From: Rhodanobacter denitrificans
GTDB lineage: Bacteria; Pseudomonadota; Gammaproteobacteria; Xanthomonadales; Rhodanobacteraceae
Reading direction: 5' to 3'
Length of the DNA stretch: 64,000 bases
Assembly: GCF_000230695.2 (NCBI RefSeq)
Contig: NC_020541.1
Span: 2,790,001 to 2,854,000, forward strand
The notes below the pieces were generated by a model. It did no database searches. It saw nothing but the letters and a program-made list of their open reading frames with translations, and was not told the DNA's origin. The position numbers and the translations under genes are program-made. How positions within the stretch are numbered: the first letter of the stretch is position 1; each line of letters opens with the position of its first letter. Shown here one piece after another: positions 1-64,000 of this stretch.

Positions 1-26
1 GCGACTGGGCACAACCACAAACAACA

Positions 27-95
27 ACGGCTGGCATACCCAATGGCATACCAGCCGTCTTTGCTTGCGAGTAAGTTGTTCTAGATCAACAACTT
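27..95. repeat. Two short inverted repeats beside tRNA-Ser
   Basis: Two hairpins lie at the left edge. ACGGCTGG (27-34) pairs perfectly with CCAGCCGT (51-58), and the loop holds a near direct repeat of GGCATACC. AAGTTGTT (73-80) pairs perfectly with AACAACTT (88-95) around a 7-base loop. The second hairpin lies just downstream of the tRNA on the minus strand, so it could be a processing or termination structure, although no T-run follows. No gene is visible in bases 1-107. Confidence 0.4.
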
Positions 96-107
96 AGTTC
101 ATTCAAT

Positions 108-200
108 TGGCGGAGAGAGAGGGATTCGAACCCTCGATAAGGCTTTTGACCCTATACTCCCTTAGCAGGGGAGCCCCTTCGGCCACTCGGGCATCTCTCC
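108..200 (-). tRNA. tRNA-Ser (GCT anticodon)
   Basis: Read on the minus strand this is a complete class II tRNA. It has acceptor arms GGAGAGA and TCTCTCC, discriminator G, an encoded CCA at 108-110, a long variable arm, and a T-arm containing GGTTCGAATCC. The anticodon loop CTGCTAA gives anticodon GCT, which reads AGC and AGU serine codons. It lies downstream of csrA in the same orientation, the common gammaproteobacterial order. The 3' ends of tRNA genes are frequent integration sites, but no integrase or att duplication is visible here. Confidence 0.95.
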
Positions 201-277
201 GGGGTTTTCTTCGCATTGCTGCGGAGCCGGCAAGGATACCGACCGGCGCGGTCGAGGTAAAGCCTCAATTCACCGGA

Positions 278-481
278 TCAATGCTCAGCGGACTCATCAG
301 GTGTGCTGCCGGCGTCGTGTTCGCCCTTGATCCGCTGATAGATCTCTTCGCGATGGACGGCCACGGTTTTCGGTGCATTGATGCCGATGCGCACCTGATT
401 GCCTTTCACGCCAAGAACGGTAACGGTCACCTCGTCGCCGATCATCAGGGTTTCACCGACCCTGCGGGTCAGAATCAACAT
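278..481 (-). CDS. csrA: Carbon storage regulator CsrA
   Basis: A 67-residue RNA-binding regulator. CsrA dimers bind GGA motifs near ribosome binding sites and change translation and stability of mRNAs for carbon metabolism, motility and biofilm. The protein opens with the typical [18 protein letters not shown] core and keeps the [12 protein letters not shown] and VHREEIY segments that form the RNA-binding surface. The C-terminal tail is short and acidic. Length fits the family (60-70 residues). It lies downstream of alaS and upstream of tRNA-Ser on the same strand. The 269 bp between csrA and alaS show no other gene and probably carry the csrA promoter. Confidence 0.97.
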
Positions 482-750
482 GATTGCTACTCCATAGTGC
501 TGTTGGTCACAGGCCTGCGAATCGACGGTGCCTCACCCCTGAGCGCCCGCCTGTCCACAGTTCGACGATTGATCCGCCGAAGGCCCTACCGCCTTCCCGG
601 CTCACAGCCAAAACACTCCTGAGCGTCCTGACTGGCGACACCACCGTTACCGATCGCGCCGACACTGGACCGATAGTAACTGAGCCGGAATCTCCTGCGC
701 AATGCACCGCCAGCATGGCGGACGGTGCGTTCAGCTCGGCTGCTTGTCGC

Positions 751-3393
<2,643 letters not shown>

Positions 3394-3477
3394 GCGGATC
3401 AAAGGTGGCAGGCGATAAAGGCCACGCCGCGGCCAGGCCGCCCGACCCGTCAACCCATCATCTGCGGATGACGGATT

Positions 3478-3975
3478 TCAGGAAATATCGTCGGCTTCGT
3501 CCACATCGGCGTGGGTAACACTTCGTACTGTGGCGGCGGCAAAGCCGCGGCGCAAGAGGAATTGCGCCCGCCGGGTACGCTCGGCGGGGTCCGCCGTACC
3601 CGCGCCACCGTAGCGGCGACGCAGCTGGGCGGCGGCCGAAGCGACCCAGTCGACCTCGGCCGCGTCCAGCAGCTCGCGGATACGCGCGTCGGCCAGGCCG
3701 TGGCTTTTCAGCTCCACACGCAGACGCAACGGGCCGTAACCCTGGGCGATCCGGCTGCGCAGCAGCACCTCGGCGAAGCGGTCGTCGTCCTGGTAGTGCT
3801 GCTCGCCGAGCCGCTCCAGCGCGTCGGTCGCTTCGCCGCCCTCGTAACCGCCCTGGCGCAGCTTGGTCTTCAGCTCCTTGCGCGAGTGCTCGCGGCGCGC
3901 CAGCAGGCCCAGCGCCTTGTCGTACGCGCTGCGCTTCGGCCTGGCCGGTTCGTCCTTGCCTGGCGGGCGCTTCAT
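3478..3975 (-). CDS. recX: RecA regulatory protein RecX
   Basis: A 165-residue RecX-family protein that binds RecA filaments and limits their extension. It has the helical-repeat pattern of the family, including [16 protein letters not shown] near the N-terminus and [16 protein letters not shown] in the middle. I take the ATG at 3975 (MKRPPGK) as the start. An ATG six codons upstream (3993) lies inside the recA-recX hairpin and is less likely. The gene follows recA by 71 bp on the same strand, so expression is probably readthrough from recA. Confidence 0.9.
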
Positions 3976-3989
3976 GGCCACGCAAACGG

Positions 3990-4016
3990 ACATGGCCCGG
4001 GCGAGCCGGGCCATGT
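3990..4016 (-). terminator. recA-recX intercistronic hairpin
   Basis: A perfect 11-bp stem (3990-4000 with 4006-4016) around a 5-base loop sits between recA and recX. On the minus strand it is followed by CCGTTTGCG, a weak U-tract. E. coli also has an intercistronic hairpin here that lets only a fraction of recA transcripts reach recX. A partial terminator with the same role is the natural reading. Confidence 0.65.
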
Positions 4017-4046
4017 CTTCCGCTGGGGAACACCAACGATCACCGC

Positions 4047-5084
<1,038 letters not shown>

Positions 5085-5221
5085 CGTCTTGTGTTCCGGT
5101 TGGGCTGTGATTGGGGGGCATGATGCCCGGATCGGATCTCACGGGCTGCGATCAGGTCGGATCGCCGGCGGCCGGGCCAGTATCCCACATCGGTCAAGCC
5201 GGTCTGGCGGGCGATTGCGCG

Positions 5222-5731
5222 TCACTCCGTCAGCGTTTTGCGCAAGCCGATGAGCGCCGCCGCCACGGTCTGCCGCCGCACCGCCTCGCGGTCGCCGGGA
5301 AAGTGGAACAGTTGTGCGTGGCCGTAGCCGCCGCGGCGTTTCCAGCCGATCCACACCGTGCCGACCGGCTTGTCCGGGGTACCGCCGGACGGCCCGGCGA
5401 TGCCGGTGACCGCCACCGCCACGCCGGCGCCGAAGCGCGCCAGCGCGCCGGATACCATCTCCAGCACGGTTTCCTCGCTGACCGCGCCGGTGTGCTCCAG
5501 CGTACGCGGGTTGACCCCGAGCAGCGCCTCCTTTGCCTCGTAGCTGTAGGTCACCACGCCGGCGTCGAACCAGGCCGAGCTGCCCGGCAGGTCGGTCAGC
5601 GTCTTGGCAATCCAGCCGCCGCTGCAGGATTCGGCCGTCACCAGCATCAGCCGACAACGTTGCACCTCGCTGGCCACCTCGCCGGCCAGTGCCAGCAACT
5701 CGGCATCGGTAGGAACAGACGACGACTCCAT
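5222..5731 (-). CDS. CinA C-terminal domain protein, probable nicotinamide-nucleotide amidase
   Basis: A 169-residue stand-alone CinA C-terminal domain (PncC/YgaD type). Characterised members deamidate nicotinamide mononucleotide to nicotinate mononucleotide in NAD recycling. Family signatures are [12 protein letters not shown] near residue 30, the [11 protein letters not shown] segment, and [20 protein letters not shown]. The N-terminal CinA domain is absent, as is normal in gammaproteobacteria. It sits upstream of recA on the same strand and is divergent from mutS, a conserved arrangement. The 90 bp to mutS must hold both promoters. Confidence 0.92.
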
Positions 5732-5821
5732 GCGAGACTCCCGGACTTGGACGAAACTGTGCGCCACGCGCAGAGGCACCGTTCTACCCGTTCCGCGCGA
5801 CCACGCCAAGACTTGCATTGC

Positions 5822-8506
5822 ATGAGCCAAGACGATCTCACCAAGCACACCCCGTTCATGCGCCAGTACCTGTCGGCCAAGGCCGCGCACCCGGACGTGC
5901 TGCTGTTCTTCCGCATGGGCGATTTCTACGAGCTGTTCTACGACGACGCCCGCAAGGCAGCGCGGCTGCTCGACATCACCCTGACCCAGCGCGGGCAGTC
6001 GGGCGGCGCGCCAATCCCGATGGCCGGGGTGCCGTATCACGCGGCGGAAAATTATCTGGCGCGGCTGGTGCGCCTCGGCGAATCGGTGGCGATCTGCGAA
6101 CAGATGGGCGACCCGGCGCTGGCCAAGGGCATCGTCGAGCGCAAGGTGGTGCGCGTGGTCACGCCCGGCACGGTGACCGACGCCGCGCTGCTGGAGGAAC
6201 GCCGCGACAACCTGCTGCTGGCGATCGCCACCGGTGCGCACGGCGCCTACGGGCTGGCCTGGGTCGACCTGTCCAGCGGCCGTTTCCTGCTCAGCGAAGT
6301 GCCCAACGCCGAGGCGCTGGCCGCCGAGCTGGCGCGGCTGCAGCCGGCCGAGACCCTGGTCGGCGAGGACGTGGCGTGGCCGAAACTGGTCAGTGCCCTG
6401 CCCGGCCTGCGCAAGCGCCCGCCGTGGCACTTCGACGGCGATGCCGCAAAACGCGGGTTGAACCGCTTCTTCGGCACCCGCGACCTCGGCGGCTTCGGCG
6501 TGGACAAGCTGCCGCTGGCGGTCGCTGCCGCCGGTTGCCTGCTCGGCTACGTCGAGGAAACCCAGAAAAGCGCGCTGCCGCACCTCACCGGCATGGCGGT
6601 GGAAAGCGCCAGCGAGACGATCGCGCTGGACGCGGCCACGCGCCGCAACCTGGAACTGGACACCCACCCCAGCGGCCGCACCGAACATACCCTGCTCGGC
6701 GTGCTCGACGAGACGGTGACGCCGATGGGCGCGCGAGCGTTGCGGCGCTGGCTGACCCGGCCACTGCGCTCGCGCGAGGTGCTGCGCCAGCGCCACCAGG
6801 CGATCGGCATGCTGATCGACGGCCGCCGCGGCGAGATGCTGCGCGAAACGCTGCGCGGCATCGGCGACCTGGAGCGCATTCTCGCCCGCGTCGCGCTACG
6901 CTCGGCGCGGCCGCGCGACCTGTCTACGCTCAGGGACGGCCTGCTGGCCGCCCCTGAGCTCACTCGTGCGCTCGTCCCTGATCGCGAAAATCAAGAAGCG
7001 GGAGTTGCCAGTGCGATCATCCCTGATCGCGGAAATCAAAAAGCGGCCATCCATGGCCGCACTCTTCAAGAAAGCCTCGGCCCATTGCTGCACGCACTGG
7101 TCGAACGCATCGGCAACCACGCGGATACGGCGGCCTTGCTCGCCCGTGCCGTGGTCGAACAGCCGCCGGTGCTGCAGCGCGACGGCGGCGTGATCGCCGA
7201 CGGCTACGACGCCGAACTCGACGAACTGCGCCGGCTGTCCACCCACGCCGACCAGTTCCTGGTCGAGCTGGAGGAACGCGAGAAAGCCGCCAGCGGCATC
7301 ACCACGCTGAAGGTCGGCTACAACCGCGTGCACGGCTACTACATCGAGATCACCCGCGCGCAGTCGGACAAGGCGCCCACGCATTACACGCGCCGGCAGA
7401 CCACGAAGAACGCCGAGCGCTACATCACCGAGGAACTGAAGGCGTTCGAGGACAAGGTGCTGTCGGCGAAGGAGCGCTCGCTGATGCGCGAGCGCGCGCT
7501 GTATGAGGCGCTGCTGGACACGCTGACCGAGAAACTCGAACCGCTCAGAACCGCTGCTGCCGCGATGGCCGAGCTGGACGTGCTGGCCACCCTGGCCGAG
7601 CGCGCCGAGGCGCTCGACTGGAACGCCCCGCAACTCACCGACGAGCCCGGCATCGCGATCGAGCGCGGCCGCCATCCAGTGGTCGAGAAAGTCCGTGACG
7701 AGCCGTTCGAGCCGAACGACCTGAAGCTCGACGACACCCGCCGCATGCTGGTGATCACCGGCCCGAACATGGGTGGCAAGTCCACCTACATGCGCCAGAA
7801 CGCGCTGATCGTGCTGCTCGCGCACATCGGCAGCTACGTACCGGCGTCGCGCGCCGTGATCGGCCCGATCGACCGCATCTTCACCCGCATCGGCGCCGGC
7901 GACGACCTCTCGCGCGGCCAGTCCACCTTCATGGTGGAAATGAGCGAGACGGCCAACATCCTGCACAACGCCACCGCCGACAGCCTGGTGCTGATGGACG
8001 AGGTCGGCCGCGGCACCAGCACCTACGACGGCCTGTCGCTGGCCCGCGCCGCCGCCGTGCATCTGGCGCGCCACAGCCGTGCCTACACGCTGTTTGCCAC
8101 CCACTACTTCGAGCTCACCGAACTGGCCAACGAGTTCGCGGCGATCGCCAACGTGCATCTGGACGCCGTGGAATATCACGACAAGAAGCAGGGCGAGCAG
8201 CTTGTGTTCATGCACGCGGTGAAGGAAGGCCCGGCGAACCGCAGCTTCGGCCTGCAGGTGGCCGCGCTGGCCGGCCTGCCGAAATCGGTGATCGCCGACG
8301 CCAAACGCACCCTGGCCGAACTCGAGCGCGGCATGCACCTGCACGCCAGCACGCCCGCGCCGGCCGCCGAGTCCTCGCCGCAACTGGGCCTGTTCGCCCC
8401 CGCGCAGCCTTCCGCCGCCGAGCGGATGCTGGAAGCGATCGACCCGGATGCGCTGAGCCCGCGCGAAGCGCTGGAACTGCTGTACCGCCTGAAACGATCG
8501 GGCTGA
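5822..8506 (+). CDS. mutS: DNA mismatch repair ATPase MutS, carrying a repeat-derived insert
   Basis: An 894-residue mismatch sensor. The mismatch-binding motif FYELFYDDA is near residue 40, and the ATPase domain shows Walker [10 protein letters not shown] and Walker [14 protein letters not shown]. The start at 5822 ([16 protein letters not shown]) matches the family; reading upstream adds unrelated residues. Compared from memory with E. coli MutS (853 residues), the protein is longer mainly because of an insert at about residues 381-413 in the lever region, between PELTRAL and LGPLLHAL. That insert is encoded by two copies of a DNA repeat plus a palindrome and keeps the frame open. Confidence 0.96.
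6966..7060 (+). repeat. Tandem repeat and palindrome inside mutS
   Basis: Two near-identical units start at 6966 and 7011. Each begins GTGCG, then TCCCTGATCGCG, then (A/G)AAATCAA(G/A)AAGCGG. The second runs into a perfect 8-bp palindrome, GCGGCCAT-CC-ATGGCCGC (7043-7060). The pattern looks like an intergenic REP-type element rather than a MutS domain. It is translated as a segment containing VPDRENQEA and [14 protein letters not shown]. Its spread elsewhere in the genome cannot be seen from this window. Confidence 0.7.
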
Positions 8507-8697
8507 CTCCGCCGGCGTGCAACGCCGCCGGCCACCACCTTGCGCTCACGCCTCCTCGGCGATGCTGGCCTGCCAAGTGAGGCAGCAGCCATCCATCCAT
8601 AGCCATGGACTATCGTCCACATCGGAACATTCGAATTCCATTGATCGTCATGCCTGCGTAGTTTGGCCGAACACCCAAGTCCCTCCAGGAGCCCACC

Positions 8698-10140
<1,443 letters not shown>

Positions 10141-10149
10141 GGCAGGCGC

Positions 10150-10773
10150 TCAGCCGATGCCGTGAACCACCTGCAGCGGGGCCACGCCGGCCAGGGGTGG
10201 CGCGACCTCGGCATCGGGCATTGCGATGTCGGGAATGTCGGCCAGCTCGTCGGCCGACAGTTCCGCGGCCAGCGCCGGCAGCGCCTCGACGGGTACCGGC
10301 GCCGAAGGCAGCCGGCCGTCCAGACGTCCGGAGCCTACCAGCTGGCCGATACGCAGGTAGACCTCGTCGCGGTCGAAGGGCTTCTGCATGAAGTCGTCGG
10401 CGCCGAAGCGTTGCACGTAGAACTGCTCGGTCGCCTGCGGGTTGCCGCTGATCATCACGATCGGGATGTCGCGGGTCAGCGGGTCGTGGCGCAGCGCGCG
10501 CAGCACCGCGAACCCGTTCATCCCCGGCATCACGATGTCCAGGAAGATCAGCGCCGGCCGTTCGCTGCGGGCCAGCTCGATCGCCTCCTTGCCGTCGGTG
10601 GCCTTGAGCACGGCGTAGCCGTCCTGACGCAGCATCTTGCCGAGCACGGCGCAGATCGTGGGCGAGTCGTCCACCACCAGCATGCGCGCGCCCAGCGCGG
10701 CCTGCGGCTCCACGCGATGTTCGGCAGCCGCCTGGCTACCCAGCAGGCGCTTGAAGAAACCGAAGCCATTCAT
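10150..10773 (-). CDS. Single-domain response regulator (copy 1)
   Basis: A 207-residue protein with one receiver domain (about residues 30-145) and no recognisable output domain. The acidic pocket is D35/D36, the phosphoacceptor is D79 in FLDIVMPGMNG, and the conserved lysine is K131. The N-terminus MNGFGFFKRLLG and the tail motif IPDIAMPD also occur in the paralogue at 11313-11900. The start is set by that alignment; an ATG six codons upstream (10791) is possible. The receiver domains resemble PilG/PilH or CheY-type regulators. The partner histidine kinase is not in the window. Confidence 0.85.
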   Translation of the reverse strand: MNGFGFFKRLLGSQAAAEHRVEPQAALGARMLVVDDSPTICAVLGKMLRQDGYAVLKATDGKEAIELARSERPALIFLDIVMPGMNGFAVLRALRHDPLTRDIPIVMISGNPQATEQFYVQRFGADDFMQKPFDRDEVYLRIGQLVGSGRLDGRLPSAPVPVEALPALAAELSADELADIPDIAMPDAEVAPPLAGVAPLQVVHGIG

Positions 10774-10883
10774 CAGTGCATGTCCGTCCATGCGAGCCCC
10801 CGGGCTTGTCGGTCGGCGGCGCCAACCCTTTGGATTGGCATGGATATTCCCGCAGATCCGGCCGACATTCTGCGATGCACTGC

Positions 10884-11282
10884 TCAGCGCCTGTCTCTGA
10901 GCCGTCGCAATTCGCGCCGCGCCTGCTTGTCCGGGCGCTTCGGCGGACCGCTTGCACCGACCAGGCGGTGCTGCTCGCGCACCGCCTCCCGTGCGACGCG
11001 ACTGGCTTCGGTCTCGGCGTACAGCGCCTGCGCCACGCTGGCCGGGCCACGCCGCTCGGACAGCGCCAGCACGCCGACCTCCAGCCGCTCCTCGCCGCGG
11101 CTGATCTTCAGCCGGTCGCCGGCGTGCAGGGTCTTCGCCGGCTTGCAGCCGGCGCCGTTGACGTCGATGCGGCCGCCGTCGATCGCCTGCCTGGCGAGAC
11201 TGCGGGTCTTGAAGAAGCGCGCGGCCCACAGCCACACGTCGACGCGCACGCCATTCGTCGGAGGGGCGGAAACTTGGCTCAT
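10884..11282 (-). CDS. hslR: Ribosome-associated heat shock protein Hsp15 (S4 domain)
   Basis: A 132-residue S4-domain RNA-binding protein. E. coli Hsp15 binds 50S subunits carrying a stalled nascent chain and helps recycle them. The S4 fold covers about residues 11-60, with VRVDVWLWAARFFKTRSLA and GGRIDVNG visible, followed by a basic C-terminal helix rich in arginine. Length matches the family (about 130). It lies between two paralogous response regulators on the same strand, an unusual setting suggesting that the regulator duplication flanked it. Confidence 0.92.
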   Translation of the reverse strand: MSQVSAPPTNGVRVDVWLWAARFFKTRSLARQAIDGGRIDVNGAGCKPAKTLHAGDRLKISRGEERLEVGVLALSERRGPASVAQALYAETEASRVAREAVREQHRLVGASGPPKRPDKQARRELRRLRDRR

Positions 11283-11312
11283 CGCGCCGATTATCGCGCG
11301 ATCGCGCGCCGT

Positions 11313-11900
11313 TCAGTCCTGCCCGGCAGGTGGCATCACCATGTCGTGCGGGTCCGGCATCGCAATGTCCGGAATGGCGGCGTGCTCGGCCGCGCTGGGT
11401 TCGGGCTCGGCCGGGATCCTTTCCGTCTCCGCCCGCTGGCGCACCACCAGGCGCCCGCTGCGCGTGAGGTTGTCGATGCGCGCGAATACTTCGCTGCGGC
11501 CGAACGGCTTCTTCATGAAATCGTCGGCGCCGAAACGCTGCACGTAGAACTGCTCGGTCGCCTGCAGGTTGCCGCTGATCATCACGATCGGAATGTCGCG
11601 GGTCAGCAGGTCGTGGCGCAAGGCGCGCAGGACCGCGAAGCCGCTCATGCCGGGCATCACGATGTCGAGGAAGACCAGGTCGGGGCGTTCGGTGCGCGCG
11701 ATCTCCAGCGCGCTTTCGCCATCGGCCGCCTTCAGCACCACGTGACGGTTCTGCGCCAGCATCTTGCCGAGTACCGCGCGGATGGTCGGCGAGTCGTCCA
11801 CCACCAGGATGCAGGCTTCCTTCGGCTCGCCGCTGCGCGGCGCCGCGCGGCGCTCGCCGTGATCGCCGAACATGCGCTTGATCAGTTCGAAACCTGCCAT
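11313..11900 (-). CDS. Single-domain response regulator (copy 2)
   Basis: A 195-residue paralogue of the regulator at 10150-10773. The receiver domain has D35/D36, phosphoacceptor D79 in FLDIVMPGMSG, and a conserved lysine in FMKKPFGR. Long stretches match copy 1, including DDSPTI, VLGKML and DIPIVMISGN. The C-terminal tail again contains IPDIAMPD. A clear ribosome site (GGGGGGAGCTCG) precedes ATG at 11900. No DNA-binding or enzymatic output domain is present, so it probably acts by protein contact. The 30-bp gap to hslR suggests co-transcription. Confidence 0.85.
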   Translation of the reverse strand: MAGFELIKRMFGDHGERRAAPRSGEPKEACILVVDDSPTIRAVLGKMLAQNRHVVLKAADGESALEIARTERPDLVFLDIVMPGMSGFAVLRALRHDLLTRDIPIVMISGNLQATEQFYVQRFGADDFMKKPFGRSEVFARIDNLTRSGRLVVRQRAETERIPAEPEPSAAEHAAIPDIAMPDPHDMVMPPAGQD

Positions 11901-11968
11901 GACACGAGCTCCCCCCGCCCATGAGACTGCGCTAGTCTCGGTGCAGCGGGTGCCCGGTGCAAGGGTTC

Positions 11969-12871
11969 CTAGCCGCCCAGCAGCCAGTTGCCCAGCGGGA
12001 CGGTAAGCAACGACAGCACGATGCCGGCACCCAGCACGGTATTGGCCAGCGCCGGCTCCAGGCCGTACTCGTCGGCCAGGATCGTCGCCGATACCATCGG
12101 CGCCATCGCCGCCTGCAGCACGCCGACGGTCAGCACCAGCCCGTCGACACCGGTGGCGGTGCCCAGCGCCCAGCACAGCAGCGGCGCCAGCAGCAGCTTC
12201 CAGCCCAGCCCCCAGCCCGCTGCGCCGAGTTGCCGCTGGCCCGGATGGAACTTGAACTGCAGGCCGACCGAGAACAGCGCCAGCGGCGTCAGCGTGGCGC
12301 CGATCGGCGCGAACACGCCATCCAGCAGCGCGGGCCAGCCACCGCACAAGCCGGCGACGATGCCCACCACTAGCGCGATGAACGCCGGAAACGTGACGAT
12401 GCGCCGGACGATCAGGCGTAGCTGCAGCGTGCGCCCCGAATAGACCGAAGCCACCACGATGCCGGCCGAGGCCAGCACCGGAAACGCCCCGATCTGATCG
12501 GCCACCACCGCCAGCGCCAGGCCCGCCTTGCCGTGCAGGGCCTCGATCATCGGATAGCCCATGTACGCCGTATTGCCCAGCCCGCAGACCAGGATCAACG
12601 CCCCCGTGCGCTGCCGCGACCAGCCCAGCCGCGGCCCGAGCAGGCCGAACAGCAGCCACGCGCCGCCGAAGGTGAGCCACATCGCCGCCACCGGAAACCA
12701 CAGCTGCGGATCGAACTTCAGCTTCGGGATCAGTTCCAGCACCAGCGCCGGCAGCGCCACGTTGAGCACCCACCAGTTGATGCCCGGCACGATCCCCGCC
12801 GGTGGTTTCGCATAACGCGCCACCAGGGCACCGAGGATCAGGCAGGCGAACAGCAGCAACATCGCGCTCAT
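11969..12871 (-). CDS. AEC family permease (auxin efflux carrier-like)
   Basis: A 300-residue integral membrane protein with about ten predicted hydrophobic helices in two inverted halves, typical of the AEC/YfdV transporter family. These carriers move small organic anions; the substrate cannot be told from sequence. Family-like features are the polar break NVALPALVLELIP in the first half and the late motif APMVSATILADEYG. I use ATG at 12871; an in-frame GTG four codons earlier (12883) is an alternative. It is divergent from the kinase gene at 13005, and the 133 bp between them contain no recognised regulatory element. Confidence 0.88.
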   Translation of the reverse strand: MSAMLLLFACLILGALVARYAKPPAGIVPGINWWVLNVALPALVLELIPKLKFDPQLWFPVAAMWLTFGGAWLLFGLLGPRLGWSRQRTGALILVCGLGNTAYMGYPMIEALHGKAGLALAVVADQIGAFPVLASAGIVVASVYSGRTLQLRLIVRRIVTFPAFIALVVGIVAGLCGGWPALLDGVFAPIGATLTPLALFSVGLQFKFHPGQRQLGAAGWGLGWKLLLAPLLCWALGTATGVDGLVLTVGVLQAAMAPMVSATILADEYGLEPALANTVLGAGIVLSLLTVPLGNWLLGG

Positions 12872-13004
12872 GGAACGGGGCACCGCGGGGAAAGTCGGCC
12901 ATTATAGGGACGGCATCTCGCATGCCGGCGGCGGCTGGACGCGAGGCCTGCTCCTTTCGGGGATAATCCACGGCCTGCCCTGCCTGCGGACGCCCCGCCA
13001 TTCC

Positions 13005-14141
13005 ATGAACGACCCGCTCCACCTTGCCCACGGGCTGGCCGGCGACAACACGCCGCCGGACTGGCCGCCACTGGCCATCGTCGAGGTCGAGGCACTGCTG
13101 CGCAGCTACCCGCCACTCGGCGCACCGACCGGTATCGCCTGGCACAGCCCACGCCCGCTGTCCGCGGCGTGCCTGGTCGAGACGGCGCACGCCACCGTCT
13201 TCGTCAAGCGCCATCACCGCCGCGTGCGCTCGGCCGCCACGCTCGCCGAGGAGCATCGCTTCATCGCACACCTGCGCGACCGTGGCATGCCGCTCCCGGC
13301 GGTGTTGCGCGATGCGCACGGACAAACCGCGGTGGCATCCGGCGACTGGGTTTACGAGGTGCACGAACAGGCCGCCGGCATCGACCTGTACCGCGAAGCG
13401 ATCTCGTGGGAACCGCTGCCGGATCTCGACCATGCCCACACCGCCGGCCGCATGCTGGCCACGTTGCACGACGCCGCCGCGGACTACCGCGCGCCCCAGC
13501 GCGACACCCACATCCTGGTCGCGCGCAGCGAGCTGATCGCCGCGCCCGATCCCGTCGCCGCGCTGCGCGCACAGCTGCCGCAGCGCGCGGGCCTGGCCGA
13601 CTACCTGCGCGCTCGCGACTGGCCGCGCGACTTCGCCGAACTGCTCGCTCCGTGGCACGCCGCCGCCCAGCCACGACTGGCGCAGCAGGCGCCACTGTGG
13701 ACGCACGGCGACTGGCACGTCTCCAACCTGTGCTGGAGTGGCGGCGGCAGCGACGCGCGGATCAGCGCCGTGCTCGATTTCGGCCTCGCCGCCGCCAACG
13801 TCGCGCTGTTCGACCTCGCCACCGCGATCGAGCGCAACGCGATCGCCTGGCTCGCGCTCGACAGCGGCCTTGATGCCGCCCATCCCGACATCGCCTGTGC
13901 ACTGATCGAGGGCTATCGCCGGCAACGCCCGCTGGGCGCGACCGAACTGCACCTGCTGGCCGACCTGCTGCCGCTGGTGCATGTGGATTTCGCCTTGTCC
14001 GAGGTCGAGTACTTCCACGCCATCACGCACTCGCGCGCGAACGCCGACGTGGCCTACGACACCTTCCTGCGCGGCCACGCGGCGTGGTTCCACACGTCGG
14101 CCGGGCAAGCCCTGCTGCAGGCCATCCGCGCCGCCGGCTGA
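13005..14141 (+). CDS. APH-fold phosphotransferase
   Basis: A 378-residue kinase-like protein of the aminoglycoside phosphotransferase/choline kinase superfamily. The catalytic loop is THGDWHVSNLCWS (HGDxHxxN) and the metal site is LDFGLA; a lysine in FVKRHH may serve as the ATP lysine. No membrane segment or signal is present. The substrate is unknown. It lies directly upstream of a TPP riboswitch and thiamine-uptake genes, and ThiK-type thiamine kinases have this fold, so thiamine or a precursor is a reasonable but unproven substrate. A homoserine- or protein-kinase-like (SrkA) role is an alternative. The riboswitch itself does not control this gene. Confidence 0.8.
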   Translation: MNDPLHLAHGLAGDNTPPDWPPLAIVEVEALLRSYPPLGAPTGIAWHSPRPLSAACLVETAHATVFVKRHHRRVRSAATLAEEHRFIAHLRDRGMPLPAVLRDAHGQTAVASGDWVYEVHEQAAGIDLYREAISWEPLPDLDHAHTAGRMLATLHDAAADYRAPQRDTHILVARSELIAAPDPVAALRAQLPQRAGLADYLRARDWPRDFAELLAPWHAAAQPRLAQQAPLWTHGDWHVSNLCWSGGGSDARISAVLDFGLAAANVALFDLATAIERNAIAWLALDSGLDAAHPDIACALIEGYRRQRPLGATELHLLADLLPLVHVDFALSEVEYFHAITHSRANADVAYDTFLRGHAAWFHTSAGQALLQAIRAAG

Positions 14142-14180
14142 GCATGCTGCGGCGAATCGTGGTTCAATAGGCGCTTCTTG

Positions 14181-14257
14181 AAGCGGGGGTGCCCGGCGTA
14201 GCCGGGCTGAGAGAGTCCCTTGGAACCTGACCCGGTTAGTACCGGCGTAGGGAGCTT
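14181..14257 (+). promoter_or_regulatory. TPP riboswitch (THI element)
   Basis: The conserved THI-box blocks are present in order: GGGGGTGCCC, GGCTGAGAGAG, CCCTTGGAACCTGA, CCCGGTTAGTACCGGCGTAGGGA. The closing arms AAGC (14181-14184) and GCTT (14254-14257) can form P1. The element lies 67 bp before the TonB receptor start on the same strand. Thiamine pyrophosphate binding is expected to repress the receptor and PnuT. No terminator with a U-run follows, so translational control is more likely. Confidence 0.95.
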
Positions 14258-14324
14258 GCAGATCCGGCATGTCCTCGCGACAGCCGGGTCGCCGTCGCTT
14301 CGTCCGTACCCACCGACGACGACG

Positions 14325-16508
14325 ATGACCATGCCACTTTCCCGCACTCCCCTGCTGCTCGCCCTGCTCGCGGCGGTCGCGCCCGCCCACGCCGACCACA
14401 GCGCCGACAAGCCGCAAGCGACGCAGCTGGCGCCCGTTCACGTGGAAGCCGACCGCGCCAAGGGCTACCGCGCCGACAGCTCGCAGATCGACACCTTTGG
14501 CAGCTTCGGCAGCGCGCCGCTGCACGACACGCCGGCCGCGATCAGCGTGATCACCCGCGACCAGATCGACGACCGCCAGCCGCGCACGCTGAGCGAGCTG
14601 GCCCGTTCCGACGCGGCGCTCGGCGACAACTACGCGCCGGTCGGCTACTACCAGGACCTCGCCATCCGCGGCTTCACGCTGGATCTGGCCACCGGCTACC
14701 GGCTCAACGACATGACCATCAGCGGCGAGCAGCTGACCCCGCTGGAGGACAAGCAGCGGGTGGAGATCCTCAAGGGCCTGGGCGGACTCGAAGCCGGCGT
14801 GGTCGCGCCGGGCGGCCTGGTCAACTACGTCAGCAAACGCCCCGCCGACGTGCGCAGCGCCACCGTCGGCACCGACTCGCACGGCTCGCGCTACGTCGCG
14901 GTGGACGTCGGCGGCTGGCTGTCGCCCGCCTTCGGCGTGCGGGTGAACGCCGCACACGAGGACATGCATTCCTGGGTCGAGCACGCCGACGGCCGGCGCA
15001 ACTTCCTCTCGCTGGCGGCGGACTGGAAGATCAGCGCGGACACCACACTGCAGCTTGACACCGACTACCAGACCAGCGGCCAGCGCTCGGTCTCCGGCTA
15101 CCAGCTGCTGGGCGGCACGGCCCTGCCGCCCCACCCCAGCCGCACACGCATGCTCGGCTTCCAGCCGTGGCAGCAGCCAGTGGGCATCGCGGCCAGCAAC
15201 AGCACCGCGCGCCTCGACCATCGCTTCGGCGACGCCTGGAGCGTGCAGCTCTCGGCCGGCCACAGCCGCAGCCGGATCAACGACAACGTCGCCTTCGCCT
15301 ACGGCTGCTTCTATGCGCCGGCCTGCGCCAGCGGCGCCACGCCGGGCTATTTCTTCGCGCCGAACGGCGACTACGACGTCTACGATTTCCGCAGCCCCGG
15401 CGACACCCGCGTCAACGACGAGGTGCGCGCCGTGCTCAAGGGCAGCGTCGACACCGGCGCCATCGGCCACGAGATCAGCCTTGGCGCCAGCGCGTTCCGC
15501 CGCACCCTCGATCAGCGGCCGTATGTCTACGACTACGTGGGCACGGCCAACATCGACGAGGCCAACCCGCCCTATTTCGCCCCCTCGCCGAGCCAGCCGG
15601 GGCCGTCCGCGCGCACGCTGACCAGTTGGCAGCATTCGCTGTTCGCGCTGGACCGCCTGCACCTGGGCGAGCACTGGCAGCTGCTCGGCGGCGGCCGCTT
15701 CGTGCGCCTGCACGAACGCGATTACGACGGCAGCGGGCTGCTCCAGCGCGACACCCGGCTGAGCAAGTTCCTGCCGCAGACGGCGCTGATGTGGCAGCCG
15801 ATCGCGCCGCTGACCACCTACCTCAGCTACAGCAAGGGCCTGTCGCTGGGCGCGCAGGCGCCGTACTGGACCTCCAACGGCGGCACCACGCTGGCGCCGA
15901 TGCTGTCGCGCCAGCTTGAGGCCGGCGTGAAGTACGACTGGAGCGACGCGCTCAGCCTCAATGCCGCGCTGTACCGCATCCGTCAGGCCTACCAGTTCGC
16001 GCAACCGGACAGCACCCCTGAAGGCTTCACCTTCGTGCAGCGCGGCAGCGAGGTGCACAGCGGGCTGGAGCTCGGCGCCGCCGGCCGCATCAGCGACGAC
16101 CTGCGCCTTACTGCCAGCATCAACCTGATCCGTGCCCGCACGCAGGACACCGGCACGCCCGCCTACGAAGGCCACCAGGTCATCAACGTGCCGCGTCTGC
16201 GTTCGGCCGTCTATCTGGATTACCGCCTGCCGTTCGCCCCGCAGCTGAGCCTGCTCGGCGGCTGGCGCTACGCCGGCAGCAATCCCGCCACGCCCGAGGG
16301 CACGGTCAAGGTGCAGGCCTACCACGTGTTCGACGCCGGACTGCGCTACGAGAGCCGGTGGCGCGACCACTCGCTGACCTGGCGGCTGAACGTCGACAAC
16401 GTGTTCGACCGCTTCTACTGGCGCGATACCGGCAGCACCGGCGGCGACCGCTACCTGTTCCCGGGTGCGCCGCGGCTGGCCCGGCTCTCGCTGACCGTGG
16501 CATTCTGA
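14325..16508 (+). CDS. TonB-dependent outer-membrane receptor, probable thiamine uptake
   Basis: A 727-residue outer-membrane receptor. A signal peptide covers about residues 1-25 (LLLALLAAVAPAHA), then a plug domain (TPAAISVITRDQIDDRQ, VEILKGLGGLEAG, GGLVNYVSKRP) and a 22-strand barrel ending in a C-terminal phenylalanine. The barrel resembles ferrichrome-type siderophore receptors. Control by a TPP riboswitch and a PnuT partner 10 bp downstream argue instead for thiamine or a thiamine-related compound, as proposed for riboswitch-linked receptors in xanthomonads. The start could also be the ATG two codons later (14331). Confidence 0.9.
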   Translation: MTMPLSRTPLLLALLAAVAPAHADHSADKPQATQLAPVHVEADRAKGYRADSSQIDTFGSFGSAPLHDTPAAISVITRDQIDDRQPRTLSELARSDAALGDNYAPVGYYQDLAIRGFTLDLATGYRLNDMTISGEQLTPLEDKQRVEILKGLGGLEAGVVAPGGLVNYVSKRPADVRSATVGTDSHGSRYVAVDVGGWLSPAFGVRVNAAHEDMHSWVEHADGRRNFLSLAADWKISADTTLQLDTDYQTSGQRSVSGYQLLGGTALPPHPSRTRMLGFQPWQQPVGIAASNSTARLDHRFGDAWSVQLSAGHSRSRINDNVAFAYGCFYAPACASGATPGYFFAPNGDYDVYDFRSPGDTRVNDEVRAVLKGSVDTGAIGHEISLGASAFRRTLDQRPYVYDYVGTANIDEANPPYFAPSPSQPGPSARTLTSWQHSLFALDRLHLGEHWQLLGGGRFVRLHERDYDGSGLLQRDTRLSKFLPQTALMWQPIAPLTTYLSYSKGLSLGAQAPYWTSNGGTTLAPMLSRQLEAGVKYDWSDALSLNAALYRIRQAYQFAQPDSTPEGFTFVQRGSEVHSGLELGAAGRISDDLRLTASINLIRARTQDTGTPAYEGHQVINVPRLRSAVYLDYRLPFAPQLSLLGGWRYAGSNPATPEGTVKVQAYHVFDAGLRYESRWRDHSLTWRLNVDNVFDRFYWRDTGSTGGDRYLFPGAPRLARLSLTVAF

Positions 16509-16518
16509 GCGCCGGCGC

Positions 16519-17106
16519 ATGGTACGGATCGAACTCGCCGCCGCACTGGTCAGCGCCTGGGCCGTCTGGCTCACCACCCGCCGCCGCCCGTGGTGCTGGC
16601 CGGTGGGACTGGTCTCGGTGCTGGTCTACGCGTGGGTGTTCGTCCACGCCAAGCTGTACTCCGATGCGCTGCTGCAGCTGGCCTTCGCGCTGCTGATCGG
16701 CTACGGCTGGTGGCGCTGGCTGCAGCACATGGGCGGGGACGGTCGTGTGGAAGTGGCCGCCCTGCCGCGGCGGCAGGCCGTCGCGCACCTGGCCATCGGC
16801 GGCCTCGGCGCGCTGGCGCTGGGCGCGTTCATGCACTACCGCACCGACGCCGCGCTGCCCTGGCTGGACGCGGCGCTGACCGCCTTCAGTCTGGTCGCGC
16901 AGTGGTGGCAGGCGAAGCGGCACGTCGCTTCGTGGTGGCTGTGGATCGCGGTAGACGTGATCTACGTGGGCGAGTACGTCTACAAGCACCTGCTGATCAC
17001 CTCGGTGCTGTACGCCGGCTTCGTGCTGCTGGCGGTGCTCGGCCTGCGCGCATGGCGGCGCGTGGCGAAGACCGCGGCGCCACACCAACCGGGCACGGCT
17101 TATTGA
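16519..17106 (+). CDS. pnuT: PnuC-family transporter, probable thiamine permease PnuT
   Basis: A 195-residue inner-membrane protein with about seven hydrophobic helices. The PnuC-family signature is visible in WWQAKRHVASWWLWIAVDV followed by YVGEYVYK and a last helix. PnuC members carry nicotinamide riboside, and PnuT members carry thiamine. Assignment to thiamine rests on the upstream TPP riboswitch and the 10-bp spacing from the TonB receptor, which make one riboswitch-controlled operon. It converges on the SLOG-domain gene. Confidence 0.88.
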   Translation: MVRIELAAALVSAWAVWLTTRRRPWCWPVGLVSVLVYAWVFVHAKLYSDALLQLAFALLIGYGWWRWLQHMGGDGRVEVAALPRRQAVAHLAIGGLGALALGAFMHYRTDAALPWLDAALTAFSLVAQWWQAKRHVASWWLWIAVDVIYVGEYVYKHLLITSVLYAGFVLLAVLGLRAWRRVAKTAAPHQPGTAY

Positions 17107-17108
17107 AA

Positions 17109-17140
17109 GATCGGCACGGCTCCGGCCAGCCGAACCGATC
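17109..17140. terminator. Hairpin between convergent pnuT and SLOG genes
   Basis: GATCGG (17109-17114) pairs with CCGATC (17135-17140), and CGGCT (17117-17121) pairs with AGCCG (17128-17132). It fills the gap between two convergent stop codons and could end transcription from either side. No strong U-run is present on either strand. Confidence 0.45.
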
Positions 17141-18824
17141 AGAGCTTGCTGTGCTCCACCTGGCGTTCGCGCTGCATCAGCGTCCATTCGGCGTGTTCGG
17201 TCAGTGCCGCGTCGCCGAGCGAAAGCAGGATCTGCCGCTGCAGCACGGGATCGTGCGTGCGGTCCAGTGCCGCGCGCGCGCTGGCGAAGATGCGCTGCAT
17301 GAAGCGGTACTGTCTGATCAATTCCTTGTCGGCCTTGCGGTAGGCGTAAGCCTCGCGCACGGCGGCGATGATCGACAGCACCGCCATGATCAGCACCAGG
17401 ACGGTCTTGGTGTCGTGCGACAGCCGGTGCACGAACACCGCCAGGAACACGCTGATCGCGACGCCGCCCCACAGGCTGAGCGAGCCGACCACCTCGGTGA
17501 CATGGTGCAGTCCGGTGCGCTCGGCGGTCTTGCGCTCGTAGTAATGAAGCTGGCCGGACTTGCCGGACTCGCCGACCCACTCCGCAATGACCTGCGTCAG
17601 TGCCGCGGGCGACGGCTGCGCCGGCCGGGTCGCCGCATGGAGGCCGGCGGCACGCATGACGTTGCGGATCCAGCCCAGCTCGATGTTCTGCCTCTGCAGG
17701 AAGTTGTCGTGGGCGAACTCGTGGTCGGCGTTCGCCGAGATGTTCGCCCGCTGCCAGTACGACTGGATCCGCAAACCCTCCGCCAGCGCGCGGTAGTCCA
17801 GGTACTTGCGATGCCAGCCGCGGCGCCGGGCCAGCATCGCCACCGCGCCGCCGCTGGCGAACAGCAGCAGGAACAGGTAGATCAGGAAGTCCTGCGCGGG
17901 CAGATGGGCGTAGAACGTGAAGGCGATGCCCATCAGTGCCGCCAGCGTGTAGGTCAGGCGCATCGCCAGCAGCACGCGCCGCTGGAAATGCAGCGCCAGC
18001 CAGTCGGCGGCGTGGAACAGGCTGTCGATGTCTGCCGCGTCACCCGCCGCGTCGGCCTGCCGCACCGATGCCGCGATCTCGCCGGCATATGTGTCGCACT
18101 CGCCGTTGAACTCGACCATGCGCGCGAACATCAACCGGAAATCCGCCGGCAGGCTGTCGGCAGCTGAAACCGTATCGGCGGTGCGCCACAACGTCTGCAA
18201 CGGCAGCAACCCGGCGGCCGGCGCGCCATCGGCCCCGTCGCGCGAACAGACGATGTGGTAGAGCAGGCTCTCGTCGCCGCCGCCCAGCACGTGGCGCGTA
18301 TCCTGCCGCCGGTCGATCAGGCCGGGCATGGTGCCGTTCAGGTGGTAGTTGACGATCTGCGCGGTGCCGCCGAGCCGGCCCGATACCTTGCCGTCCCAGA
18401 TCGCCAGCAGGATGTGGCAGTGGCTGGCGATATACACGCCGGCCTTGGCGTACTGGCGATCGCGCGCGAGGCCCGGCGTGCCGAGATCAAGCAACAACTG
18501 CCCCTTCGGCGGCGGTAGCGGCACGATCTCGGCCTGATTGCACAAGCGGTGAAAGTCGGCACGCACGGCCGCACTGGAGAAGTCCTCGACGTACAGATCC
18601 GGCGGCAGCGGCAGCGGCGCGACCAGCCGTGCGCCGGCGGCGAGCGCCTCCTGCGCCACCAGCTGGTCGCCGCCCTCGGCCAGCGCGGACACCACCACCA
18701 GCGGCAGCCCGGGGAAATCGCGCCGGAGCTGCGCCAGGAAATCCCGCACGCATTGCCGGATCGGCTCGATTTCGTCGGCGGGGATGTTGCGATGGCTGGT
18801 GACGCCGATGACCAGTGGAGTCAT
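17139..18824 (-). CDS. SLOG-domain protein with four-helix membrane region
   Basis: A 561-residue protein. Residues 1 to about 200 look like a SLOG (Rossmann-like, DprA/LOG superfamily) nucleotide-binding domain: VIGVTSHRN at the N-terminus, VVSALAEGGDQLVAQEAL at 44-61, and HILLAIWDG at 137-145. Hydrophobic helices follow at about 284-305, 311-332, 450-467 and 472-490, with soluble helical linkers. This resembles the SLATT-type helix pairs found with nucleotide-signalling conflict systems. A good ribosome site (CAGGAAG) precedes the ATG. It is last in a minus-strand cluster with a TIR-TPR protein. Likely role: a sensor or effector that binds a nucleotide signal and acts on the membrane (inference). 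Confidence 0.75.
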   Translation of the reverse strand: MTPLVIGVTSHRNIPADEIEPIRQCVRDFLAQLRRDFPGLPLVVVSALAEGGDQLVAQEALAAGARLVAPLPLPPDLYVEDFSSAAVRADFHRLCNQAEIVPLPPPKGQLLLDLGTPGLARDRQYAKAGVYIASHCHILLAIWDGKVSGRLGGTAQIVNYHLNGTMPGLIDRRQDTRHVLGGGDESLLYHIVCSRDGADGAPAAGLLPLQTLWRTADTVSAADSLPADFRLMFARMVEFNGECDTYAGEIAASVRQADAAGDAADIDSLFHAADWLALHFQRRVLLAMRLTYTLAALMGIAFTFYAHLPAQDFLIYLFLLLFASGGAVAMLARRRGWHRKYLDYRALAEGLRIQSYWQRANISANADHEFAHDNFLQRQNIELGWIRNVMRAAGLHAATRPAQPSPAALTQVIAEWVGESGKSGQLHYYERKTAERTGLHHVTEVVGSLSLWGGVAISVFLAVFVHRLSHDTKTVLVLIMAVLSIIAAVREAYAYRKADKELIRQYRFMQRIFASARAALDRTHDPVLQRQILLSLGDAALTEHAEWTLMQRERQVEHSKL

Positions 18825-18967
18825 GTGGCTTCCTGGCGATGAATGGTCACGATGGACAGGTCACACGCAGCTTCGCCGGCCCATGCTTCGCAGGAATCCA
18901 TGCGGCTGCCTTCTCGCGAAGCTGCATGAGCTGCTGGACGCATGGCGTGGTATCGGCGCCAACGCGC

Positions 18968-19129
18968 CTACGTGTTTTTTATCATCGGGTTGGTGGCTTG
19001 GTCCGGCGTTGGCGTTCCTGTCAGCCCGGATTCGGCAACGGGTTCGCTGGCTGCAGCGTCCGTCTCGTTGTCGGCGGGCGGAGGCACTGCCGGGGTGTTC
19101 TGATTTTCCTTGCTGGTGGTCTTGGACAT
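18968..19129 (-). CDS. Small acidic protein with TNPMIKNT tail
   Basis: A 53-residue protein that I do not recognise. It is low-complexity, rich in Pro, Ala, Glu and Asp, and probably disordered, with no signal peptide. A ribosome site (TGGAGACC) precedes ATG at 19129. Its last eight residues, TNPMIKNT, nearly repeat the end of the next upstream protein (TNPTIKNT). It lies between that gene (38 bp) and the SLOG gene (143 bp) on the same strand. The gap to the SLOG gene holds a 9-bp inverted repeat (GCAGCTTCG at 18867 and its complement at 18917) and no gene. Confidence 0.6.
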   Translation of the reverse strand: MSKTTSKENQNTPAVPPPADNETDAAASEPVAESGLTGTPTPDQATNPMIKNT

Positions 19130-19167
19130 GATGGTCTCCAGAGTGTTGGAACCGATGGATGCAGACG

Positions 19168-19566
19168 CTAGGTATTCTTGATCGTCGGATTCGTGGTCTG
19201 CCCCGTGATGGAGGTCTTCTTCGACTGATAGACCGTGCCGCCGATCGTGGCGCTCAGCTGGTAGATCCAGGTTCCTGTCGTGCTGGCGCTGTTGTTGAGG
19301 TCGCTCATGGTTATTTCGTTGCCGTTCGAGCTGAGCGTCGGGGAGCCGAAGATGCCCGCCGGTGGCGCCGGGTCGACCCAGGCGAAACCCGGCTCGGCCG
19401 CGTCTTGCGCATTGAACGACCCCGACGCCGCATTGCCGCTCAGCTGCCAGGTGATGGTCTGCGCGTTGGGGCCTCGGCTGACGTGGTTCGCGTTGTCTTT
19501 CTGATCGATGTCGAGACTTGGCGGGCTCGTGCTGTTGTCGAGGGTGACCTTGAGAAGGTTTGGCAT
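19168..19566 (-). CDS. Small beta-rich protein with TNPTIKNT tail
   Basis: A 132-residue protein with alternating hydrophobic residues and many Ser, Thr, Asn and Gly, suggesting one Ig-like beta-sandwich (TITWQLSG and GTWIYQLSA look like strands). No signal peptide or membrane segment is seen. It may belong to the DP-EP family of unknown function, which I suggest from memory with low confidence. ATG at 19566 has a ribosome site (CAAGGAA). The C-terminal eight residues TNPTIKNT match the neighbouring 53-residue protein. It sits 80 bp downstream of the TIR-TPR gene in the same orientation. Confidence 0.7.
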   Translation of the reverse strand: MPNLLKVTLDNSTSPPSLDIDQKDNANHVSRGPNAQTITWQLSGNAASGSFNAQDAAEPGFAWVDPAPPAGIFGSPTLSSNGNEITMSDLNNSASTTGTWIYQLSATIGGTVYQSKKTSITGQTTNPTIKNT

Positions 19567-19646
19567 GATGGATTCCTTGGTGATGAGGGTTTGATCCGAT
19601 ACCGCACTTGCCGGTGTTGCCTTTTCCCTGTTCGTCTTGCCCAGCC

Positions 19647-21860
19647 TTACTGGCGGGCGCTGGTGTCGGTTGCCGCCAGCAGCTTCTGCTGGAATGCCGC
19701 ATTGACCGGGTAGTCGATCCGCTCTCGCCGCAGCACGGCCAGCAGCGCCGCATCGCGGTAGCCGCTGCTCCACAGTTGCCGGATCACCGGCTGTGCCTCG
19801 GTCTTTCTGCCAAGCGCAAGCAGGGCTTCAATTTGCAACGCCAGCAGCCGGGGATCGCTGCCGCCGCTTTTCACCGCTTTCACCGCACTCAATGCGTCGT
19901 CGCGCAATTGCTGCGCGGCGCTTGCGTCGTCGGTGACCGCGGCAAGCAACAGCTTCGCGCCCACCGTGGCCAGCAAGGTGGCCCGGTCGTCGGGTTGCTG
20001 GGCGAGCAGTGGGTCGAGCATGCTCAGCACGGCCCGGGCCTGCGCTCGCGCCACGTCGGTCCGGCCGGCGGCTCGCGATTGCGCGGCCTGTTCCAGTCGC
20101 GCCTCGGCAAATCCACGCTGCCAGGCAGTGTTGTCCGGGTCCTGTCGGGTCAGGCTGGCGAAGATCGCCAACGCCTGCGCGGTGAGCGCCGCCGGCGCGG
20201 TCGCGCCGCCGCTCAGGCGCCGCAAGCGGCTCAGCTGGGTGGCGTACAGTGCCGCATGTTCCTGGAAGTCGGTATTGCCCGGATCGGCCGTCCGCAACTG
20301 CATGGCGATGTCGACCGCCTGCTGCAATCCGGCGATGCCAGAGGTGACATTGCCGGCCAGTGCCTGCGTACGTCCCAGGATGGCGTGCACGGTCAGCATG
20401 CTGTCACGCTGGCTGGTGTCCTTGGGATCGCGCGCCGCCAGCGCGGACTCGATCGCGTCGTCGGCGGCGTATTGCGCGATCGCTGTAGCCAGCTCACCAC
20501 GCATCAGCGCCAGCTTGCCGAGATTGTTGTGTGCCACGCCTAGCGATGCCGCCCACTCGGCATTGCCGGGCTGGGCCGCGACCAGCTTGCGCATCAGGAG
20601 CAGCATGCTCCGGTACGAGAGCATTGCATCGTCCAGTCGGCCGCGCGCCTCCATCGCATGGCCGAGGTTGTTGTCGATCGTCGCCAGCTGGAACTGCAGT
20701 TGCGTGTCATCCGGCGCGAGCACGCGCGCGCGCTGCAGGATGGCCTGCGCCGCCACGAAATCCCGCTGCGCGGCGTCCAGCTGTCCCTGCCGCCAATGGG
20801 TCATGCCGATGAACGCGTGGATTTCCGCGACGGCCAGCTGTCGCGGCACATCGGCGGGCGCGCCATCGGCGAGCGCACCCGCCAGCTTCAGGGCTGCCTG
20901 ATAGGACGTCATCGCCGCAGGCAGATGGCCCTGATCAAGCCGCATGCTGCCGATCTTCTCCAGCGCCTTGGCGCGCTGGGCCAATGCCTCGTCGGTCACA
21001 TCGGCGGTCGGCAACGCCTGGAAGTAGCTCATCGCGTGGTCGTCCACCGCTTCCAGGAGGTCCAGCCGCGAGGTTCGTGCCAGCTTGTCGTTGAGGTCGC
21101 CGAGCATGAAATTGACCAGACTCTCGGCCTGCTTCTGCCGGCGCTCGGCGGCCTGGCTGGCGACCACGGCGGCATGGCGGGCGATCAGCGCGGTGATCGC
21201 CAGGGCGGTGGTCCCCGCCATCACGATCAACGCCAGCGTGGCCAGCGCCGCCATGCGCCGGGCGCGTCGCTGCAATTCGCGCCGCTTCAGCACGTCCAGG
21301 CCGACGTCGAGCATGCCGGCGATCAGCTTCAGCTTGGCGTTGGCCTTGCCGTCCTTGCCCGGCCGCACGTCGGCGGCGATCGGCTCGGTGCGCTGGTGGC
21401 TCAACTCGCCGTCCGCGCCGAGTGGATGACGCAGCGCCGGCGCGAAGCATTCCTCTGCGGCGCGGCCGGGCAGCTCGCTGGCGCCGGGTTCGCCGTCCAC
21501 GATCAGGCAGAAGATGCGCTCGCTGCGCCCGAGCCGCTTGAACGCCAGCACCTCCTCGTTGACCCAGCGCGAACTTGCCGAGTGCGGCGAACAGATCACC
21601 AGCAGGCTTTCCGACTGGGCCAGCGCCTCGTTGACCTTGCGGCCCAGGTCGGTGGCGCTGGCCAGTTCGTCGCGGTCGCGGAAGATCGGCGCGAGACGGG
21701 CGGGGATCTCGCCGAACGCCGTCGCCTGGCCGACCAGGCGCTTCGGCACCGCATAGGTCTCCAGCGCCCGGTGCAGCCAGCCCGCCCAGGCCTTGTCCCG
21801 GTGGCTGTAGCTGATGAAGGCGCGGTACCGGCATGCCGGCGTCGCCGAGGCTGGCGTCAT
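19647..21860 (-). CDS. TIR domain, transmembrane and TPR-repeat protein
   Basis: A 737-residue protein. Residues 10-150 form a bacterial TIR domain (YRAFISYSHRDKAWAGWLH at 12-30, then SLLVICSPHSASSRWVNEEV); E102 or E103 after W99 is the candidate catalytic glutamate of NAD-cleaving TIR enzymes. A basic linker leads to one membrane helix at about 204-226. The C-terminal 500 residues are helical TPR-like repeats, with A, L and Y/W spaced as in TPRs. ATG at 21860 has GGGAGCG upstream. Members of this architecture are suspected signalling or defence proteins. It is the first gene of a minus-strand cluster with two small proteins and a SLOG membrane protein. Confidence 0.82.
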   Translation of the reverse strand: MTPASATPACRYRAFISYSHRDKAWAGWLHRALETYAVPKRLVGQATAFGEIPARLAPIFRDRDELASATDLGRKVNEALAQSESLLVICSPHSASSRWVNEEVLAFKRLGRSERIFCLIVDGEPGASELPGRAAEECFAPALRHPLGADGELSHQRTEPIAADVRPGKDGKANAKLKLIAGMLDVGLDVLKRRELQRRARRMAALATLALIVMAGTTALAITALIARHAAVVASQAAERRQKQAESLVNFMLGDLNDKLARTSRLDLLEAVDDHAMSYFQALPTADVTDEALAQRAKALEKIGSMRLDQGHLPAAMTSYQAALKLAGALADGAPADVPRQLAVAEIHAFIGMTHWRQGQLDAAQRDFVAAQAILQRARVLAPDDTQLQFQLATIDNNLGHAMEARGRLDDAMLSYRSMLLLMRKLVAAQPGNAEWAASLGVAHNNLGKLALMRGELATAIAQYAADDAIESALAARDPKDTSQRDSMLTVHAILGRTQALAGNVTSGIAGLQQAVDIAMQLRTADPGNTDFQEHAALYATQLSRLRRLSGGATAPAALTAQALAIFASLTRQDPDNTAWQRGFAEARLEQAAQSRAAGRTDVARAQARAVLSMLDPLLAQQPDDRATLLATVGAKLLLAAVTDDASAAQQLRDDALSAVKAVKSGGSDPRLLALQIEALLALGRKTEAQPVIRQLWSSGYRDAALLAVLRRERIDYPVNAAFQQKLLAATDTSARQ

Positions 21861-21987
21861 GACGCATCGCGCTCCCGCGCGAGGTGATGCACTCCCTTGC
21901 CGGGAACCCTCCCCCATCCGCTCGACCGGACCCTGGGCACCCAGCCACCCCTCGGGCGGCACCCGTAGGGAAGAACGCTAGCACCAA

Positions 21988-22009
21988 AAATGTGATGTAA
22001 ATCTCATTT
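21988..22009. promoter_or_regulatory. Candidate CRP/Clp-type operator in the TIR upstream region
   Basis: The 309-bp gap between the TIR gene and the DUF4124 gene holds no gene. It contains TGTGA-TGTAAA-TCTCA (21991-22006) flanked by A and T runs, one mismatch from the CRP/Clp consensus TGTGA-N6-TCACA. A larger imperfect inverted repeat (ACCAAAAATG with CATTTTTTGGT, 21983-22015) surrounds it. The site is about 130 bp upstream of the TIR start and 160 bp upstream of the DUF4124 start, so either gene could be its target. Confidence 0.45.
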
Positions 22010-22169
22010 TTTGGTAGCGGGAGCCGATTTCACGGTCCGGTTTTTTGCGACCCGCGGCTGGCCCCCCTTCCGCCTCGGGCCTGGCCACCCCGAAGCCGCG
22101 ACGCTCCCGGCTGCCTGGCAGGGCCCCCGGCATGCGGGCGATGCCGGCCGGGTGCAGAATGTCGCCATC

Positions 22170-22805
22170 ATGAGAAGCCTGACCGCGGGAATCCGTTGCC
22201 TGGCTGCCGCCATGCTGTTGGCCGCAGCGCCGACGGCCGGCGCCCAGAACATCTACAAATGCACGCAGGGTGGCCAGGTCGCCTACACCGACCACCCCTG
22301 CCCGAACGGCAGCGGCGAGCTGCTGCACCAGGCCGACGACACCGAAGTCATCGACCGCTACCTGCGCCTGGGTCAGGACGAGCTGGCCAAGCGCTATGCG
22401 CAATCGCGTCACCTCGAAGCGCTCTACCAGCAGCGCGTCGACGCCCGCCAGCAGGCCATGGACGAGAAGGCCCAGCGCGATGCCGACGAGGCCTATGCGG
22501 CGCAGCAACGCGCCGAGGAGGCCCAGCAGCAGGCGCTGGCAGACCAGGCAGCGGCACAGGCCGCCGAGCGCGACCGGTTGCAGGCCGAGAACACGGCGCT
22601 GCGCCAGCAGAACGCGGATTACCAGAACCAGCTGAGCCAGCCGGTCTACAACGCCCCGCCCGCCTACTGGGGCGCCCCGCCGTACCCGCGCCGCCATCGC
22701 GACCGAGACCACGACGGCGACCATGACCACCAGCCGCCACCGGTATCGGACAAGCCGATCTTCCACCCGTGCAAGCAGTTGGCCGGTGGCCGCACGCAGT
22801 GCTGA
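22170..22805 (+). CDS. Exported DUF4124-domain protein
   Basis: A 211-residue protein with a signal peptide (about 1-27, ending PTAGAQ) and an N-terminal DUF4124 domain: NIYKCTQGGQVAYTDHPCP, with the two cysteines typical of the family. A long charged coiled-coil follows (about residues 60-155, rich in Gln, Ala and Glu), then a Pro/Arg/Asp/His-rich tail ending in two further cysteines. DUF4124 proteins are periplasmic and of unknown function, and common in xanthomonads. The next gene converges on it 18 bp away. Confidence 0.85.
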   Translation: MRSLTAGIRCLAAAMLLAAAPTAGAQNIYKCTQGGQVAYTDHPCPNGSGELLHQADDTEVIDRYLRLGQDELAKRYAQSRHLEALYQQRVDARQQAMDEKAQRDADEAYAAQQRAEEAQQQALADQAAAQAAERDRLQAENTALRQQNADYQNQLSQPVYNAPPAYWGAPPYPRRHRDRDHDGDHDHQPPPVSDKPIFHPCKQLAGGRTQC

Positions 22806-22823
22806 AGCGGCGGCGTACCGCCC

Positions 22824-23447
22824 CTACTTGAACCGATGGATGAAGCCCACCTTGAAGCCGCCGGGCAGCCAGCTGATGATCAGCGGCGAATCCCGGTGCG
22901 CCGCCCACAGGCCGATCCCGGTGCCGAGCGCGGCGCCGACCAGCACGTCGCTCTGCCAATGGCCCCGGGTCTTCACCCGCGCCACCGCGTCGTACGCCGG
23001 CAGCAGGGCCAGCGCGTACACGGCCGGATGGTCGCGCCCGTAGGTGACGATGAACGGCGTGACCGCCGCCGATATCGCCGCCACTTCCCCGCTGGGGAAG
23101 CTCTGCGCGTGGCTGCCGCTGAAGAAGCGATCGGGATTGTCGGTCTGCGAAGGCCGCTCGCGCTGGAACGTGTATTTCATCGCCTCGGCGCCGACGCCGG
23201 TGATCATCATGGCATCCACCGAGCGCCAGAACGTGTCGCCCAGCTGGTCGTTGTCGCCAAAGACCAGGGCGCCGCCGGCGATCGCACCGATCATGCCGTA
23301 CATCAGGGCATTCTGGTTGGAGCGTTTCCAGATGCCGCTGTTGTCGTAGTGGACGCGGTGGTCGATGCCGAGCGGGCCGCCTCCCGCATGGGCAGCGCCC
23401 GAAACCAGGATGGCGGCGGCGCATAGCCAGGATCGCAATGCAGGCAT
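22824..23447 (-). CDS. PAP2-superfamily phosphatase with altered motif 2
   Basis: A 207-residue exported or membrane PAP2 (type 2 phosphatidic acid phosphatase) protein. A signal-like segment covers residues 1-21, with several hydrophobic helices after it. Motif 1 is K91...RERP (R98), motif 2 is SFPSGE at 116-121, and motif 3 has R157, H163 and D167. In classical members motif 2 is PSGH and its histidine is the acid catalyst; here residue 121 is glutamate. The nucleophile-region His163 remains. It may be a variant subfamily with changed activity rather than an inactive protein. Substrates of relatives are lipid phosphates or undecaprenyl pyrophosphate. Confidence 0.8.
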   Translation of the reverse strand: MPALRSWLCAAAILVSGAAHAGGGPLGIDHRVHYDNSGIWKRSNQNALMYGMIGAIAGGALVFGDNDQLGDTFWRSVDAMMITGVGAEAMKYTFQRERPSQTDNPDRFFSGSHAQSFPSGEVAAISAAVTPFIVTYGRDHPAVYALALLPAYDAVARVKTRGHWQSDVLVGAALGTGIGLWAAHRDSPLIISWLPGGFKVGFIHRFK

Positions 23448-23618
23448 CTCGCGGCTCCCGCATGACAGGCAGCGCCTGCCTTCCGGCCCGAACGCTACGC
23501 AGCCCAGCTTTCGGTCGGCTTACGCGACCGGCCCGGAAGGGCCATCGAACCGCGCGCGGAAAAAGCGCACTCTGGGCTACCTTGGCCGGACCCGGATGCC
23601 GGGACGAACGGGAACCTC

Positions 23619-24743
23619 ATGCAAAGTGCGGACGCGATCATCGTCGGCGCGGGCCCTGCCGGCCTTGCCTGCGCGGCATGCATGCGCCAGCGCGGCCTCG
23701 ACGTGGTGATCCTGGAAAAGGCCGGTGCGGTCGCTTCCGTATGGCGGCGCCACTACGACCGGCTGCACCTGCACGCGGACCGTGGCCACTCCGGCCTGCC
23801 CGGCATGGCGATGCCGCGCAGCTGGCCCAGGTATCCATCGCGCGCCCAGGTCGTCGACTACCTGGAAAGCTAAGCGGCGCAGTTCGACCTGCAGCCGGTC
23901 TTCCACTGCGCGGTGCCCACGGTCCGTCGCGATGGTTCCGCTTGGCGCGTGGAAACGGCGCGGGGCGAGTTCACCGCGCCGGTGGTGGCGATCGCAACCG
24001 GCTGGGCCGATTTCCCGCACCGTCCGCGCTGACCGGGGGTGGATACCTATCAAGGCCTGCTTGTTCACAGCAGGGACTATCGCAACCCGGCGGCCTGCGC
24101 GGGCAAGCGCGTGCTGGTGGTGGGCTTCGGCAATTCGGGCGGCGAGATTGCGCTGGACCTGGCGCAAGCCGGGGTCGACGTGACGCTGGCCGTGCGCGGC
24201 CCGGTGCAGATCCTGCCACACGAGCTGCGGGGCATTCCGATCCTGACCTGGGCGATCGCGCAGGCGCGCCTGCCCGCACGCGTGGCCGACTTCATCAACG
24301 CGCCGGCGATCCGGCTCGTCATCGGCCCGGCCGGGAAGCTCGGCTTGACCATCGCCCGCAAGGGGCCGCGCCGCATGATCGAGGAAGACCACCACATCCC
24401 CTTGCTCGACGTGGGCACGCTGGCCCGGATCCGCGACGGCACGATCAAGCTGCGCGGCGGCATCGAGCGCTTCACCCGCGATGGCGTGGTGTTTGCGCAG
24501 TCGCCAGCCGAACCGTTCGCTGCCGTCATCCTCGCCACCGGCTTCCGGCCCGACCTGCGCCCGTTGCTGCCCGAGGCGCATGGCGTCCTCGACGACCACG
24601 GCATGCCGCTGGCGAGCGGCCGGACAACGCCCGAACCGGGGCTGTTCTTCTGCGGCCTGATCGCCGCGCCCACCGGACAGTTGCGCGAGATCGGCATCGA
24701 GGCCCGGCGCATCGCCGGCCTGGCGGCGGCTTGCCAGCGGTAA
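23619..24743 (+). pseudogene. Flavin-dependent monooxygenase pseudogene, two nonsense codons
   Basis: One reading frame of 375 codons encodes a flavin-containing monooxygenase-like protein interrupted by TAA at 23871-23873 and TGA at 24030-24032, with no frameshift. The first 84 residues contain the FAD motif IIVGAGPAGLACA. The part after the second stop contains the NADPH motif VLVVGFGNSGGEIALDL and the family end (ILATGFRPDLRPL). Each stop is one base from a sense codon (TAC or TAT to TAA; TGG or CGA to TGA). Translation could restart only in fragments lacking either nucleotide site. Relatives oxidise small nucleophiles or act as YUCCA-like enzymes. Sequencing error is possible but would need two independent errors. 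Confidence 0.85.
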
Positions 24744-24861
24744 CCACGAGCACCTTGCCGGTGGACGCGGCAGCACCGCGCGATAACAGCCGGCATACCG
24801 GAGAGATGCCACAATGCACCGGAGTCTCCACGCGACTCCGTGATGCTCCAAGGAGGTCACC

Positions 24862-25431
24862 ATGAAACGGTTCCAAACCACCCTGCTTTTCGGAATGCTG
24901 TCGCTCGCGGCAAGCACGGCCCTGGCTTCCTCGGGCTCGCTCAACGAATTCCGGCCCAAGGTCATGCCGGTGCTGGTGCAGGTGAACGCCCACGGCAAGG
25001 TCACCGACGCCTCGCCGGCGATCGAACTTTCGCCGCGGCTGCGCCGGCTGCTGCTGCAGAACCTGAATGAAATGATCGTCAAGCCGGCGACCGAACACGG
25101 GCGCCCCGTGTCCAGCCAGTTCGTCGCCAACCTGGTCCTGCGCACCACGCCTCGCACCGAGGGCGACTACGACGCGCAGTTTGCCTTCGTATCAAGCTCG
25201 CCGGTGCCGTCGGGCTCCTGGTACTGGGTCCATATCGATGGCCACCGGCTGGCGCTGGCGAGCCGGGATTCCATCAACCGCGGGGCACGGATCCGATTCA
25301 ACGACGACCGGAAAATGGACCGGTCCTCGAACCCCATGAACTACCGGTCCGCACCGACTCCGCTCATCCAGAACGCCACCCGCAACACACCCAGCCCCGC
25401 ACCTGCACGCGTGCCCGGGCACGGAGGGTAA
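24862..25431 (+). CDS. Secreted protein of unknown function
   Basis: A 189-residue protein with a clear signal peptide (residues 1-22, cleavage after TALA) behind a very strong ribosome site (AAGGAGGT, 6 bp before ATG). The mature part begins with a beta-strand-rich segment (VMPVLVQVNAHGKVTDASP) loosely like a TonB C-terminal fold, and ends in a disordered Pro/Asn/Arg-rich tail. I do not recognise a family. It follows the monooxygenase pseudogene by 118 bp. Confidence 0.7.
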   Translation: MKRFQTTLLFGMLSLAASTALASSGSLNEFRPKVMPVLVQVNAHGKVTDASPAIELSPRLRRLLLQNLNEMIVKPATEHGRPVSSQFVANLVLRTTPRTEGDYDAQFAFVSSSPVPSGSWYWVHIDGHRLALASRDSINRGARIRFNDDRKMDRSSNPMNYRSAPTPLIQNATRNTPSPAPARVPGHGG

Positions 25432-25849
25432 TCCGGCCAGCAAGAAGGCCGCCTGCTCCCGGGTAGCACCTGGCAGCAAACAGTGAAAGGCCCGCCGCAT
25501 GCGACTGGCCTTTCTTGCTGGAAGCGGAACGTACGGTGAGTTGCGACGCCGACATCCGCTACGACGCACGCCTCACGCAGGACACGATTGCCGTACCGAT
25601 CGGCTCGCGCACGCAACGACGGGTGAGCGCGGCTGCTAGGCTCAAAATCCTTCATGCCATGCCGACCACCTCCAGCCGCAGGACTATTACCGTCGCGCGC
25701 AGAGCGTCGAGCCTTTCGCTTCGGAGCTCCTGACTTGCAAGCCAGGGAGCAAACCGTTGTCAGCGGATATTCGGGTATGGCGCCCGGTTTTCCCCGGCGG
25801 ACGTTTGCAGTACGGTGGGCCTCGCCAGGGAGCACTCAGGGGGAGTGAT
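25432..25849. other. 418-bp gene-free stretch with inverted repeat
   Basis: No convincing gene is present; open frames on both strands lack ribosome sites and look compositional. CCAGCAAGAAGGCC (25437-25450) is repeated inverted, with one inserted T, as GGCCTTTCTTGCTGG (25507-25521). The pair could fold into a long stem and may terminate the upstream gene. The last 50 bp should contain the promoter and the ribosome site (GGGGGAG) of the nuclease gene at 25850. Confidence 0.5.
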
Positions 25850-26821
25850 ATGGCGAAACACAAGCAAAGCGGCATCGAGCAGATCGCCTCGATGCCATGG
25901 CAGGCAGGTGTCCTGCTCGGGCTGATCGGTTATCTCGCCGTCCGCTTCGGCATCGGCTGGTACTTCGGCGCCCACACCGATCCTCTTTCCGCAGGCATTG
26001 CGAAGGATGCTCGCGACGGCATGCTGGCGCCGCTCGCGTGGATGTTGCTCGCGGGCTGCTGGATCGGCGCGCTCGTCTCACTTGTCAAACGTAACCAGCG
26101 TCGCCGGCTACTCGACTCGCAAACCGGCATCGAAAGCCTGCGCACCATGCGCTGGAGCGAATTCGAGCTGCTCGCCGGCGAAGCGTTTCGTCGCCAGGGC
26201 TACGCCATCGAAGAAACCGGCCTCGGCGGCGCCGACGGCGGCATCGACCTGATCCTGCGCAGGAACGGCCAGACCACGCTGGTGCAATGCAAGCAATGGC
26301 AGAACCGGCAGGTCGGCGTCAAAGTCGTGCGCGAAATGTACGGCCTGCTCGTGCACCACCAGGCCGCTGCCGTGAAGATCGTGGCGCTTGGCGACTACAC
26401 CCCCGACGCCCACCGCTTCGCCCAAGGCAAACCCATCGAGCTGATCCACGGCGGCGAGCTGATCGCCACGGTGCGTAAGCTGCAATCCGGCAAGGCTCGC
26501 GCCACACATCCGCTGGATACGCCGCTGGCGTTTGGCGGAAGCATCGCCGCCAGCCTGCTCCTGATTGCGGGACTCTCGCCTTCTACAGCGAGCACCTCGC
26601 AGGCACGACAGATCGCTGCGCCTACTGCCGCTTTCCAGCCCACACTCGGACCGGAGCCGCCGTCGATCCCTCATCGCCCCACAGCATCGACACCACGCGC
26701 CCATGCAGTGATCTATGCGAGCGATTCGCAGGACGACGCGGAATTGCGCGAGTGGAAAAAGAGGAACGCCGAGTCGATGAAGATTCTGGAGAAGACCACG
26801 AAGGAGATGCCGCTGCGCTGA
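25850..26821 (+). CDS. Membrane-anchored Mrr-type restriction endonuclease-like protein
   Basis: A 323-residue protein. Two hydrophobic helices (about 18-38 and 60-79) come first. An Mrr/PD-(D/E)XK catalytic domain covers about residues 100-210: ELLAGEAFRRQGYAIEETG, then GGIDLIL (D133) and LVQCKQW (Q146, K148), the D...QxK form of the nuclease core. A third hydrophobic stretch (about residues 225-242) precedes a Ser/Thr/Pro-rich linker and a charged end. Cytosolic Mrr cuts methylated DNA; membrane-tethered relatives are proposed to act on incoming or damaged DNA. ATG at 25850 has a GGGGGAG ribosome site. No methyltransferase partner is nearby. Confidence 0.85.
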   Translation: MAKHKQSGIEQIASMPWQAGVLLGLIGYLAVRFGIGWYFGAHTDPLSAGIAKDARDGMLAPLAWMLLAGCWIGALVSLVKRNQRRRLLDSQTGIESLRTMRWSEFELLAGEAFRRQGYAIEETGLGGADGGIDLILRRNGQTTLVQCKQWQNRQVGVKVVREMYGLLVHHQAAAVKIVALGDYTPDAHRFAQGKPIELIHGGELIATVRKLQSGKARATHPLDTPLAFGGSIAASLLLIAGLSPSTASTSQARQIAAPTAAFQPTLGPEPPSIPHRPTASTPRAHAVIYASDSQDDAELREWKKRNAESMKILEKTTKEMPLR

Positions 26822-26852
26822 TGTTCCTTCGTGCGGCAATACTCGAAACCAG

Positions 26853-26993
26853 ATGTGTCTAAACCCACCCAATGGCGTACACCATGAGCTAGACAAGTTG
26901 ATGGAGCGGGGGTTACGCATACCGTTCAACCCCGACCTGCGGTCTCATGCGGCCTATCTTGTGTGGCACCTAGACCATTGCTTCAAGCATTAA
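26853..26993 (+). CDS. Small 46-residue ORF, possible gene remnant
   Basis: ATG at 26853 opens a 46-residue frame whose composition looks protein-like: MCLNPPNGVHHELDKL, then MERGLRIPFNPDLRSH and a C-terminal amphipathic helix ending HLDHCFKH. No good ribosome site is visible. It lies between the Mrr-like nuclease and an AT-richer membrane protein, in a stretch less GC-rich than the surroundings, so it may be the end of a decayed gene. An internal ATG (26901) would leave 30 residues. Function unknown. Confidence 0.35.
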   Translation: MCLNPPNGVHHELDKLMERGLRIPFNPDLRSHAAYLVWHLDHCFKH

Positions 26994-27050
26994 CAAAGAA
27001 ATCTCCCCTCATTTTTGTAATTCATCAACCCACTACCTGGAAAATTTTCG

Positions 27051-27782
27051 ATGACACCTCCGCAAGTGCCGAAAGCGAAACTTCCTCCGTATTTTTTCTT
27101 GGGCCAGCCCATTGGACTCGCTGCACTGACGCTCGGCGCGCTTACCTTGTTTACGCAAAAACGTGATGCGATCGTCGGGGCCATACCGATTCTGGCGAAT
27201 CGATCGCTCGACTGGTGCCTTCTGGCGCTGGGAGTCCTCGTCCTAGCATCCATGTCCTTGCTCATCCTCAAGACGACACAGCGCCACCAGGATCTGAACC
27301 GCAAAATGCACGAACGTCGAGTCGAAGAAGCGCGACAACGTCAGCTTTACGAGCCAAGACCATTGCAGTCGCCGATGACTCTGAAGCCACTCGAAAATGT
27401 GTGGATCGGAGTGATTCTCGGCTGGGTGGTCGGTCTCGGCATGATTGCCCTTGGCGTTGCCGGGTTCATGCAACACTCCAGTCTGAGTTCATTCGCCATA
27501 TGCATGCTTTTCAGCCTGTTTGGTACTCTTATCGTGTTGACGGCCACAAATAAACTGTTTTGCAGGGTGGAGCTTCGGGGCGAAGAAATTTTCTACACTA
27601 GTATGTTTTGCAAGAGAAGTTTTCGAGCACAGGACATTCGCTCGGCCATCTACAGCAGAACCGGCAACGTCAAGACGCTGAAGGTAAGCACCGCTCAATC
27701 CTGGTTCATCGTCACCACCAGCAACTTTACCCAGGGGCAACTGGAAATCATCCGCAAGTTCTGCGATCCGTCGGCAACCTGA
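27051..27782 (+). CDS. Membrane protein of unknown function with PH-like C-terminal part
   Basis: A 243-residue protein with two pairs of hydrophobic helices (about residues 18-35 and 53-73, then 117-140 and 145-165) around a charged linker (HERRVEEARQRQ). The last 80 residues are soluble and beta-rich (CRVELRGEEIFYTSMFCKRSF), with the look of a PH-like domain; I could not assign a family. Base composition is visibly more AT-rich than neighbours, with rarer codons, which suggests acquisition from elsewhere. It follows the Mrr-like nuclease region on the same strand. Confidence 0.65.
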   Translation: MTPPQVPKAKLPPYFFLGQPIGLAALTLGALTLFTQKRDAIVGAIPILANRSLDWCLLALGVLVLASMSLLILKTTQRHQDLNRKMHERRVEEARQRQLYEPRPLQSPMTLKPLENVWIGVILGWVVGLGMIALGVAGFMQHSSLSSFAICMLFSLFGTLIVLTATNKLFCRVELRGEEIFYTSMFCKRSFRAQDIRSAIYSRTGNVKTLKVSTAQSWFIVTTSNFTQGQLEIIRKFCDPSAT

Positions 27783-28061
27783 AGCCTGCTATGAAGGCGA
27801 TTTTGAACTAGCAGGACGGGGCAATTAAATCGCCCTAGCCCGCGCGGCGAGTGTACCGAGTGCGGGCCAGGATGGCCCGCCGTTCTACCCGGGCTCGCGT
27901 GCGGCGATGAACTGGGGACAACAGGCCGCGTAGCGGCACGAAAGCTCTTCGCCCCAATGCCAGTGCACAGAAATGCAAAAGCGATTCCGGCCTTCGCCGG
28001 AATGACGAAAAGGAAAGAGCGTGGCGGGCACCCGCCCGCCCCCCGCAGGGGGAGAGGGAGC
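27783..28061. repeat. Repeat-bearing gap downstream of the accessory region
   Basis: No gene is seen. ATTCCGGCCTTCGCCGGAAT (27987-28006) is a short palindrome related to the paired element at 55744-55821. It is followed by GC-rich hairpin sequence (CCCCCCGCAGGGGG, about 28039-28052). The stretch marks the boundary between the accessory genes and the htpG core region. Confidence 0.5.
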
Positions 28062-28087
28062 AAAGAAAAGCCCGCCGGATGGCGGGC
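28062..28087 (-). terminator. Rho-independent terminator of htpG
   Basis: On the minus strand GCCCGCC-ATCC-GGCGGGC is followed by TTTTCTTT, a classical intrinsic terminator 30 bp after the htpG stop codon. Confidence 0.85.
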
Positions 28088-28116
28088 TCTCTAATATCAA
28101 CAAAGTACCTCGCGCC

Positions 28117-29985
28117 TCACCCCAGCAGCACCCGATTCATCCTCTGCACGAACGCCGACGGGTCCGGCAGCTGCGCCCCGGCCGCAATCTCCGCCTGCTC
28201 CAGCAGCAGCGTCGCCAGATCCTTCGCCTTCGCCTCATCGGTTTCCGCCTCGACGCGCTTCAACAACGCGTGCTGCGGATTGATCTCCAGCGTGGGCTTG
28301 TTCTCGGGCATCTCGTGGCCGGCTTCGCGCAGCAGGCGGGCCAGGTGCGGGGCCATCTCGTAATCGGAAAGCGCCAGGCATGAAGGTGAGTCGGTGAGGC
28401 GGGCGGAGACTTTGACGTCGCCGACGCGGTCGCCGAGCAGATCCTTCAGCTTCTTCAGCAGTGGCGCGGCTTCCTTAGTCGCCTCTTCCTGCTTCTTCTT
28501 GCCGGCTTCGTCCAGCGGCACCTCGCCCTTGGCGACGCTCTTGAGTTTCTTGCCTTCGTACTCGCTGAGCGAGCCGATCATCCACTCGTCGATGCGGTCG
28601 GACATCAGCAGCACCTCGATGTCCTTCGCCTTGAACGCTTCCAGCTGCGGGCTGCCGGCGGCGGCGGCGTAACTGTCGGCGGTGATGTACCAGATGGTGT
28701 CCTGGCCCACCGCCATGCGGCCGATGTAGTCGTCGAGCGCGACGGTCTGCTGGCTGCCCTCGCCCTTGGTGGAGGTGAAGCGCAGCAGCTTGGCGATACG
28801 CTCGCGGTTGTTGGCGTCCTCGCTGATGCCTTCCTTGAGCGTGTTGCCGAACGCCTTGTAGAAGGTGGCGAATTTCTCCGGCTCGTCCTTCGCCAGCTTC
28901 TCGATCAGGTCCAGCACGCGCTTGACGCAGGCGGCCTTGATCCGCTCGAGCTGGCGATTGTGCTGCAGGATCTCGCGGCTGACGTTGAGCGGCAGATCGT
29001 CGGCGTCGACCACGCCGCGCACGAAGCGCAGGTAGTTCGGCAGCAGCTCCTCGGCCGCGTCCATGATGAAGACGCGCTTGATGTAGAGCTTGAGGCCCTT
29101 GCGCTCGTCGCGGCCGCCCATCATCAGGTCGAACGGCGGTTGCGAGGGGATGTACAGCAGGGTGGTGAAGCTCTGGCTGCCCTCGACGCGGTTGTGCGTC
29201 CACGCCAGCGCGTCGTTGAAGTCGTGGCCGAGCGACTTGTAGAAGCTCTGGTAGTCCTCGTCGCTGATCTCCGACTTCGGCTTGGTCCACAGCGCCGAGG
29301 CGGCGTTGACGGTCTCGAACTCGTCGGTCGGTTTGTCGTCCTTCTCGGTCGGCATGCGGATCGGGAAGGCCACGTGGTCGGAGTAGCGGGTGATCAGCGC
29401 GCGCAGCTGCCAGCGGCTGAGGAACTCGTCCTCGTCGGCCTTCAGGTGCAGGATCACGGCGGTGCCGCGCTCGGCGAGCTCGACCGGCTCCAGCGAATAC
29501 TCGCCCTTGCCGTCGCTTTCCCACTTCACGCCCTCGCCGGCCGGCGCATCGGCGCGGCGGCTGAGCACGGTGACCCTGTCGGCGACCACGAAGGCGGAGT
29601 AGAAGCCCACGCCGAACTGGCCGATCAGGCGCGCGTCGGCTTTCTGTTCGCCCGACATCGCCTCCAGGAAACGGCGCGTGCCGGAGCTGGCGATGGTGCC
29701 GATGTTCGCCACCACCTCGTTGCGGTTCATGCCGATGCCGTTGTCGCGCACGGTGACGGTGCGCGCGTCCGGATCCCAGCTGACGTCGATGTGCAGCTCG
29801 CTGTCGCCGGCGGAAAGTTCCGGCTTGGCGATCGATTCGAAGCGCAGCTTGTCGCAGGCGTCGGAAGCGTTGGAGATCAGCTCGCGCAGGAAGATCTCCT
29901 TGTGCGAGTACAGCGAATGGGTGACCAGGTGCAGCACCTGGGCGACTTCGGCTTCGAACTTGCGGGTTTCGGCGGGTGCGTTCAT
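28117..29985 (-). CDS. htpG: Molecular chaperone HtpG (Hsp90)
   Basis: A 622-residue bacterial Hsp90. The N-terminal ATPase has LRELISNASDACDKLRF and DNGIGMNRNEV (Bergerat fold), the middle domain follows, and the C-terminal dimerisation domain ends FVQRMNRVLLG. Length fits E. coli HtpG (624). ATG at 29985 (MNAPAETRKFEAEV) is chosen; an in-frame upstream extension runs into an intergenic repeat and is not real. It acts as a cytoplasmic folding and remodelling chaperone. Adjacent htpX suggests a heat-shock neighbourhood, though a repeat pair separates the two genes. Confidence 0.97.
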   Translation of the reverse strand: MNAPAETRKFEAEVAQVLHLVTHSLYSHKEIFLRELISNASDACDKLRFESIAKPELSAGDSELHIDVSWDPDARTVTVRDNGIGMNRNEVVANIGTIASSGTRRFLEAMSGEQKADARLIGQFGVGFYSAFVVADRVTVLSRRADAPAGEGVKWESDGKGEYSLEPVELAERGTAVILHLKADEDEFLSRWQLRALITRYSDHVAFPIRMPTEKDDKPTDEFETVNAASALWTKPKSEISDEDYQSFYKSLGHDFNDALAWTHNRVEGSQSFTTLLYIPSQPPFDLMMGGRDERKGLKLYIKRVFIMDAAEELLPNYLRFVRGVVDADDLPLNVSREILQHNRQLERIKAACVKRVLDLIEKLAKDEPEKFATFYKAFGNTLKEGISEDANNRERIAKLLRFTSTKGEGSQQTVALDDYIGRMAVGQDTIWYITADSYAAAAGSPQLEAFKAKDIEVLLMSDRIDEWMIGSLSEYEGKKLKSVAKGEVPLDEAGKKKQEEATKEAAPLLKKLKDLLGDRVGDVKVSARLTDSPSCLALSDYEMAPHLARLLREAGHEMPENKPTLEINPQHALLKRVEAETDEAKAKDLATLLLEQAEIAAGAQLPDPSAFVQRMNRVLLG

Positions 29986-30025
29986 GCGTGGATGTTCCGT
30001 TGTTGCGTTGACTATGTGAGATGGT

Positions 30026-30136
30026 CCCTCCCCCTGCTTGCAGGGGGAGGTCAGGAGGGGGTTCGCCTTTGATCTTGGCATTCAGGCAAGGTCAAGAGCG
30101 CACCACCCCAACCCTCCCCTGCTTTGCAGGGGAGGG
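30026..30136. repeat. Composite palindromic element between htpG and htpX
   Basis: Two hairpins, CCTCCCCCTGC-TTGCAGGGGGAGG (30026-30050) and CCTCCCCTGC-TTTGCAGGGGAGG (30112-30136), flank about 60 bp whose ends are inverted copies of an arm containing AAGAGCG and runs of C. The same design recurs at 47266-47373, and a half copy occurs at 35326-35349. This looks like a dispersed REP/BIME or MITE-like family. Confidence 0.75.
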
Positions 30137-30149
30137 AGCAAAGCAGAGG

Positions 30150-31043
30150 TCAGCCGGCGTTCTGCAGCGCGGCGATGCGCTCCTCCAGCGGCGGATGGCT
30201 CATGAACAGTCGCTTGAAACCCTCGGCCAGCGGACCGGAGATGCCGAACGCGGCGATCGTTTGCGGCAGCGTGCTCTCGCCATGGTTGGCCTGCAGCCGC
30301 TGCAGCGCGGAGATCATCGCACCACGGCCGGCAAACTGCGCGCCCGCCGCGTCGGCGCGGAACTCGCGCCAGCGCGAGAACGCCATCACGATCATCGAGG
30401 CGAACAGGCCGAACACCAGCTGCAGCACCATCACCGTCACGAAGTAGCCGATGCCGGTGCCGCCGCGGTTGTCGTCGCGGCCGCCGGACATCCAGCTGTC
30501 GACCAGCCGGCCGACGATGCGCGCGGCGAGGATTACCAGCGTGTTCAATACGCCCTGGATCAGGGTCAGGGTGACCATGTCGCCGTTCGCGACGTGGCCG
30601 ATCTCGTGGCCGAGCACGGCGCCGGCCTGTTCGCGGTTCATCTGCTGCAGCAGGCCGGAACTGACCGCCACCAGCGAGCTGTTCTTCGTCATGCCGGTGG
30701 CGAACGCGTTCATCTCCGGCGCGTCGTAGATCGCCACCTCGGGCATGCCGATGCCGGCGTTCTGCGCGTGGCGGCGCACGGTGTCGACCAGCCAGCGCTC
30801 GGTCTCGTCCTGCGGCTGCTCGATCACCCGCGCGCCGGTGGACCACTTGGCGATCGTCTTGGACATCGCCAGCGAAATGAAGGCGCCGCCCATGCCGAAC
30901 ACGGCGGCGTAGGCCAGCAGGCCGCCCATGCCGCCGTAGCCGCGGGCGGCGGCCATCTGGTCGATGCCGAACAGGCGGCAGACGATGCTCAGCAGGAGCA
31001 GGACGGCAAGGTTGGTGGCAATGAACAATGCGATGCGACGCAT
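30150..31043 (-). CDS. htpX: Membrane zinc metalloprotease HtpX
   Basis: A 297-residue inner-membrane M48 peptidase that degrades misfolded membrane proteins. The zinc motif is HEIGH (in LGHEIGHVANGD), and the third ligand lies in REFRADAAGAQF. Two N-terminal helices and two after the zinc site fit the family, as does NAFATGM. Length matches E. coli HtpX (293). ATG at 31043 (MRRIALFIATNLAV) is the typical family start. It is divergent from gluQ. Confidence 0.96.
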   Translation of the reverse strand: MRRIALFIATNLAVLLLLSIVCRLFGIDQMAAARGYGGMGGLLAYAAVFGMGGAFISLAMSKTIAKWSTGARVIEQPQDETERWLVDTVRRHAQNAGIGMPEVAIYDAPEMNAFATGMTKNSSLVAVSSGLLQQMNREQAGAVLGHEIGHVANGDMVTLTLIQGVLNTLVILAARIVGRLVDSWMSGGRDDNRGGTGIGYFVTVMVLQLVFGLFASMIVMAFSRWREFRADAAGAQFAGRGAMISALQRLQANHGESTLPQTIAAFGISGPLAEGFKRLFMSHPPLEERIAALQNAG

Positions 31044-31150
31044 GGCTGTCTCTCTATCGTGGCAGTCATGAAGGGGACTGGGGGTGGACTGAAAATTCGG
31101 GGCGGCGGCCGGCGCTTTCAAGGGCTCGGCACGGCATCTAAGATGCGCCG

Positions 31151-32017
31151 ATGAGCTATCGCGGTCGCTTCGCCCCCTCGCCGACCGGACACCTGCACTT
31201 CGGCTCGCTGGTCGCCGCGGTGGGCAGCTGGCTGTGCGCGCGGCACGCCGGTGGCGAGTGGCTGTTGCGGATCGAGGACATCGACCCGCCGCGCGAGGTT
31301 CCCGGTTCGGCGGCAAGCATCCTGGCCGCGCTGCCGGCGTTCGGGCTGGTTGCCGACCCGCCGGCGCTGTTCCAGTCGCAACGCATTGCCGCCTACGACG
31401 CGGCGTTCGAGCGCTTGCGCGCGGCAGGCCAGGTGTTCCCGTGCTGGTGCAGCCGCAGCGACCTGGCCGATGCCGGCGGCATCCATCGCGATGGTCGCTG
31501 CGTCGCGTCGCCGCAGGCGGCACAGGCGCCGGCCTGGCGGCTGCGCGTGCCGGACATCGCCATCGCCTTCGACGACGCCCTGCAGGGACCGCAGCGGCAG
31601 AACCTGCGCGACGAGGTGGGCGACTTCGTGATCCGCCGGGTCGAGGGGCTGTATTCCTACCAGCTCGCCTGCGTGGTGGACGACGCCTACCAGCGCATCA
31701 CCGAGGTGGTGCGCGGGCTCGACCTGCTCGACTCCACCGCGCGGCAGATCTGGCTGCAACGCTGCCTCGGGCTGCCCACGCCGGCTTATCGCCACCTGCC
31801 GCTGGTGCTGGACGGCGAGGGACGCAAGCTGTCGAAGTCCGGGCAGGCCTTTCCGATCGACCCGGCCGCCCCCCTGCCGGCACTGCGGCAGGCGCTGGCA
31901 TTCCTGCGGGTACCGGCGCTGCCTGCGGCAGCGGATGCACACCAACTGCTGGTGCAGGCGCTGGCGAACTTCGACCCGGCGGATTTGCCGCATTGCAGCG
32001 GTCACTCCGTCGCCTGA
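31151..32017 (+). CDS. gluQ: Glutamyl-queuosine tRNA(Asp) synthetase
   Basis: A 288-residue truncated glutamyl-tRNA synthetase paralogue that attaches glutamate to queuosine in the anticodon of tRNA-Asp. The class I signature is PSPTGHLHFGS near residue 9. The zinc-site cysteines are in PCWCSRSD and later DGRC, and KLSKS replaces the usual KMSKS. The anticodon-binding domain of GluRS is absent, as in the family. ATG at 31151 lies 107 bp from the divergent htpX start. Confidence 0.94.
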   Translation: MSYRGRFAPSPTGHLHFGSLVAAVGSWLCARHAGGEWLLRIEDIDPPREVPGSAASILAALPAFGLVADPPALFQSQRIAAYDAAFERLRAAGQVFPCWCSRSDLADAGGIHRDGRCVASPQAAQAPAWRLRVPDIAIAFDDALQGPQRQNLRDEVGDFVIRRVEGLYSYQLACVVDDAYQRITEVVRGLDLLDSTARQIWLQRCLGLPTPAYRHLPLVLDGEGRKLSKSGQAFPIDPAAPLPALRQALAFLRVPALPAAADAHQLLVQALANFDPADLPHCSGHSVA

Positions 32018-32128
32018 AACGCTATAAATGCGCAACGCACCGGCGTCCCGCGGCAACGGCTGCAACATGCGCCCGCCATGCTCCGGCGCGGCGGCCCTAC
32101 GCTTCACCTGCACAGGAGTTCCAAGGAC

Positions 32129-32869
32129 ATGACGCAGCGCACGGCATTGGTCACAGGCGGCACCGGCGGCATCGGCAGCGCGATCGTTCGCTACCTCGCC
32201 GGGCAAGGGCATCGGGTGGCCACCAACTATCGCAACCCGGACAAGGCCGAAGCCTGGCGCAAGGCGATGGCGGCCGAAGGCATCGACGTGTGCATGGTGC
32301 AGGGCGATGTCTGCGACCCGGATGCCTGCGCAACGATGGTCCGCGTGATCGAGGCCAGATACGGGCCGGTCGACATCCTGGTCAACAACGCCGGCATCAC
32401 CCGCGACACCACCTTCCACAAGATGACCTACCAGCAGTGGACGGACGTGATCAACACCAACCTCAACGCCTGCTTCAACGTCACCCGCCCGGTGATCGAG
32501 GGCATGCGCGCGCGCAAGTGGGGCCGCATCGTGCAGATCAGCTCGATCAACGGCCAGAAGGGCCAGTACGGCCAGGCCAACTACGCCGCGGCGAAGGCCG
32601 GCATGCACGGCTTCACCATCTCGCTGGCGCAGGAGAACGCGAAGTTCGGCATCACCGTCAACACCGTTTCGCCCGGCTACGTCGGCACCGACATGGTGAT
32701 GGCGGTGCCCGAGGAAGTGCGTGAGAAGATCGTGGCGCAGATCCCGGTCGGCCGCCTCGGCAAGCCGGAGGAGATCGCCCACGCGGTGGCCTTCTTCACG
32801 GGCGACCAGGCCGCCTGGATCACCGGCGCCAACCTGGCGATCAACGGCGGGCATTACATGGGCTGGTGA
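32129..32869 (+). CDS. phaB: Acetoacetyl-CoA reductase-type SDR
   Basis: A 246-residue short-chain dehydrogenase. It has the NAD(P) motif TGGTGGIG at residues 10-17, NNAGITRD, the catalytic serine in SSING, and YAAAK. The whole protein closely resembles PhaB/PhbB, which reduces acetoacetyl-CoA to 3-hydroxybutyryl-CoA with NADPH for polyhydroxybutyrate synthesis; the FabG-like alternative is less likely given FHKMTYQQW and INGQKGQYGQANYAAAKAG. No phaA or phaC is in the window. ATG at 32129 has an AAGGA ribosome site. Confidence 0.88.
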   Translation: MTQRTALVTGGTGGIGSAIVRYLAGQGHRVATNYRNPDKAEAWRKAMAAEGIDVCMVQGDVCDPDACATMVRVIEARYGPVDILVNNAGITRDTTFHKMTYQQWTDVINTNLNACFNVTRPVIEGMRARKWGRIVQISSINGQKGQYGQANYAAAKAGMHGFTISLAQENAKFGITVNTVSPGYVGTDMVMAVPEEVREKIVAQIPVGRLGKPEEIAHAVAFFTGDQAAWITGANLAINGGHYMGW

Positions 32870-32980
32870 GGTAGCGCCAAGCGAACGGATGGCGCGTCGG
32901 CATGACCTGGCGCGCACTTGCATCACCGCTCGCCACGGGCGTATATCCACCGTAACCCATCCGGTGAAGGGAGATCGCTC

Positions 32981-33904
32981 ATGGTCATGGAACGTGTTTC
33001 CGGCACCTGCGTATGGATGCTTGCTGGCCTGGCCCTCGCCGTGGCGCTGCCGTGCAGGGGGCAAAGCGGCGCGGCGGCCACCGGCAGCACTGCCGCTTCC
33101 CCTGCCTACCCGCCTTCCACCAACGCGCCCTCCTACGACAGTGACCCGAGCTTCGGCGCCTCGCCGAACGAGGATTTCACCAGCCCCGAGAGCGACGCCA
33201 GACCGGGGGTGTATTTTTTCAGGCTCGCCGCCCGCGCCTACGAGCAAAAGAACTACCGCCACGCGATCGACATGTACAAGGTTGCAGCGTCCTGGGCCTA
33301 CAAGCCGGCCGAATACAACCTCGGAGTGATGTACTACCGCGGCCAGGGTGTGCCGGTGGATCGGCCACTGGGCGCCGCCTGGATGGTGCTGGCGGCCGAG
33401 CGCAGCACACCTCAATACGTCGCGGCGCGCGACCTGATGATCACGCCGCTGAGCAAAGCCGAATTCGCCCGGGTCGACGCCCTGTGGAACGAGCTCAAGC
33501 CTACCTACGGCGACGCCACCGCCCTGCATCGAGCCAAGATGCGCTGGGCCCAGGTGCGCGCAGGAATGACCGGCTCGCGCACCGGCGGCAGCACCGGGCC
33601 GCTGAAGGTCGGATCGAGGGGCGGCCCCTCATCGCCCAGGACGGGCAAGAGCATGACGGGCGCGCCCTTGCATACGGACACCACGGGCTTCGAGATCACC
33701 AGCGGACATGACATGCATGGCGTGGTGGCCTATCAGCAGTTCCGCGAAAGCGACAACCCCTACGACCCGAAATTCAAGACGGATCCAGCCGGCACCACCT
33801 CGGTGGGTGCCCTGATGCCGATCCCAGCCAGCGAGGCCAGGGAAGCTGCGGACAAGACCCCGGATAACAACCCACCGGCGAACGACAAGCCCGTCCATCC
33901 GTAA
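32981..33904 (+). CDS. Exported Sel1/TPR-repeat protein
   Basis: A 307-residue protein with a signal peptide (about residues 1-24). A disordered Ser/Pro/Ala linker comes first, then a short helical repeat region with a Sel1-like unit (AEYNLGVMYYRGQGVPVDR), then a long low-complexity C-terminal region rich in Thr, Gly, Pro and Asn. Sel1 repeats mediate protein contacts. No enzymatic motif is seen. ATG at 32981 has a GAAGGGAG ribosome site. Function unknown. Confidence 0.75.
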   Translation: MVMERVSGTCVWMLAGLALAVALPCRGQSGAAATGSTAASPAYPPSTNAPSYDSDPSFGASPNEDFTSPESDARPGVYFFRLAARAYEQKNYRHAIDMYKVAASWAYKPAEYNLGVMYYRGQGVPVDRPLGAAWMVLAAERSTPQYVAARDLMITPLSKAEFARVDALWNELKPTYGDATALHRAKMRWAQVRAGMTGSRTGGSTGPLKVGSRGGPSSPRTGKSMTGAPLHTDTTGFEITSGHDMHGVVAYQQFRESDNPYDPKFKTDPAGTTSVGALMPIPASEAREAADKTPDNNPPANDKPVHP

Positions 33905-34000
33905 CCGTTCGTCGCCCGGGCGCGAGAACCGCACGGCAGGCTTGACCCGACCCCGGTCGTCTCGACACGCAAGCACGGGCGCGCTCGCGCCCGTGTCCAC

Positions 34001-34810
34001 TCACCCCAGCAGCTTCTCCAGCACCTTGCCCACCGCCGCGAAAGCGAATGCCCCGGTGATGTGGGTGGCGGCGCCCAGTCCGCCACCGCAGGCCAGGTTC
34101 AGCGCGTCGCCGCCGGGCGGGCGGGTGCCGCAGACACTGCCGTCGGGCTGCGGGTACTGCACGTTCTGCAGCGAATAGACGGCCGACACGCCGAAGTAGC
34201 GATCCGGGTTGCGCGGAAAGTTGAAATCGGCGCGGAGCTTCTTGCGGATCAGGCTGAACATCGCGTCGTGCTCGGTGCGCGACAGGTCGCGCACGCGGAT
34301 CTGGGTGGGGTCGGTACGACCGCCAGCCGAACCCACGCTGACGATCGGCAGCTTGCGCCGGCGGCACCAGGCGATGGTTTCGAGCTTCACGCGGAACGCG
34401 TCGCAGGCGTCCAGCACCACGTCGTAGCCGCGGTCGAGCAGTTCGTCCAGCGTGGACGGGGTGAGGAAGCGCTCGATCGCCTCCAGCCGGATGGTCGGGT
34501 TGATCGCGTGCGCGCGCGCCGCCATCACGCCCACCTTCGACTTGCCGAACTCGCCGTCCAGCGCGTGCAGCTGGCGGTTGGTGTTGGACACGCAGACCTC
34601 GTCCGCGTCGATCAGGGTGAGCCGGCCCACGCCGCTGCGCGCCAGCGCCTCGGCCGCCCACGAACCGACGCCGCCGATGCCGATCACGCAAACGTGCTTG
34701 CCTGCCAGCGTGGCCACGCTGCCGCTGCCGTACAGCCGCTCGACGCCGGCGAAGCGTTCGGCCGGGAACGTCGCGCCGGACGGCTGCATGGTCGTGTCTG
34801 CGTGGGTCAC
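34001..34810 (-). CDS. tcdA: tRNA threonylcarbamoyladenosine dehydratase TcdA
   Basis: A 269-residue E1-like (ThiF/MoeB fold) enzyme that cyclises t6A at position 37 of tRNAs to ct6A, using ATP. Visible are the nucleotide motif GIGGVGSWAAEALARSG, DADEVCVSNTNRQ, and VLDACDAFRVK. GTG at 34810 is chosen because CAGGA lies at proper spacing; ATG at 34789 has no ribosome site. Length matches E. coli TcdA (268). It converges on the Sel1 gene and is divergent from the cytochrome gene. Confidence 0.92.
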   Translation of the reverse strand: MTHADTTMQPSGATFPAERFAGVERLYGSGSVATLAGKHVCVIGIGGVGSWAAEALARSGVGRLTLIDADEVCVSNTNRQLHALDGEFGKSKVGVMAARAHAINPTIRLEAIERFLTPSTLDELLDRGYDVVLDACDAFRVKLETIAWCRRRKLPIVSVGSAGGRTDPTQIRVRDLSRTEHDAMFSLIRKKLRADFNFPRNPDRYFGVSAVYSLQNVQYPQPDGSVCGTRPPGGDALNLACGGGLGAATHITGAFAFAAVGKVLEKLLG

Positions 34811-34912
34811 CGGGGAATCCTGTTGCAAAGGCGCCATTTTATCCTGCCCGCATGGATGCCGTGCGGCGGCGCGCGCTATTCTGCGGGTTTCCCCACCTGA
34901 GGAATCGTAGCG

Positions 34913-35302
34913 ATGCGCGCAGCCCTGATGATCCTGCTTGGCCTGGTGATCGGCGTGATCGGCACGGCCAACGTGATGAATGCGCTGGCCGCGCGCAACC
35001 CGATGCCGAAGGCGGTGATGGAAACGATGGGCTACCACGTGGGCGAGCTGAAGAACGCGATCAAGGCCAGGCAGTGCGACCCGGTGAAGGTGCAACATCA
35101 CCTGGCCCGCCTGGAGTCCACCGCCAGCGACATCACGCCGGTGTTCGGCATCGACGAAAAGGCCTTCACCGACGACGCCGCCCAGCTGCAGGAACGCCTG
35201 CACCAGGCCGTGCAGGCCGCGCCGGCGAGCTGCGCAGCGGTGGCGGCCGCGATCAAGCCGGTCGGCGAGACCTGCCAGAGCTGCCACCAGCAGTACCGCT
35301 GA
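34913..35302 (+). CDS. Exported c-type cytochrome (cytochrome c' / c556-like)
   Basis: A 129-residue protein with an N-terminal signal or anchor helix (MRAALMILLGLVIGVIGTA) and one heme-binding motif, CQSCH, at the extreme C-terminus. A C-terminal CxxCH after a mostly helical body is characteristic of the four-helix cytochrome c' and c556 group. A methionine near the start of the first helix (NPMPKAVMETM) could be the sixth ligand. These proteins carry electrons or bind NO in the periplasm. No partner enzyme is adjacent. Confidence 0.85.
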   Translation: MRAALMILLGLVIGVIGTANVMNALAARNPMPKAVMETMGYHVGELKNAIKARQCDPVKVQHHLARLESTASDITPVFGIDEKAFTDDAAQLQERLHQAVQAAPASCAAVAAAIKPVGETCQSCHQQYR

Positions 35303-35325
35303 GGGAAAGAGCGACCCCACCCCGG

Positions 35326-35349
35326 CCCTCCCCTGCCAGCAGGGGAGGG
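35326..35349. repeat. Half copy of the palindromic element
   Basis: CCCTCCCCTGC-CAGCAGGGGAGGG, preceded by AAAGAGCGACCCCACCCC, matches one half of the composite element at 30026-30136. It lies between two convergent stop codons and may serve as a terminator. Confidence 0.65.
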
Positions 35350-35359
35350 AGAAAATCTG

Positions 35360-35662
35360 TCAGAAGCGGATCTTGCCACGCAGCATCTGGCCGTACATCA
35401 CCCAGTCGCCCATCAGGCTGTACAACGGGTGCTTGAAGGTGGCCGGGCGGTTCTTCTCGAAGCCGAAGTGGCCGATCCAGGCGAAGCCGTAGCCGACCAC
35501 CGGCGCCAGCCACAGCCAGCGGAGCTGGCCGCTAGCCAGCGCCATCACGAGCACCACGACGACCAGCGTACTGCCGATGAAATGCATCCGGCGGCACCGG
35601 CGGTCGCTGTGCTCGCTGAAGTAGAACGGATAGAACTCGGCAAAGCTGCTGTAGCCGGACAT
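35360..35662 (-). CDS. DUF962/Mpo1-like membrane protein
   Basis: A 100-residue protein with two or three hydrophobic helices, of the DUF962 family (yeast Mpo1, a dioxygenase of long-chain fatty-acid alpha-oxidation). The family pattern is visible: FYPFYFSEHSDRRCRRMHFIG with its conserved histidines at the N-terminus, then IGHFGFEKNRPATFKHP. In yeast these histidines bind the metal. Whether the bacterial short forms are enzymes is uncertain. The next gene upstream on this strand is pirin, 58 bp away. Confidence 0.82.
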   Translation of the reverse strand: MSGYSSFAEFYPFYFSEHSDRRCRRMHFIGSTLVVVVLVMALASGQLRWLWLAPVVGYGFAWIGHFGFEKNRPATFKHPLYSLMGDWVMYGQMLRGKIRF

Positions 35663-35720
35663 GTTTCTGCTCCGTGGCGGGACGCTCCGATTCTGCCACG
35701 CACCACGTCGTGTACTCCGC

Positions 35721-36599
35721 CTAGGCCGGCAGCGGAATGAACTCCTGGTCGTCGCCGGCCACTTTCGGGAAGCGGCCTTCGCGCCAGTCGGCCTTGGCCT
35801 GCTCGATGCGCTCGCGCGTGCTGGCCACGAAGTTCCACCACAGGTGCCGTTCGCCATCCAGCGGCGCGCCGCCGAACAGCATCAGCCGGCTGGCCTCGTG
35901 CGCACGCAGCGTGGGCGCCGACGCGCCGGCCTGCACCGCCATCTGCTGCGCGCCGACTTCCAGTTCGCCCCAGCGGACCGCGCCCTCGACCACGTGCACG
36001 CCGCGCTCGCTGTGCTCGGCGGGCACCGCCAGTTCGGCGCCGGCGGCCAGCCGTACTTCGAGGAAGAACATCGGCGCGAACACCTTCACCGGCGAACGCT
36101 CGCCGTAGGCGGTTCCCGCGATCAACACCGCCTCGACACCGGGCTGGCGGATGCGCGGCAATGCGTCGCTGTCGTGATGATGAAATTCCGGCGCCACCTC
36201 GGCATCGGCCTGCGGCAAGGCCACCCAGACCTGGATGCCGTGCAGCATCTGCCCCCCCTGGCGCGCCTCCGGCGGCGTGCGCTCGGAGTGGGCGATGCCG
36301 TGGCCGGCGGTCATCCAGTTCACCTCGCCGGGGCGGATGTCGGCCAGGCTGCCGAGGCTGTCGCGGTGGCGGATCACCCCATCGAACAGCCAGGTCACCG
36401 TGGCCAGGCCGATGTGCGGATGCGGCCGCACGTCCATGCCGTTGCCGGCGGCGAACGTGGCCGGCCCCATGTGGTCGTAGAACACGAACGGGCCGACGTG
36501 CCGCGCCAGCAGCACCGGCAGCATGCGCCGCACCACGAAGCCGTCGCCGAGATCGTGCAGGCGGGTACCTTCAACCAGGGTCGGCACGGCGTCCATCAT
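35721..36599 (-). CDS. Pirin family protein
   Basis: A 292-residue bicupin. The N-terminal cupin has the metal ligands in RPHPHIGLATVTWL and the late glutamate/histidine in MTAGHGIAHSE; a second, degenerate cupin follows. Pirins such as E. coli YhhW have quercetinase activity or act in redox sensing. ATG at 36599 or the adjacent ATG (36596) can start it. The gene is 15 bp from the flavin oxidoreductase stop and probably co-transcribed with it. Confidence 0.92.
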   Translation of the reverse strand: MMDAVPTLVEGTRLHDLGDGFVVRRMLPVLLARHVGPFVFYDHMGPATFAAGNGMDVRPHPHIGLATVTWLFDGVIRHRDSLGSLADIRPGEVNWMTAGHGIAHSERTPPEARQGGQMLHGIQVWVALPQADAEVAPEFHHHDSDALPRIRQPGVEAVLIAGTAYGERSPVKVFAPMFFLEVRLAAGAELAVPAEHSERGVHVVEGAVRWGELEVGAQQMAVQAGASAPTLRAHEASRLMLFGGAPLDGERHLWWNFVASTRERIEQAKADWREGRFPKVAGDDQEFIPLPA

Positions 36600-36614
36600 G
36601 TTCTCCTCGACGAT

Positions 36615-37676
36615 TTACCAGGCCCGCTGATATTGCGCCGGGGCGTCGATCTTCGCACCCAGCTGTTGCGCCGCGCGGCGCGGGAAGTACGGGTCGCGCA
36701 GGCTCTCGCGCGCGATCAGCACCACGTCGGCCTCGCCATTGGCGACGATCTGCGCGGCCTGCTCCGCGCCGGTGATCAGGCCCACCGCGCCGGTGGCGAC
36801 ACCGGCCTCGCGCCGCACCTGCGCCGCGAACGGCACCTGGTAGCCCGGCCCCAGCGGGATCTTCGCGTGTGGCAGCAGGCCGCCGCTGGAGACGTCGATC
36901 AGGTCCACGCCCAGCGGCTTCAGCTGGCGCGCCAGTTCGACGCTCTGCCCGATATCCCAGCCGCCTTCGTCCATCCAGTCGGTGGCCGAGAGACGCAGCC
37001 ACAGCGGCAGTTCGGCCGGCCACACTTCGCGCACGGCGACGATCACCTCGCGCACCAGCCGGGTGCGGTTCTCGAAGCTGCCGCCGTAGCGGTCCTCGCG
37101 CCGGTTGCTCAGCGGCGACAGGAACTGGTGCAGCAGGTAGCCATGCGCCGCATGCACCTCGACCAGGTTGAAGCCGGCCGCCAACGCACGCCGGGTGGCT
37201 TCGCGGAAATCCGCGATCACCGCCTGGATGCCCGCCTCGTCCAGCGCTTGCGGCACCTGCCAGCCGTCGTCGAACGGCAGCGCCGACGGCGCCACGATGC
37301 GCCAGTCGCCCTGCCCGGCCGGCACCGGGCCATGCCCTTCCCACGGCCGCAGCGTGCTGGCCTTGCGCCCGGCGTGCGCCAGCTGCACGCCGGCGATCGC
37401 GCCATGCGCCTTGATGAAGCGGGCGATCGGCTGCCACGCCTCCACCTGGGCCTGGTTCCACAGGCCGGTGTCCTGCGGCGAGATGCGGCCTTCGGCAGAA
37501 ACCGCGGTGGCCTCGGCGATCACCGCCCCCGCGCCGCCCACCGCGCGGCTGCCCAGGTGCACCAGGTGCCAGTCGTTCGGCACGCCGTCGACGGCCGAGT
37601 ATTCGCACATCGGCGAGACCACCAGGCGGTTGCGCAGGGTCAGGCTGCGCTGGGTGAACGGATCGAACAGTTTCAT
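36615..37676 (-). CDS. Old Yellow Enzyme-type NADH:flavin oxidoreductase (YqjM-like)
   Basis: A 353-residue TIM-barrel FMN enzyme of the YqjM/thermophilic-like OYE class. The start MKLFDPFTQRSLTLRNRLVV, the MCEYSA segment with the flavin-tuning cysteine, and HAAHGYLLHQFLSPLSN are typical. The substrate-binding histidines lie in QLAHAGRKAS and the HAAHGY segment. Such enzymes reduce activated C=C bonds with NAD(P)H. It lies between an alpha/beta hydrolase and pirin on the minus strand. Confidence 0.92.
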   Translation of the reverse strand: MKLFDPFTQRSLTLRNRLVVSPMCEYSAVDGVPNDWHLVHLGSRAVGGAGAVIAEATAVSAEGRISPQDTGLWNQAQVEAWQPIARFIKAHGAIAGVQLAHAGRKASTLRPWEGHGPVPAGQGDWRIVAPSALPFDDGWQVPQALDEAGIQAVIADFREATRRALAAGFNLVEVHAAHGYLLHQFLSPLSNRREDRYGGSFENRTRLVREVIVAVREVWPAELPLWLRLSATDWMDEGGWDIGQSVELARQLKPLGVDLIDVSSGGLLPHAKIPLGPGYQVPFAAQVRREAGVATGAVGLITGAEQAAQIVANGEADVVLIARESLRDPYFPRRAAQQLGAKIDAPAQYQRAW

Positions 37677-37728
37677 GCGGGCATCCGGCAGATCGGGCCT
37701 CTCGACATGCAGGCAGGCTCCCGGAGTA

Positions 37729-38646
37729 TCAACCCGCCGCACCGTCGCGAACGGCGAACGCTGCGTCCGACCTGGCCAGCCAGTCGGCGACGCGCGCGGC
37801 GATCGGCGCGGGCGTCTTCATCCAGCCGAAATGGTCGGCCGGCAAGCCGCCCAGGTCTTCCCGCGCGATCGCCTCCACCCGGCGTTCGCCCGGTCCCAGC
37901 TTGCCCAGCAGCCAGTCCAGCGATGCCGGCGGCCCCAGCCAGTCCTCCTGCAGGCGCAGCGCCAGCAGCGGCAGTGGCAGCGCGGCCAGCCGGCGCTCGA
38001 AATCCTGCGCCATCCCGGCCGCCGCGTAACGGCCAGTGCGCCCGCTGCGTGCCCAATCGGCGATCACCCCGCGCGCCTCGTTGCCGCCAAAACCGATCCG
38101 CCGCCCGGGCAGGTAACCCACCAGCCTGGCCAGCAAGGGTGCCAGCACGTAAGCCACGCCGATCAGCCAGCCACGCCGGAAGCATCGCCAGTACGGCGAG
38201 CCGCTGGCCACCAGCAGCAGGCCGGTGAAGTCGCCTGGATGGAGGCTGGCGTAGAGCAGGCCGAGCTGACCGCCGAGGCTGTGCCCACCGAGCAGGCAGC
38301 TCGCCTGCGGCCAGCGCCGGCGCACGGCGGCCAGGCCCGCGGGCAGGTCGTCCTGCAACAACTGGCGATAACCCCAATTGCTGCCGCGGCCGGCGCGCCG
38401 ATCGCTGGAACCGATGCCGCGCCATTCGTGCAGCACCACCGCGATGCCCCGCGCTGCCAGCGCCTGGGCCAGCGGCAGGTAATGCCGAGCCGGGATGCCC
38501 ATCGCCGGAATCCAGTACAGCAGGTGCCGCCAGCGGCCGGCAGGAAGCACGGCCAGCCATTCGTAACGCGCGCCGTCGGCTGCGGTTACCGGAACCGCCA
38601 GCGGCTCGGCCGCGGCGAGGGTGCTCTCGATGGATCGGTCGGACAT
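37729..38646 (-). CDS. Alpha/beta hydrolase
   Basis: A 305-residue serine hydrolase. The nucleophile elbow is GGHSLGGQ, and the oxyanion-hole region is WIPAMGIPARHY. Late aspartate and histidine candidates are in EDWLGP and DHFGWMK. The ordering resembles uncharacterised COG4757-type hydrolases. ATG at 38646 is used; a GTG two codons earlier is possible. Substrate unknown. It sits 52 bp upstream of the OYE gene on the same strand. Confidence 0.85.
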   Translation of the reverse strand: MSDRSIESTLAAAEPLAVPVTAADGARYEWLAVLPAGRWRHLLYWIPAMGIPARHYLPLAQALAARGIAVVLHEWRGIGSSDRRAGRGSNWGYRQLLQDDLPAGLAAVRRRWPQASCLLGGHSLGGQLGLLYASLHPGDFTGLLLVASGSPYWRCFRRGWLIGVAYVLAPLLARLVGYLPGRRIGFGGNEARGVIADWARSGRTGRYAAAGMAQDFERRLAALPLPLLALRLQEDWLGPPASLDWLLGKLGPGERRVEAIAREDLGGLPADHFGWMKTPAPIAARVADWLARSDAAFAVRDGAAG

Positions 38647-38678
38647 CCGCACAGGCTAGCGAATTGCCGCCATCACCA

Positions 38679-38709
38679 CAAAAAAGAGGCCGGCTTGCGC
38701 CGGCCTCTT
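38679..38709 (-). terminator. Terminator of cold-shock gene 1
   Basis: On the minus strand AAGAGGCCGG-CGCAAG-CCGGCCTCTT is a perfect 10-bp stem followed by a run of T. It lies 22 bp after the csp stop. Confidence 0.92.
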
Positions 38710-38731
38710 CAAACGAACGCCGCCACCACGA

Positions 38732-38941
38732 TCAGACCGGGGTGACGTCTTCGGCCTGCAAGCCCTTCTGGCCGTCGACGACCTTGAAGCTCACCTTCTG
38801 GCCTTCCTGCAAGCTCTTGAAACCCGAGCCGGTGATGGCGCGGAAATGCACGAATACGTCAGGGCCATTTTCACGGCTGATGAAACCGAAACCCTTGGCG
38901 TCGTTGAACCACTTGACGGTACCTACTTCACGATCCGACAT
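38732..38941 (-). CDS. Cold-shock protein (CspA family), copy 1
   Basis: A 69-residue single cold-shock domain that binds single-stranded RNA or DNA and melts RNA structure. RNP1 is KGFGFI and RNP2 is VFVHF. It differs from the second copy (39199-39408) at 9 of 69 positions by my count. Each copy has its own terminator. A stable hairpin lies in the leader just before the ribosome site (GGAGTGAG). Confidence 0.95.
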
Positions 38942-38973
38942 GACTCACTCCGATCCTATCCAGACGCTGAGAC

Positions 38974-39000
38974 AAACCGGCCCCAACGGGCCGACGGTTT
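38974..39000 (-). promoter_or_regulatory. Leader hairpin of cold-shock gene 1
   Basis: AAACCG and GGCCC arms around GTTG pair with GGGCC and CGGTTT arms, forming a strong stem about 30 nt before the start codon on the minus strand. Cold-shock mRNAs often have structured leaders that tune translation by temperature; that role is inferred. The remaining 150 bp up to the second csp terminator hold no gene. Confidence 0.45.
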
Positions 39001-39150
39001 ACTGAGCATGCAGGGTCCGGTGCAACAGTCGGATTCAGGAAATCCCTACCGGGCACTCACGTAGCCAAGCAGACGCAGTGGCCCAAGCATAACGGATTTT
39101 CAGCCGGTGAGTGATTTGTCAAGCGGGCTGCCAGGGACATTATCCAGGCA

Positions 39151-39182
39151 GGAAAAAACCGGGCATCGCTGCCCGGTTTTCC
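39151..39182 (-). terminator. Terminator of cold-shock gene 2
   Basis: On the minus strand AAAACCGGGC-AGCGAT-GCCCGGTTTT is a perfect stem followed by T residues and then CC. It ends 17 bp after the gene's stop codon. Confidence 0.92.
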
Positions 39183-39198
39183 TTACACGGGACGGCAC

Positions 39199-39408
39199 TC
39201 AGGCCGGGGTGACTTCCTCGGCCTGCAGGCCCTTCTGGCCCTGCACCACCTTGAACGAGACCTGCTGGCCTTCCTGCAGGCTCTTGAAGCCGCCGCCGGT
39301 AATGGCGCGGAAATGCACGAAAACGTCCGGGCCGTTGTCACGGGCAATGAAACCGAAGCCCTTGGCATCATTGAACCACTTGACGGTACCGATCTGACGA
39401 TCAGACAT
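39199..39408 (-). CDS. Cold-shock protein (CspA family), copy 2
   Basis: A 69-residue cold-shock domain protein with RNP1 KGFGFI and RNP2 VFVHF, a close paralogue of the gene at 38732. ATG at 39408 has a GGAG ribosome site 8 bp away; a GTG three codons earlier is not needed. The tandem arrangement with separate terminators suggests a recent local duplication and separate control. Confidence 0.95.
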
Positions 39409-39735
39409 GTTAATCACTCCACAGGTTTATAGACGCGGCGCCATGCGGCAACCGGCCGGCTTGACTGGTGTGCAAGGAAACAACCCAGGGGTGAACGATG
39501 AGGCAGATCGCAGATCGGCTGCATCGGGCCACAAACTCTGCTGACCCCGGCAAACACAGTGGGCGGATCATAACGGCACAACGGGGCCGAACGGAATGGA
39601 ACGAATGCACCGTTTCCGGTCGCGCCGGCGGCAAATTCAGATTCCCTTGACCTTCGTCGCGCTCTAGTGGCGGCGATTCCCCGTATCCGTACCGGTACCC
39701 CGAGGGCCGGCACGGTCGCCACCCCGAGGAGAACG
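39409..39735. other. 327-bp gene-free leader and divergent promoter region
   Basis: The stretch lies between divergent genes: csp copy 2 (minus) and a lipoprotein gene (plus). I see no gene. It probably contains a long csp 5' leader and both promoters. A plus-strand ribosome site (GAGGAG) ends it just before 39736. Confidence 0.5.
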
Positions 39736-40200
39736 ATGATGCCTGCCCTGTCCCGCCTTGCCCTGACCAGCGTGCTCGGAGGCCTGCTGCTGGTTGCTTG
39801 CGCGCAGCATCCCCGCAGCACCCAGACAACGACCCGTTCCACCGCGGCGACGGCACCCGCCGCCACGAAGGCTGTCGGCGCCTCCCACCGGGAACATGCC
39901 GCGACCGCCCCGCGCAGGCCCGCCGCCGAGCCCGACCTGTCGGAGAACACCGGCATCACCGCCTGCGACGACTACTTGGCCAGCTACATGGCCTGCCACC
40001 GCGCGGCGGAGATCTTCCCGCCGAGCCAGCTGCCATCCCGCTACGAGGCGATGCGCGCCGGCCTGTTGCGCGACGCGAAGAACCCGGAGATCCGGCCGCA
40101 ACTGGCGGCACGCTGCAACTCGCTCGCCAGCCAGTTGCGGCAGGCCCTGCACGGCAAGCCGTGCGCGGCGAACCCGGCCCCCGCCGGCAGCACGCCGTAG
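39736..40200 (+). CDS. Small lipoprotein of unknown function
   Basis: A 154-residue protein with a lipoprotein signal (lipobox LVAC at about residues 18-21). A Thr/Ala-rich linker is followed by a helical domain with four cysteines (ACDDYLASYMACHRAAE and later RCNS and KPCAAN), which may form disulfides in the periplasm. I do not recognise a family. It converges on the AlkX/YcaQ gene 25 bp away. Confidence 0.72.
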   Translation: MMPALSRLALTSVLGGLLLVACAQHPRSTQTTTRSTAATAPAATKAVGASHREHAATAPRRPAAEPDLSENTGITACDDYLASYMACHRAAEIFPPSQLPSRYEAMRAGLLRDAKNPEIRPQLAARCNSLASQLRQALHGKPCAANPAPAGSTP

Positions 40201-40225
40201 GCCGCCCGGGCCTGAAGGAGCGGGG

Positions 40226-41461
40226 CTAGCCGGTGCCCCGCCAGGCGGCGCGCAACAACCGCGCGAGTCCCGCCGGCCGGGTGCGCCCCAGCTGGATCTC
40301 CGGGGTGCCGTGCCAGCGGGCGGTCTCGGCGATCGCCCCGGCTACCGCGTGCGCCAGCGTCGGCTCCGGCGACACCGCGGGTTCCAGGAACAGCGCCTTG
40401 ACCTCGAACACGCCGCTGCCGCGGTGAGCCTTCGCATCCAGCCGGCCGACCAGCCGGCCGCGATGCAGGATCGGCAGCACGTAGTAGCCGTAGCGGCGTT
40501 TCGGCGCCGGCGTGTAGCACTCGATGGTGTATTCGAAATCGAACATCGCCAGGGCGCGAGCGCGATCCCACACCAGCGGGTCGAACGGCGACAGCAGCGC
40601 GGTACGGGTGGCGCGCAGGCGTCCGGCCAGCGCCTTGTCCAGCGCGTCGGCATGGTCGCGGTGCACATAGCCCGGTACGTTCCAGCCCGCCACCGGCACC
40701 GTCAGCAGTTCGCCGCTGGCCACCAGCGGCGCCAGTTCGCGATCGCCGACCTTCGGCTTCAGGCGGAAGTAGTCGGCGATCCACGCCGCCGGGGTCACCC
40801 CCAGCGCACGCACGCTGTCGAGGATGAATCGCTCGCGCTGCTCCGCCACCGACGGCGCGAAGGCGGGATCGAACGGCGGGTCGAGCCGGGCCATTACGTT
40901 TTCGGCCAGGTCGTAGACGCGCTGGAAGTTGTCCCGTCGCGCCACCATCAGCTCGCCCAGCGCGAACCATGCCTCCAGCCAGCGCTTCTCCGGTTTCCAC
41001 TCCCACCAGCCCGGCTTGCCGGCGACGTCCGCGCGCGCGAAATCGGCCGACCGCACCGGGCCGGAGGCGCGGATCGACTGCAGCAGCGCATCCATCTCGG
41101 TACGTTGCTCGCGGTACATGCGCGCCGCATGGCGATGCGCCCAATGATGCGTGCGGTGATCGTGGCCGCCACGGTGCCAGGCGACGTCGGCGGCGCCGAC
41201 GAAGCACGCCTCGTGCGCCCAGCACTCGGCCAGCCGCCCCTGCGCCAGCGCCTCGTCCAGCCACGCCGTGGGGTAGTTGCCCAGGCGCGAGTGCAGCACC
41301 AGGTAGGGGCTGCGCGCCACCACGTGGATGGTGTCGATCTGCAGCAGGCACATGCGCCCGATCGCCGCCACCACGTCGTCGCGCCGGGGCCGTCGCCGCG
41401 GTGGCTGCAGCAAACCCTGCGCGGCCAGTTGCAGCGCCCGCGCCTGGGCCAGGCTCAGCAC
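40226..41461 (-). CDS. Interstrand crosslink DNA glycosylase, AlkX/YcaQ type
   Basis: A 411-residue winged-helix DNA glycosylase of the HTH_42 family. E. coli YcaQ (AlkX) unhooks DNA interstrand crosslinks from nitrogen mustards. The catalytic Q-x-D motif is seen as CLLQIDTIH, within the conserved MCLLQIDTIHVVARSPYLVL block. GTG at 41461 gives a length equal to E. coli YcaQ (410) and has AGGTGAT upstream. The in-frame ATG at 41611 would add 50 unrelated residues that overlap the divergent gene's upstream region. Confidence 0.9.
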   Translation of the reverse strand: MLSLAQARALQLAAQGLLQPPRRRPRRDDVVAAIGRMCLLQIDTIHVVARSPYLVLHSRLGNYPTAWLDEALAQGRLAECWAHEACFVGAADVAWHRGGHDHRTHHWAHRHAARMYREQRTEMDALLQSIRASGPVRSADFARADVAGKPGWWEWKPEKRWLEAWFALGELMVARRDNFQRVYDLAENVMARLDPPFDPAFAPSVAEQRERFILDSVRALGVTPAAWIADYFRLKPKVGDRELAPLVASGELLTVPVAGWNVPGYVHRDHADALDKALAGRLRATRTALLSPFDPLVWDRARALAMFDFEYTIECYTPAPKRRYGYYVLPILHRGRLVGRLDAKAHRGSGVFEVKALFLEPAVSPEPTLAHAVAGAIAETARWHGTPEIQLGRTRPAGLARLLRAAWRGTG

Positions 41462-41644
41462 GCGACCATCACCTGAAGGGACACCCAACGGCGGCGCACC
41501 TTCACGACCCCATGACGCGGATAGTAAGCCGGCATATACAAAGCCCCTGCTAGCGTGAAACGCGAGTTCGGCCGAACGGCATTCCGCCCGATCGATCGCG
41601 CATGCCCGCACAGCCTCCTCCGATCATTCTGGCATGGAGTACCG

Positions 41645-42028
41645 ATGATGAAACCGCGCAAATCACTGTTGATCGTCTTCGCCACCGTCGGCCTGCTGTG
41701 CGGCGGTCCCCTGATCGCGCAGAACACCGCGCCGCAGACGCCACCGCAGGCGCCGATGGATACGGCACCCGCACCAGCTGGCACGGCGGCGGCGACCGCC
41801 ACCCTGAACACGCCGACCGGCGAACTGGTGGTGCACTCGAGCATGCCGCCGCCTCCGCCGAGCGGTCCGGCGCCCGCCTTCGAGCAGTTGTCCGGCGGCG
41901 GGAAATACATCAGCGAGGAGCAGGCTTCGGCCTATCCACTGCTCGCCAACGACTTCCTCTACGCCGACCACAACCGTGACGGCCGGATCAGCAAGAGCGA
42001 GTACGCGCGCTGGACCGCAGGCAAATAA
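41645..42028 (+). CDS. Exported EF-hand protein
   Basis: A 127-residue protein with a signal peptide (about residues 1-24), a Pro/Ala/Thr-rich disordered middle, and one C-terminal EF-hand: DHNRDGRISKSE, with D, N, D, G, I and the final E in the calcium-ligand positions. Calcium binding in the periplasm is likely; the partner is unknown. Xanthomonads carry several such single-EF-hand proteins. A weak GGAG ribosome site precedes ATG at 41645. Confidence 0.78.
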   Translation: MMKPRKSLLIVFATVGLLCGGPLIAQNTAPQTPPQAPMDTAPAPAGTAAATATLNTPTGELVVHSSMPPPPPSGPAPAFEQLSGGGKYISEEQASAYPLLANDFLYADHNRDGRISKSEYARWTAGK

Positions 42029-42143
42029 GTCCGCACGCCGCAGACGCCGGCCGCGCGCGCGGCCGGCGTTTTCACGCGCCGGTCAGCGTCGCCCATGGCC
42101 GCTCCGCTAGACTGGTCCGCCGCCCTGCCAGAACCTTTTCTTC

Positions 42144-43241
42144 ATGAAGCGATTGACTGCGGCCGCCCTCCTGGCCTTGTTCGCCGTTACCCTGGCCTCC
42201 GCCGCGCACGCGCAGAACCCGGACCCCACCGACATCCGCGCCTGCACTGCCATCGAGAGCGACGCCCAGCGGCTGGCCTGCTACGACCATGCGACCGGCC
42301 GGGTCAACCTGCCGATCGCGCAGAAGCGGGTGGACGAGACGACCACGACGCCGAACATCTTCGGCCGCGACCGCCGGAAGACGCCCAGTGCCGGCGCGGA
42401 ACCCAACAACGAAGTGGCCACGCCGCTGTCGCTGCTCGACAGCCGCTGGGAGCTGTCGCCGGAAAGCAAGCTCGGCACCTTCAACATCCGCGGCTACAAG
42501 CCGGTGTTCGTGCTGCCCGTGTTCGCCACCAGCAACCAGAACAACCGGCCGCACAGCCCGAACCCAGACAACACCGTGCCAGGTCCGGGAGAACAGCTGG
42601 ACAACGCGGAAGCGAAATTCCAGCTCAGCCTGAAGACCAAGCTGTGGCAGGGCGTGTTCGGCGACGCCGGCGACCTGTGGGTGGGCTACACCCAGTCCTC
42701 GCGCTGGCAGGTCTACAACTCGAAGCAGTCGCGCCCGTTCCGCGAGACCAACTACGAGCCCGAGGCGATGCTGGTGTTCGACACCCACTACCAGGTACTG
42801 GGCTGGGAGGGCCGGCTGCTGGGCATCGGCTTCAACCACCAGTCCAACGGCCGCGGCAACCCGCTGTCGCGCAGCTGGAACCGGGTGATCGCCAACGTCG
42901 GCTTCGAACGCGACGGCTGGACCGTGATGCTGCGCCCGTGGTGGCGCGTGCCGGAAGCACGCCGCGACGACAACAACCCCGACATCGGCAACTACATGGG
43001 ACGCGCCGAAATGCAGGTCGTGCACGAATGGCGCGGCCAGGAATTCGGCATGGCGCTGCGCCATTCCCTGCGCGGCGGCAGCCGCAGCCACGGCTCGGCG
43101 CGCTTCAGCTGGAGTTTCCCGGTGGCCGGCAACCTGCGCGGCTACATGGAGGTGTTCAAGGGCTACGGCGAAAGCCTGATCGACTACAACCACAATGCCA
43201 CCTACCTGGGGCTGGGCGTGTCGCTGCTCGACTGGTACTAG
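42144..43241 (+). CDS. pldA: Outer-membrane phospholipase A
   Basis: A 365-residue outer-membrane enzyme with a signal peptide (about residues 1-23). It cleaves acyl chains from phospholipids that reach the outer leaflet. The catalytic segment is GFNHQSNGRGNPLSRSWNR, with H, S and the downstream N matching the His-Ser-Asn triad of OmpLA. The N-terminal extension RACTAIESDAQRLACYDHATGR is common in xanthomonad homologues. The barrel ends LGVSLLDWY. A bidirectional terminator follows. Confidence 0.93.
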   Translation: MKRLTAAALLALFAVTLASAAHAQNPDPTDIRACTAIESDAQRLACYDHATGRVNLPIAQKRVDETTTTPNIFGRDRRKTPSAGAEPNNEVATPLSLLDSRWELSPESKLGTFNIRGYKPVFVLPVFATSNQNNRPHSPNPDNTVPGPGEQLDNAEAKFQLSLKTKLWQGVFGDAGDLWVGYTQSSRWQVYNSKQSRPFRETNYEPEAMLVFDTHYQVLGWEGRLLGIGFNHQSNGRGNPLSRSWNRVIANVGFERDGWTVMLRPWWRVPEARRDDNNPDIGNYMGRAEMQVVHEWRGQEFGMALRHSLRGGSRSHGSARFSWSFPVAGNLRGYMEVFKGYGESLIDYNHNATYLGLGVSLLDWY

Positions 43242-43258
43242 GTCGGGCCGCAAACGAC

Positions 43259-43287
43259 GAAGGCCCGGCGCCAGCGCCGGGCCTTCA
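43259..43287. terminator. Bidirectional terminator between pldA and the FKBP gene
   Basis: GAAGGCCCGGCGC and GCGCCGGGCCTTC form a perfect 13-bp stem with a 3-base loop between two convergent genes. Confidence 0.7.
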
Positions 43288-43326
43288 CGCATCCGCGGAT
43301 CGCGGCCTGGCCGCGCCGGCGATCGA

Positions 43327-43809
43327 TCAGTGGTGATGCCCGCCGGCGCCGTGCACGTGGCCGTGCGCCAGCTCTTCCGCGGTGGCGCCACGCACGTCGG
43401 TCACCTCGATGGCGAAATGCAGGGTCTTGCCGGCCAGCGGGTGGTTGGCGTCGATGAAGACCACGTCGTTCTCGACCTTGGTCACGGTGACGTTGATCTG
43501 GCCTTCCGGGCCGTGGCCCTGGAACTGCATGCCGGGCTGGATGTCCTCGACGCCCTGGAACGCCGCGCGCGGCACCTCCTGCATCAGCTCCTCGTGGCGC
43601 ACGCCGTAGCCTTCCTCGGCGGCCACGTCGGCGGTGAACCTGTCGCCGACCGCGCGGCCTTCCATCTGCTTTTCCAGGCCCGGCACGATTTGCCCGCTGC
43701 CATGCAGGTAGGTCAGCGGCTCGCGGCCTTCGGAGCTGTCGATGACCTGGCCCTCGTCGTCGGTCAGCGTGTAATGGAAGGCGGCAACGGCGTTCTGGGC
43801 AATCTGCAT
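43327..43809 (-). CDS. FKBP-type peptidyl-prolyl isomerase, SlyD-like
   Basis: A 160-residue cytoplasmic isomerase and chaperone. The FKBP domain is split by an inserted flap domain (about residues 75-120), as in SlyD; conserved parts are FHYTLTDDEGQVIDSS, YLHGSGQIVPGLEKQM, and NHPLAGKTLHFAIEV. The C-terminal tail is short and histidine-rich (GHVHGAGGHHH), suggesting metal binding like the longer SlyD tail that donates nickel. Start at ATG 43809. Confidence 0.92.
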   Translation of the reverse strand: MQIAQNAVAAFHYTLTDDEGQVIDSSEGREPLTYLHGSGQIVPGLEKQMEGRAVGDRFTADVAAEEGYGVRHEELMQEVPRAAFQGVEDIQPGMQFQGHGPEGQINVTVTKVENDVVFIDANHPLAGKTLHFAIEVTDVRGATAEELAHGHVHGAGGHHH

Positions 43810-43958
43810 GAGGTTCTCGCGAATAGGTTCAAGTCCGCCGGCCAGGTGCCGACACGAACCGCGCAGGTTACCAGAATCGCGAAGAACCGCCTGCAGGCCA
43901 CGGGAATGCGCCAGCGTTGGCACCGGCGAACCGGCGCGGGAATTCGAAGGGAACCCGA

Positions 43959-44444
43959 TCAGCCGGCGAGCCGGGTCCGCGTATCCTTGCCGATCTTCTC
44001 CGGCGTGTCGGTGGAGGCATAGCGTTTCACCACCTGGCCGTCCGCATCGACCAGGAACTTGGTGAAGTTCCACTTGATCGACTCGCTGCCGAGAATGCCC
44101 TTGCCCTCGCTCTTCAGCCACTTGTACAGCGGGTCGGCGTGCTCGCCGTTGACCTCGAGCTTGGCGAACATCGGGAAGGTCACGTCGTACTGGGTGCTGC
44201 AGAAGGTCTTGATCTCGGTCTCGTCGCCGGGCTCCTGGTGGCCGAACTGGTCGCACGGGAAACCGAGCACCACCAGACCCAGGTCGCGCTGGTCCTGCCA
44301 CAGCGTCTCCAGCCCCTGATACTGCGGGGTGAAACCGCATTTGGAAGCGACGTTGACGATCAGCAGGGTCTTGCCGCGCCATTCGGCGAGCGAGCGGGGC
44401 TTGCCATCGATATCGCGAACGGTGAAATCGTAGACGCTGGACAT
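43959..44444 (-). CDS. Glutathione peroxidase (cysteine type)
   Basis: A 161-residue thiol peroxidase of the GPx family. The catalytic cysteine is in ASKCGFTPQY, the resolving-cysteine region is GFPCDQFGHQEPG, and the conserved tryptophan is in KWNFTKFLVD. Cysteine, not selenocysteine, occupies the active site. Bacterial enzymes of this type usually use thioredoxin as reductant. It is divergent from metN (99 bp). Confidence 0.93.
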   Translation of the reverse strand: MSSVYDFTVRDIDGKPRSLAEWRGKTLLIVNVASKCGFTPQYQGLETLWQDQRDLGLVVLGFPCDQFGHQEPGDETEIKTFCSTQYDVTFPMFAKLEVNGEHADPLYKWLKSEGKGILGSESIKWNFTKFLVDADGQVVKRYASTDTPEKIGKDTRTRLAG

Positions 44445-44543
44445 GGACGGACTCCGTCTTGATGGATCAATCCAGCAGCATACGCCATCGACCGTGATGT
44501 CCGTGGCATAGAATGGCCCACCACCCGCAAGCCAGGCTCCGTC

Positions 44544-45554
44544 GTGATCCGCTTCGTCGATGTCCACAAGTCCTACCGCGTCGACGGCAAGGACATTCCC
44601 GCGCTGCAGCCGTTCAACCTCGACATCATGGACGGCGAGGTGTTCGGCATCATCGGTCTGTCCGGCGCCGGCAAATCGACGCTTATACGGCTGATCAACC
44701 TGCTCGAACGGCCCAGCGGCGGGCGCGTCTTCGTGGGCGACACCGAGATGACCGCGCTGGCCGAACCGGCGTTGCGCGCGCAGCGGCGCCGGATCGGCAT
44801 GATCTTCCAGCACTTCAACCTGCTCGCCTCGCAGACGGTGGCGGACAACGTGGCATTTCCGCTGCGACTGGCCGGCGAACGCGATGCCCGTGCATTGCGC
44901 GCACGCGTCGACGAGCTGCTGGCGCGAGTGGGTCTGACCGCGCATGCCGACAAGTACCCGACGCAGCTTTCCGGCGGGCAGAAGCAGCGCGTCGGCATCG
45001 CGCGTGCGCTGGCCAACCGGCCATCCATCCTGCTGTGCGACGAGGCCACCAGCGCGCTCGACCCGCAAACCACCGCCTCGGTGCTGGAGCTGCTGGCCGA
45101 GATCAACCGCGAGCTGAAACTCACCATTGTGTTGATCACCCACGAGATGGACGTGGTGCGCCGCGTGTGCGATCGCGTGGCGGTGCTCGACGCCGGCGCG
45201 ATCGTGGAGTGCGGCGCGGTCGCCGACGTGTTCCTGCATCCGCAGCATCCCACCACCAAGCGCTTCGTCAACGAGGCGCTGCCCGAGGAGGCGGCCAGCG
45301 AGCTGGCGCCGTTCGCCCGCGTGCCCGGGCGCCTCCTGCGACTGAGCTTCCGCGGCGAAGCCACGCTGACGCCGGCCCTGGGCCGCGTGGCGCGCGAGAC
45401 CGGCGTGGAATTCAACCTCCTCGCCGGCCGCATCGACCGCATCAAGGACCTGCCCTATGGCCAGCTCACCCTGGCGATGCAGGGCGAACGGGTGGACGCC
45501 GCGCTGGCCGCGCTGCGCGAGGCTGGCATCGAGATCGAGGAGTTGCACCGATGA
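44544..45554 (+). CDS. metN: Methionine ABC transporter ATP-binding protein
   Basis: A 336-residue ATPase of the D/L-methionine importer. Walker A is GLSGAGKST, the signature is [12 protein letters not shown], Walker B is [13 protein letters not shown], and the H-loop is in LITHEMD. The last 90 residues form the NIL domain, which binds methionine and shuts the transporter when the cell is replete. The start is GTG at 44544. It overlaps metI by 4 bp (ATGA), so translation is coupled. No SAM riboswitch or S-box is visible upstream. Confidence 0.95.
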
Positions 45555-46228
45555 ACCCGCTGCCGAAACTCTTTCCGAACATCGACGACTGGGGCGAGAT
45601 CGGCCGCGCCTGCATCGACACCCTGCTGATGCTGGGCGGCTCGCTGGCGCTCACCGTGCTGATCGGCCTGCCGCTGGGCGTGCTGCTGTACCTCACCGGC
45701 AAGGGCCAGCTGCGGCCGATGCCGAAGCTCTATGCGATCGCCTCGCTGCTGGTGAACATCCTGCGCTCAGTGCCGTTCATCATCCTGATGATCGTGCTGA
45801 TGCCGGTCACCTATGCCCTGGTCGGCACCAAGCTTGGCATCCGCGGCGCGATCCCGCCGCTGGTGATCGGTGCGGCGCCGTTCTTCGCGCGGCTGGTGGA
45901 GACCGCGCTGCGCGAGGTACAGCAGGGCGTGATCGAGGCCAGCCAGGCGATGGGTGCCAGCCTGTGGCAGATCGTGCGCCACGTCTTGCTGCCCGAAGCG
46001 CGTGGCGGCCTGTTCGCCGGCATCACGGTCACCGCGATCGCCCTGGTCGGCTATACCGCGATGGGCGGCGCGATCGGCTCAGGCGGCCTCGGCGACCTGG
46101 CCTACCGCTACGGCTACCTCAGCTACAAGTCCGACTACATGCTGGTCACCGTGCTGCTGCTGATCGTGCTGGTGCAGCTGTTGCAGATGATCGGCGACTA
46201 CATCGTCACGCGTTATAAGCAACGCTGA
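45551..46228 (+). CDS. metI: Methionine ABC transporter permease
   Basis: A 225-residue inner-membrane permease with five hydrophobic helices. The coupling-helix motif that contacts MetN is seen as [22 protein letters not shown]. Length matches E. coli MetI (217). It overlaps the end of metN by 4 bp. The substrate-binding protein gene is separated by 228 bp that contain one short ORF. Confidence 0.95.
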
Positions 46229-46279
46229 TCTGGTTATTTGCGTCTGGCGGCACAGGCGGCCTAGTTTCGTTGACCGCCC

Positions 46280-46372
46280 ATGAGAATCACCGCCATGAGA
46301 TTGCTGCTCGCCGCCGTCGCCGCCATCCTGGCCCTGCTCCTGCTGGCCGGCTATGCCGCGCCGAAGTCGTGA
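46280..46372 (+). CDS. 30-residue hydrophobic peptide ORF
   Basis: ATG at 46280 opens a 30-residue frame: MRITAMRLLLAAVAAI, then a leucine-rich stretch ending AGYAAPKS. It looks like an isolated signal peptide or a small membrane peptide. Its core resembles the MetQ lipoprotein signal downstream (LLLLAG), but a tyrosine stands where the lipobox cysteine would be. No ribosome site is obvious. It may be a degraded lipoprotein start or a real small membrane protein. Confidence 0.3.
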   Translation: MRITAMRLLLAAVAAILALLLLAGYAAPKS

Positions 46373-46456
46373 CGACTCCGAAAGTCATGTTTGCCCCATG
46401 TTTGTATTTGGCAGTATAGACGGCTTATCATTGTGCGCCGCACAACCGAGTCCGCC

Positions 46457-47251
46457 ATGAAACTGCTGTTTGCCTCCCTCGCCCTGACCTTGCTGTTGCT
46501 GGCCGGCTGCTCCGGCTCCGGCAAGCAGGGCGGCAACGTCCTCACCGTGGCCGCTACCGCGGTGCCGCACGCGGAAATCCTCAAGCAGGCCAAGCCGCTG
46601 CTGGCGAAGGAAGGCGTGGAGCTGCAGGTCAAGGTGTTCGCCGACTACGTGCAGCCGAACACCCAGGTAGCCGAAAAGAACATCGACCTGAACTACTTCC
46701 AGACCAAGCCCTACCTGGACGCGTTCAACCGCGAACGCGGCACCCGGCTCACCATCGTCACCGGCGTGCACATCGAGCCGTTCGGTGCGTATTCGCGCAA
46801 GTTCAAGAGCATCGACCAGCTGCCCGACGGCGCCAGCGTGACGCTGCCGAACGATCCCAGCAACAGCGGCCGCGCGCTGTTGCTGCTGGCGAAACACGGC
46901 CTGATCACGCTGAAGGATCCGACCGACGAGATGGCCACGCTGAAGGACGTCACCGCGAATCCGAAACACCTGAAGTTCCGCGAGCTGGAAGCGGCGATGC
47001 TGCCGCGCACGCTGGACGAGGTCGACCTGGCGCTGATCAACACCAACTACGCGCTGGCCGCCGGACTGAATCCCACCAAGGACGCGCTGCTGATCGAGGG
47101 CAAGGACTCGCCCTACGTGAACTACCTGGTCGGCCGCCCCGACAACCAGGACGACCCGCGCGTGCAGAAGCTGGCCCGGGTGCTGAACAGTCCGCAGATC
47201 AAGGCGTTCATCGAGCAGAAATACCACGGCGCCGTGCTGCCCGCGTTCTGA
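46457..47251 (+). CDS. metQ: Methionine-binding lipoprotein MetQ
   Basis: A 264-residue NlpA-family lipoprotein that binds methionine and delivers it to MetNI. The lipobox is LAGC at residues 15-18. Conserved segments are VAATAVPHAEIL, VFADYVQPN, NYFQTKPYL, and INTNYALAAGL. ATG at 46457 gives the proper lipoprotein signal; reading further upstream adds unrelated residues. The gap from metI may hold its own promoter. Confidence 0.94.
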   Translation: MKLLFASLALTLLLLAGCSGSGKQGGNVLTVAATAVPHAEILKQAKPLLAKEGVELQVKVFADYVQPNTQVAEKNIDLNYFQTKPYLDAFNRERGTRLTIVTGVHIEPFGAYSRKFKSIDQLPDGASVTLPNDPSNSGRALLLLAKHGLITLKDPTDEMATLKDVTANPKHLKFRELEAAMLPRTLDEVDLALINTNYALAAGLNPTKDALLIEGKDSPYVNYLVGRPDNQDDPRVQKLARVLNSPQIKAFIEQKYHGAVLPAF

Positions 47252-47265
47252 CGACGCGCTGCGCT

Positions 47266-47373
47266 CCCTCCCCTGCTTGCAGGGGAGGGCTGGGGAGGGG
47301 TTCGCTCTTGATCTGCTCTTCCCCGCCAGCCCGAGCAACCCCCACCCAACCTCCCCCTGCCTGCAGGGGGAGG
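47266..47373. repeat. Composite palindromic element between metQ and pncB
   Basis: Hairpins CCCTCCCCTGC-TTGCAGGGGAGGG (47266-47289) and CCTCCCCCTGC-CTGCAGGGGGAGG (47350-47373) flank about 60 bp containing GGGTTCGCTCTTGATC. This is the same architecture as the element at 30026-30136. It lies between convergent genes. Confidence 0.75.
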
Positions 47374-47396
47374 AGCCAAAGGCTGCCGCTATACAG

Positions 47397-48581
47397 TCAC
47401 CCCTGCGTTGCGGGGATCTCGAACACCTGGCGCAGATACGCCACGTAGGCCTCGTCCTCGCACATGTTCTTGCCCGGCGAGTCGCTCAGCTTGGCCACCG
47501 GCTGGCCGTTGCAGCGGATCATCTTGATCACGATGTTGAGCGGTTCGGGACCCACGTCGTTGGTGAGGTTGGTGCCCACGCCGAAGGCGAGCTGGCAGCG
47601 GCTGCGGAAATGCGCGTACAGCTGCATCACCCGCGGAATGTCCAGCCCGTCGCTGAACACCAGCACCTTGCTGCGCGGATCGACCCGGTTCTCGCGGTAG
47701 TGCGCCAGCACCCGCTCGCCCCAGGCGAACGGATCGCCGGAGTCATGGCGGGTGCCGTCGAACAGCTTGCAGAAGTACATGTCGAAATCGCGCAGGAACG
47801 CGTCGAGCCCGTACACGTCCGACAGCGCGATGCCGAGGTCGCCGCGATACTCCTTCGCCCACGCCTCCAGTGCCGCCACCTGCGAATCGCGCAGGCGCGG
47901 ACCCAGCGCCTGGTGCGCCTGCAGGTATTCGTGCGCCAGCGTGCCCAGCGGGGTCAGGTCGAGCTTGCGCGCCAGCCACACGTTGCTGGTGCCGGCCAGC
48001 TGTTCACCCAGCCCTTCGCGCAGTGCGGTCACCACCTTTTCCTGCCACAGCCGCGAATAGCGCCGGCGTGTGCCGTAGTCGGCGATCCTGCAGCCGGCGT
48101 AGTCCGGCGTGTCGCGCAGCAGGGCGATCTTCGCCTGCAGCCGCTGGCGCCCCTCGGCCAGATCGAGGCCGCCGCTGGTGTTGCGGAAGTACACCTCGTT
48201 GACGATCGCCAGCAACGGCACCTCGAACAGGATGGTGTGCAGCCACGGCCCGCGGATGCGGATCTCGATCTCGCCGTTGGCCGCGGCGACCGGCGCGATC
48301 GCCACGTACTTCTCGTTGAGCTGGAACAGCCCCAGGAAATCCACGAAATCGCTCTTGATGAAGCGCCACGTGCGCAGGTAGTCGAGCTCGTCCGGCGCGA
48401 AACGCAGCCGGCACAACGCCTTCAGCTCGGCGCGGATCTCCTCGATGTACGGCACCAGGTCGATGCCCGGCGTGCGGCACTTGAAACGGTACTCGACCTG
48501 GGCAGCCGGATACTGGTGCAGCACCACCTGCATCATCGAGAACTTGTACAGGTCGGTATCGAGCAGCGAGTCGATGATCAT
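47397..48581 (-). CDS. pncB: Nicotinate phosphoribosyltransferase
   Basis: A 394-residue enzyme that converts nicotinate, PRPP and ATP to nicotinate mononucleotide in NAD salvage. Family motifs are [13 protein letters not shown] at the start, the catalytic-histidine segment GTRHDSGDP, and FSDGLD. ATG at 48581 ([13 protein letters not shown]) is the family start; upstream in-frame sequence is unrelated. Length matches E. coli PncB (400). It pairs functionally with the CinA-type NMN amidase at 5222-5731. Confidence 0.95.
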
Positions 48582-48645
48582 CGGAGGCCGGGGAGCGGAG
48601 CGGGATGGATCATTATCCACGCGAATCGCGCAGCTTGTTCCGCGC

Positions 48646-48775
48646 AAAAAGAAACCCCATCAGCCAGGGGAGGACTGACGGGGTTTGTCAGGCGGCATCC
48701 AGGGGAGGAAATGCCGGCCCCTCAGTGACGCGATGCCCTGCGCCACTTTCTGTCGCCATCACGGCGATACACGTG
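48646..48775 (-). ncRNA. Candidate small RNA with C-rich loops
   Basis: On the minus strand, upstream of pncB, three hairpins follow each other. The first is TCGCC-GTGAT-GGCGA. The second is GGCAT, loop TTCCTCCCCTGG, ATGCC (48694-48715). The third is a 12-bp stem AAACCCCGTCAG/CTGATGGGGTTT with one mismatch and loop TCCTCCCCTGG, followed by CTTTTT (48646-48686). The third is an intrinsic terminator with no minus-strand gene before it. Both loops show the same CCTCCCCTGG, complementary to Shine-Dalgarno-like sequences, a design seen in the xanthomonad sRNA sX13. A weak TTGAAC -35 near 48804 would fit a 5' end near 48775. Confidence 0.6.
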
Positions 48776-48914
48776 GTTAGTGCGGCCAGTCGCCGATGAG
48801 TTCAACCGGCATGGCGACGCTTGTTCAGCTTTCCGACAGGCTGGCGGCCGCAAACGGGCGAGACGGTATGCGCTTCGCCGTCTACAATTTCCTCAACCTC
48901 GGGCGGGATCGACC

Positions 48915-49721
48915 ATGAAGCTGTTTGCCGTGTGCCTGCTCGCGCTGTGCCTGGTCCTGCCCGCGAGCGCGGCCGAGCTGAAGGTCGACCTCGGCCACGG
49001 CGTCGTCACCTATCGCAGCGAAACCCTGCTCAGGCGCCCCGATGCGCGCACGATCAGCGTGCCCGGCGACGTGGCGTTCCGGCGCGCGATGCATTACCGC
49101 GCAGTGCCGCTGGTCGCGCTGCTCGACGGCATCGGCCCCGGCGATCATCTGCAGTTCGTCGCCGGCGACGGTTTCGCCGCCGAGATCCCCGCCGCGCTGC
49201 TGCTGAACGCGCAAGGCAGTGAAGCGTGGCTGGCGATCGAGGATCCGGCGCAACCGTGGCCGACGCTCCCGGGGCATGGCCACGCCGGGCCGTTCTACCT
49301 GGTGTGGACGCGGCCGCAGGCCGCCGGCATCGGCACGGAACAATGGCCGTACCAGCTGGCGAGCATCCGCAGGCTGGCCGGCGTGGCCGAGTGCTTCCCG
49401 GCGATCCTGCCCGATCCGGCGCTGCCGGCGGACAGCGAGGTGCGGCACGGCTTCGCGGTATTCCAGCGCACCTGCTTTGCCTGCCACACGCTCAACGGCC
49501 AGGGCGACGCCAGGCTCGGCCCCGACCTGAACCTGCCGCACAACCCCACCGAATACCTGCGCGCCGACCTGCTGCGCGCCTTCATCCGCAACCCGCAGTC
49601 GCTGCGGCAATGGCCGCAGGCGAAGATGCCGGGGTTCGACACGCACGCGCTGCCCGATGCCGACCTCGACGCCGTACTGGCCTACCTGCGGCACATGGCC
49701 GGACGCAAGCGCGGCGGCTGA
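48915..49721 (+). CDS. Exported cytochrome c with N-terminal sulfite-oxidase-like domain
   Basis: A 268-residue protein with a signal peptide (residues 1-20, ending ASAAE). Residues about 25-160 look like a small beta domain resembling part of molybdopterin-oxidoreductase proteins (SVPGDVAFRRAMHYRAVPLVALLDGI) but without a visible cofactor cysteine. A class I cytochrome c domain follows at about 175-262: heme motif CFACH and axial methionine in AKMPGF. It probably transfers electrons in the periplasm. No partner oxidoreductase is adjacent. Confidence 0.8.
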   Translation: MKLFAVCLLALCLVLPASAAELKVDLGHGVVTYRSETLLRRPDARTISVPGDVAFRRAMHYRAVPLVALLDGIGPGDHLQFVAGDGFAAEIPAALLLNAQGSEAWLAIEDPAQPWPTLPGHGHAGPFYLVWTRPQAAGIGTEQWPYQLASIRRLAGVAECFPAILPDPALPADSEVRHGFAVFQRTCFACHTLNGQGDARLGPDLNLPHNPTEYLRADLLRAFIRNPQSLRQWPQAKMPGFDTHALPDADLDAVLAYLRHMAGRKRGG

Positions 49722-49735
49722 AGCGACCGCGCGAT

Positions 49736-50830
49736 TCACGGCACGGCCAGCGCATCGGCCTGCTGCGAATCGCACAACGCCTGCAGCGTCCGTTCGCGCT
49801 GTGCCTTCGGCTCGCGCGCCAGCTTGCGCACGCTGGCGTAGAACGCCGGCCACTGCCCCTCGGCCTGGCGGAACAGCGCGGCGAAGGCCGGCGTCCAGCG
49901 TTCGTACAGGCCGAACGGCAGCAGCCGCGCATTGTTGATCGGCTGCGAGACCCAGGCGTCGTAGCGGTGCTCGCCCGGCCAGTCGCGCTCGCGCCACTGC
50001 GCATAGCGGACGCGGAATGCCGCGATCTCGCCCTGCTTGCCCGCCTCCATCGCCGCGGCGTCCGCGCCGCTGGCATACAGCGTCGCCAGGCGCGTACGCA
50101 GGTCCAGCACCAGGCGGGTGAAGCCCTCGTCCATCGCCCGGGCCCGCTCGTCCGGCGGCGGCAGGCCGCGCGACTGGCGCCATTCGCGCAGGCCCTCGCT
50201 CTGCACGAAGCTGGCGAACGATTCGTTGAACGCGGTGTCGCCCTTCACGTAGATCAGCTGGTGCGCCAGCTCGTGGAAGATCGTGCCGTCCAGTTCGTCG
50301 TCGTCCCAGCGCAGCATGCTCGACAGGATCGGATCGGCAAACCAGCCCAGGGTGGAATACGCCGGCACGCCGCCAATCCAGACGTCATCGCCGCGCGCGC
50401 GCAGCCGCGCCGCATCGGCCTTCGCGTCGGCCTCGGCGAACCAGCCGCGATAGGCGACGCAACCGCTGACCGGGAAGCACTGCGGCACCGCCTGCACCGA
50501 GTAACGCGGCGTGGCAAACACGTTCCACACCACGTAGGGCCGATCCAGCGCAACGTAGCCGGTGTAGCTGCGGTTGTCCGGCAGGGCCAGCCGCTGCGAG
50601 GCGAACCGGCGCGCCTGCCGCGCCTGGCGCAGACGCGCGGCGAGCTGCGGATCGGTGGCCGGGTCGTGCACCAGCTCGCTCACCGCACGGCGATGCGCGA
50701 TCAGCTCGCCCTGCCCGTGCACCGCCTGTGCGTAGTAGCGCAAGCCGCCGCAGGCGCACAGCAAAAAGCCCATCGCCGCGATGGCGATGAGCCTTGGAAT
50801 GCATTTGCGTGGCGGCACGAATCCGGGCAT
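49736..50830 (-). CDS. Lipoprotein zinc aminopeptidase-like protein (PF10023 type)
   Basis: A 364-residue probable periplasmic metallopeptidase. A lipoprotein signal ends in LCAC near residue 27. The gluzincin motif HELAHQ is followed by FNESFASFVQSEGL, which supplies the third ligand. This matches the putative aminopeptidase family PF10023. ATG at 50830 is chosen; an in-frame TTG at 50848 adds six residues. Length is normal for the family. The next gene upstream, 21 bp away on the same strand, is a Tyr-rich lipoprotein. Confidence 0.88.
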   Translation of the reverse strand: MPGFVPPRKCIPRLIAIAAMGFLLCACGGLRYYAQAVHGQGELIAHRRAVSELVHDPATDPQLAARLRQARQARRFASQRLALPDNRSYTGYVALDRPYVVWNVFATPRYSVQAVPQCFPVSGCVAYRGWFAEADAKADAARLRARGDDVWIGGVPAYSTLGWFADPILSSMLRWDDDELDGTIFHELAHQLIYVKGDTAFNESFASFVQSEGLREWRQSRGLPPPDERARAMDEGFTRLVLDLRTRLATLYASGADAAAMEAGKQGEIAAFRVRYAQWRERDWPGEHRYDAWVSQPINNARLLPFGLYERWTPAFAALFRQAEGQWPAFYASVRKLAREPKAQRERTLQALCDSQQADALAVP

Positions 50831-50851
50831 CCCCCGATGGTGCCTCAAACC

Positions 50852-51259
50852 TCAGCGGCGATCGTCGCGGTCGTGACGATCGCGCCGCTGCGGGTTGCCG
50901 TCGCGACGATCGCCGCGATGGTCGCCGCGGTCGCCGCCGTGGCCCTGCCACTGGCCGGCATGGCCGCGATAGTCGCGATGGTCGCGGTAGCGATAGTCGT
51001 CGTGCCGGTAGCGCGAACCGCCGTACCACACGCTGCTGACGCCCACGCTCACGCCGGGCGCATAGCAGCAGCCGTAGTAGCCGCCGTAATAGTCGTCGTA
51101 GTAGGCCGGCGCCGCGTAATAGGCGTTGCCGCCGTCGCCATAGTAGGCGTCGCCGGCGTAGCCGGAGCCACGCACATAGCTGTAGCCCGGATCGTAATAA
51201 CAGCCCGACAGCGTCGCCGCAGCGACGATCAGGACAACACTGGCCAGCAGGCGTTTCAT
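50852..51259 (-). CDS. Tyr/Gly/His-rich lipoprotein
   Basis: A 135-residue lipoprotein (lipobox LSGC at about residues 17-20). The mature part is first rich in Tyr and Gly, with repeated YY, then rich in Asp, Arg and His, with repeated RDHRD and GDHRGD patterns. Low complexity suggests a disordered surface protein, perhaps metal-binding. No family is recognised. Bases 51260-51416 upstream hold no other gene. Confidence 0.7.
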   Translation of the reverse strand: MKRLLASVVLIVAAATLSGCYYDPGYSYVRGSGYAGDAYYGDGGNAYYAAPAYYDDYYGGYYGCCYAPGVSVGVSSVWYGGSRYRHDDYRYRDHRDYRGHAGQWQGHGGDRGDHRGDRRDGNPQRRDRHDRDDRR

Positions 51260-51416
51260 GATCCGTCCCCGTGTGGGAGTAGCGAGGCCACGGTAGGCCG
51301 CGCTGCTTGAACCCGCACTGAGTCCTGGCGCCTGCCCTGCCGGCGTTTACCCGCCAGCCATGTGCCGCCGTCCGCCCGCGGTAGCGGCCTCCGGAATCCG
51401 GCCCGCGCGCTGACTG

Positions 51417-51725
51417 TCACCCGCTCCTCTTGGCCGCCAGCAAGGCCTGGATTCTCGCCACGGCGTCTTCCTGGCTGATGCGCTGGACCGGCGCCGGCGG
51501 GCGTTTGCGCGCTGCCGGCTTCTTCGCCGCGGCGGCGGCAACCGGCCGGCTCGCCACCTTCCGGGTAGCTGGCTTCTTCACGGCCGCCGGCGTCGCCGCG
51601 GCCTTCTTCTGTGTCCCCTTGCGCGCAGCGGTCTTCTTTGCGGTCGGCTTCGCAGCTGGCGTCTTTCCGGCAGCGGCTTTCCCTGTCGGGGACTTCTTCG
51701 CAGCCGGCTTGCGGATGGTGGCCAT
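51417..51725 (-). CDS. Histone H1-like / AlgP-type basic protein
   Basis: A 102-residue protein. The first 75 residues are Lys/Ala/Pro repeats (KKPAARK, AAKKTAARK) like eukaryotic H1 tails and bacterial AlgP or Hc1-type DNA-binding proteins. The last 20 residues form a short helix (ISQEDAVARIQALLAAKR). It probably binds and compacts DNA. ATG at 51725 has an AGGAG ribosome site 9 bp before it. Repetitive genes of this kind vary in length between strains. Confidence 0.82.
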   Translation of the reverse strand: MATIRKPAAKKSPTGKAAAGKTPAAKPTAKKTAARKGTQKKAAATPAAVKKPATRKVASRPVAAAAAKKPAARKRPPAPVQRISQEDAVARIQALLAAKRSG

Positions 51726-51817
51726 ACGTTCGTTCTCCTGCGGCGGGCAATGGGACCGTGACCAGTATGCACGCCCCGGCCGCGCCGGGCATGACGCGGC
51801 GCAGGCCGCGTTCATCA

Positions 51818-52423
51818 TCAGAAGCTCGGCTGCATCAGCGCGTCGAGGAAATGCGGCAGCACCCGCGGCTCCGCCAGCAAGGTGAAGACCATACCGTAGG
51901 CCGCGCCCCACAGGTGCGCGCTGTGGTTGACGTTGCCCTGCCCGCGGCGGTCCATGTAGATCGAGTAACCGGTGTACAGCACCGCGTAGACGATCGCCGG
52001 CATCGGGATCACCAGCACGATGATCCGCGACCACGGCGCCAGCAGGATGAAGGCGAACAAGACGGCCGATACCGCGCCCGAGGCGCCGAGGCTGCGGTAG
52101 CTCGGGTTGCCGCGGTTCTTCAGGTAGGTCGGCAGGATCGAGACCACCAGGCCGCCGATGTAGAACAGCGCGAAGCCGAACGGCCCCATGCGCGCGGCGA
52201 AGAAGCCCTCCATCACCCGGCCGAAGAAGAACAGCGTGATCATGTTGAACAGCAGGTGGCCGAAATCCGCATGCACCAGGCCGTAGGTCACCAGCCGGTG
52301 GTATTCGCGCTGGCGGGCGATCGCCGGCGGCCACAGGATCAGATCGTTCAGCAGGCGGCTGTTCTTGAACGCCATGAACGAGACGATGCAGGTGATGGCG
52401 ATGATGGCCAGGGTGATCGGCAT
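51818..52423 (-). CDS. Rhomboid-family intramembrane serine protease
   Basis: A 201-residue membrane protein with six hydrophobic helices. The catalytic serine is in GASGAVSA and the catalytic histidine in NHSAHLWG. The L1-loop region (HADFGHLLFNM) is also typical. It cleaves membrane-spanning substrates within the bilayer; its targets are unknown. It is the minimal six-helix form. It is divergent from the PhzF gene (201 bp). Confidence 0.92.
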   Translation of the reverse strand: MPITLAIIAITCIVSFMAFKNSRLLNDLILWPPAIARQREYHRLVTYGLVHADFGHLLFNMITLFFFGRVMEGFFAARMGPFGFALFYIGGLVVSILPTYLKNRGNPSYRSLGASGAVSAVLFAFILLAPWSRIIVLVIPMPAIVYAVLYTGYSIYMDRRGQGNVNHSAHLWGAAYGMVFTLLAEPRVLPHFLDALMQPSF

Positions 52424-52624
52424 GGGCGATTCCGCGTCGGGCAGCAAAAGCGCACATCTTGGCGCCCGCGCCGCGGCTTGTCGACTTTCCGCCCGCGCCA
52501 CCGCGACCACCGGCGCTTATGCCCCGCCCGCTCGTCGATATTCCGCGGGATCACTGCCCAGCCCGGAGACAGGCGGCTATCATTCGCCGCTTTACGCGAC
52601 CGCTGCGGTCGCCCGGCGCATGCC

Positions 52625-53503
52625 ATGACCTCGCTCCGCTACCTGCATCTGGACGTCTTCGCCGCCACCTTGGGCGGCGGCAACCATCTTGGCGTGGTGA
52701 TCGGCGCAGGCGACTGGAGCGCCGAGGCAATGCAGCGCTTCGCGCGCTGGACGGCGCTGGTGGAGACCACCTTCCTGCTGCCGCCGAGCGACCCGCGGGC
52801 CAGCTATCGCGTGCGCATCTTCACTCCGCACAAGGAAATCCCGTTCGCCGGCCACCCCAGCATCGGCAGTGCGCACGCCGCGCTGGAATGCGGCCTGGCC
52901 CAGCCGCACGATGGCCTGTTGTGGCAGGAATGCGGCGCCGGCGTGCTGCCGATCCGCGTCGAAGGCAACGGCACCAGCCGCGAACTGTTGCTGCAGTCGC
53001 CCGGCGAGCGGGTGCTGGACACCGGCCGCGACGCCCATCCGCTGCTGGCGGCCACGCTGGCCGGCATCGAACTGGGCGTGCTGCCGCCGGCGCTGGTCGA
53101 CGGCGGGCGGCGCTGGTGGCTGGCCGAGGTGGCGGACGAAGCCAGCCTGCGCGCGTGGCGGCCCGACCACGCGGCGATTGCCGCGCTGGCGCAAGCCAGC
53201 GACAGCATGGGATTGTGCGCATTCGCAAGAAGCGGTCACCCCGACTACCAGCTGGTGGTGCGCGCGTTCCCGGCGGGCGTGGGCATCGTCGAGGACCCCG
53301 CTTCCGGCGCCGCCAACGGGCTGATCGCCGCGTATATCGTGCACGCCGAACCGCACGGCGCGCTGGCCCGTGGCTACCAGGTCAGCCAGGGTCGCGAGAT
53401 CGGCCACGACGCGCAACTGCTCGTGCACATCGACGGCAACGCGATCTGGGTCGGCGGACGCAGCCACACGGTGATCGACGGCACGCTGCAGTGGGCGCCG
53501 TAA
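52625..53503 (+). CDS. PhzF-family isomerase/epimerase-like protein
   Basis: A 292-residue protein of the PhzF fold (diaminopimelate-epimerase-like duplicated domains). The conserved glutamate that acts as base in PhzF is present in LVETTFLLPP, with IFTPHKEIPFAGHPSIGSA and EDPASGAANG also matching. Most members outside phenazine clusters have unknown substrates; no phenazine genes are here. It converges on the dehydrogenase gene 13 bp away. Confidence 0.9.
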   Translation: MTSLRYLHLDVFAATLGGGNHLGVVIGAGDWSAEAMQRFARWTALVETTFLLPPSDPRASYRVRIFTPHKEIPFAGHPSIGSAHAALECGLAQPHDGLLWQECGAGVLPIRVEGNGTSRELLLQSPGERVLDTGRDAHPLLAATLAGIELGVLPPALVDGGRRWWLAEVADEASLRAWRPDHAAIAALAQASDSMGLCAFARSGHPDYQLVVRAFPAGVGIVEDPASGAANGLIAAYIVHAEPHGALARGYQVSQGREIGHDAQLLVHIDGNAIWVGGRSHTVIDGTLQWAP

Positions 53504-53516
53504 CGCCCTGTACCGG

Positions 53517-54401
53517 CTATTCGCGTTCGTCCAGATGCGCCCGGCGCGCGGCGACCAGCGCCAGTGCCGACCAGTCCAGTTCCGCATCGCCGGCGGCCAG
53601 CGCCTCCAGCATGGCGTCGCGCAGCACGCCGGCGAACGGCAGCGGCACGCGCTGCGCCTCCCCCGCGGCCAGCGCCAGCCCCACATCCTTGTAGCCCAGC
53701 GGCAAGGCGAACCCGGCCGGCTTGAAACGCTGCTCGGCGATCAGCCTGCCGTAGCCCTGATAGGCCGGCGCGGCAAACAGCGTATTCGTCATCACGTCGA
53801 GAAAGTCCGCCGCGCTGACGCCGTGGGCGCGCGTCAGCGCCGTCGCCTCGGCCATGCTCTCGATCGCGCTGGCCAGCATGAAGTTGCCTGCGATCTTCGC
53901 CACGTTCGCGCGCTCCGGCGCCTCGCCCAATGGCCACAGTTTGCTGCCCATCGCCTCCAGCAGCGGCCGCACGCGTTCGATGGCGGCCGGCTTGCCGGCC
54001 ACCAGGATGTTGAGCTTGGCCGCAGCGGCCATGTCCGGACGGCCGAACACCGGTGCAGCGACGTACTCCAGCCCGCGTTTCTCGTGCTCCGCGGCCAGCT
54101 CCCGCGCCAGCGCCACCGAGATCGTGGCGTGGTTGACGTGCACGGTGCCGCGATCCATCGCGTCGAGCAGGCCGCCGTCGAGGAACACCTCGCGTACCGC
54201 CTGGTCATTCGCCAGCATGCTGCACAGCACCTCGCCCTGCGCGGCGCGGTCGGCGCTGCGCGCCACTCGGGCCCCCAGCGAGGCCAGCGGTTCGGTGGCC
54301 GCGACGGAACGGTTCCACACCGTCAGCGTGTGGCCGGCCGCCAGCAGGTTGCTGGCCATCGCGCTGCCCATCGCGCCGAGACCGATGAATCCGACTTTCA
54401 T
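53517..54401 (-). CDS. Beta-hydroxyacid dehydrogenase family oxidoreductase
   Basis: A 294-residue NAD(P)-dependent enzyme of the 3-hydroxyisobutyrate/glyoxylate reductase family. The nucleotide motif is GFIGLGAMGSAMA at the N-terminus, the substrate segment is APVFGRPDMA, and the catalytic lysine is in NVAKIAGNFM. Physiological substrate unclear: glyoxylate, succinic semialdehyde or tartronate semialdehyde are possible. ATG at 54401 is chosen as the family start. Confidence 0.9.
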   Translation of the reverse strand: MKVGFIGLGAMGSAMASNLLAAGHTLTVWNRSVAATEPLASLGARVARSADRAAQGEVLCSMLANDQAVREVFLDGGLLDAMDRGTVHVNHATISVALARELAAEHEKRGLEYVAAPVFGRPDMAAAAKLNILVAGKPAAIERVRPLLEAMGSKLWPLGEAPERANVAKIAGNFMLASAIESMAEATALTRAHGVSAADFLDVMTNTLFAAPAYQGYGRLIAEQRFKPAGFALPLGYKDVGLALAAGEAQRVPLPFAGVLRDAMLEALAAGDAELDWSALALVAARRAHLDERE

Positions 54402-54485
54402 GCGGGTGTCCTCGTGTCGAAACCGGCGCACAGTGAAGCACGCGGGATATTCAATCCGCGCGAAATCCGCCGTGCGCAAGCAGCC

Positions 54486-55709
54486 TCACGCCGCCTGCCC
54501 GGCCGCCTGCCCCGAGGCCCACGCCCACTGGAAGTTGTAGCCGCCCAGCCAGCCGGTGACGTCGACCACCTCGCCGATGAAGTACAGCCCCGGCACCAGC
54601 TTCGATTGCATCGTGCTGGAGGACAGCCCGTCGGTATCGACGCCGCCCAGGGTGACTTCGGCGGTGCGGTAGCCTTCGGTGCCGCTGGCGGTGATCGGCC
54701 AGGCATTGAGTTGCGCACCGACCTGGCTCAGTTCGGCGTCGCGGTACTGGCGCATCGGGCGGCTCTCGTACGCGGGGAGCGGCCAGGGATGGCCGCTGTC
54801 TTGAGGAGCGAGGAACCATTGCTCGCACAGACGCTGCGCCAGGCGTTTCGGCAACACGTCGCCCAGCACGGTTTTCAATTCCGCCAGCGGCCGCGCCGCG
54901 CGCTGTTCGATCAGGTGCGCGCCGGCGTCCCGGTTCGGCAGCAGGTCGATGCGCAGGTCGTCGCCGGGGTGCCAGTACGAGGAAATCTGCAGGATCGCCG
55001 GACCACTGATGCCGCGATGGGTGAACAGCAGGCCGCCGCGAAAACCCTGCTTGCCGACCCGCGCCTCCACCGCTGGCAGCGCCACGCCGGCCAGATCCTG
55101 GTAGTGCTCCTGGTGCTTGCCGCTCAGGGTCAGCGGCACCAGGCCGGCACGCGTGGGCAGCACGGCATGGCCGAACTGGCGCGCCAGTTCGTAGCCGAAG
55201 CCGCTCGCACCCATGCTGGGGATCGACAGGCCGCCCGAGGCGACCACCAGCGACTCGGCATGCACCTCGCCGCGCGCGGTGTGCACGCCGAAGCCTTCCG
55301 GCGTCTTGCGCACGCGCTGCACGCCGCAGCCCGCCTCCACCGTGACTCCGGCGGCGGCGCATTCGTCCAGCAGCATGCGCACGATCTGCTTGGCCGAGTC
55401 ATCGCAGAACAGCTGGCCCGATTCCTTCTCGTGATACGCGATGCGGTGCTTCTCGACCAGCGCGATGAAATCCCACGGCGTGTAGCGCGCCAGCGGGGAC
55501 TTGGCGAAATGCGGGTTGGCCGAAAGATAGTTCGCCGGCGTGGCGCCCATGTTGGTGAAATTGCAGCGGCCGCCGCCGGACATCAGGATCTTCTTGCCGA
55601 CCTTGTTGGCGTGGTCGACCACCAGCACGCGGCGGCCGCGCCGGCCGGCGGCGATCGCGCACATCAGGCCGGCGGCGCCGGCGCCGATGATCAACACGTC
55701 GGTTTTCAA
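54486..55709 (-). CDS. HI0933/YhiN-family FAD-dependent oxidoreductase
   Basis: A 407-residue flavoprotein. The FAD motif GAGAAG starts at residue 9, and the family hallmark SGGGRCNFTN follows. The late segment GVDTDGLSSSTMQSKLVPGLYF and the ending WASGQAAG are typical. The biochemical role of YhiN proteins is not firmly known. It has a normal length for the family. An inverted repeat pair (55744-55821) lies upstream. Confidence 0.92.
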   Translation of the reverse strand: MKTDVLIIGAGAAGLMCAIAAGRRGRRVLVVDHANKVGKKILMSGGGRCNFTNMGATPANYLSANPHFAKSPLARYTPWDFIALVEKHRIAYHEKESGQLFCDDSAKQIVRMLLDECAAAGVTVEAGCGVQRVRKTPEGFGVHTARGEVHAESLVVASGGLSIPSMGASGFGYELARQFGHAVLPTRAGLVPLTLSGKHQEHYQDLAGVALPAVEARVGKQGFRGGLLFTHRGISGPAILQISSYWHPGDDLRIDLLPNRDAGAHLIEQRAARPLAELKTVLGDVLPKRLAQRLCEQWFLAPQDSGHPWPLPAYESRPMRQYRDAELSQVGAQLNAWPITASGTEGYRTAEVTLGGVDTDGLSSSTMQSKLVPGLYFIGEVVDVTGWLGGYNFQWAWASGQAAGQAA

Positions 55710-55743
55710 GAACTAACCATGGTTGCACCGTTGTGCTTTGGCT

Positions 55744-55821
55744 CGTCATCCCGGCGCAAGCCGGGATCCAGTGCCTTTGCCAACTATGAGGCGCTGGATT
55801 CCGGCTTGCGCCGGAATGACG
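55744..55821. repeat. Inverted pair of palindromic repeats upstream of yajQ
   Basis: CGTCATCCCGGCG...ATCCAG (55744-55771) and the inverted copy CTGGATTCCGG...AATGACG (55794-55821) each contain a hairpin. The two copies differ by a base pair that changes on both sides of the stem, so pairing is kept. A related single palindrome occurs at 27987-28006. They lie between divergent genes. Confidence 0.75.
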
Positions 55822-55893
55822 AGAAGGAAAGTCGCGCATTATCGCCCAGCCGCATGGCTTACACTTTGCTCCTGTTTCCAGCGAGCCGCCGCC

Positions 55894-56376
55894 ATGCCTT
55901 CCTTTGACGTGATCTCCGAAGTCGACAAGCACGAACTGACCAATGCGATCGACCAGGCCAACCGCGAACTGACCACCCGCTTCGACTTCAAGGGCGTGGA
56001 CGCGCAGTACGTGCTGGACGACGGCGTGATCACCCAGAACGCGCCCAGCGAGTTCCAGTTGCAGCAGATGCTGGACATCCTGCGCGGCCGGCTGACCGCG
56101 CGGAAGATCGACATCCGCGCGCTCGACGTCGGCGACCCGGAAACCAACCTGGGCGGCTCGCGGCAGAAGATCACCGTGAAGCAGGGCATCGAGCAGCCGG
56201 TGGCGAAGAAGCTGGTCGCCGAACTCAAGGCGGCCAAGCTCAAGGTCGAGGCGCAGATCAACGGCGACAAGCTGCGCATCAGCGGCAAGAAGCGCGACGA
56301 CCTGCAGGCGGCGATGGCGGTGCTGCGCAAGTCCGAGGTCGAGCTGCCGCTGCAGTTCGACAACTTCCGCGACTGA
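55894..56376 (+). CDS. YajQ-family nucleotide-binding protein
   Basis: A 160-residue protein with two RRM-like alpha/beta domains. The start MPSFDVISEVDKHEL and the segment TRFDFKG are diagnostic, as is IKWEIKQ's counterpart RQKITVKQGIEQPVAKK. In Xanthomonas campestris the YajQ homologue binds cyclic di-GMP and, through a LysR regulator, controls virulence genes; in other bacteria it binds nucleic acids. ATG at 55894. It converges on nrsF 2 bp away. Confidence 0.94.
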   Translation: MPSFDVISEVDKHELTNAIDQANRELTTRFDFKGVDAQYVLDDGVITQNAPSEFQLQQMLDILRGRLTARKIDIRALDVGDPETNLGGSRQKITVKQGIEQPVAKKLVAELKAAKLKVEAQINGDKLRISGKKRDDLQAAMAVLRKSEVELPLQFDNFRD

Positions 56377-56378
56377 GT

Positions 56379-57050
56379 TCAGGCCCTCGACAGCAGCCGG
56401 CCGCCCATCGCGGCATTGACCGCCACCACCACGATCACCGCCAACGCGTGGGTCAGCAGATCGGTGGCGGCGGAGTCGAACGCGTGGCAGATCTCCAGCA
56501 GGCTGGCCGAGGCTGCCGCGCTGGCTAGGCCGATCAGCACCGCGGTGAGCACCGGCCGCAACGGACACGCGCGGCGCAGCAGCACGATCAGCAAGGCGGA
56601 CAGCGGCACCGAGAAGCCGATGATGAAAATCAGGCAATCGGCGGACTGATGCATGCCGGCGATCTCGGTGCCCGGCGCGATCCATTCGCGCAGGCAGCCG
56701 AGGCCGCTGGCACCGATCCACAGCAGCGCTCCGGGCAGCGGCAGCCACGCCCACGCCGCACGGCGCCCTGGCACGCCCAGCGCGAACGCGGCCCACGCCG
56801 CGCAGATCGCGGTGATCGCCGCGCCGATGCCGGCCCAGGCCAGGTCCGGCGTGGCATCCCAGCGCCGCAGCATCGGGCCCGCGCCGTAATGCATCAGCAA
56901 CCCGACCGCGAGCGCCACCACCACCAGCAGCCAGCCGGCGGTGCGCAGCCATGGCGGCAGCAGACGCCGCACCGGCACCAGCTCGGTGCCAAGGCGGTCG
57001 ATCAGCGCCTCATGGGATTGCGGGTCGGACATCACGTCAGGGTTCTCCAT
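56379..57050 (-). CDS. nrsF: NrsF-type (DUF1109) membrane anti-sigma factor
   Basis: A 223-residue inner-membrane protein with six hydrophobic helices after a short cytoplasmic N-terminus. DUF1109/NrsF proteins hold a sigma-F-type ECF factor inactive and release it on heavy-metal or oxidative stress; cysteines facing the periplasm act as sensors in Caulobacter. Cysteines visible here include those in LGCLREW, SADCLIF, RRACPLR and LEICHAF. It overlaps the sigma gene by 14 bp, so the two are co-translated. An ATG six codons later (57032) is an alternative start. Confidence 0.88.
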   Translation of the reverse strand: MENPDVMSDPQSHEALIDRLGTELVPVRRLLPPWLRTAGWLLVVVALAVGLLMHYGAGPMLRRWDATPDLAWAGIGAAITAICAAWAAFALGVPGRRAAWAWLPLPGALLWIGASGLGCLREWIAPGTEIAGMHQSADCLIFIIGFSVPLSALLIVLLRRACPLRPVLTAVLIGLASAAASASLLEICHAFDSAATDLLTHALAVIVVVAVNAAMGGRLLSRA

Positions 57051-57702
57051 GGAAACGTTCGCGCAGTGCCTTCAGCGCGCGGTGCAGGTTCACTTTCAGC
57101 GCGCCGGTGTTGCGCCCGGTCAACTCGGCCGCCTCGCTGAGCGAACGCTCGCGCAGGCCCAGCTGTTCCACCGCCTCGCGCTGGCCCGGCGGCAATTCGG
57201 CGATCGCCTCGTGCAGGCGCTGCGCGCGCTGTTCGCCCTCGGTGGCGGCGCTGGCGTCGTCGGCATCCGGATGCTGGTCGAGCGCGACATCGTCGCGCAG
57301 TTCGCGGCTGTCGCGACGACCGCGGCGGCGCAACGCGTCGATCGCGCGGCGACTGGCGATCGCGGTCAGCCACGCATCGTACGAACGGGTCGGGTCGTAG
57401 GTGTGGCGCACGCGGTGCACGGTGATCAGGGCCTCCTGCACCACGTCGTCCAGCTGATCCTGCGCCACGCCCTGGCGCCGCGCGGTGGCGCGGATCAGCG
57501 CCACCGAATCGGCCAGCAGCCTCTCGTAGGCGCGTCGGTCGCCGGCCTGTGCCGCAACCATCCACGCCGCCCGGCGCTGGCTGGGCGACTCGCCGTCATT
57601 CGCGGTGGCCACATCGGCTGGCACGGTCGGGGCGGGACTCGTTCGCAGGGAAAGTACGCTATCTAGACCCATGAAGCCGGTGGCGGTCAAGGCTTGCGAC
57701 AT
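57037..57702 (-). CDS. ECF sigma factor (sigma-F-like)
   Basis: A 221-residue RNA polymerase sigma factor with an unusual 45-residue N-terminal extension. Region 2 contains LDDVVQEALITVHRVRHTYDP and AWLTAIASRRAIDALRRRGR; region 4 contains LPPGQREAVEQLGLRERSLSEAAELTGRNTGALKVNLHRAL. ATG at 57702 has GCGGAG upstream. The downstream, overlapping nrsF encodes its anti-sigma factor. An upstream promoter of the form GTAACG-N16-CGAA suggests it transcribes its own gene. Confidence 0.92.
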   Translation of the reverse strand: MSQALTATGFMGLDSVLSLRTSPAPTVPADVATANDGESPSQRRAAWMVAAQAGDRRAYERLLADSVALIRATARRQGVAQDQLDDVVQEALITVHRVRHTYDPTRSYDAWLTAIASRRAIDALRRRGRRDSRELRDDVALDQHPDADDASAATEGEQRAQRLHEAIAELPPGQREAVEQLGLRERSLSEAAELTGRNTGALKVNLHRALKALRERFHGEP

Positions 57703-57734
57703 GCTTCGCTCCGCGGCGGAACGCCTGACAGGTA

Positions 57735-57760
57735 TTCGCTGCCGTCGGCGCCAACGTTAC
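57735..57760 (-). promoter_or_regulatory. ECF promoter for the sigma/nrsF operon
   Basis: On the minus strand GTAACG (57755-57760), 16 bp, CGAA (57735-57738). This is the same layout as the plus-strand site at 57774 and, from memory, the layout of Caulobacter sigma-F promoters (GTAACC-N16-CGAA). The predicted start of transcription is about 25 nt before the sigma ATG. Confidence 0.65.
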
Positions 57761-57773
57761 TTCGTGCCGGCGT

Positions 57774-57799
57774 GTAACCCTCGCCAGGGCAGCGGCGAA
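57774..57799 (+). promoter_or_regulatory. ECF promoter for dipZ-msrB
   Basis: GTAACC (57774-57779), exactly 16 bp, CGAA (57796-57799). It lies 22 bp before the dipZ start. The -35 sequence, spacer and -10 equal the sigma-F-type promoter consensus known from Caulobacter. It pairs with the divergent minus-strand site 14 bp away. Confidence 0.72.
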
Positions 57800-57820
57800 T
57801 AATCAGACAACCTTCCACGG

Positions 57821-59551
57821 ATGCCCCCCATGCTCGTGTTGATCCTCGCCTATCTCGGCGGCGTACTGACCATCCTCAGCCCGTGCATCCTGCCGGTGTT
57901 GCCGTTCGTGTTCGCCCGCTCCGACCGGCCGTTCATGCGCAATGGCTTGCCGATGCTGCTGGGCATGGCGATCACCTTCGCCGCCGTGGCCACGCTGGCT
58001 GCGCTCGGCGGCGGCTGGGCGGTGCACGCGAACCAGTACGGCCGCTACGTGGCGATGCTGGTGCTGGCCTTCCTCGGCCTGACCCTGTTGTCGACCCGGC
58101 TGGCCGAATGGATCACGCGCCCGTTCGTGGCGCTGGGCAACCGGCTGTCGCAGCGCTCGGCCGGCGATGGCGATTCGGTCTGGGCCGCGGCCGGCCTCGG
58201 CGTCGCCACCGGCCTGCTGTGGGCGCCGTGCGCGGGACCGATCCTGGGCCTGCTGCTGACCGGTGCGGCGCTGAACGGCGCCAGCGTGCATACCACCTTG
58301 CTGCTGCTCACCTACGCCGCCGGCGCGGCCACGTCACTGGGCCTCGCGCTGCTGATCGGCGGCAAGGTGTTCGCGCTGATGAAGCGCTCGCTCGGCGCCG
58401 GCGAGTGGGTGCGCCGCGCGCTCGGCGTGCTGGTGCTGTGCGGCGTGGCGGCGATCGCGCTGGGCCTGGATACCGGCCTGCTCACCCGCGTCTCGCTGGC
58501 CAGCACCGGCGGCATCGAGCAGAAGCTGATCAACGCCGTGCGCCCGGCGCCGGCGCCGCAGCCGGTGCTGAAGGCCGGCGAGCCGTTGCCGGTGGAAGGC
58601 ACGCTGCCGTCGCTGGCCGGTGCCACGCAATGGCTGAACAGTCCGCCGCTGACCACCGAAGCGCTGCGCGGCAAGGTGGTGCTGGTCGATTTCTGGACGT
58701 ACTCCTGCATCAACTGCATCCGCGCGCTGCCGTACGTGCGTGGCTGGGCCGACAAGTACAAGGACCACGGCCTGGTGGTGATCGGCGTGCATGCGCCGGA
58801 GTTCGCGTTCGAGAAGGATCCGGCCAACGTGACCAAGGCCGTGAAGGACCTGGGCGTCGACTACCCGGTCGCGCTGGACAACGACTACGCGATCTGGAAA
58901 GGCTTCGACAACGAGTACTGGCCGGCGCACTACTTCATCGACGCACAGGGGCAGATCCGCCATCACCATTTCGGCGAAGGCGAGTACCGGGAAAGCGAGG
59001 ACGTGATCCGCCAGTTGCTGGCCGACGCCGGCCAGAAGAACCTGCCCGGCGGCTACGTCAGCGACGACCACCGCGGCGTCGAGGCGGCCGCCTCGGATGA
59101 CCCCACCCGCTCGCCGGAAACCTACGTCGGCTACGCCCGCGCAATGAACTTCGTCGGCGGCCGGGTGGCGCGTGACGAGGCGCACGACTATCACGCACCC
59201 GCCTCGCTCGCCGTGGACCAGTGGTCGCTCGACGGGCGCTGGACCGTACGCGATGAAAACGCGCAACTGGAGCGGGCCGGCGGCCGCATCGTCTATCGCT
59301 TCCGCGGCCGCGACCTGCACCTGGTGCTCGGCCCAGCGGCGGACGGCAAGCCGATCCGCTACCGCGTGAGCATCGACGGCAAGCCGCCCGGCGCCGATCA
59401 CGGCATGGACACCGACGCCGACGGCCACGGCACGATCACCAGTCAGCGGCTGTATCAGCTGGTACGCCAGGCCCACGGCAGCGGTGAGCGGCTGTTCGAG
59501 ATCGAGTTCCTGGACCCGGGCGTGCAGGCCTACGCCTTCACGTTCGGCTGA
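57821..59551 (+). CDS. dipZ: DipZ-type fusion: CcdA membrane domain plus thioredoxin-like domain
   Basis: A 576-residue thiol-redox transporter. Residues 1-235 form a CcdA/DsbD-like membrane domain with its two cysteines in SPCILPVLP and WAPCAGPILG. Residues about 260-410 form a periplasmic TlpA-like thioredoxin domain with CxxC in YSCINCIRALP. The last 140 residues form a beta-sandwich cap as in mycobacterial DipZ. It carries reducing power from cytoplasmic thioredoxin to periplasmic proteins. The next gene is an exported MsrB, its plausible client. ATG at 57821 or 57830; neither has a clear ribosome site. Confidence 0.9.
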   Translation: MPPMLVLILAYLGGVLTILSPCILPVLPFVFARSDRPFMRNGLPMLLGMAITFAAVATLAALGGGWAVHANQYGRYVAMLVLAFLGLTLLSTRLAEWITRPFVALGNRLSQRSAGDGDSVWAAAGLGVATGLLWAPCAGPILGLLLTGAALNGASVHTTLLLLTYAAGAATSLGLALLIGGKVFALMKRSLGAGEWVRRALGVLVLCGVAAIALGLDTGLLTRVSLASTGGIEQKLINAVRPAPAPQPVLKAGEPLPVEGTLPSLAGATQWLNSPPLTTEALRGKVVLVDFWTYSCINCIRALPYVRGWADKYKDHGLVVIGVHAPEFAFEKDPANVTKAVKDLGVDYPVALDNDYAIWKGFDNEYWPAHYFIDAQGQIRHHHFGEGEYRESEDVIRQLLADAGQKNLPGGYVSDDHRGVEAAASDDPTRSPETYVGYARAMNFVGGRVARDEAHDYHAPASLAVDQWSLDGRWTVRDENAQLERAGGRIVYRFRGRDLHLVLGPAADGKPIRYRVSIDGKPPGADHGMDTDADGHGTITSQRLYQLVRQAHGSGERLFEIEFLDPGVQAYAFTFG

Positions 59552-59559
59552 AGCGACAC

Positions 59560-59627
59560 GTAGGAGCCCGCTTGCGGGCGATGCCTCTGCGCTCGCGGAA
59601 AAGCATCGCCCGCAAGCGGGCTCCTAC
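59560..59627. repeat. Perfect 25-bp inverted repeat between dipZ and msrB
   Basis: GTAGGAGCCCGCTTGCGGGC plus GATGC (59560-59584) is repeated perfectly inverted at 59603-59627 with an 18-bp spacer. Each arm contains its own hairpin (GCCCGC-TT-GCGGGC). This GTAGGAGCCCGC motif is a known REP-type sequence in pseudomonads and xanthomonads. Inside an operon it could attenuate or stabilise the transcript. Confidence 0.85.
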
Positions 59628-59653
59628 ACAAAAGAACATCCACGGAGGTTGTC

Positions 59654-60256
59654 ATGCCACGTCTCGATGAAACTCTCGCGATGGATCGCCGCCGCTTCCT
59701 GCGTGCCGCGCTCGGCGGCGGTGCACTGTTGGCCGTCGGCGGCGGCCTGCTGCTGCCGCGCCTGCATGCGGCGGCGAATGCGCCGGTCGGCGCGCCGGGC
59801 GAGGTGTTGCTGGAAATCTTCGACGACGCCGGCCACGACCTCGGCGCGCGCAAGGTGGCGAAGCTGGTGCTGAGCGACGCGCAATGGCGGCAGCGGCTGT
59901 CGCCGGCGGCGTACGAGGTGATGCGCCACGAAGACACCGAGCGCGCGTTCAGCGGCGAGCACGAGCGGCCTGCCGTGCCCGGCCTGTTCCGCTGCGTGGC
60001 TTGCGCCACTGCGCTGTACGACGCCGCCACCGAGTTCGACTCCGGCACCGGCTGGCCCAGCTTCTGGCAGCCGATCGCCGCGCGCAACGTGATCGAGCGC
60101 AGCGATCATCTGTTCGGCATGCAGCGCACCGCCATCAGCTGCGCCGGCTGCGACAGCCACCTCGGCCACGTCTTCGACGACGGCCCGCGGCCGACCGGGT
60201 TGCGCTACTGCATGAACTCGGTGGCGCTCCGTTTCGTGCCGCACGCAGCAGCCTGA
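59654..60256 (+). CDS. msrB: Exported peptide methionine (R)-S-oxide reductase MsrB
   Basis: A 200-residue MsrB that repairs methionine-R-sulfoxide in proteins. A twin-arginine signal (DRRRFLRAALGGG) ends near residue 40. The zinc site is CVAC and CAGC, and the catalytic cysteine is in RYCMNSVALRF. FDSGTGWPSFW is the family hallmark. Export by Tat places it in the periplasm, where DipZ from the preceding gene can reduce it. ATG at 59654 has a GGAGG ribosome site. Confidence 0.93.
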   Translation: MPRLDETLAMDRRRFLRAALGGGALLAVGGGLLLPRLHAAANAPVGAPGEVLLEIFDDAGHDLGARKVAKLVLSDAQWRQRLSPAAYEVMRHEDTERAFSGEHERPAVPGLFRCVACATALYDAATEFDSGTGWPSFWQPIAARNVIERSDHLFGMQRTAISCAGCDSHLGHVFDDGPRPTGLRYCMNSVALRFVPHAAA

Positions 60257-60269
60257 CCGCGCAAGCGGC

Positions 60270-60746
60270 TCAGCGGCCTTCCCGCGACCACGGCCACCAG
60301 CCGCGCCCCGAGCGCGCGTAGCGATCGGCCGCGCGCTCGAACGGATTGCGCGCGCTGATGCCGCCGCACAGCAGGTACAGCGGCAGGAACAGCGGGCCGA
60401 GCAGCATGTACTGGTAGACGTGTGCGCGTTCGTGGTCGGCCAGCGACACCGGCGGCTCGATGCCGCACCCGGCGCGATGGGCGTAGGTGAGGCACGGCAC
60501 GTCCAGGCGCTCGCCGCTATGCACGATCACGTTGCCCAGGGTCAGCGCACCGCCGCGCCCCCACGGCCAGCGGCGCACCACCAGCGCCAGCTCGCGCGGC
60601 TGCCAGCGCATGCGCGCGCCGAAGGACACGGCGGCCACACCCAGCAGCAGGCCCAGCAAGGTATTCGGCGCGGTCCACAGCATGCCCAGCGCGAGCAGAC
60701 TTCGCCGGGGCCAGCGTGTACCGGATGAGTCGGGATGTCGCAGCAT
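60270..60746 (-). CDS. Conserved membrane-associated protein with HERAH motif
   Basis: A 158-residue protein with a hydrophobic N-terminal helix pair (about residues 15-42), a beta-rich middle, and a C-terminal helix containing DHERAHVYQYMLLGPLFLPLYLL. The HExxH motif suggests a metal site; homologues in xanthomonads are annotated as hypothetical. It ends NPFERAADRYARSGRGWW. Convergent with msrB and divergent from trxC. Function unknown. Confidence 0.72.
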   Translation of the reverse strand: MLRHPDSSGTRWPRRSLLALGMLWTAPNTLLGLLLGVAAVSFGARMRWQPRELALVVRRWPWGRGGALTLGNVIVHSGERLDVPCLTYAHRAGCGIEPPVSLADHERAHVYQYMLLGPLFLPLYLLCGGISARNPFERAADRYARSGRGWWPWSREGR

Positions 60747-60830
60747 GTCGGCTCGGCTTGGGTTCGGCGGTGGTCGTCGCCATCTTGTCGGCGTTGGCGC
60801 CTGGCGCCTGACCCGTTACCGGAGTCTGCC

Positions 60831-61274
60831 ATGGGTACACCACTGGCCATCCCCTGCCCGCATTGCGGTGCGCTGAATCGCGTGCCGGCCGAACGGGTCG
60901 GCGAGCATCCGAACTGCGGTCGCTGCAAGCAGGCGCTGTTCGAGGGACACCCGGCGGAATTGACCGCGGCGAACTTCGAGGCGATCGTCGGCCGCGGCGA
61001 CCTGCCGGTGCTGGTGGATTTCTGGGCGCCATGGTGTGGCCCGTGCGTCGGCTTCGCGCCGGTGTTCGTGCAGGCCGCCGGCAGGTTCGAACCGCGCCTG
61101 CGGCTGGCCAAGCTGGACACCGAGGCGCAGCCGCAACTGGCCGCACGCTTCAACATCCGCAGCATTCCCACCCTGGTCATGTTCAAGCACGGCCGCGAGA
61201 TCGCGCGGCAGTCCGGCGCGCTGAACGCGGCGCAGCTGCAGCAGTTCGTCGAAGGCGCGCTGGCGCGCGGCTGA
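60831..61274 (+). CDS. trxC: Thioredoxin 2 with zinc-binding N-terminus
   Basis: A 147-residue thioredoxin. The N-terminal zinc site is CPHC and CGRC (residues about 9-32). The thioredoxin fold follows with the active site WCGPC, and the cis-proline in RSIPTLVMF. Trx2 proteins reduce disulfides in the cytoplasm under oxidative stress; in E. coli trxC is under OxyR control. Length matches E. coli TrxC (139). It abuts the convergent LysR gene. Confidence 0.95.
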   Translation: MGTPLAIPCPHCGALNRVPAERVGEHPNCGRCKQALFEGHPAELTAANFEAIVGRGDLPVLVDFWAPWCGPCVGFAPVFVQAAGRFEPRLRLAKLDTEAQPQLAARFNIRSIPTLVMFKHGREIARQSGALNAAQLQQFVEGALARG

Positions 61275-62180
61275 TCACATGGCTGGCTGGCCGGTACCCG
61301 CCGCCTGCCAGCGCAGCCAGTCGATCACCGCGGCCACCGCCGGGCGCGGCCTGGCCGGCGGCCGCACGATCCAGTACGACGGCCCCAGCGCCACGCTGAG
61401 TTCGCCGAACGGACGCAGCAGGCTGCCGTTCGCCACGTCGTCCGCGGCCAGCCGATAGCGCGCCAGCGCCACGCCCTGACCCTGCATCGCCGCGCGCAAC
61501 ACCAGGTCGGACGAGGTGTAGCGTGCACCGCCCTGCAGCGACAGCTTCGCCGGCCCGTGCGCCTGTCGCCAAAGCTCCCACGCTGCCTGCGGGTCGCGAT
61601 CGTGCAGCAGGCGCAGGCCAGCCAGTTGCGCCGGCCTGGACGGACGTCCGGACGCCTGCCACAGCGCCGGGCTCATCACCGGATACAGCGCGTCGTCCAT
61701 CAGCGACTCGGCATGCAGTTCCGGCCACGGTCCCTTGCCCATGCGGATCGCCAGGTCGATGCGGCCGTCGTCCAGCGCATCGAGGCGCTGCTCCACCTGC
61801 ACCGACAGTTCGATCTTCGGGTGCGCTTTTTCCAGCGCGGGCAACCGCGGCAGCAGCCAGCGGATCGCGAACGACGGCGAGGCGGACAGGGTCACCGCAT
61901 GCGCCGGGCGGGTCTCGCGCAACGCCGCCACCGCCTGTTCGATCCCGCGCAGCCCGGCCAGCGTGGCACGACCCAGCGCCTCGCCCTGCGGCGTGAAAAC
62001 CAGCGCGCCGCGACCGGCCGCCGTGCGCAGCAGCGGCACACCCAGCCAGCGATCCAGCTCGCCCAGATGCCGGCTCACCGAGGAGTGCACCATGCCCAGC
62101 TCGCGCGCGGCGGCGCGTACGCCGCCGTGCGCATAGACCATGGCGAAGGCACGCAAGGCATTCAGCGGCAGCTCGTTCAT
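61275..62180 (-). CDS. LysR-family transcriptional regulator
   Basis: A 301-residue LTTR. The N-terminal helix-turn-helix is in LNALRAFAMVYAHGGVRAAARELGMVHSSVSRHLGELDRWLG, and the effector domain begins near residue 90. The GcvA/AmpR-like subgroup is suggested by the ...SLPSFAIRWLLPRLP-type segment (here SASPSFAIRWLLPRLPAL). It is divergent from a LysE-type exporter, and the 92 bp between them likely hold its operator, so it probably controls that exporter in response to the exported compound. Confidence 0.92.
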   Translation of the reverse strand: MNELPLNALRAFAMVYAHGGVRAAARELGMVHSSVSRHLGELDRWLGVPLLRTAAGRGALVFTPQGEALGRATLAGLRGIEQAVAALRETRPAHAVTLSASPSFAIRWLLPRLPALEKAHPKIELSVQVEQRLDALDDGRIDLAIRMGKGPWPELHAESLMDDALYPVMSPALWQASGRPSRPAQLAGLRLLHDRDPQAAWELWRQAHGPAKLSLQGGARYTSSDLVLRAAMQGQGVALARYRLAADDVANGSLLRPFGELSVALGPSYWIVRPPARPRPAVAAVIDWLRWQAAGTGQPAM

Positions 62181-62272
62181 GGTCACAATTCTAGACCATA
62201 AACCACACGGCACAGACCAGCCGCAGCCACCAGAATGTGCTTCATCCGACCATTAGCGATGAGGGACATGCC

Positions 62273-62869
62273 ATGGATCCGTTGCTCGCCGCGTGCGGCC
62301 TGCTCTGCGTGGCCGCGATCACGCCCGGTCCGAACAACCTGGTGGTGCTGCGCGCGGCAGGGCAGGCCGGCCTGCGCGGCGCGATGCCGGCGATCGCCGG
62401 CATCGTGTGCGGCGGCCTGCTGCTGCTCGCCGTGATGGCGCTGGGTGCGGGCGCGGCGTTCGCCACACATCCGCCACTACGGCGCTGGACCGGCGTGATC
62501 GGCGCCGTGTACCTGGCCTGGCTCGGCGTATCGCTGTGCGCCGCCGGCATCGCGCCACGGCACGCCGCCGCGACCTCGGCAGCCTTGCCGGCCGGCATCC
62601 TGGGCCTGATCGGCTTCCAGTTCCTCAACCCGAAAAGCTGGGTGATCGTGCTGAGCGTGCTGGCGGCGGTGCCGGCCGCCGGCCTGCGCGACTACCTGCC
62701 GCTGGCCGGACTGTTCGTGCTGATCCCCACCCTGTGCCTGCTGCTGTGGGCCGCGCTTGGCGCGTGGCTGGCCCGCTGGCTGGTGCGCCCCACGATCCGC
62801 CGCGGCGTCGACATCGTGATGGGCGCCCTGCTGGTCGCCTGCGCCTTCCTGTTGCTGATCGAACCCTGA
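62273..62869 (+). CDS. LysE/RhtB-family amino-acid exporter
   Basis: A 198-residue membrane protein with about six hydrophobic helices. The family signature is ITPGPNNLVVLRAAGQAGLRGAMPA near the N-terminus, with FQFLNPKSW in the middle. Members export amino acids such as lysine, threonine or homoserine lactone; the substrate is not predictable. It is divergent from the LysR regulator. ATG at 62273 has GAGGGA upstream. Confidence 0.92.
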   Translation: MDPLLAACGLLCVAAITPGPNNLVVLRAAGQAGLRGAMPAIAGIVCGGLLLLAVMALGAGAAFATHPPLRRWTGVIGAVYLAWLGVSLCAAGIAPRHAAATSAALPAGILGLIGFQFLNPKSWVIVLSVLAAVPAAGLRDYLPLAGLFVLIPTLCLLLWAALGAWLARWLVRPTIRRGVDIVMGALLVACAFLLLIEP

Positions 62870-62896
62870 CCCCCTTGCTTCACTGGAGATACCGAG

Positions 62897-63523
62897 ATGA
62901 CCGTCTTCCATACGACTCCTGCCCGCCGCGTGCTGTGCCTCCCCGGCAGCCTGCGCCGCGATTCCTGGAACCGCCGCCTGCTGCAGGCGGCTGTGGCCCA
63001 GGCGCCGGCGACACTGCAGCTGGACGTCTACGATGCGCTGTCCGCCGTGCCGCTGTTCGATGAAGATCTGGAGCGGCGCGAGCCGGCCGGCCCCGCCGGT
63101 GTGCAGGCGCTGCGCGCGGCGCTCGCCGCCGCGGACGGCCTGCTCATCGCCACGCCCGAGTACAACCACGCCATGCCCGGCGTGCTGAAGAACGCGCTGG
63201 ACTGGCTCTCGCGCGAAAGCCCGGCCGGTGACGTGCTGCCGGAGAAGCCCGTCGCCGTGCTCGGCGCCAGCAGCGGGCCGTGGGGTACGCGCCTGGCGCA
63301 GGCTTCGCTGCGCCAGGTGCTGCATACCTGCGGCGCCCTGGTGATGCCCGCCCCGACCCTGTTCGTGGCGAATGCGGCCAGCCGCTTCGACGCGGGTGGC
63401 GCGCTGACCGACCTGGCCATCGCGCAGTCGCTGCAGGATTTCACGCTGGCGTTCGAGCGATGGATGGAGCGCACCGCGCCGTCATTCGGCAATCGGGAAC
63501 CCGCGGTGACGGCGCGGCGCTGA
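62897..63523 (+). CDS. NADPH-dependent FMN reductase (flavodoxin-like)
   Basis: A 208-residue flavodoxin-fold reductase. The FMN phosphate loop is PGSLRRDSWNRRLL, the isoalloxazine segment is ATPEYNHAMPGVLKNALDW, and ASSGPWGTRLAQ follows. Members reduce FMN, quinones, azo dyes or chromate with NADPH. It follows the LysE gene by 27 bp and is probably co-transcribed. Confidence 0.92.
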   Translation: MTVFHTTPARRVLCLPGSLRRDSWNRRLLQAAVAQAPATLQLDVYDALSAVPLFDEDLERREPAGPAGVQALRAALAAADGLLIATPEYNHAMPGVLKNALDWLSRESPAGDVLPEKPVAVLGASSGPWGTRLAQASLRQVLHTCGALVMPAPTLFVANAASRFDAGGALTDLAIAQSLQDFTLAFERWMERTAPSFGNREPAVTARR

Positions 63524-63605
63524 CCACGATCACCCATGCCTTTACGCACACTCCCGCCGCGACGGCGCCGGTTAAGCTGGCCGCTTTCGCCCGCGAGGAG
63601 GAACC

Positions 63606-64000
63606 GTGCACAAATCCCTGCGATCCGTCCTGCTGGCGGCCTTCGTGCTGGCCGTCGCCAACGCTGCCCCGGCCTTCGCCGTCGACACCCACAAGCCGGC
63701 CGCGCCGGAGTCGGCCGGCAGCGACGGCTTCCAGCTGCCGCCGCTGCCGGCCGATGCGCACGTGACGCAATCGGCTACGGTGGACGGGCGCACGCTCAAG
63801 TACACCGTCACCGTCGGCTCGCTGCCGGTGCGCGACGACAAGGGCAAGACCACCGGCGAAGTGGTGTTCACCGCCTACACCATGGCCGGCAGGGACCGTC
63901 CGGTGACGTTCGCGCTGAACGGCGGCCCGGGCGCCTCCTCGGTGTACCTCAACCTCGGCGCGATCGGGCCGAAACGGGTGAACTTCGGCGCCGAAGGCGA
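63606..64000 (+). CDS. S10-family serine carboxypeptidase-like protein (partial)
   Basis: The first 131 codons of an exported protein that runs off the window. GTG at 63606 follows a GAGGAGG ribosome site. A signal peptide covers about residues 1-24 (LLAAFVLAVANAAPAFA). The mature part shows KYTVTVGSLPVRDDKGKTTGEV and FALNGGPGASSVYLNLGAIG, the substrate-binding segment of peptidase family S10. The catalytic triad lies beyond the edge. Confidence 0.85.
   Translation, partial: MHKSLRSVLLAAFVLAVANAAPAFAVDTHKPAAPESAGSDGFQLPPLPADAHVTQSATVDGRTLKYTVTVGSLPVRDDKGKTTGEVVFTAYTMAGRDRPVTFALNGGPGASSVYLNLGAIGPKRVNFGAEG

Follow-up and report, generated by a model that had tools for sequence, protein, structure and literature searches.

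A TIR-TM-TPR and SLOG-SLATT gene cluster of Rhodanobacter denitrificans with small proteins that share a C-terminal tail

We analyzed a stretch of 64,000 nucleotides from Rhodanobacter denitrificans (NC_020541.1, positions 2,790,001 to 2,854,000), here called the window. It contains a cluster of four genes at positions 17139..21860, located on a single strand and separated by gaps of 80, 38 and 143 bp, as already observed in the preliminary description. The genes, and the tails of the two small proteins, are as follows.

17139..18824, minus strand: SLOG-SLATT-SLATT protein, 561 aa (Pfam DUF4231 and SLATT_3, NCBIfam SLATT_1, structure model)
18968..19129, minus strand: S2, 53 aa, acidic and of low complexity, ending in TNPMIKNT (tblastn, blastp)
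18968..18991, minus strand: tail of S2, N-P-M-I-K-N-T and stop (whole-genome pattern search)
19168..19566, minus strand: S1, 132 aa, ending in TNPTIKNT, with a predicted beta-sandwich fold like that of SO1698 (DP-EP)
19168..19191, minus strand: tail of S1, N-P-T-I-K-N-T and stop (whole-genome pattern search)
19647..21860, minus strand: TIR-TM-TPR protein, 737 aa (Pfam TIR_2, ThsB_TIR and TPR_2; 44-sequence alignment A4; TM helix and flanking charge)

The four genes are real and are inherited together as a unit. In genome G192, approximately 160 bp separate the genes found here on either side of the cluster, none of the cluster lies between them, and the genome carries its own cluster elsewhere. 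In a set of 233 genomes, with TIR matches selected by hand among the matches listed (very short ones and those to the TM-TPR half only were excluded), both genes were present in 86 of the 91 SLOG-SLATT genomes, and a TIR-TM-TPR gene was located within 5 kb of 80 of 93 SLOG genes. The 93 SLOG matches exclude 12 short fragments, among them those of five of the eight genomes scored as TIR only (G043, G083, G179, G214, G221). The remaining five of the 91 genomes had no retained TIR match among those listed, four of them (G005, G012, G133, G137) showing a short match in the TIR search. Outside the family, a TIR-TM-TPR-like gene was found within 5 kb at 23 of 40 SLOG-SLATT loci and another TIR-like gene at 6 of 40; Pfam TIR_2 was confirmed in five of these six, one being a SIR2_2-TIR_2 fusion. 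Nine of the 17 out-of-family loci that lacked TIR-TM-TPR had no TIR-like gene of any kind within 5 kb, and two more end near a contig edge. The expectation that the genes co-occur beyond close relatives was thus borne out for TIR and SLOG, both of which extend to other families of the order. Matches in 14 plasmid records covered the SLOG part only, none exceeding 80% of the query, and the TIR protein gave no match in phage records.

The TIR-TM-TPR protein consists of a TIR domain at approximately residues 15-125 (W99xxxE103), a basic stretch, one TM helix and a TPR region that reaches the C-terminus. The Pfam matches to TIR_2 and ThsB_TIR were above cut-off. Residue E103 of the W-x-x-x-E motif, the catalytic TIR glutamate, was conserved without exception across the 44 sequences of alignment A4 (the window and 43 of 63). 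In having a TIR domain with this glutamate, the protein agrees with the TIR proteins of Thoeris. A phmmer search of PDB sequences with the TIR protein gave no match.

In the model of the SLOG-SLATT-SLATT protein, a SLOG domain at about residues 1-220 is followed by helical hairpins at 264-335 and 424-497. DUF4231 scored 27.3 bits against a cut-off of 24.7, identifying a SLATT-type two-TM hairpin, and the scores of SLATT_1 and SLATT_3 were under their cut-offs. The fold matches of the model were YpsA, DprA, ShosA, ThsA and TRPM, the latter with ADP-ribose in some PDB titles. The SLOG profile gave no match to PDB sequences. A Rossmannoid fold and conserved pocket residues assign the domain to the SLOG superfamily; its invariant residues sit in post-strand loops, the place of the SLOG pocket, in agreement with the nucleotide pocket anticipated earlier. 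A SLOG-like domain on a membrane protein is also found in channels of the TRPM2/TRPM8 type, where it is N-terminal.

The preliminary description had proposed a Thoeris-like system. The logic of a TIR-to-SLOG relay is supported, but by sequence and domain make-up the cluster is not a member of Thoeris. The Thoeris effector ThsA is a SIR2-SLOG protein or a described TM or macro variant. The effector here falls outside that class because it is SLOG-SLATT-SLATT, with no match to SIR2 or macro, nor to ThsA in PADLOC, at E-values up to 1; PADLOC gave only weak matches on the cluster. Unlike Thoeris, with its ThsB TIR and ThsA SLOG proteins, the cluster has a TIR domain fused to TM-TPR, an effector with SLATT hairpins in place of SIR2 or macro, and additional small tail proteins. 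Thoeris is further characterized by antiphage activity and by the making and sensing of cyclic or His-ADPR. Aravind and colleagues predicted SLATT to be a membrane effector regulated by nucleotides or ADP-ribose derivatives, and noted TIR proteins with SLATT neighbors in firmicute phages (PMC9503650, PMC7159879). The TM-TPR receptor and the tail protein distinguish the cluster from these TIR-SLATT and SLOG-SLATT conflict systems, neither being mentioned in the accessible text of the descriptions.

The small proteins S1 and S2 are the most distinctive part of the cluster. The C-terminal pattern NP-x-IKNT matched twice in the whole genome, both times within the cluster. Both genes end in the stop codon TAG, the I, K, N and T codons of the two tails differ synonymously, and apart from the tail blastp detected no homology between S2 and S1. 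Relatives of S2 were found by tblastn in L004, L006, L011, L013 and L182. The invariance of the tail rests on alignment A1, which was selected by homology (the query and 23 of 105 homologues); alignment A2 comprises the window and 52 of 91 loci.

In a census that counted identical last 150 residues once, retained near-duplicates and scored one tail between tandem TIR genes for both, a strict tail adjoined 61 of 87 full TIR-TM-TPR genes, as compared to 2 of 193 controls, and a loose tail 77 of 87, as compared to 24 of 193. Among the ten loose-tail misses (seven were re-inspected, plus L134 and L137, with L024 left out), four had a variant or internal tail, and no tail was found for six of the 87 genes. 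A cruder census that included out-of-frame ORFs gave 61 of 103 TIR ORFs against 0 of 118 controls. A SLOG gene was located within 2.5 kb of 59 of the 87 genes. A strict tail within 1.6 kb was seen at none of the 17 SLOG loci outside the family that lack TIR-TM-TPR within 5 kb, and tail proteins were present in stretches without SLOG (L012, L016, L017, L020, L110, L112, L113); the tail therefore tracks the TM-TPR gene and not SLOG. It was also found without an S1-type protein (L014, L107). One explanation is a plain two-gene Thoeris-like antiphage system with the small genes as bystanders, as the co-occurrence of TIR and SLOG and the ThsB_TIR match would suggest, but the recurrence of tail proteins next to TIR-TM-TPR genes, and also next to TM-TPR genes that lack TIR, makes this very improbable.

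Unrelated tails at one locus change in concert. Residue x2 was common to both proteins in 16 of 20 pairs (8.9 expected) and residue x1 in 8 of 20 (2.6 expected); the pairs are non-independent, L006 and L011 giving three each and some loci sharing ancestry. The tail ORFs for this and the two following analyses were selected by motif, as was A6, and the constancy of P, I/V and N in them is by construction. The same tail was present on proteins of 42-71 aa without the S1 domain, and among the 87 distinct tail proteins encoded at TIR loci, the residue before the proline was Asp in 35 and Asn in 30.

The predicted fold of S1 is SO1698-like, with SO1698 as the best match in VIA-align; Foldseek alone ranked the MakC/MakD entry 8rqy first. 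SO1698 is a self-cleaving endopeptidase (Pfam DP-EP, PF08985, the former DUF1888) with the same tail at its C-terminus, and self-cleavage is reported for the S. oneidensis member in a citing paper (PMC11655445). In SO1698 chains of the wild type and of variants Y26F, K98A, P115A and Q118A, the aligned range ends at residue 116, as compared to 122-123 for D37A, S114A, D116A and P117A, which is consistent with cleavage at D116-P117. S1 differs in that it has no match to PF08985 (nor have 33 members of A3, at E-values up to 1) and in that Asn replaces the scissile Asp; both S1 and S2 have Asn-Pro, not Asp-Pro, near the C-terminus. Searches of PDB sequences gave nothing credible for the S1 profile (best E 0.84) or profile A5 (best E 1.7), and no match or one at E 0.56 for single tail proteins. 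The tail could be a remnant of self-processing, S1 being a DP-EP-type autoprotease whose C-terminus serves as an edge strand in cleavage or folding and not in TPR recognition. The fold, the SO1698 chain ends and the strand formed by residues 128-131 of the S1 model agree with this. We nevertheless regard it as unlikely, given that the tail also occurs on the 42-71-aa proteins, where it varies along with that of S1, and that the Asp is found in fewer than half of the distinct tail proteins.

PF08985 was dropped as a general marker, as it was found in 1 of 151 genomes of the order (below cut-off) and 1 of 369 of the class; its use is limited to the family of G850, where it occurs in 10 of 79 genomes (nine over cut-off). 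With a DP-EP-like tail protein as the query, a protein search retrieved only six close relatives. The literature searched gave no physiological role or partner receptor for DP-EP.

The N-terminal output domain is swapped among TM-TPR relatives. At 14 loci that match the TM-TPR half only (L120-L133, of more than 14 among the matches listed), a D-P-x-[VM]-x-N tail protein was encoded just downstream in 13, and the five scanned were of the winged helix-nSTAND1-TPR type. In another family, all nine DP-EP genes above cut-off follow a winged-helix-nSTAND1-TM-TPR gene (Pfam was run on four of the receptors, and a TM helix was found in eight of nine). A tenth DP-EP gene (G937), below cut-off and with one in-frame stop, had no such neighbor in stretch L180. 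A diguanylate cyclase gene is sometimes present alongside the winged helix-STAND NTPase type.

The side of the TM helix facing the N-terminus was richer in K/R in 80 of 86 TIR-type receptors (six ties), in 9 of 13 winged-helix-type receptors (two ties, two reversed) and in six of the nine DP-EP-linked receptors (two ties, one without a detected TM). The TPR region is thus probably on the opposite side of the membrane from TIR, outside the cytoplasm. The idea that the TIR protein carries its own TPR sensor and membrane anchor therefore stands as regards the parts, with the sensor probably across the membrane from the enzyme. S1 and S2 have no signal peptide. Tail proteins resembling signal-peptide proteins numbered 6 of 76 outside L060-L099 (mostly Rhodanobacteraceae; all other loci, including a small number of contigs from elsewhere or of unknown origin), 17 of 25 in L060-L099 and none of nine for DP-EP. 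An extracytoplasmic TPR, set against the missing signal peptides of S1, S2 and DP-EP, counts against tail-TPR recognition. A portable C-terminal motif on proteins both with and without signal peptides might alternatively be an export or localization signal for the TM-TPR protein or a secretion machine, with TIR and SLOG as conventional Thoeris-like defense under another trigger. TPR proteins frequently serve as adaptors, but Sec-type signals are already present on several of the tail proteins, no secretion genes came to notice in passing next to the clusters, and we find this explanation improbable.

We read the TM-TPR protein as a receptor of the tail with an interchangeable output, which here is TIR and SLOG-SLATT. 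The TPR half would be the sensor and would recognize the C-terminal P-x-I-x-N tail of S1 and S2, and recognition, or its loss, would shift the cytoplasmic TIR to another oligomeric state. The TIR would then cleave NAD+ to an ADP-ribose-type nucleotide, the SLOG domain would bind it, and the two SLATT hairpins would permeabilize the membrane, leading to cell arrest or death. We give this transmembrane receptor-to-effector relay, taken as a whole, an even chance. The nucleotide relay from TIR to SLOG is likely; as proposed earlier, with a membrane effector, it is supported by the invariant E103, the SLOG loop residues and the co-occurrence, since SLOG-SLATT co-occurs with TIR-TM-TPR and elsewhere may lie near other TIR proteins. 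Linkage and elimination moderately favor binding of the tail by TPR, and membrane disruption by SLATT is about as plausible, somewhat better than even. A role against invaders is possible, at slightly less than even chances. The proposed reading of a tail by TPR resembles RRNPP receptors, whose TPR domain reads a short encoded peptide; these are cytoplasmic Gram-positive regulators without TM, TIR or a DP-EP partner.

More tentatively, and with the balance tilting against it, the TM-TPR proteins may form an undescribed receptor family with swappable outputs, whose ligand is a P-x-I-x-N C-terminal peptide encoded next door and, for DP-EP, possibly self-released. Non-exported tails and an extracytoplasmic TPR would then constitute a detector of membrane breach or kin lysis, receptor and ligand meeting only after membrane failure. 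If the tail is the piece that the sensor recognizes, this would be an undescribed wiring of a bacterial alarm, with an output swappable between relatives: a bacterial TIR enzyme would be wired to a transmembrane receptor that reads an encoded peptide tail, and the self-cleaving DP-EP proteins would gain a function.

A gene of the PnuC family of NMN transporters (16519-17106) was considered as a functional NAD partner and rejected, given a TPP riboswitch and a placement independent of the cluster. It is more likely a thiamine transporter, because the riboswitch (14175-14270) precedes a TonB receptor gene. Within the genus, 43 of 45 genomes carry the PnuC-family gene, and in L181, where the cluster is absent, it still adjoins its TonB gene. 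A DUF4124 gene is located in the window flank, and the genome has a second TIR gene.

The two small proteins of the four-gene cluster, S1 (132 aa, with an SO1698/DP-EP-like predicted fold) and S2 (53 aa, acidic), end in TNPTIKNT and TNPMIKNT, respectively, and their sequence similarity is confined to these last residues. The pattern P-x-I-K-N-x-stop has exactly two sites in the whole 4.2 Mb genome, namely S1 and S2. The synonymous codons for the tail residues I, K, N and T differ between the two genes, and the likeness is thus not the result of a recent DNA copy. Across S1 and 23 of its 105 homologues, residues P, I, K and N never vary; in an alignment of S1 relatives (33 rows), the same holds for P and N, with I and K at 90% or above. 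At least three kinds of protein carry the tail: those with S1-/DP-EP-like domains, short acidic ones resembling S2, and short ones that begin with a signal peptide (loci L006, L011 and L143).

A small ORF with a strict tail was found near 61 of the 87 full-length TIR-TM-TPR genes, as compared to 2 of 193 control genes at the same loci; with the loose tail definition the numbers were 77 of 87 and 24 of 193. Three of the ten genes missed by the loose definition (L007, L147 and L160) have P-R-I-K-[PST] tails instead. At a fourth, L118, the sequence downstream of the TIR gene (9876-12047, minus strand) encodes an internal D-P-V-I-R-N and, after it, a hydrophobic C-terminal segment, which would suit a membrane-anchored tail protein. 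For the other six, i.e. 6 of the 87 genes, no tail was found. No strict tail was observed within 1.6 kb at any of 17 SLOG loci outside the host family that have no TIR-TM-TPR gene within 5 kb, which shows that the tail accompanies the TM-TPR gene and not SLOG. Tail proteins and a TM-TPR gene also occur together in stretches without SLOG (some of these genomes carry SLOG elsewhere) and without S1.

Unrelated tail proteins at the same locus were compared in 20 pairs, which are not fully independent. Position x2 of P-x1-I-x2-N was identical in 16 pairs versus 8.9 expected by permutation (none of 20,000 permutations as high), and x1 in 8 pairs versus 2.6 expected (P 0.0003). Among the eight pairs without Lys at x2 in both proteins, four agree (WVRN, I/V-D-N, IIIN, IHN) and four differ. 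Such agreement is expected if a single partner reads both tails. The simplest candidate for this partner is the TM-TPR protein, since the tails persist with its gene where SLOG or S1 is missing.

In the family genomes, the TIR protein also hits, through its TM-TPR half, proteins of about 1,090-1,310 aa; 14 of these matches were fetched (L120-L133). In 13 of the 14, the protein encoded directly downstream is small and has D-P-x-[VM]-x-N at its C-terminal end or close to it; no such protein was found at L132, the weakest match. Domain scans of five of the 13 receptors identified a winged helix (Trans_reg_C), nSTAND1 and TPR, and all 13 winged-helix-type receptors have a hydrophobic helix in between. 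In another family of the class, Pfam DP-EP matched 10 of 79 genomes, nine above the cut-off. All nine genes directly follow a gene for 1,069-1,109 aa, which was winged helix-nSTAND1-TPR in the four scanned, and a hydrophobic helix follows the gene region of the winged helix-nSTAND1 part in eight of the nine. The gene after DP-EP encodes PAS-GGDEF in three of three scanned, once on the opposite strand. In the order, L141 has a 1,119-aa gene of similar look followed by two DP-EP-like tail proteins. The N-terminal output domain varies while the receptor half and the tail protein remain paired. The winged-helix-nSTAND1-TPR, DP-EP and PAS-GGDEF genes form one run at L172 (5350-10200) and, similarly, at L162 and L173-L179 (PAS-GGDEF where scanned).

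A TM was detectable in 86 TIR-TM-TPR genes. K/R residues are more numerous on its N-terminal flank in 80 of them and equal on both sides in the other 6, from which the TIR domain is predicted to be inside and the TPR outside the membrane. Among the 13 winged-helix receptors this flank has more K/R in nine, equal in two and fewer in two; whatever the charge, the DNA-binding N-terminus of these receptors should lie inside. Using a crude predictor, a signal-peptide-like start was found in 17 of 25 tail proteins from L060-L099, in 6 of 76 from other loci (one, L104, doubtful) and in none of the nine DP-EP proteins. For a cytoplasmic tail to meet an outside TPR, export of a released peptide would fit, and so would contact only after membrane failure.

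The 233 genomes of the host family gave matches to SLOG-SLATT in 98 and to the TIR protein in at least 124, some via the TM-TPR half alone. After removal by hand of short fragments and TM-TPR-half-only relatives, SLOG-SLATT was present in 91 genomes, TIR-TM-TPR in 94 and both in 86, among the matches listed (Fisher P = 2e-47, ignoring kinship of the genomes). A TIR gene was within 5 kb of 80 of 93 SLOG genes among these matches; for the remaining 13, it was distant on the same contig in two (235 kb and 1.2 Mb) and absent from the contig, among the matches listed, in 11. In one genome (G192), the DUF4124 and PnuC genes that flank the cluster in the window are about 160 bp apart, measured between aligned parts, with no cluster genes between them, and the cluster of this genome sits at a distance of about 91 kb. 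The four-gene cluster is therefore an accessory block.

In the order, SLOG-SLATT was matched in 104 of 398 genomes. The preliminary description had placed the TIR and SLOG genes in one signalling system, and their co-occurrence indeed extends beyond close relatives: a TIR-TM-TPR-like gene was within 5 kb at 23 of 40 SLOG-SLATT loci fetched from other families. Another TIR-like gene was present at six further loci (L070, L076, L080, L088, L090 and L095), a contig edge was near in two, and no TIR-like gene was found within 5 kb at nine. TIR_2 was present in all five scanned of the six, as three TIR-TPR proteins of different type, one TIR protein and one SIR2_2-TIR_2 fusion (L076). These recurring NAD-processing neighbours are the main support for a NAD-derived signal, and the nine loci count against such an enzyme being obligatory in cis.

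The different-type TIR-TPR proteins are close to SLOG-SLATT at L070, L088 and L090. At L076 (2223-6859), an nSTAND1 protein and SLOG-SLATT come after the fusion, and at L080 a TIR-like ORF and a gene with a similar ending lie ahead of SLOG-SLATT. Plasmid records H5 and H7-H9 carry distant single SLOG domains, which their annotation either places next to caspase family proteins or calls DUF4231 proteins. The R. denitrificans genome itself encodes a second TIR_2 protein (C1:4136895-4137260, locus L001; 464-aa frame, E 1.1e-23).

SLATT is described, in the text available from PMC9503650 and PMC7159879, as a predicted nucleotide-regulated membrane effector with TIR-SLATT neighbours. The available portions of PMC8195603 and of the MakC/MakD paper (PMC11484084) do not mention the tail, and no naming of the tail or of the DP-EP-TM-TPR pairing was found in the accessible parts of the literature on SLOG/SLATT/TIR, Thoeris, nSTAND1/TPR, DP-EP/DUF1888/SO1698 and MakC/MakD. 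Within the literature covered, the proposed TIR-to-SLOG-SLATT relay is a variation on a known kind, and the tail-receptor pairing appears to be new.

The neighbouring PnuC-family gene was considered as a NAD link and rejected. A TPP riboswitch (14175-14270, plus strand; Rfam RF00059, 70.1 bits) lies upstream of a TonB-dependent receptor and this transporter, which points to thiamine uptake, and the two genes probably form a thiamine uptake operon.
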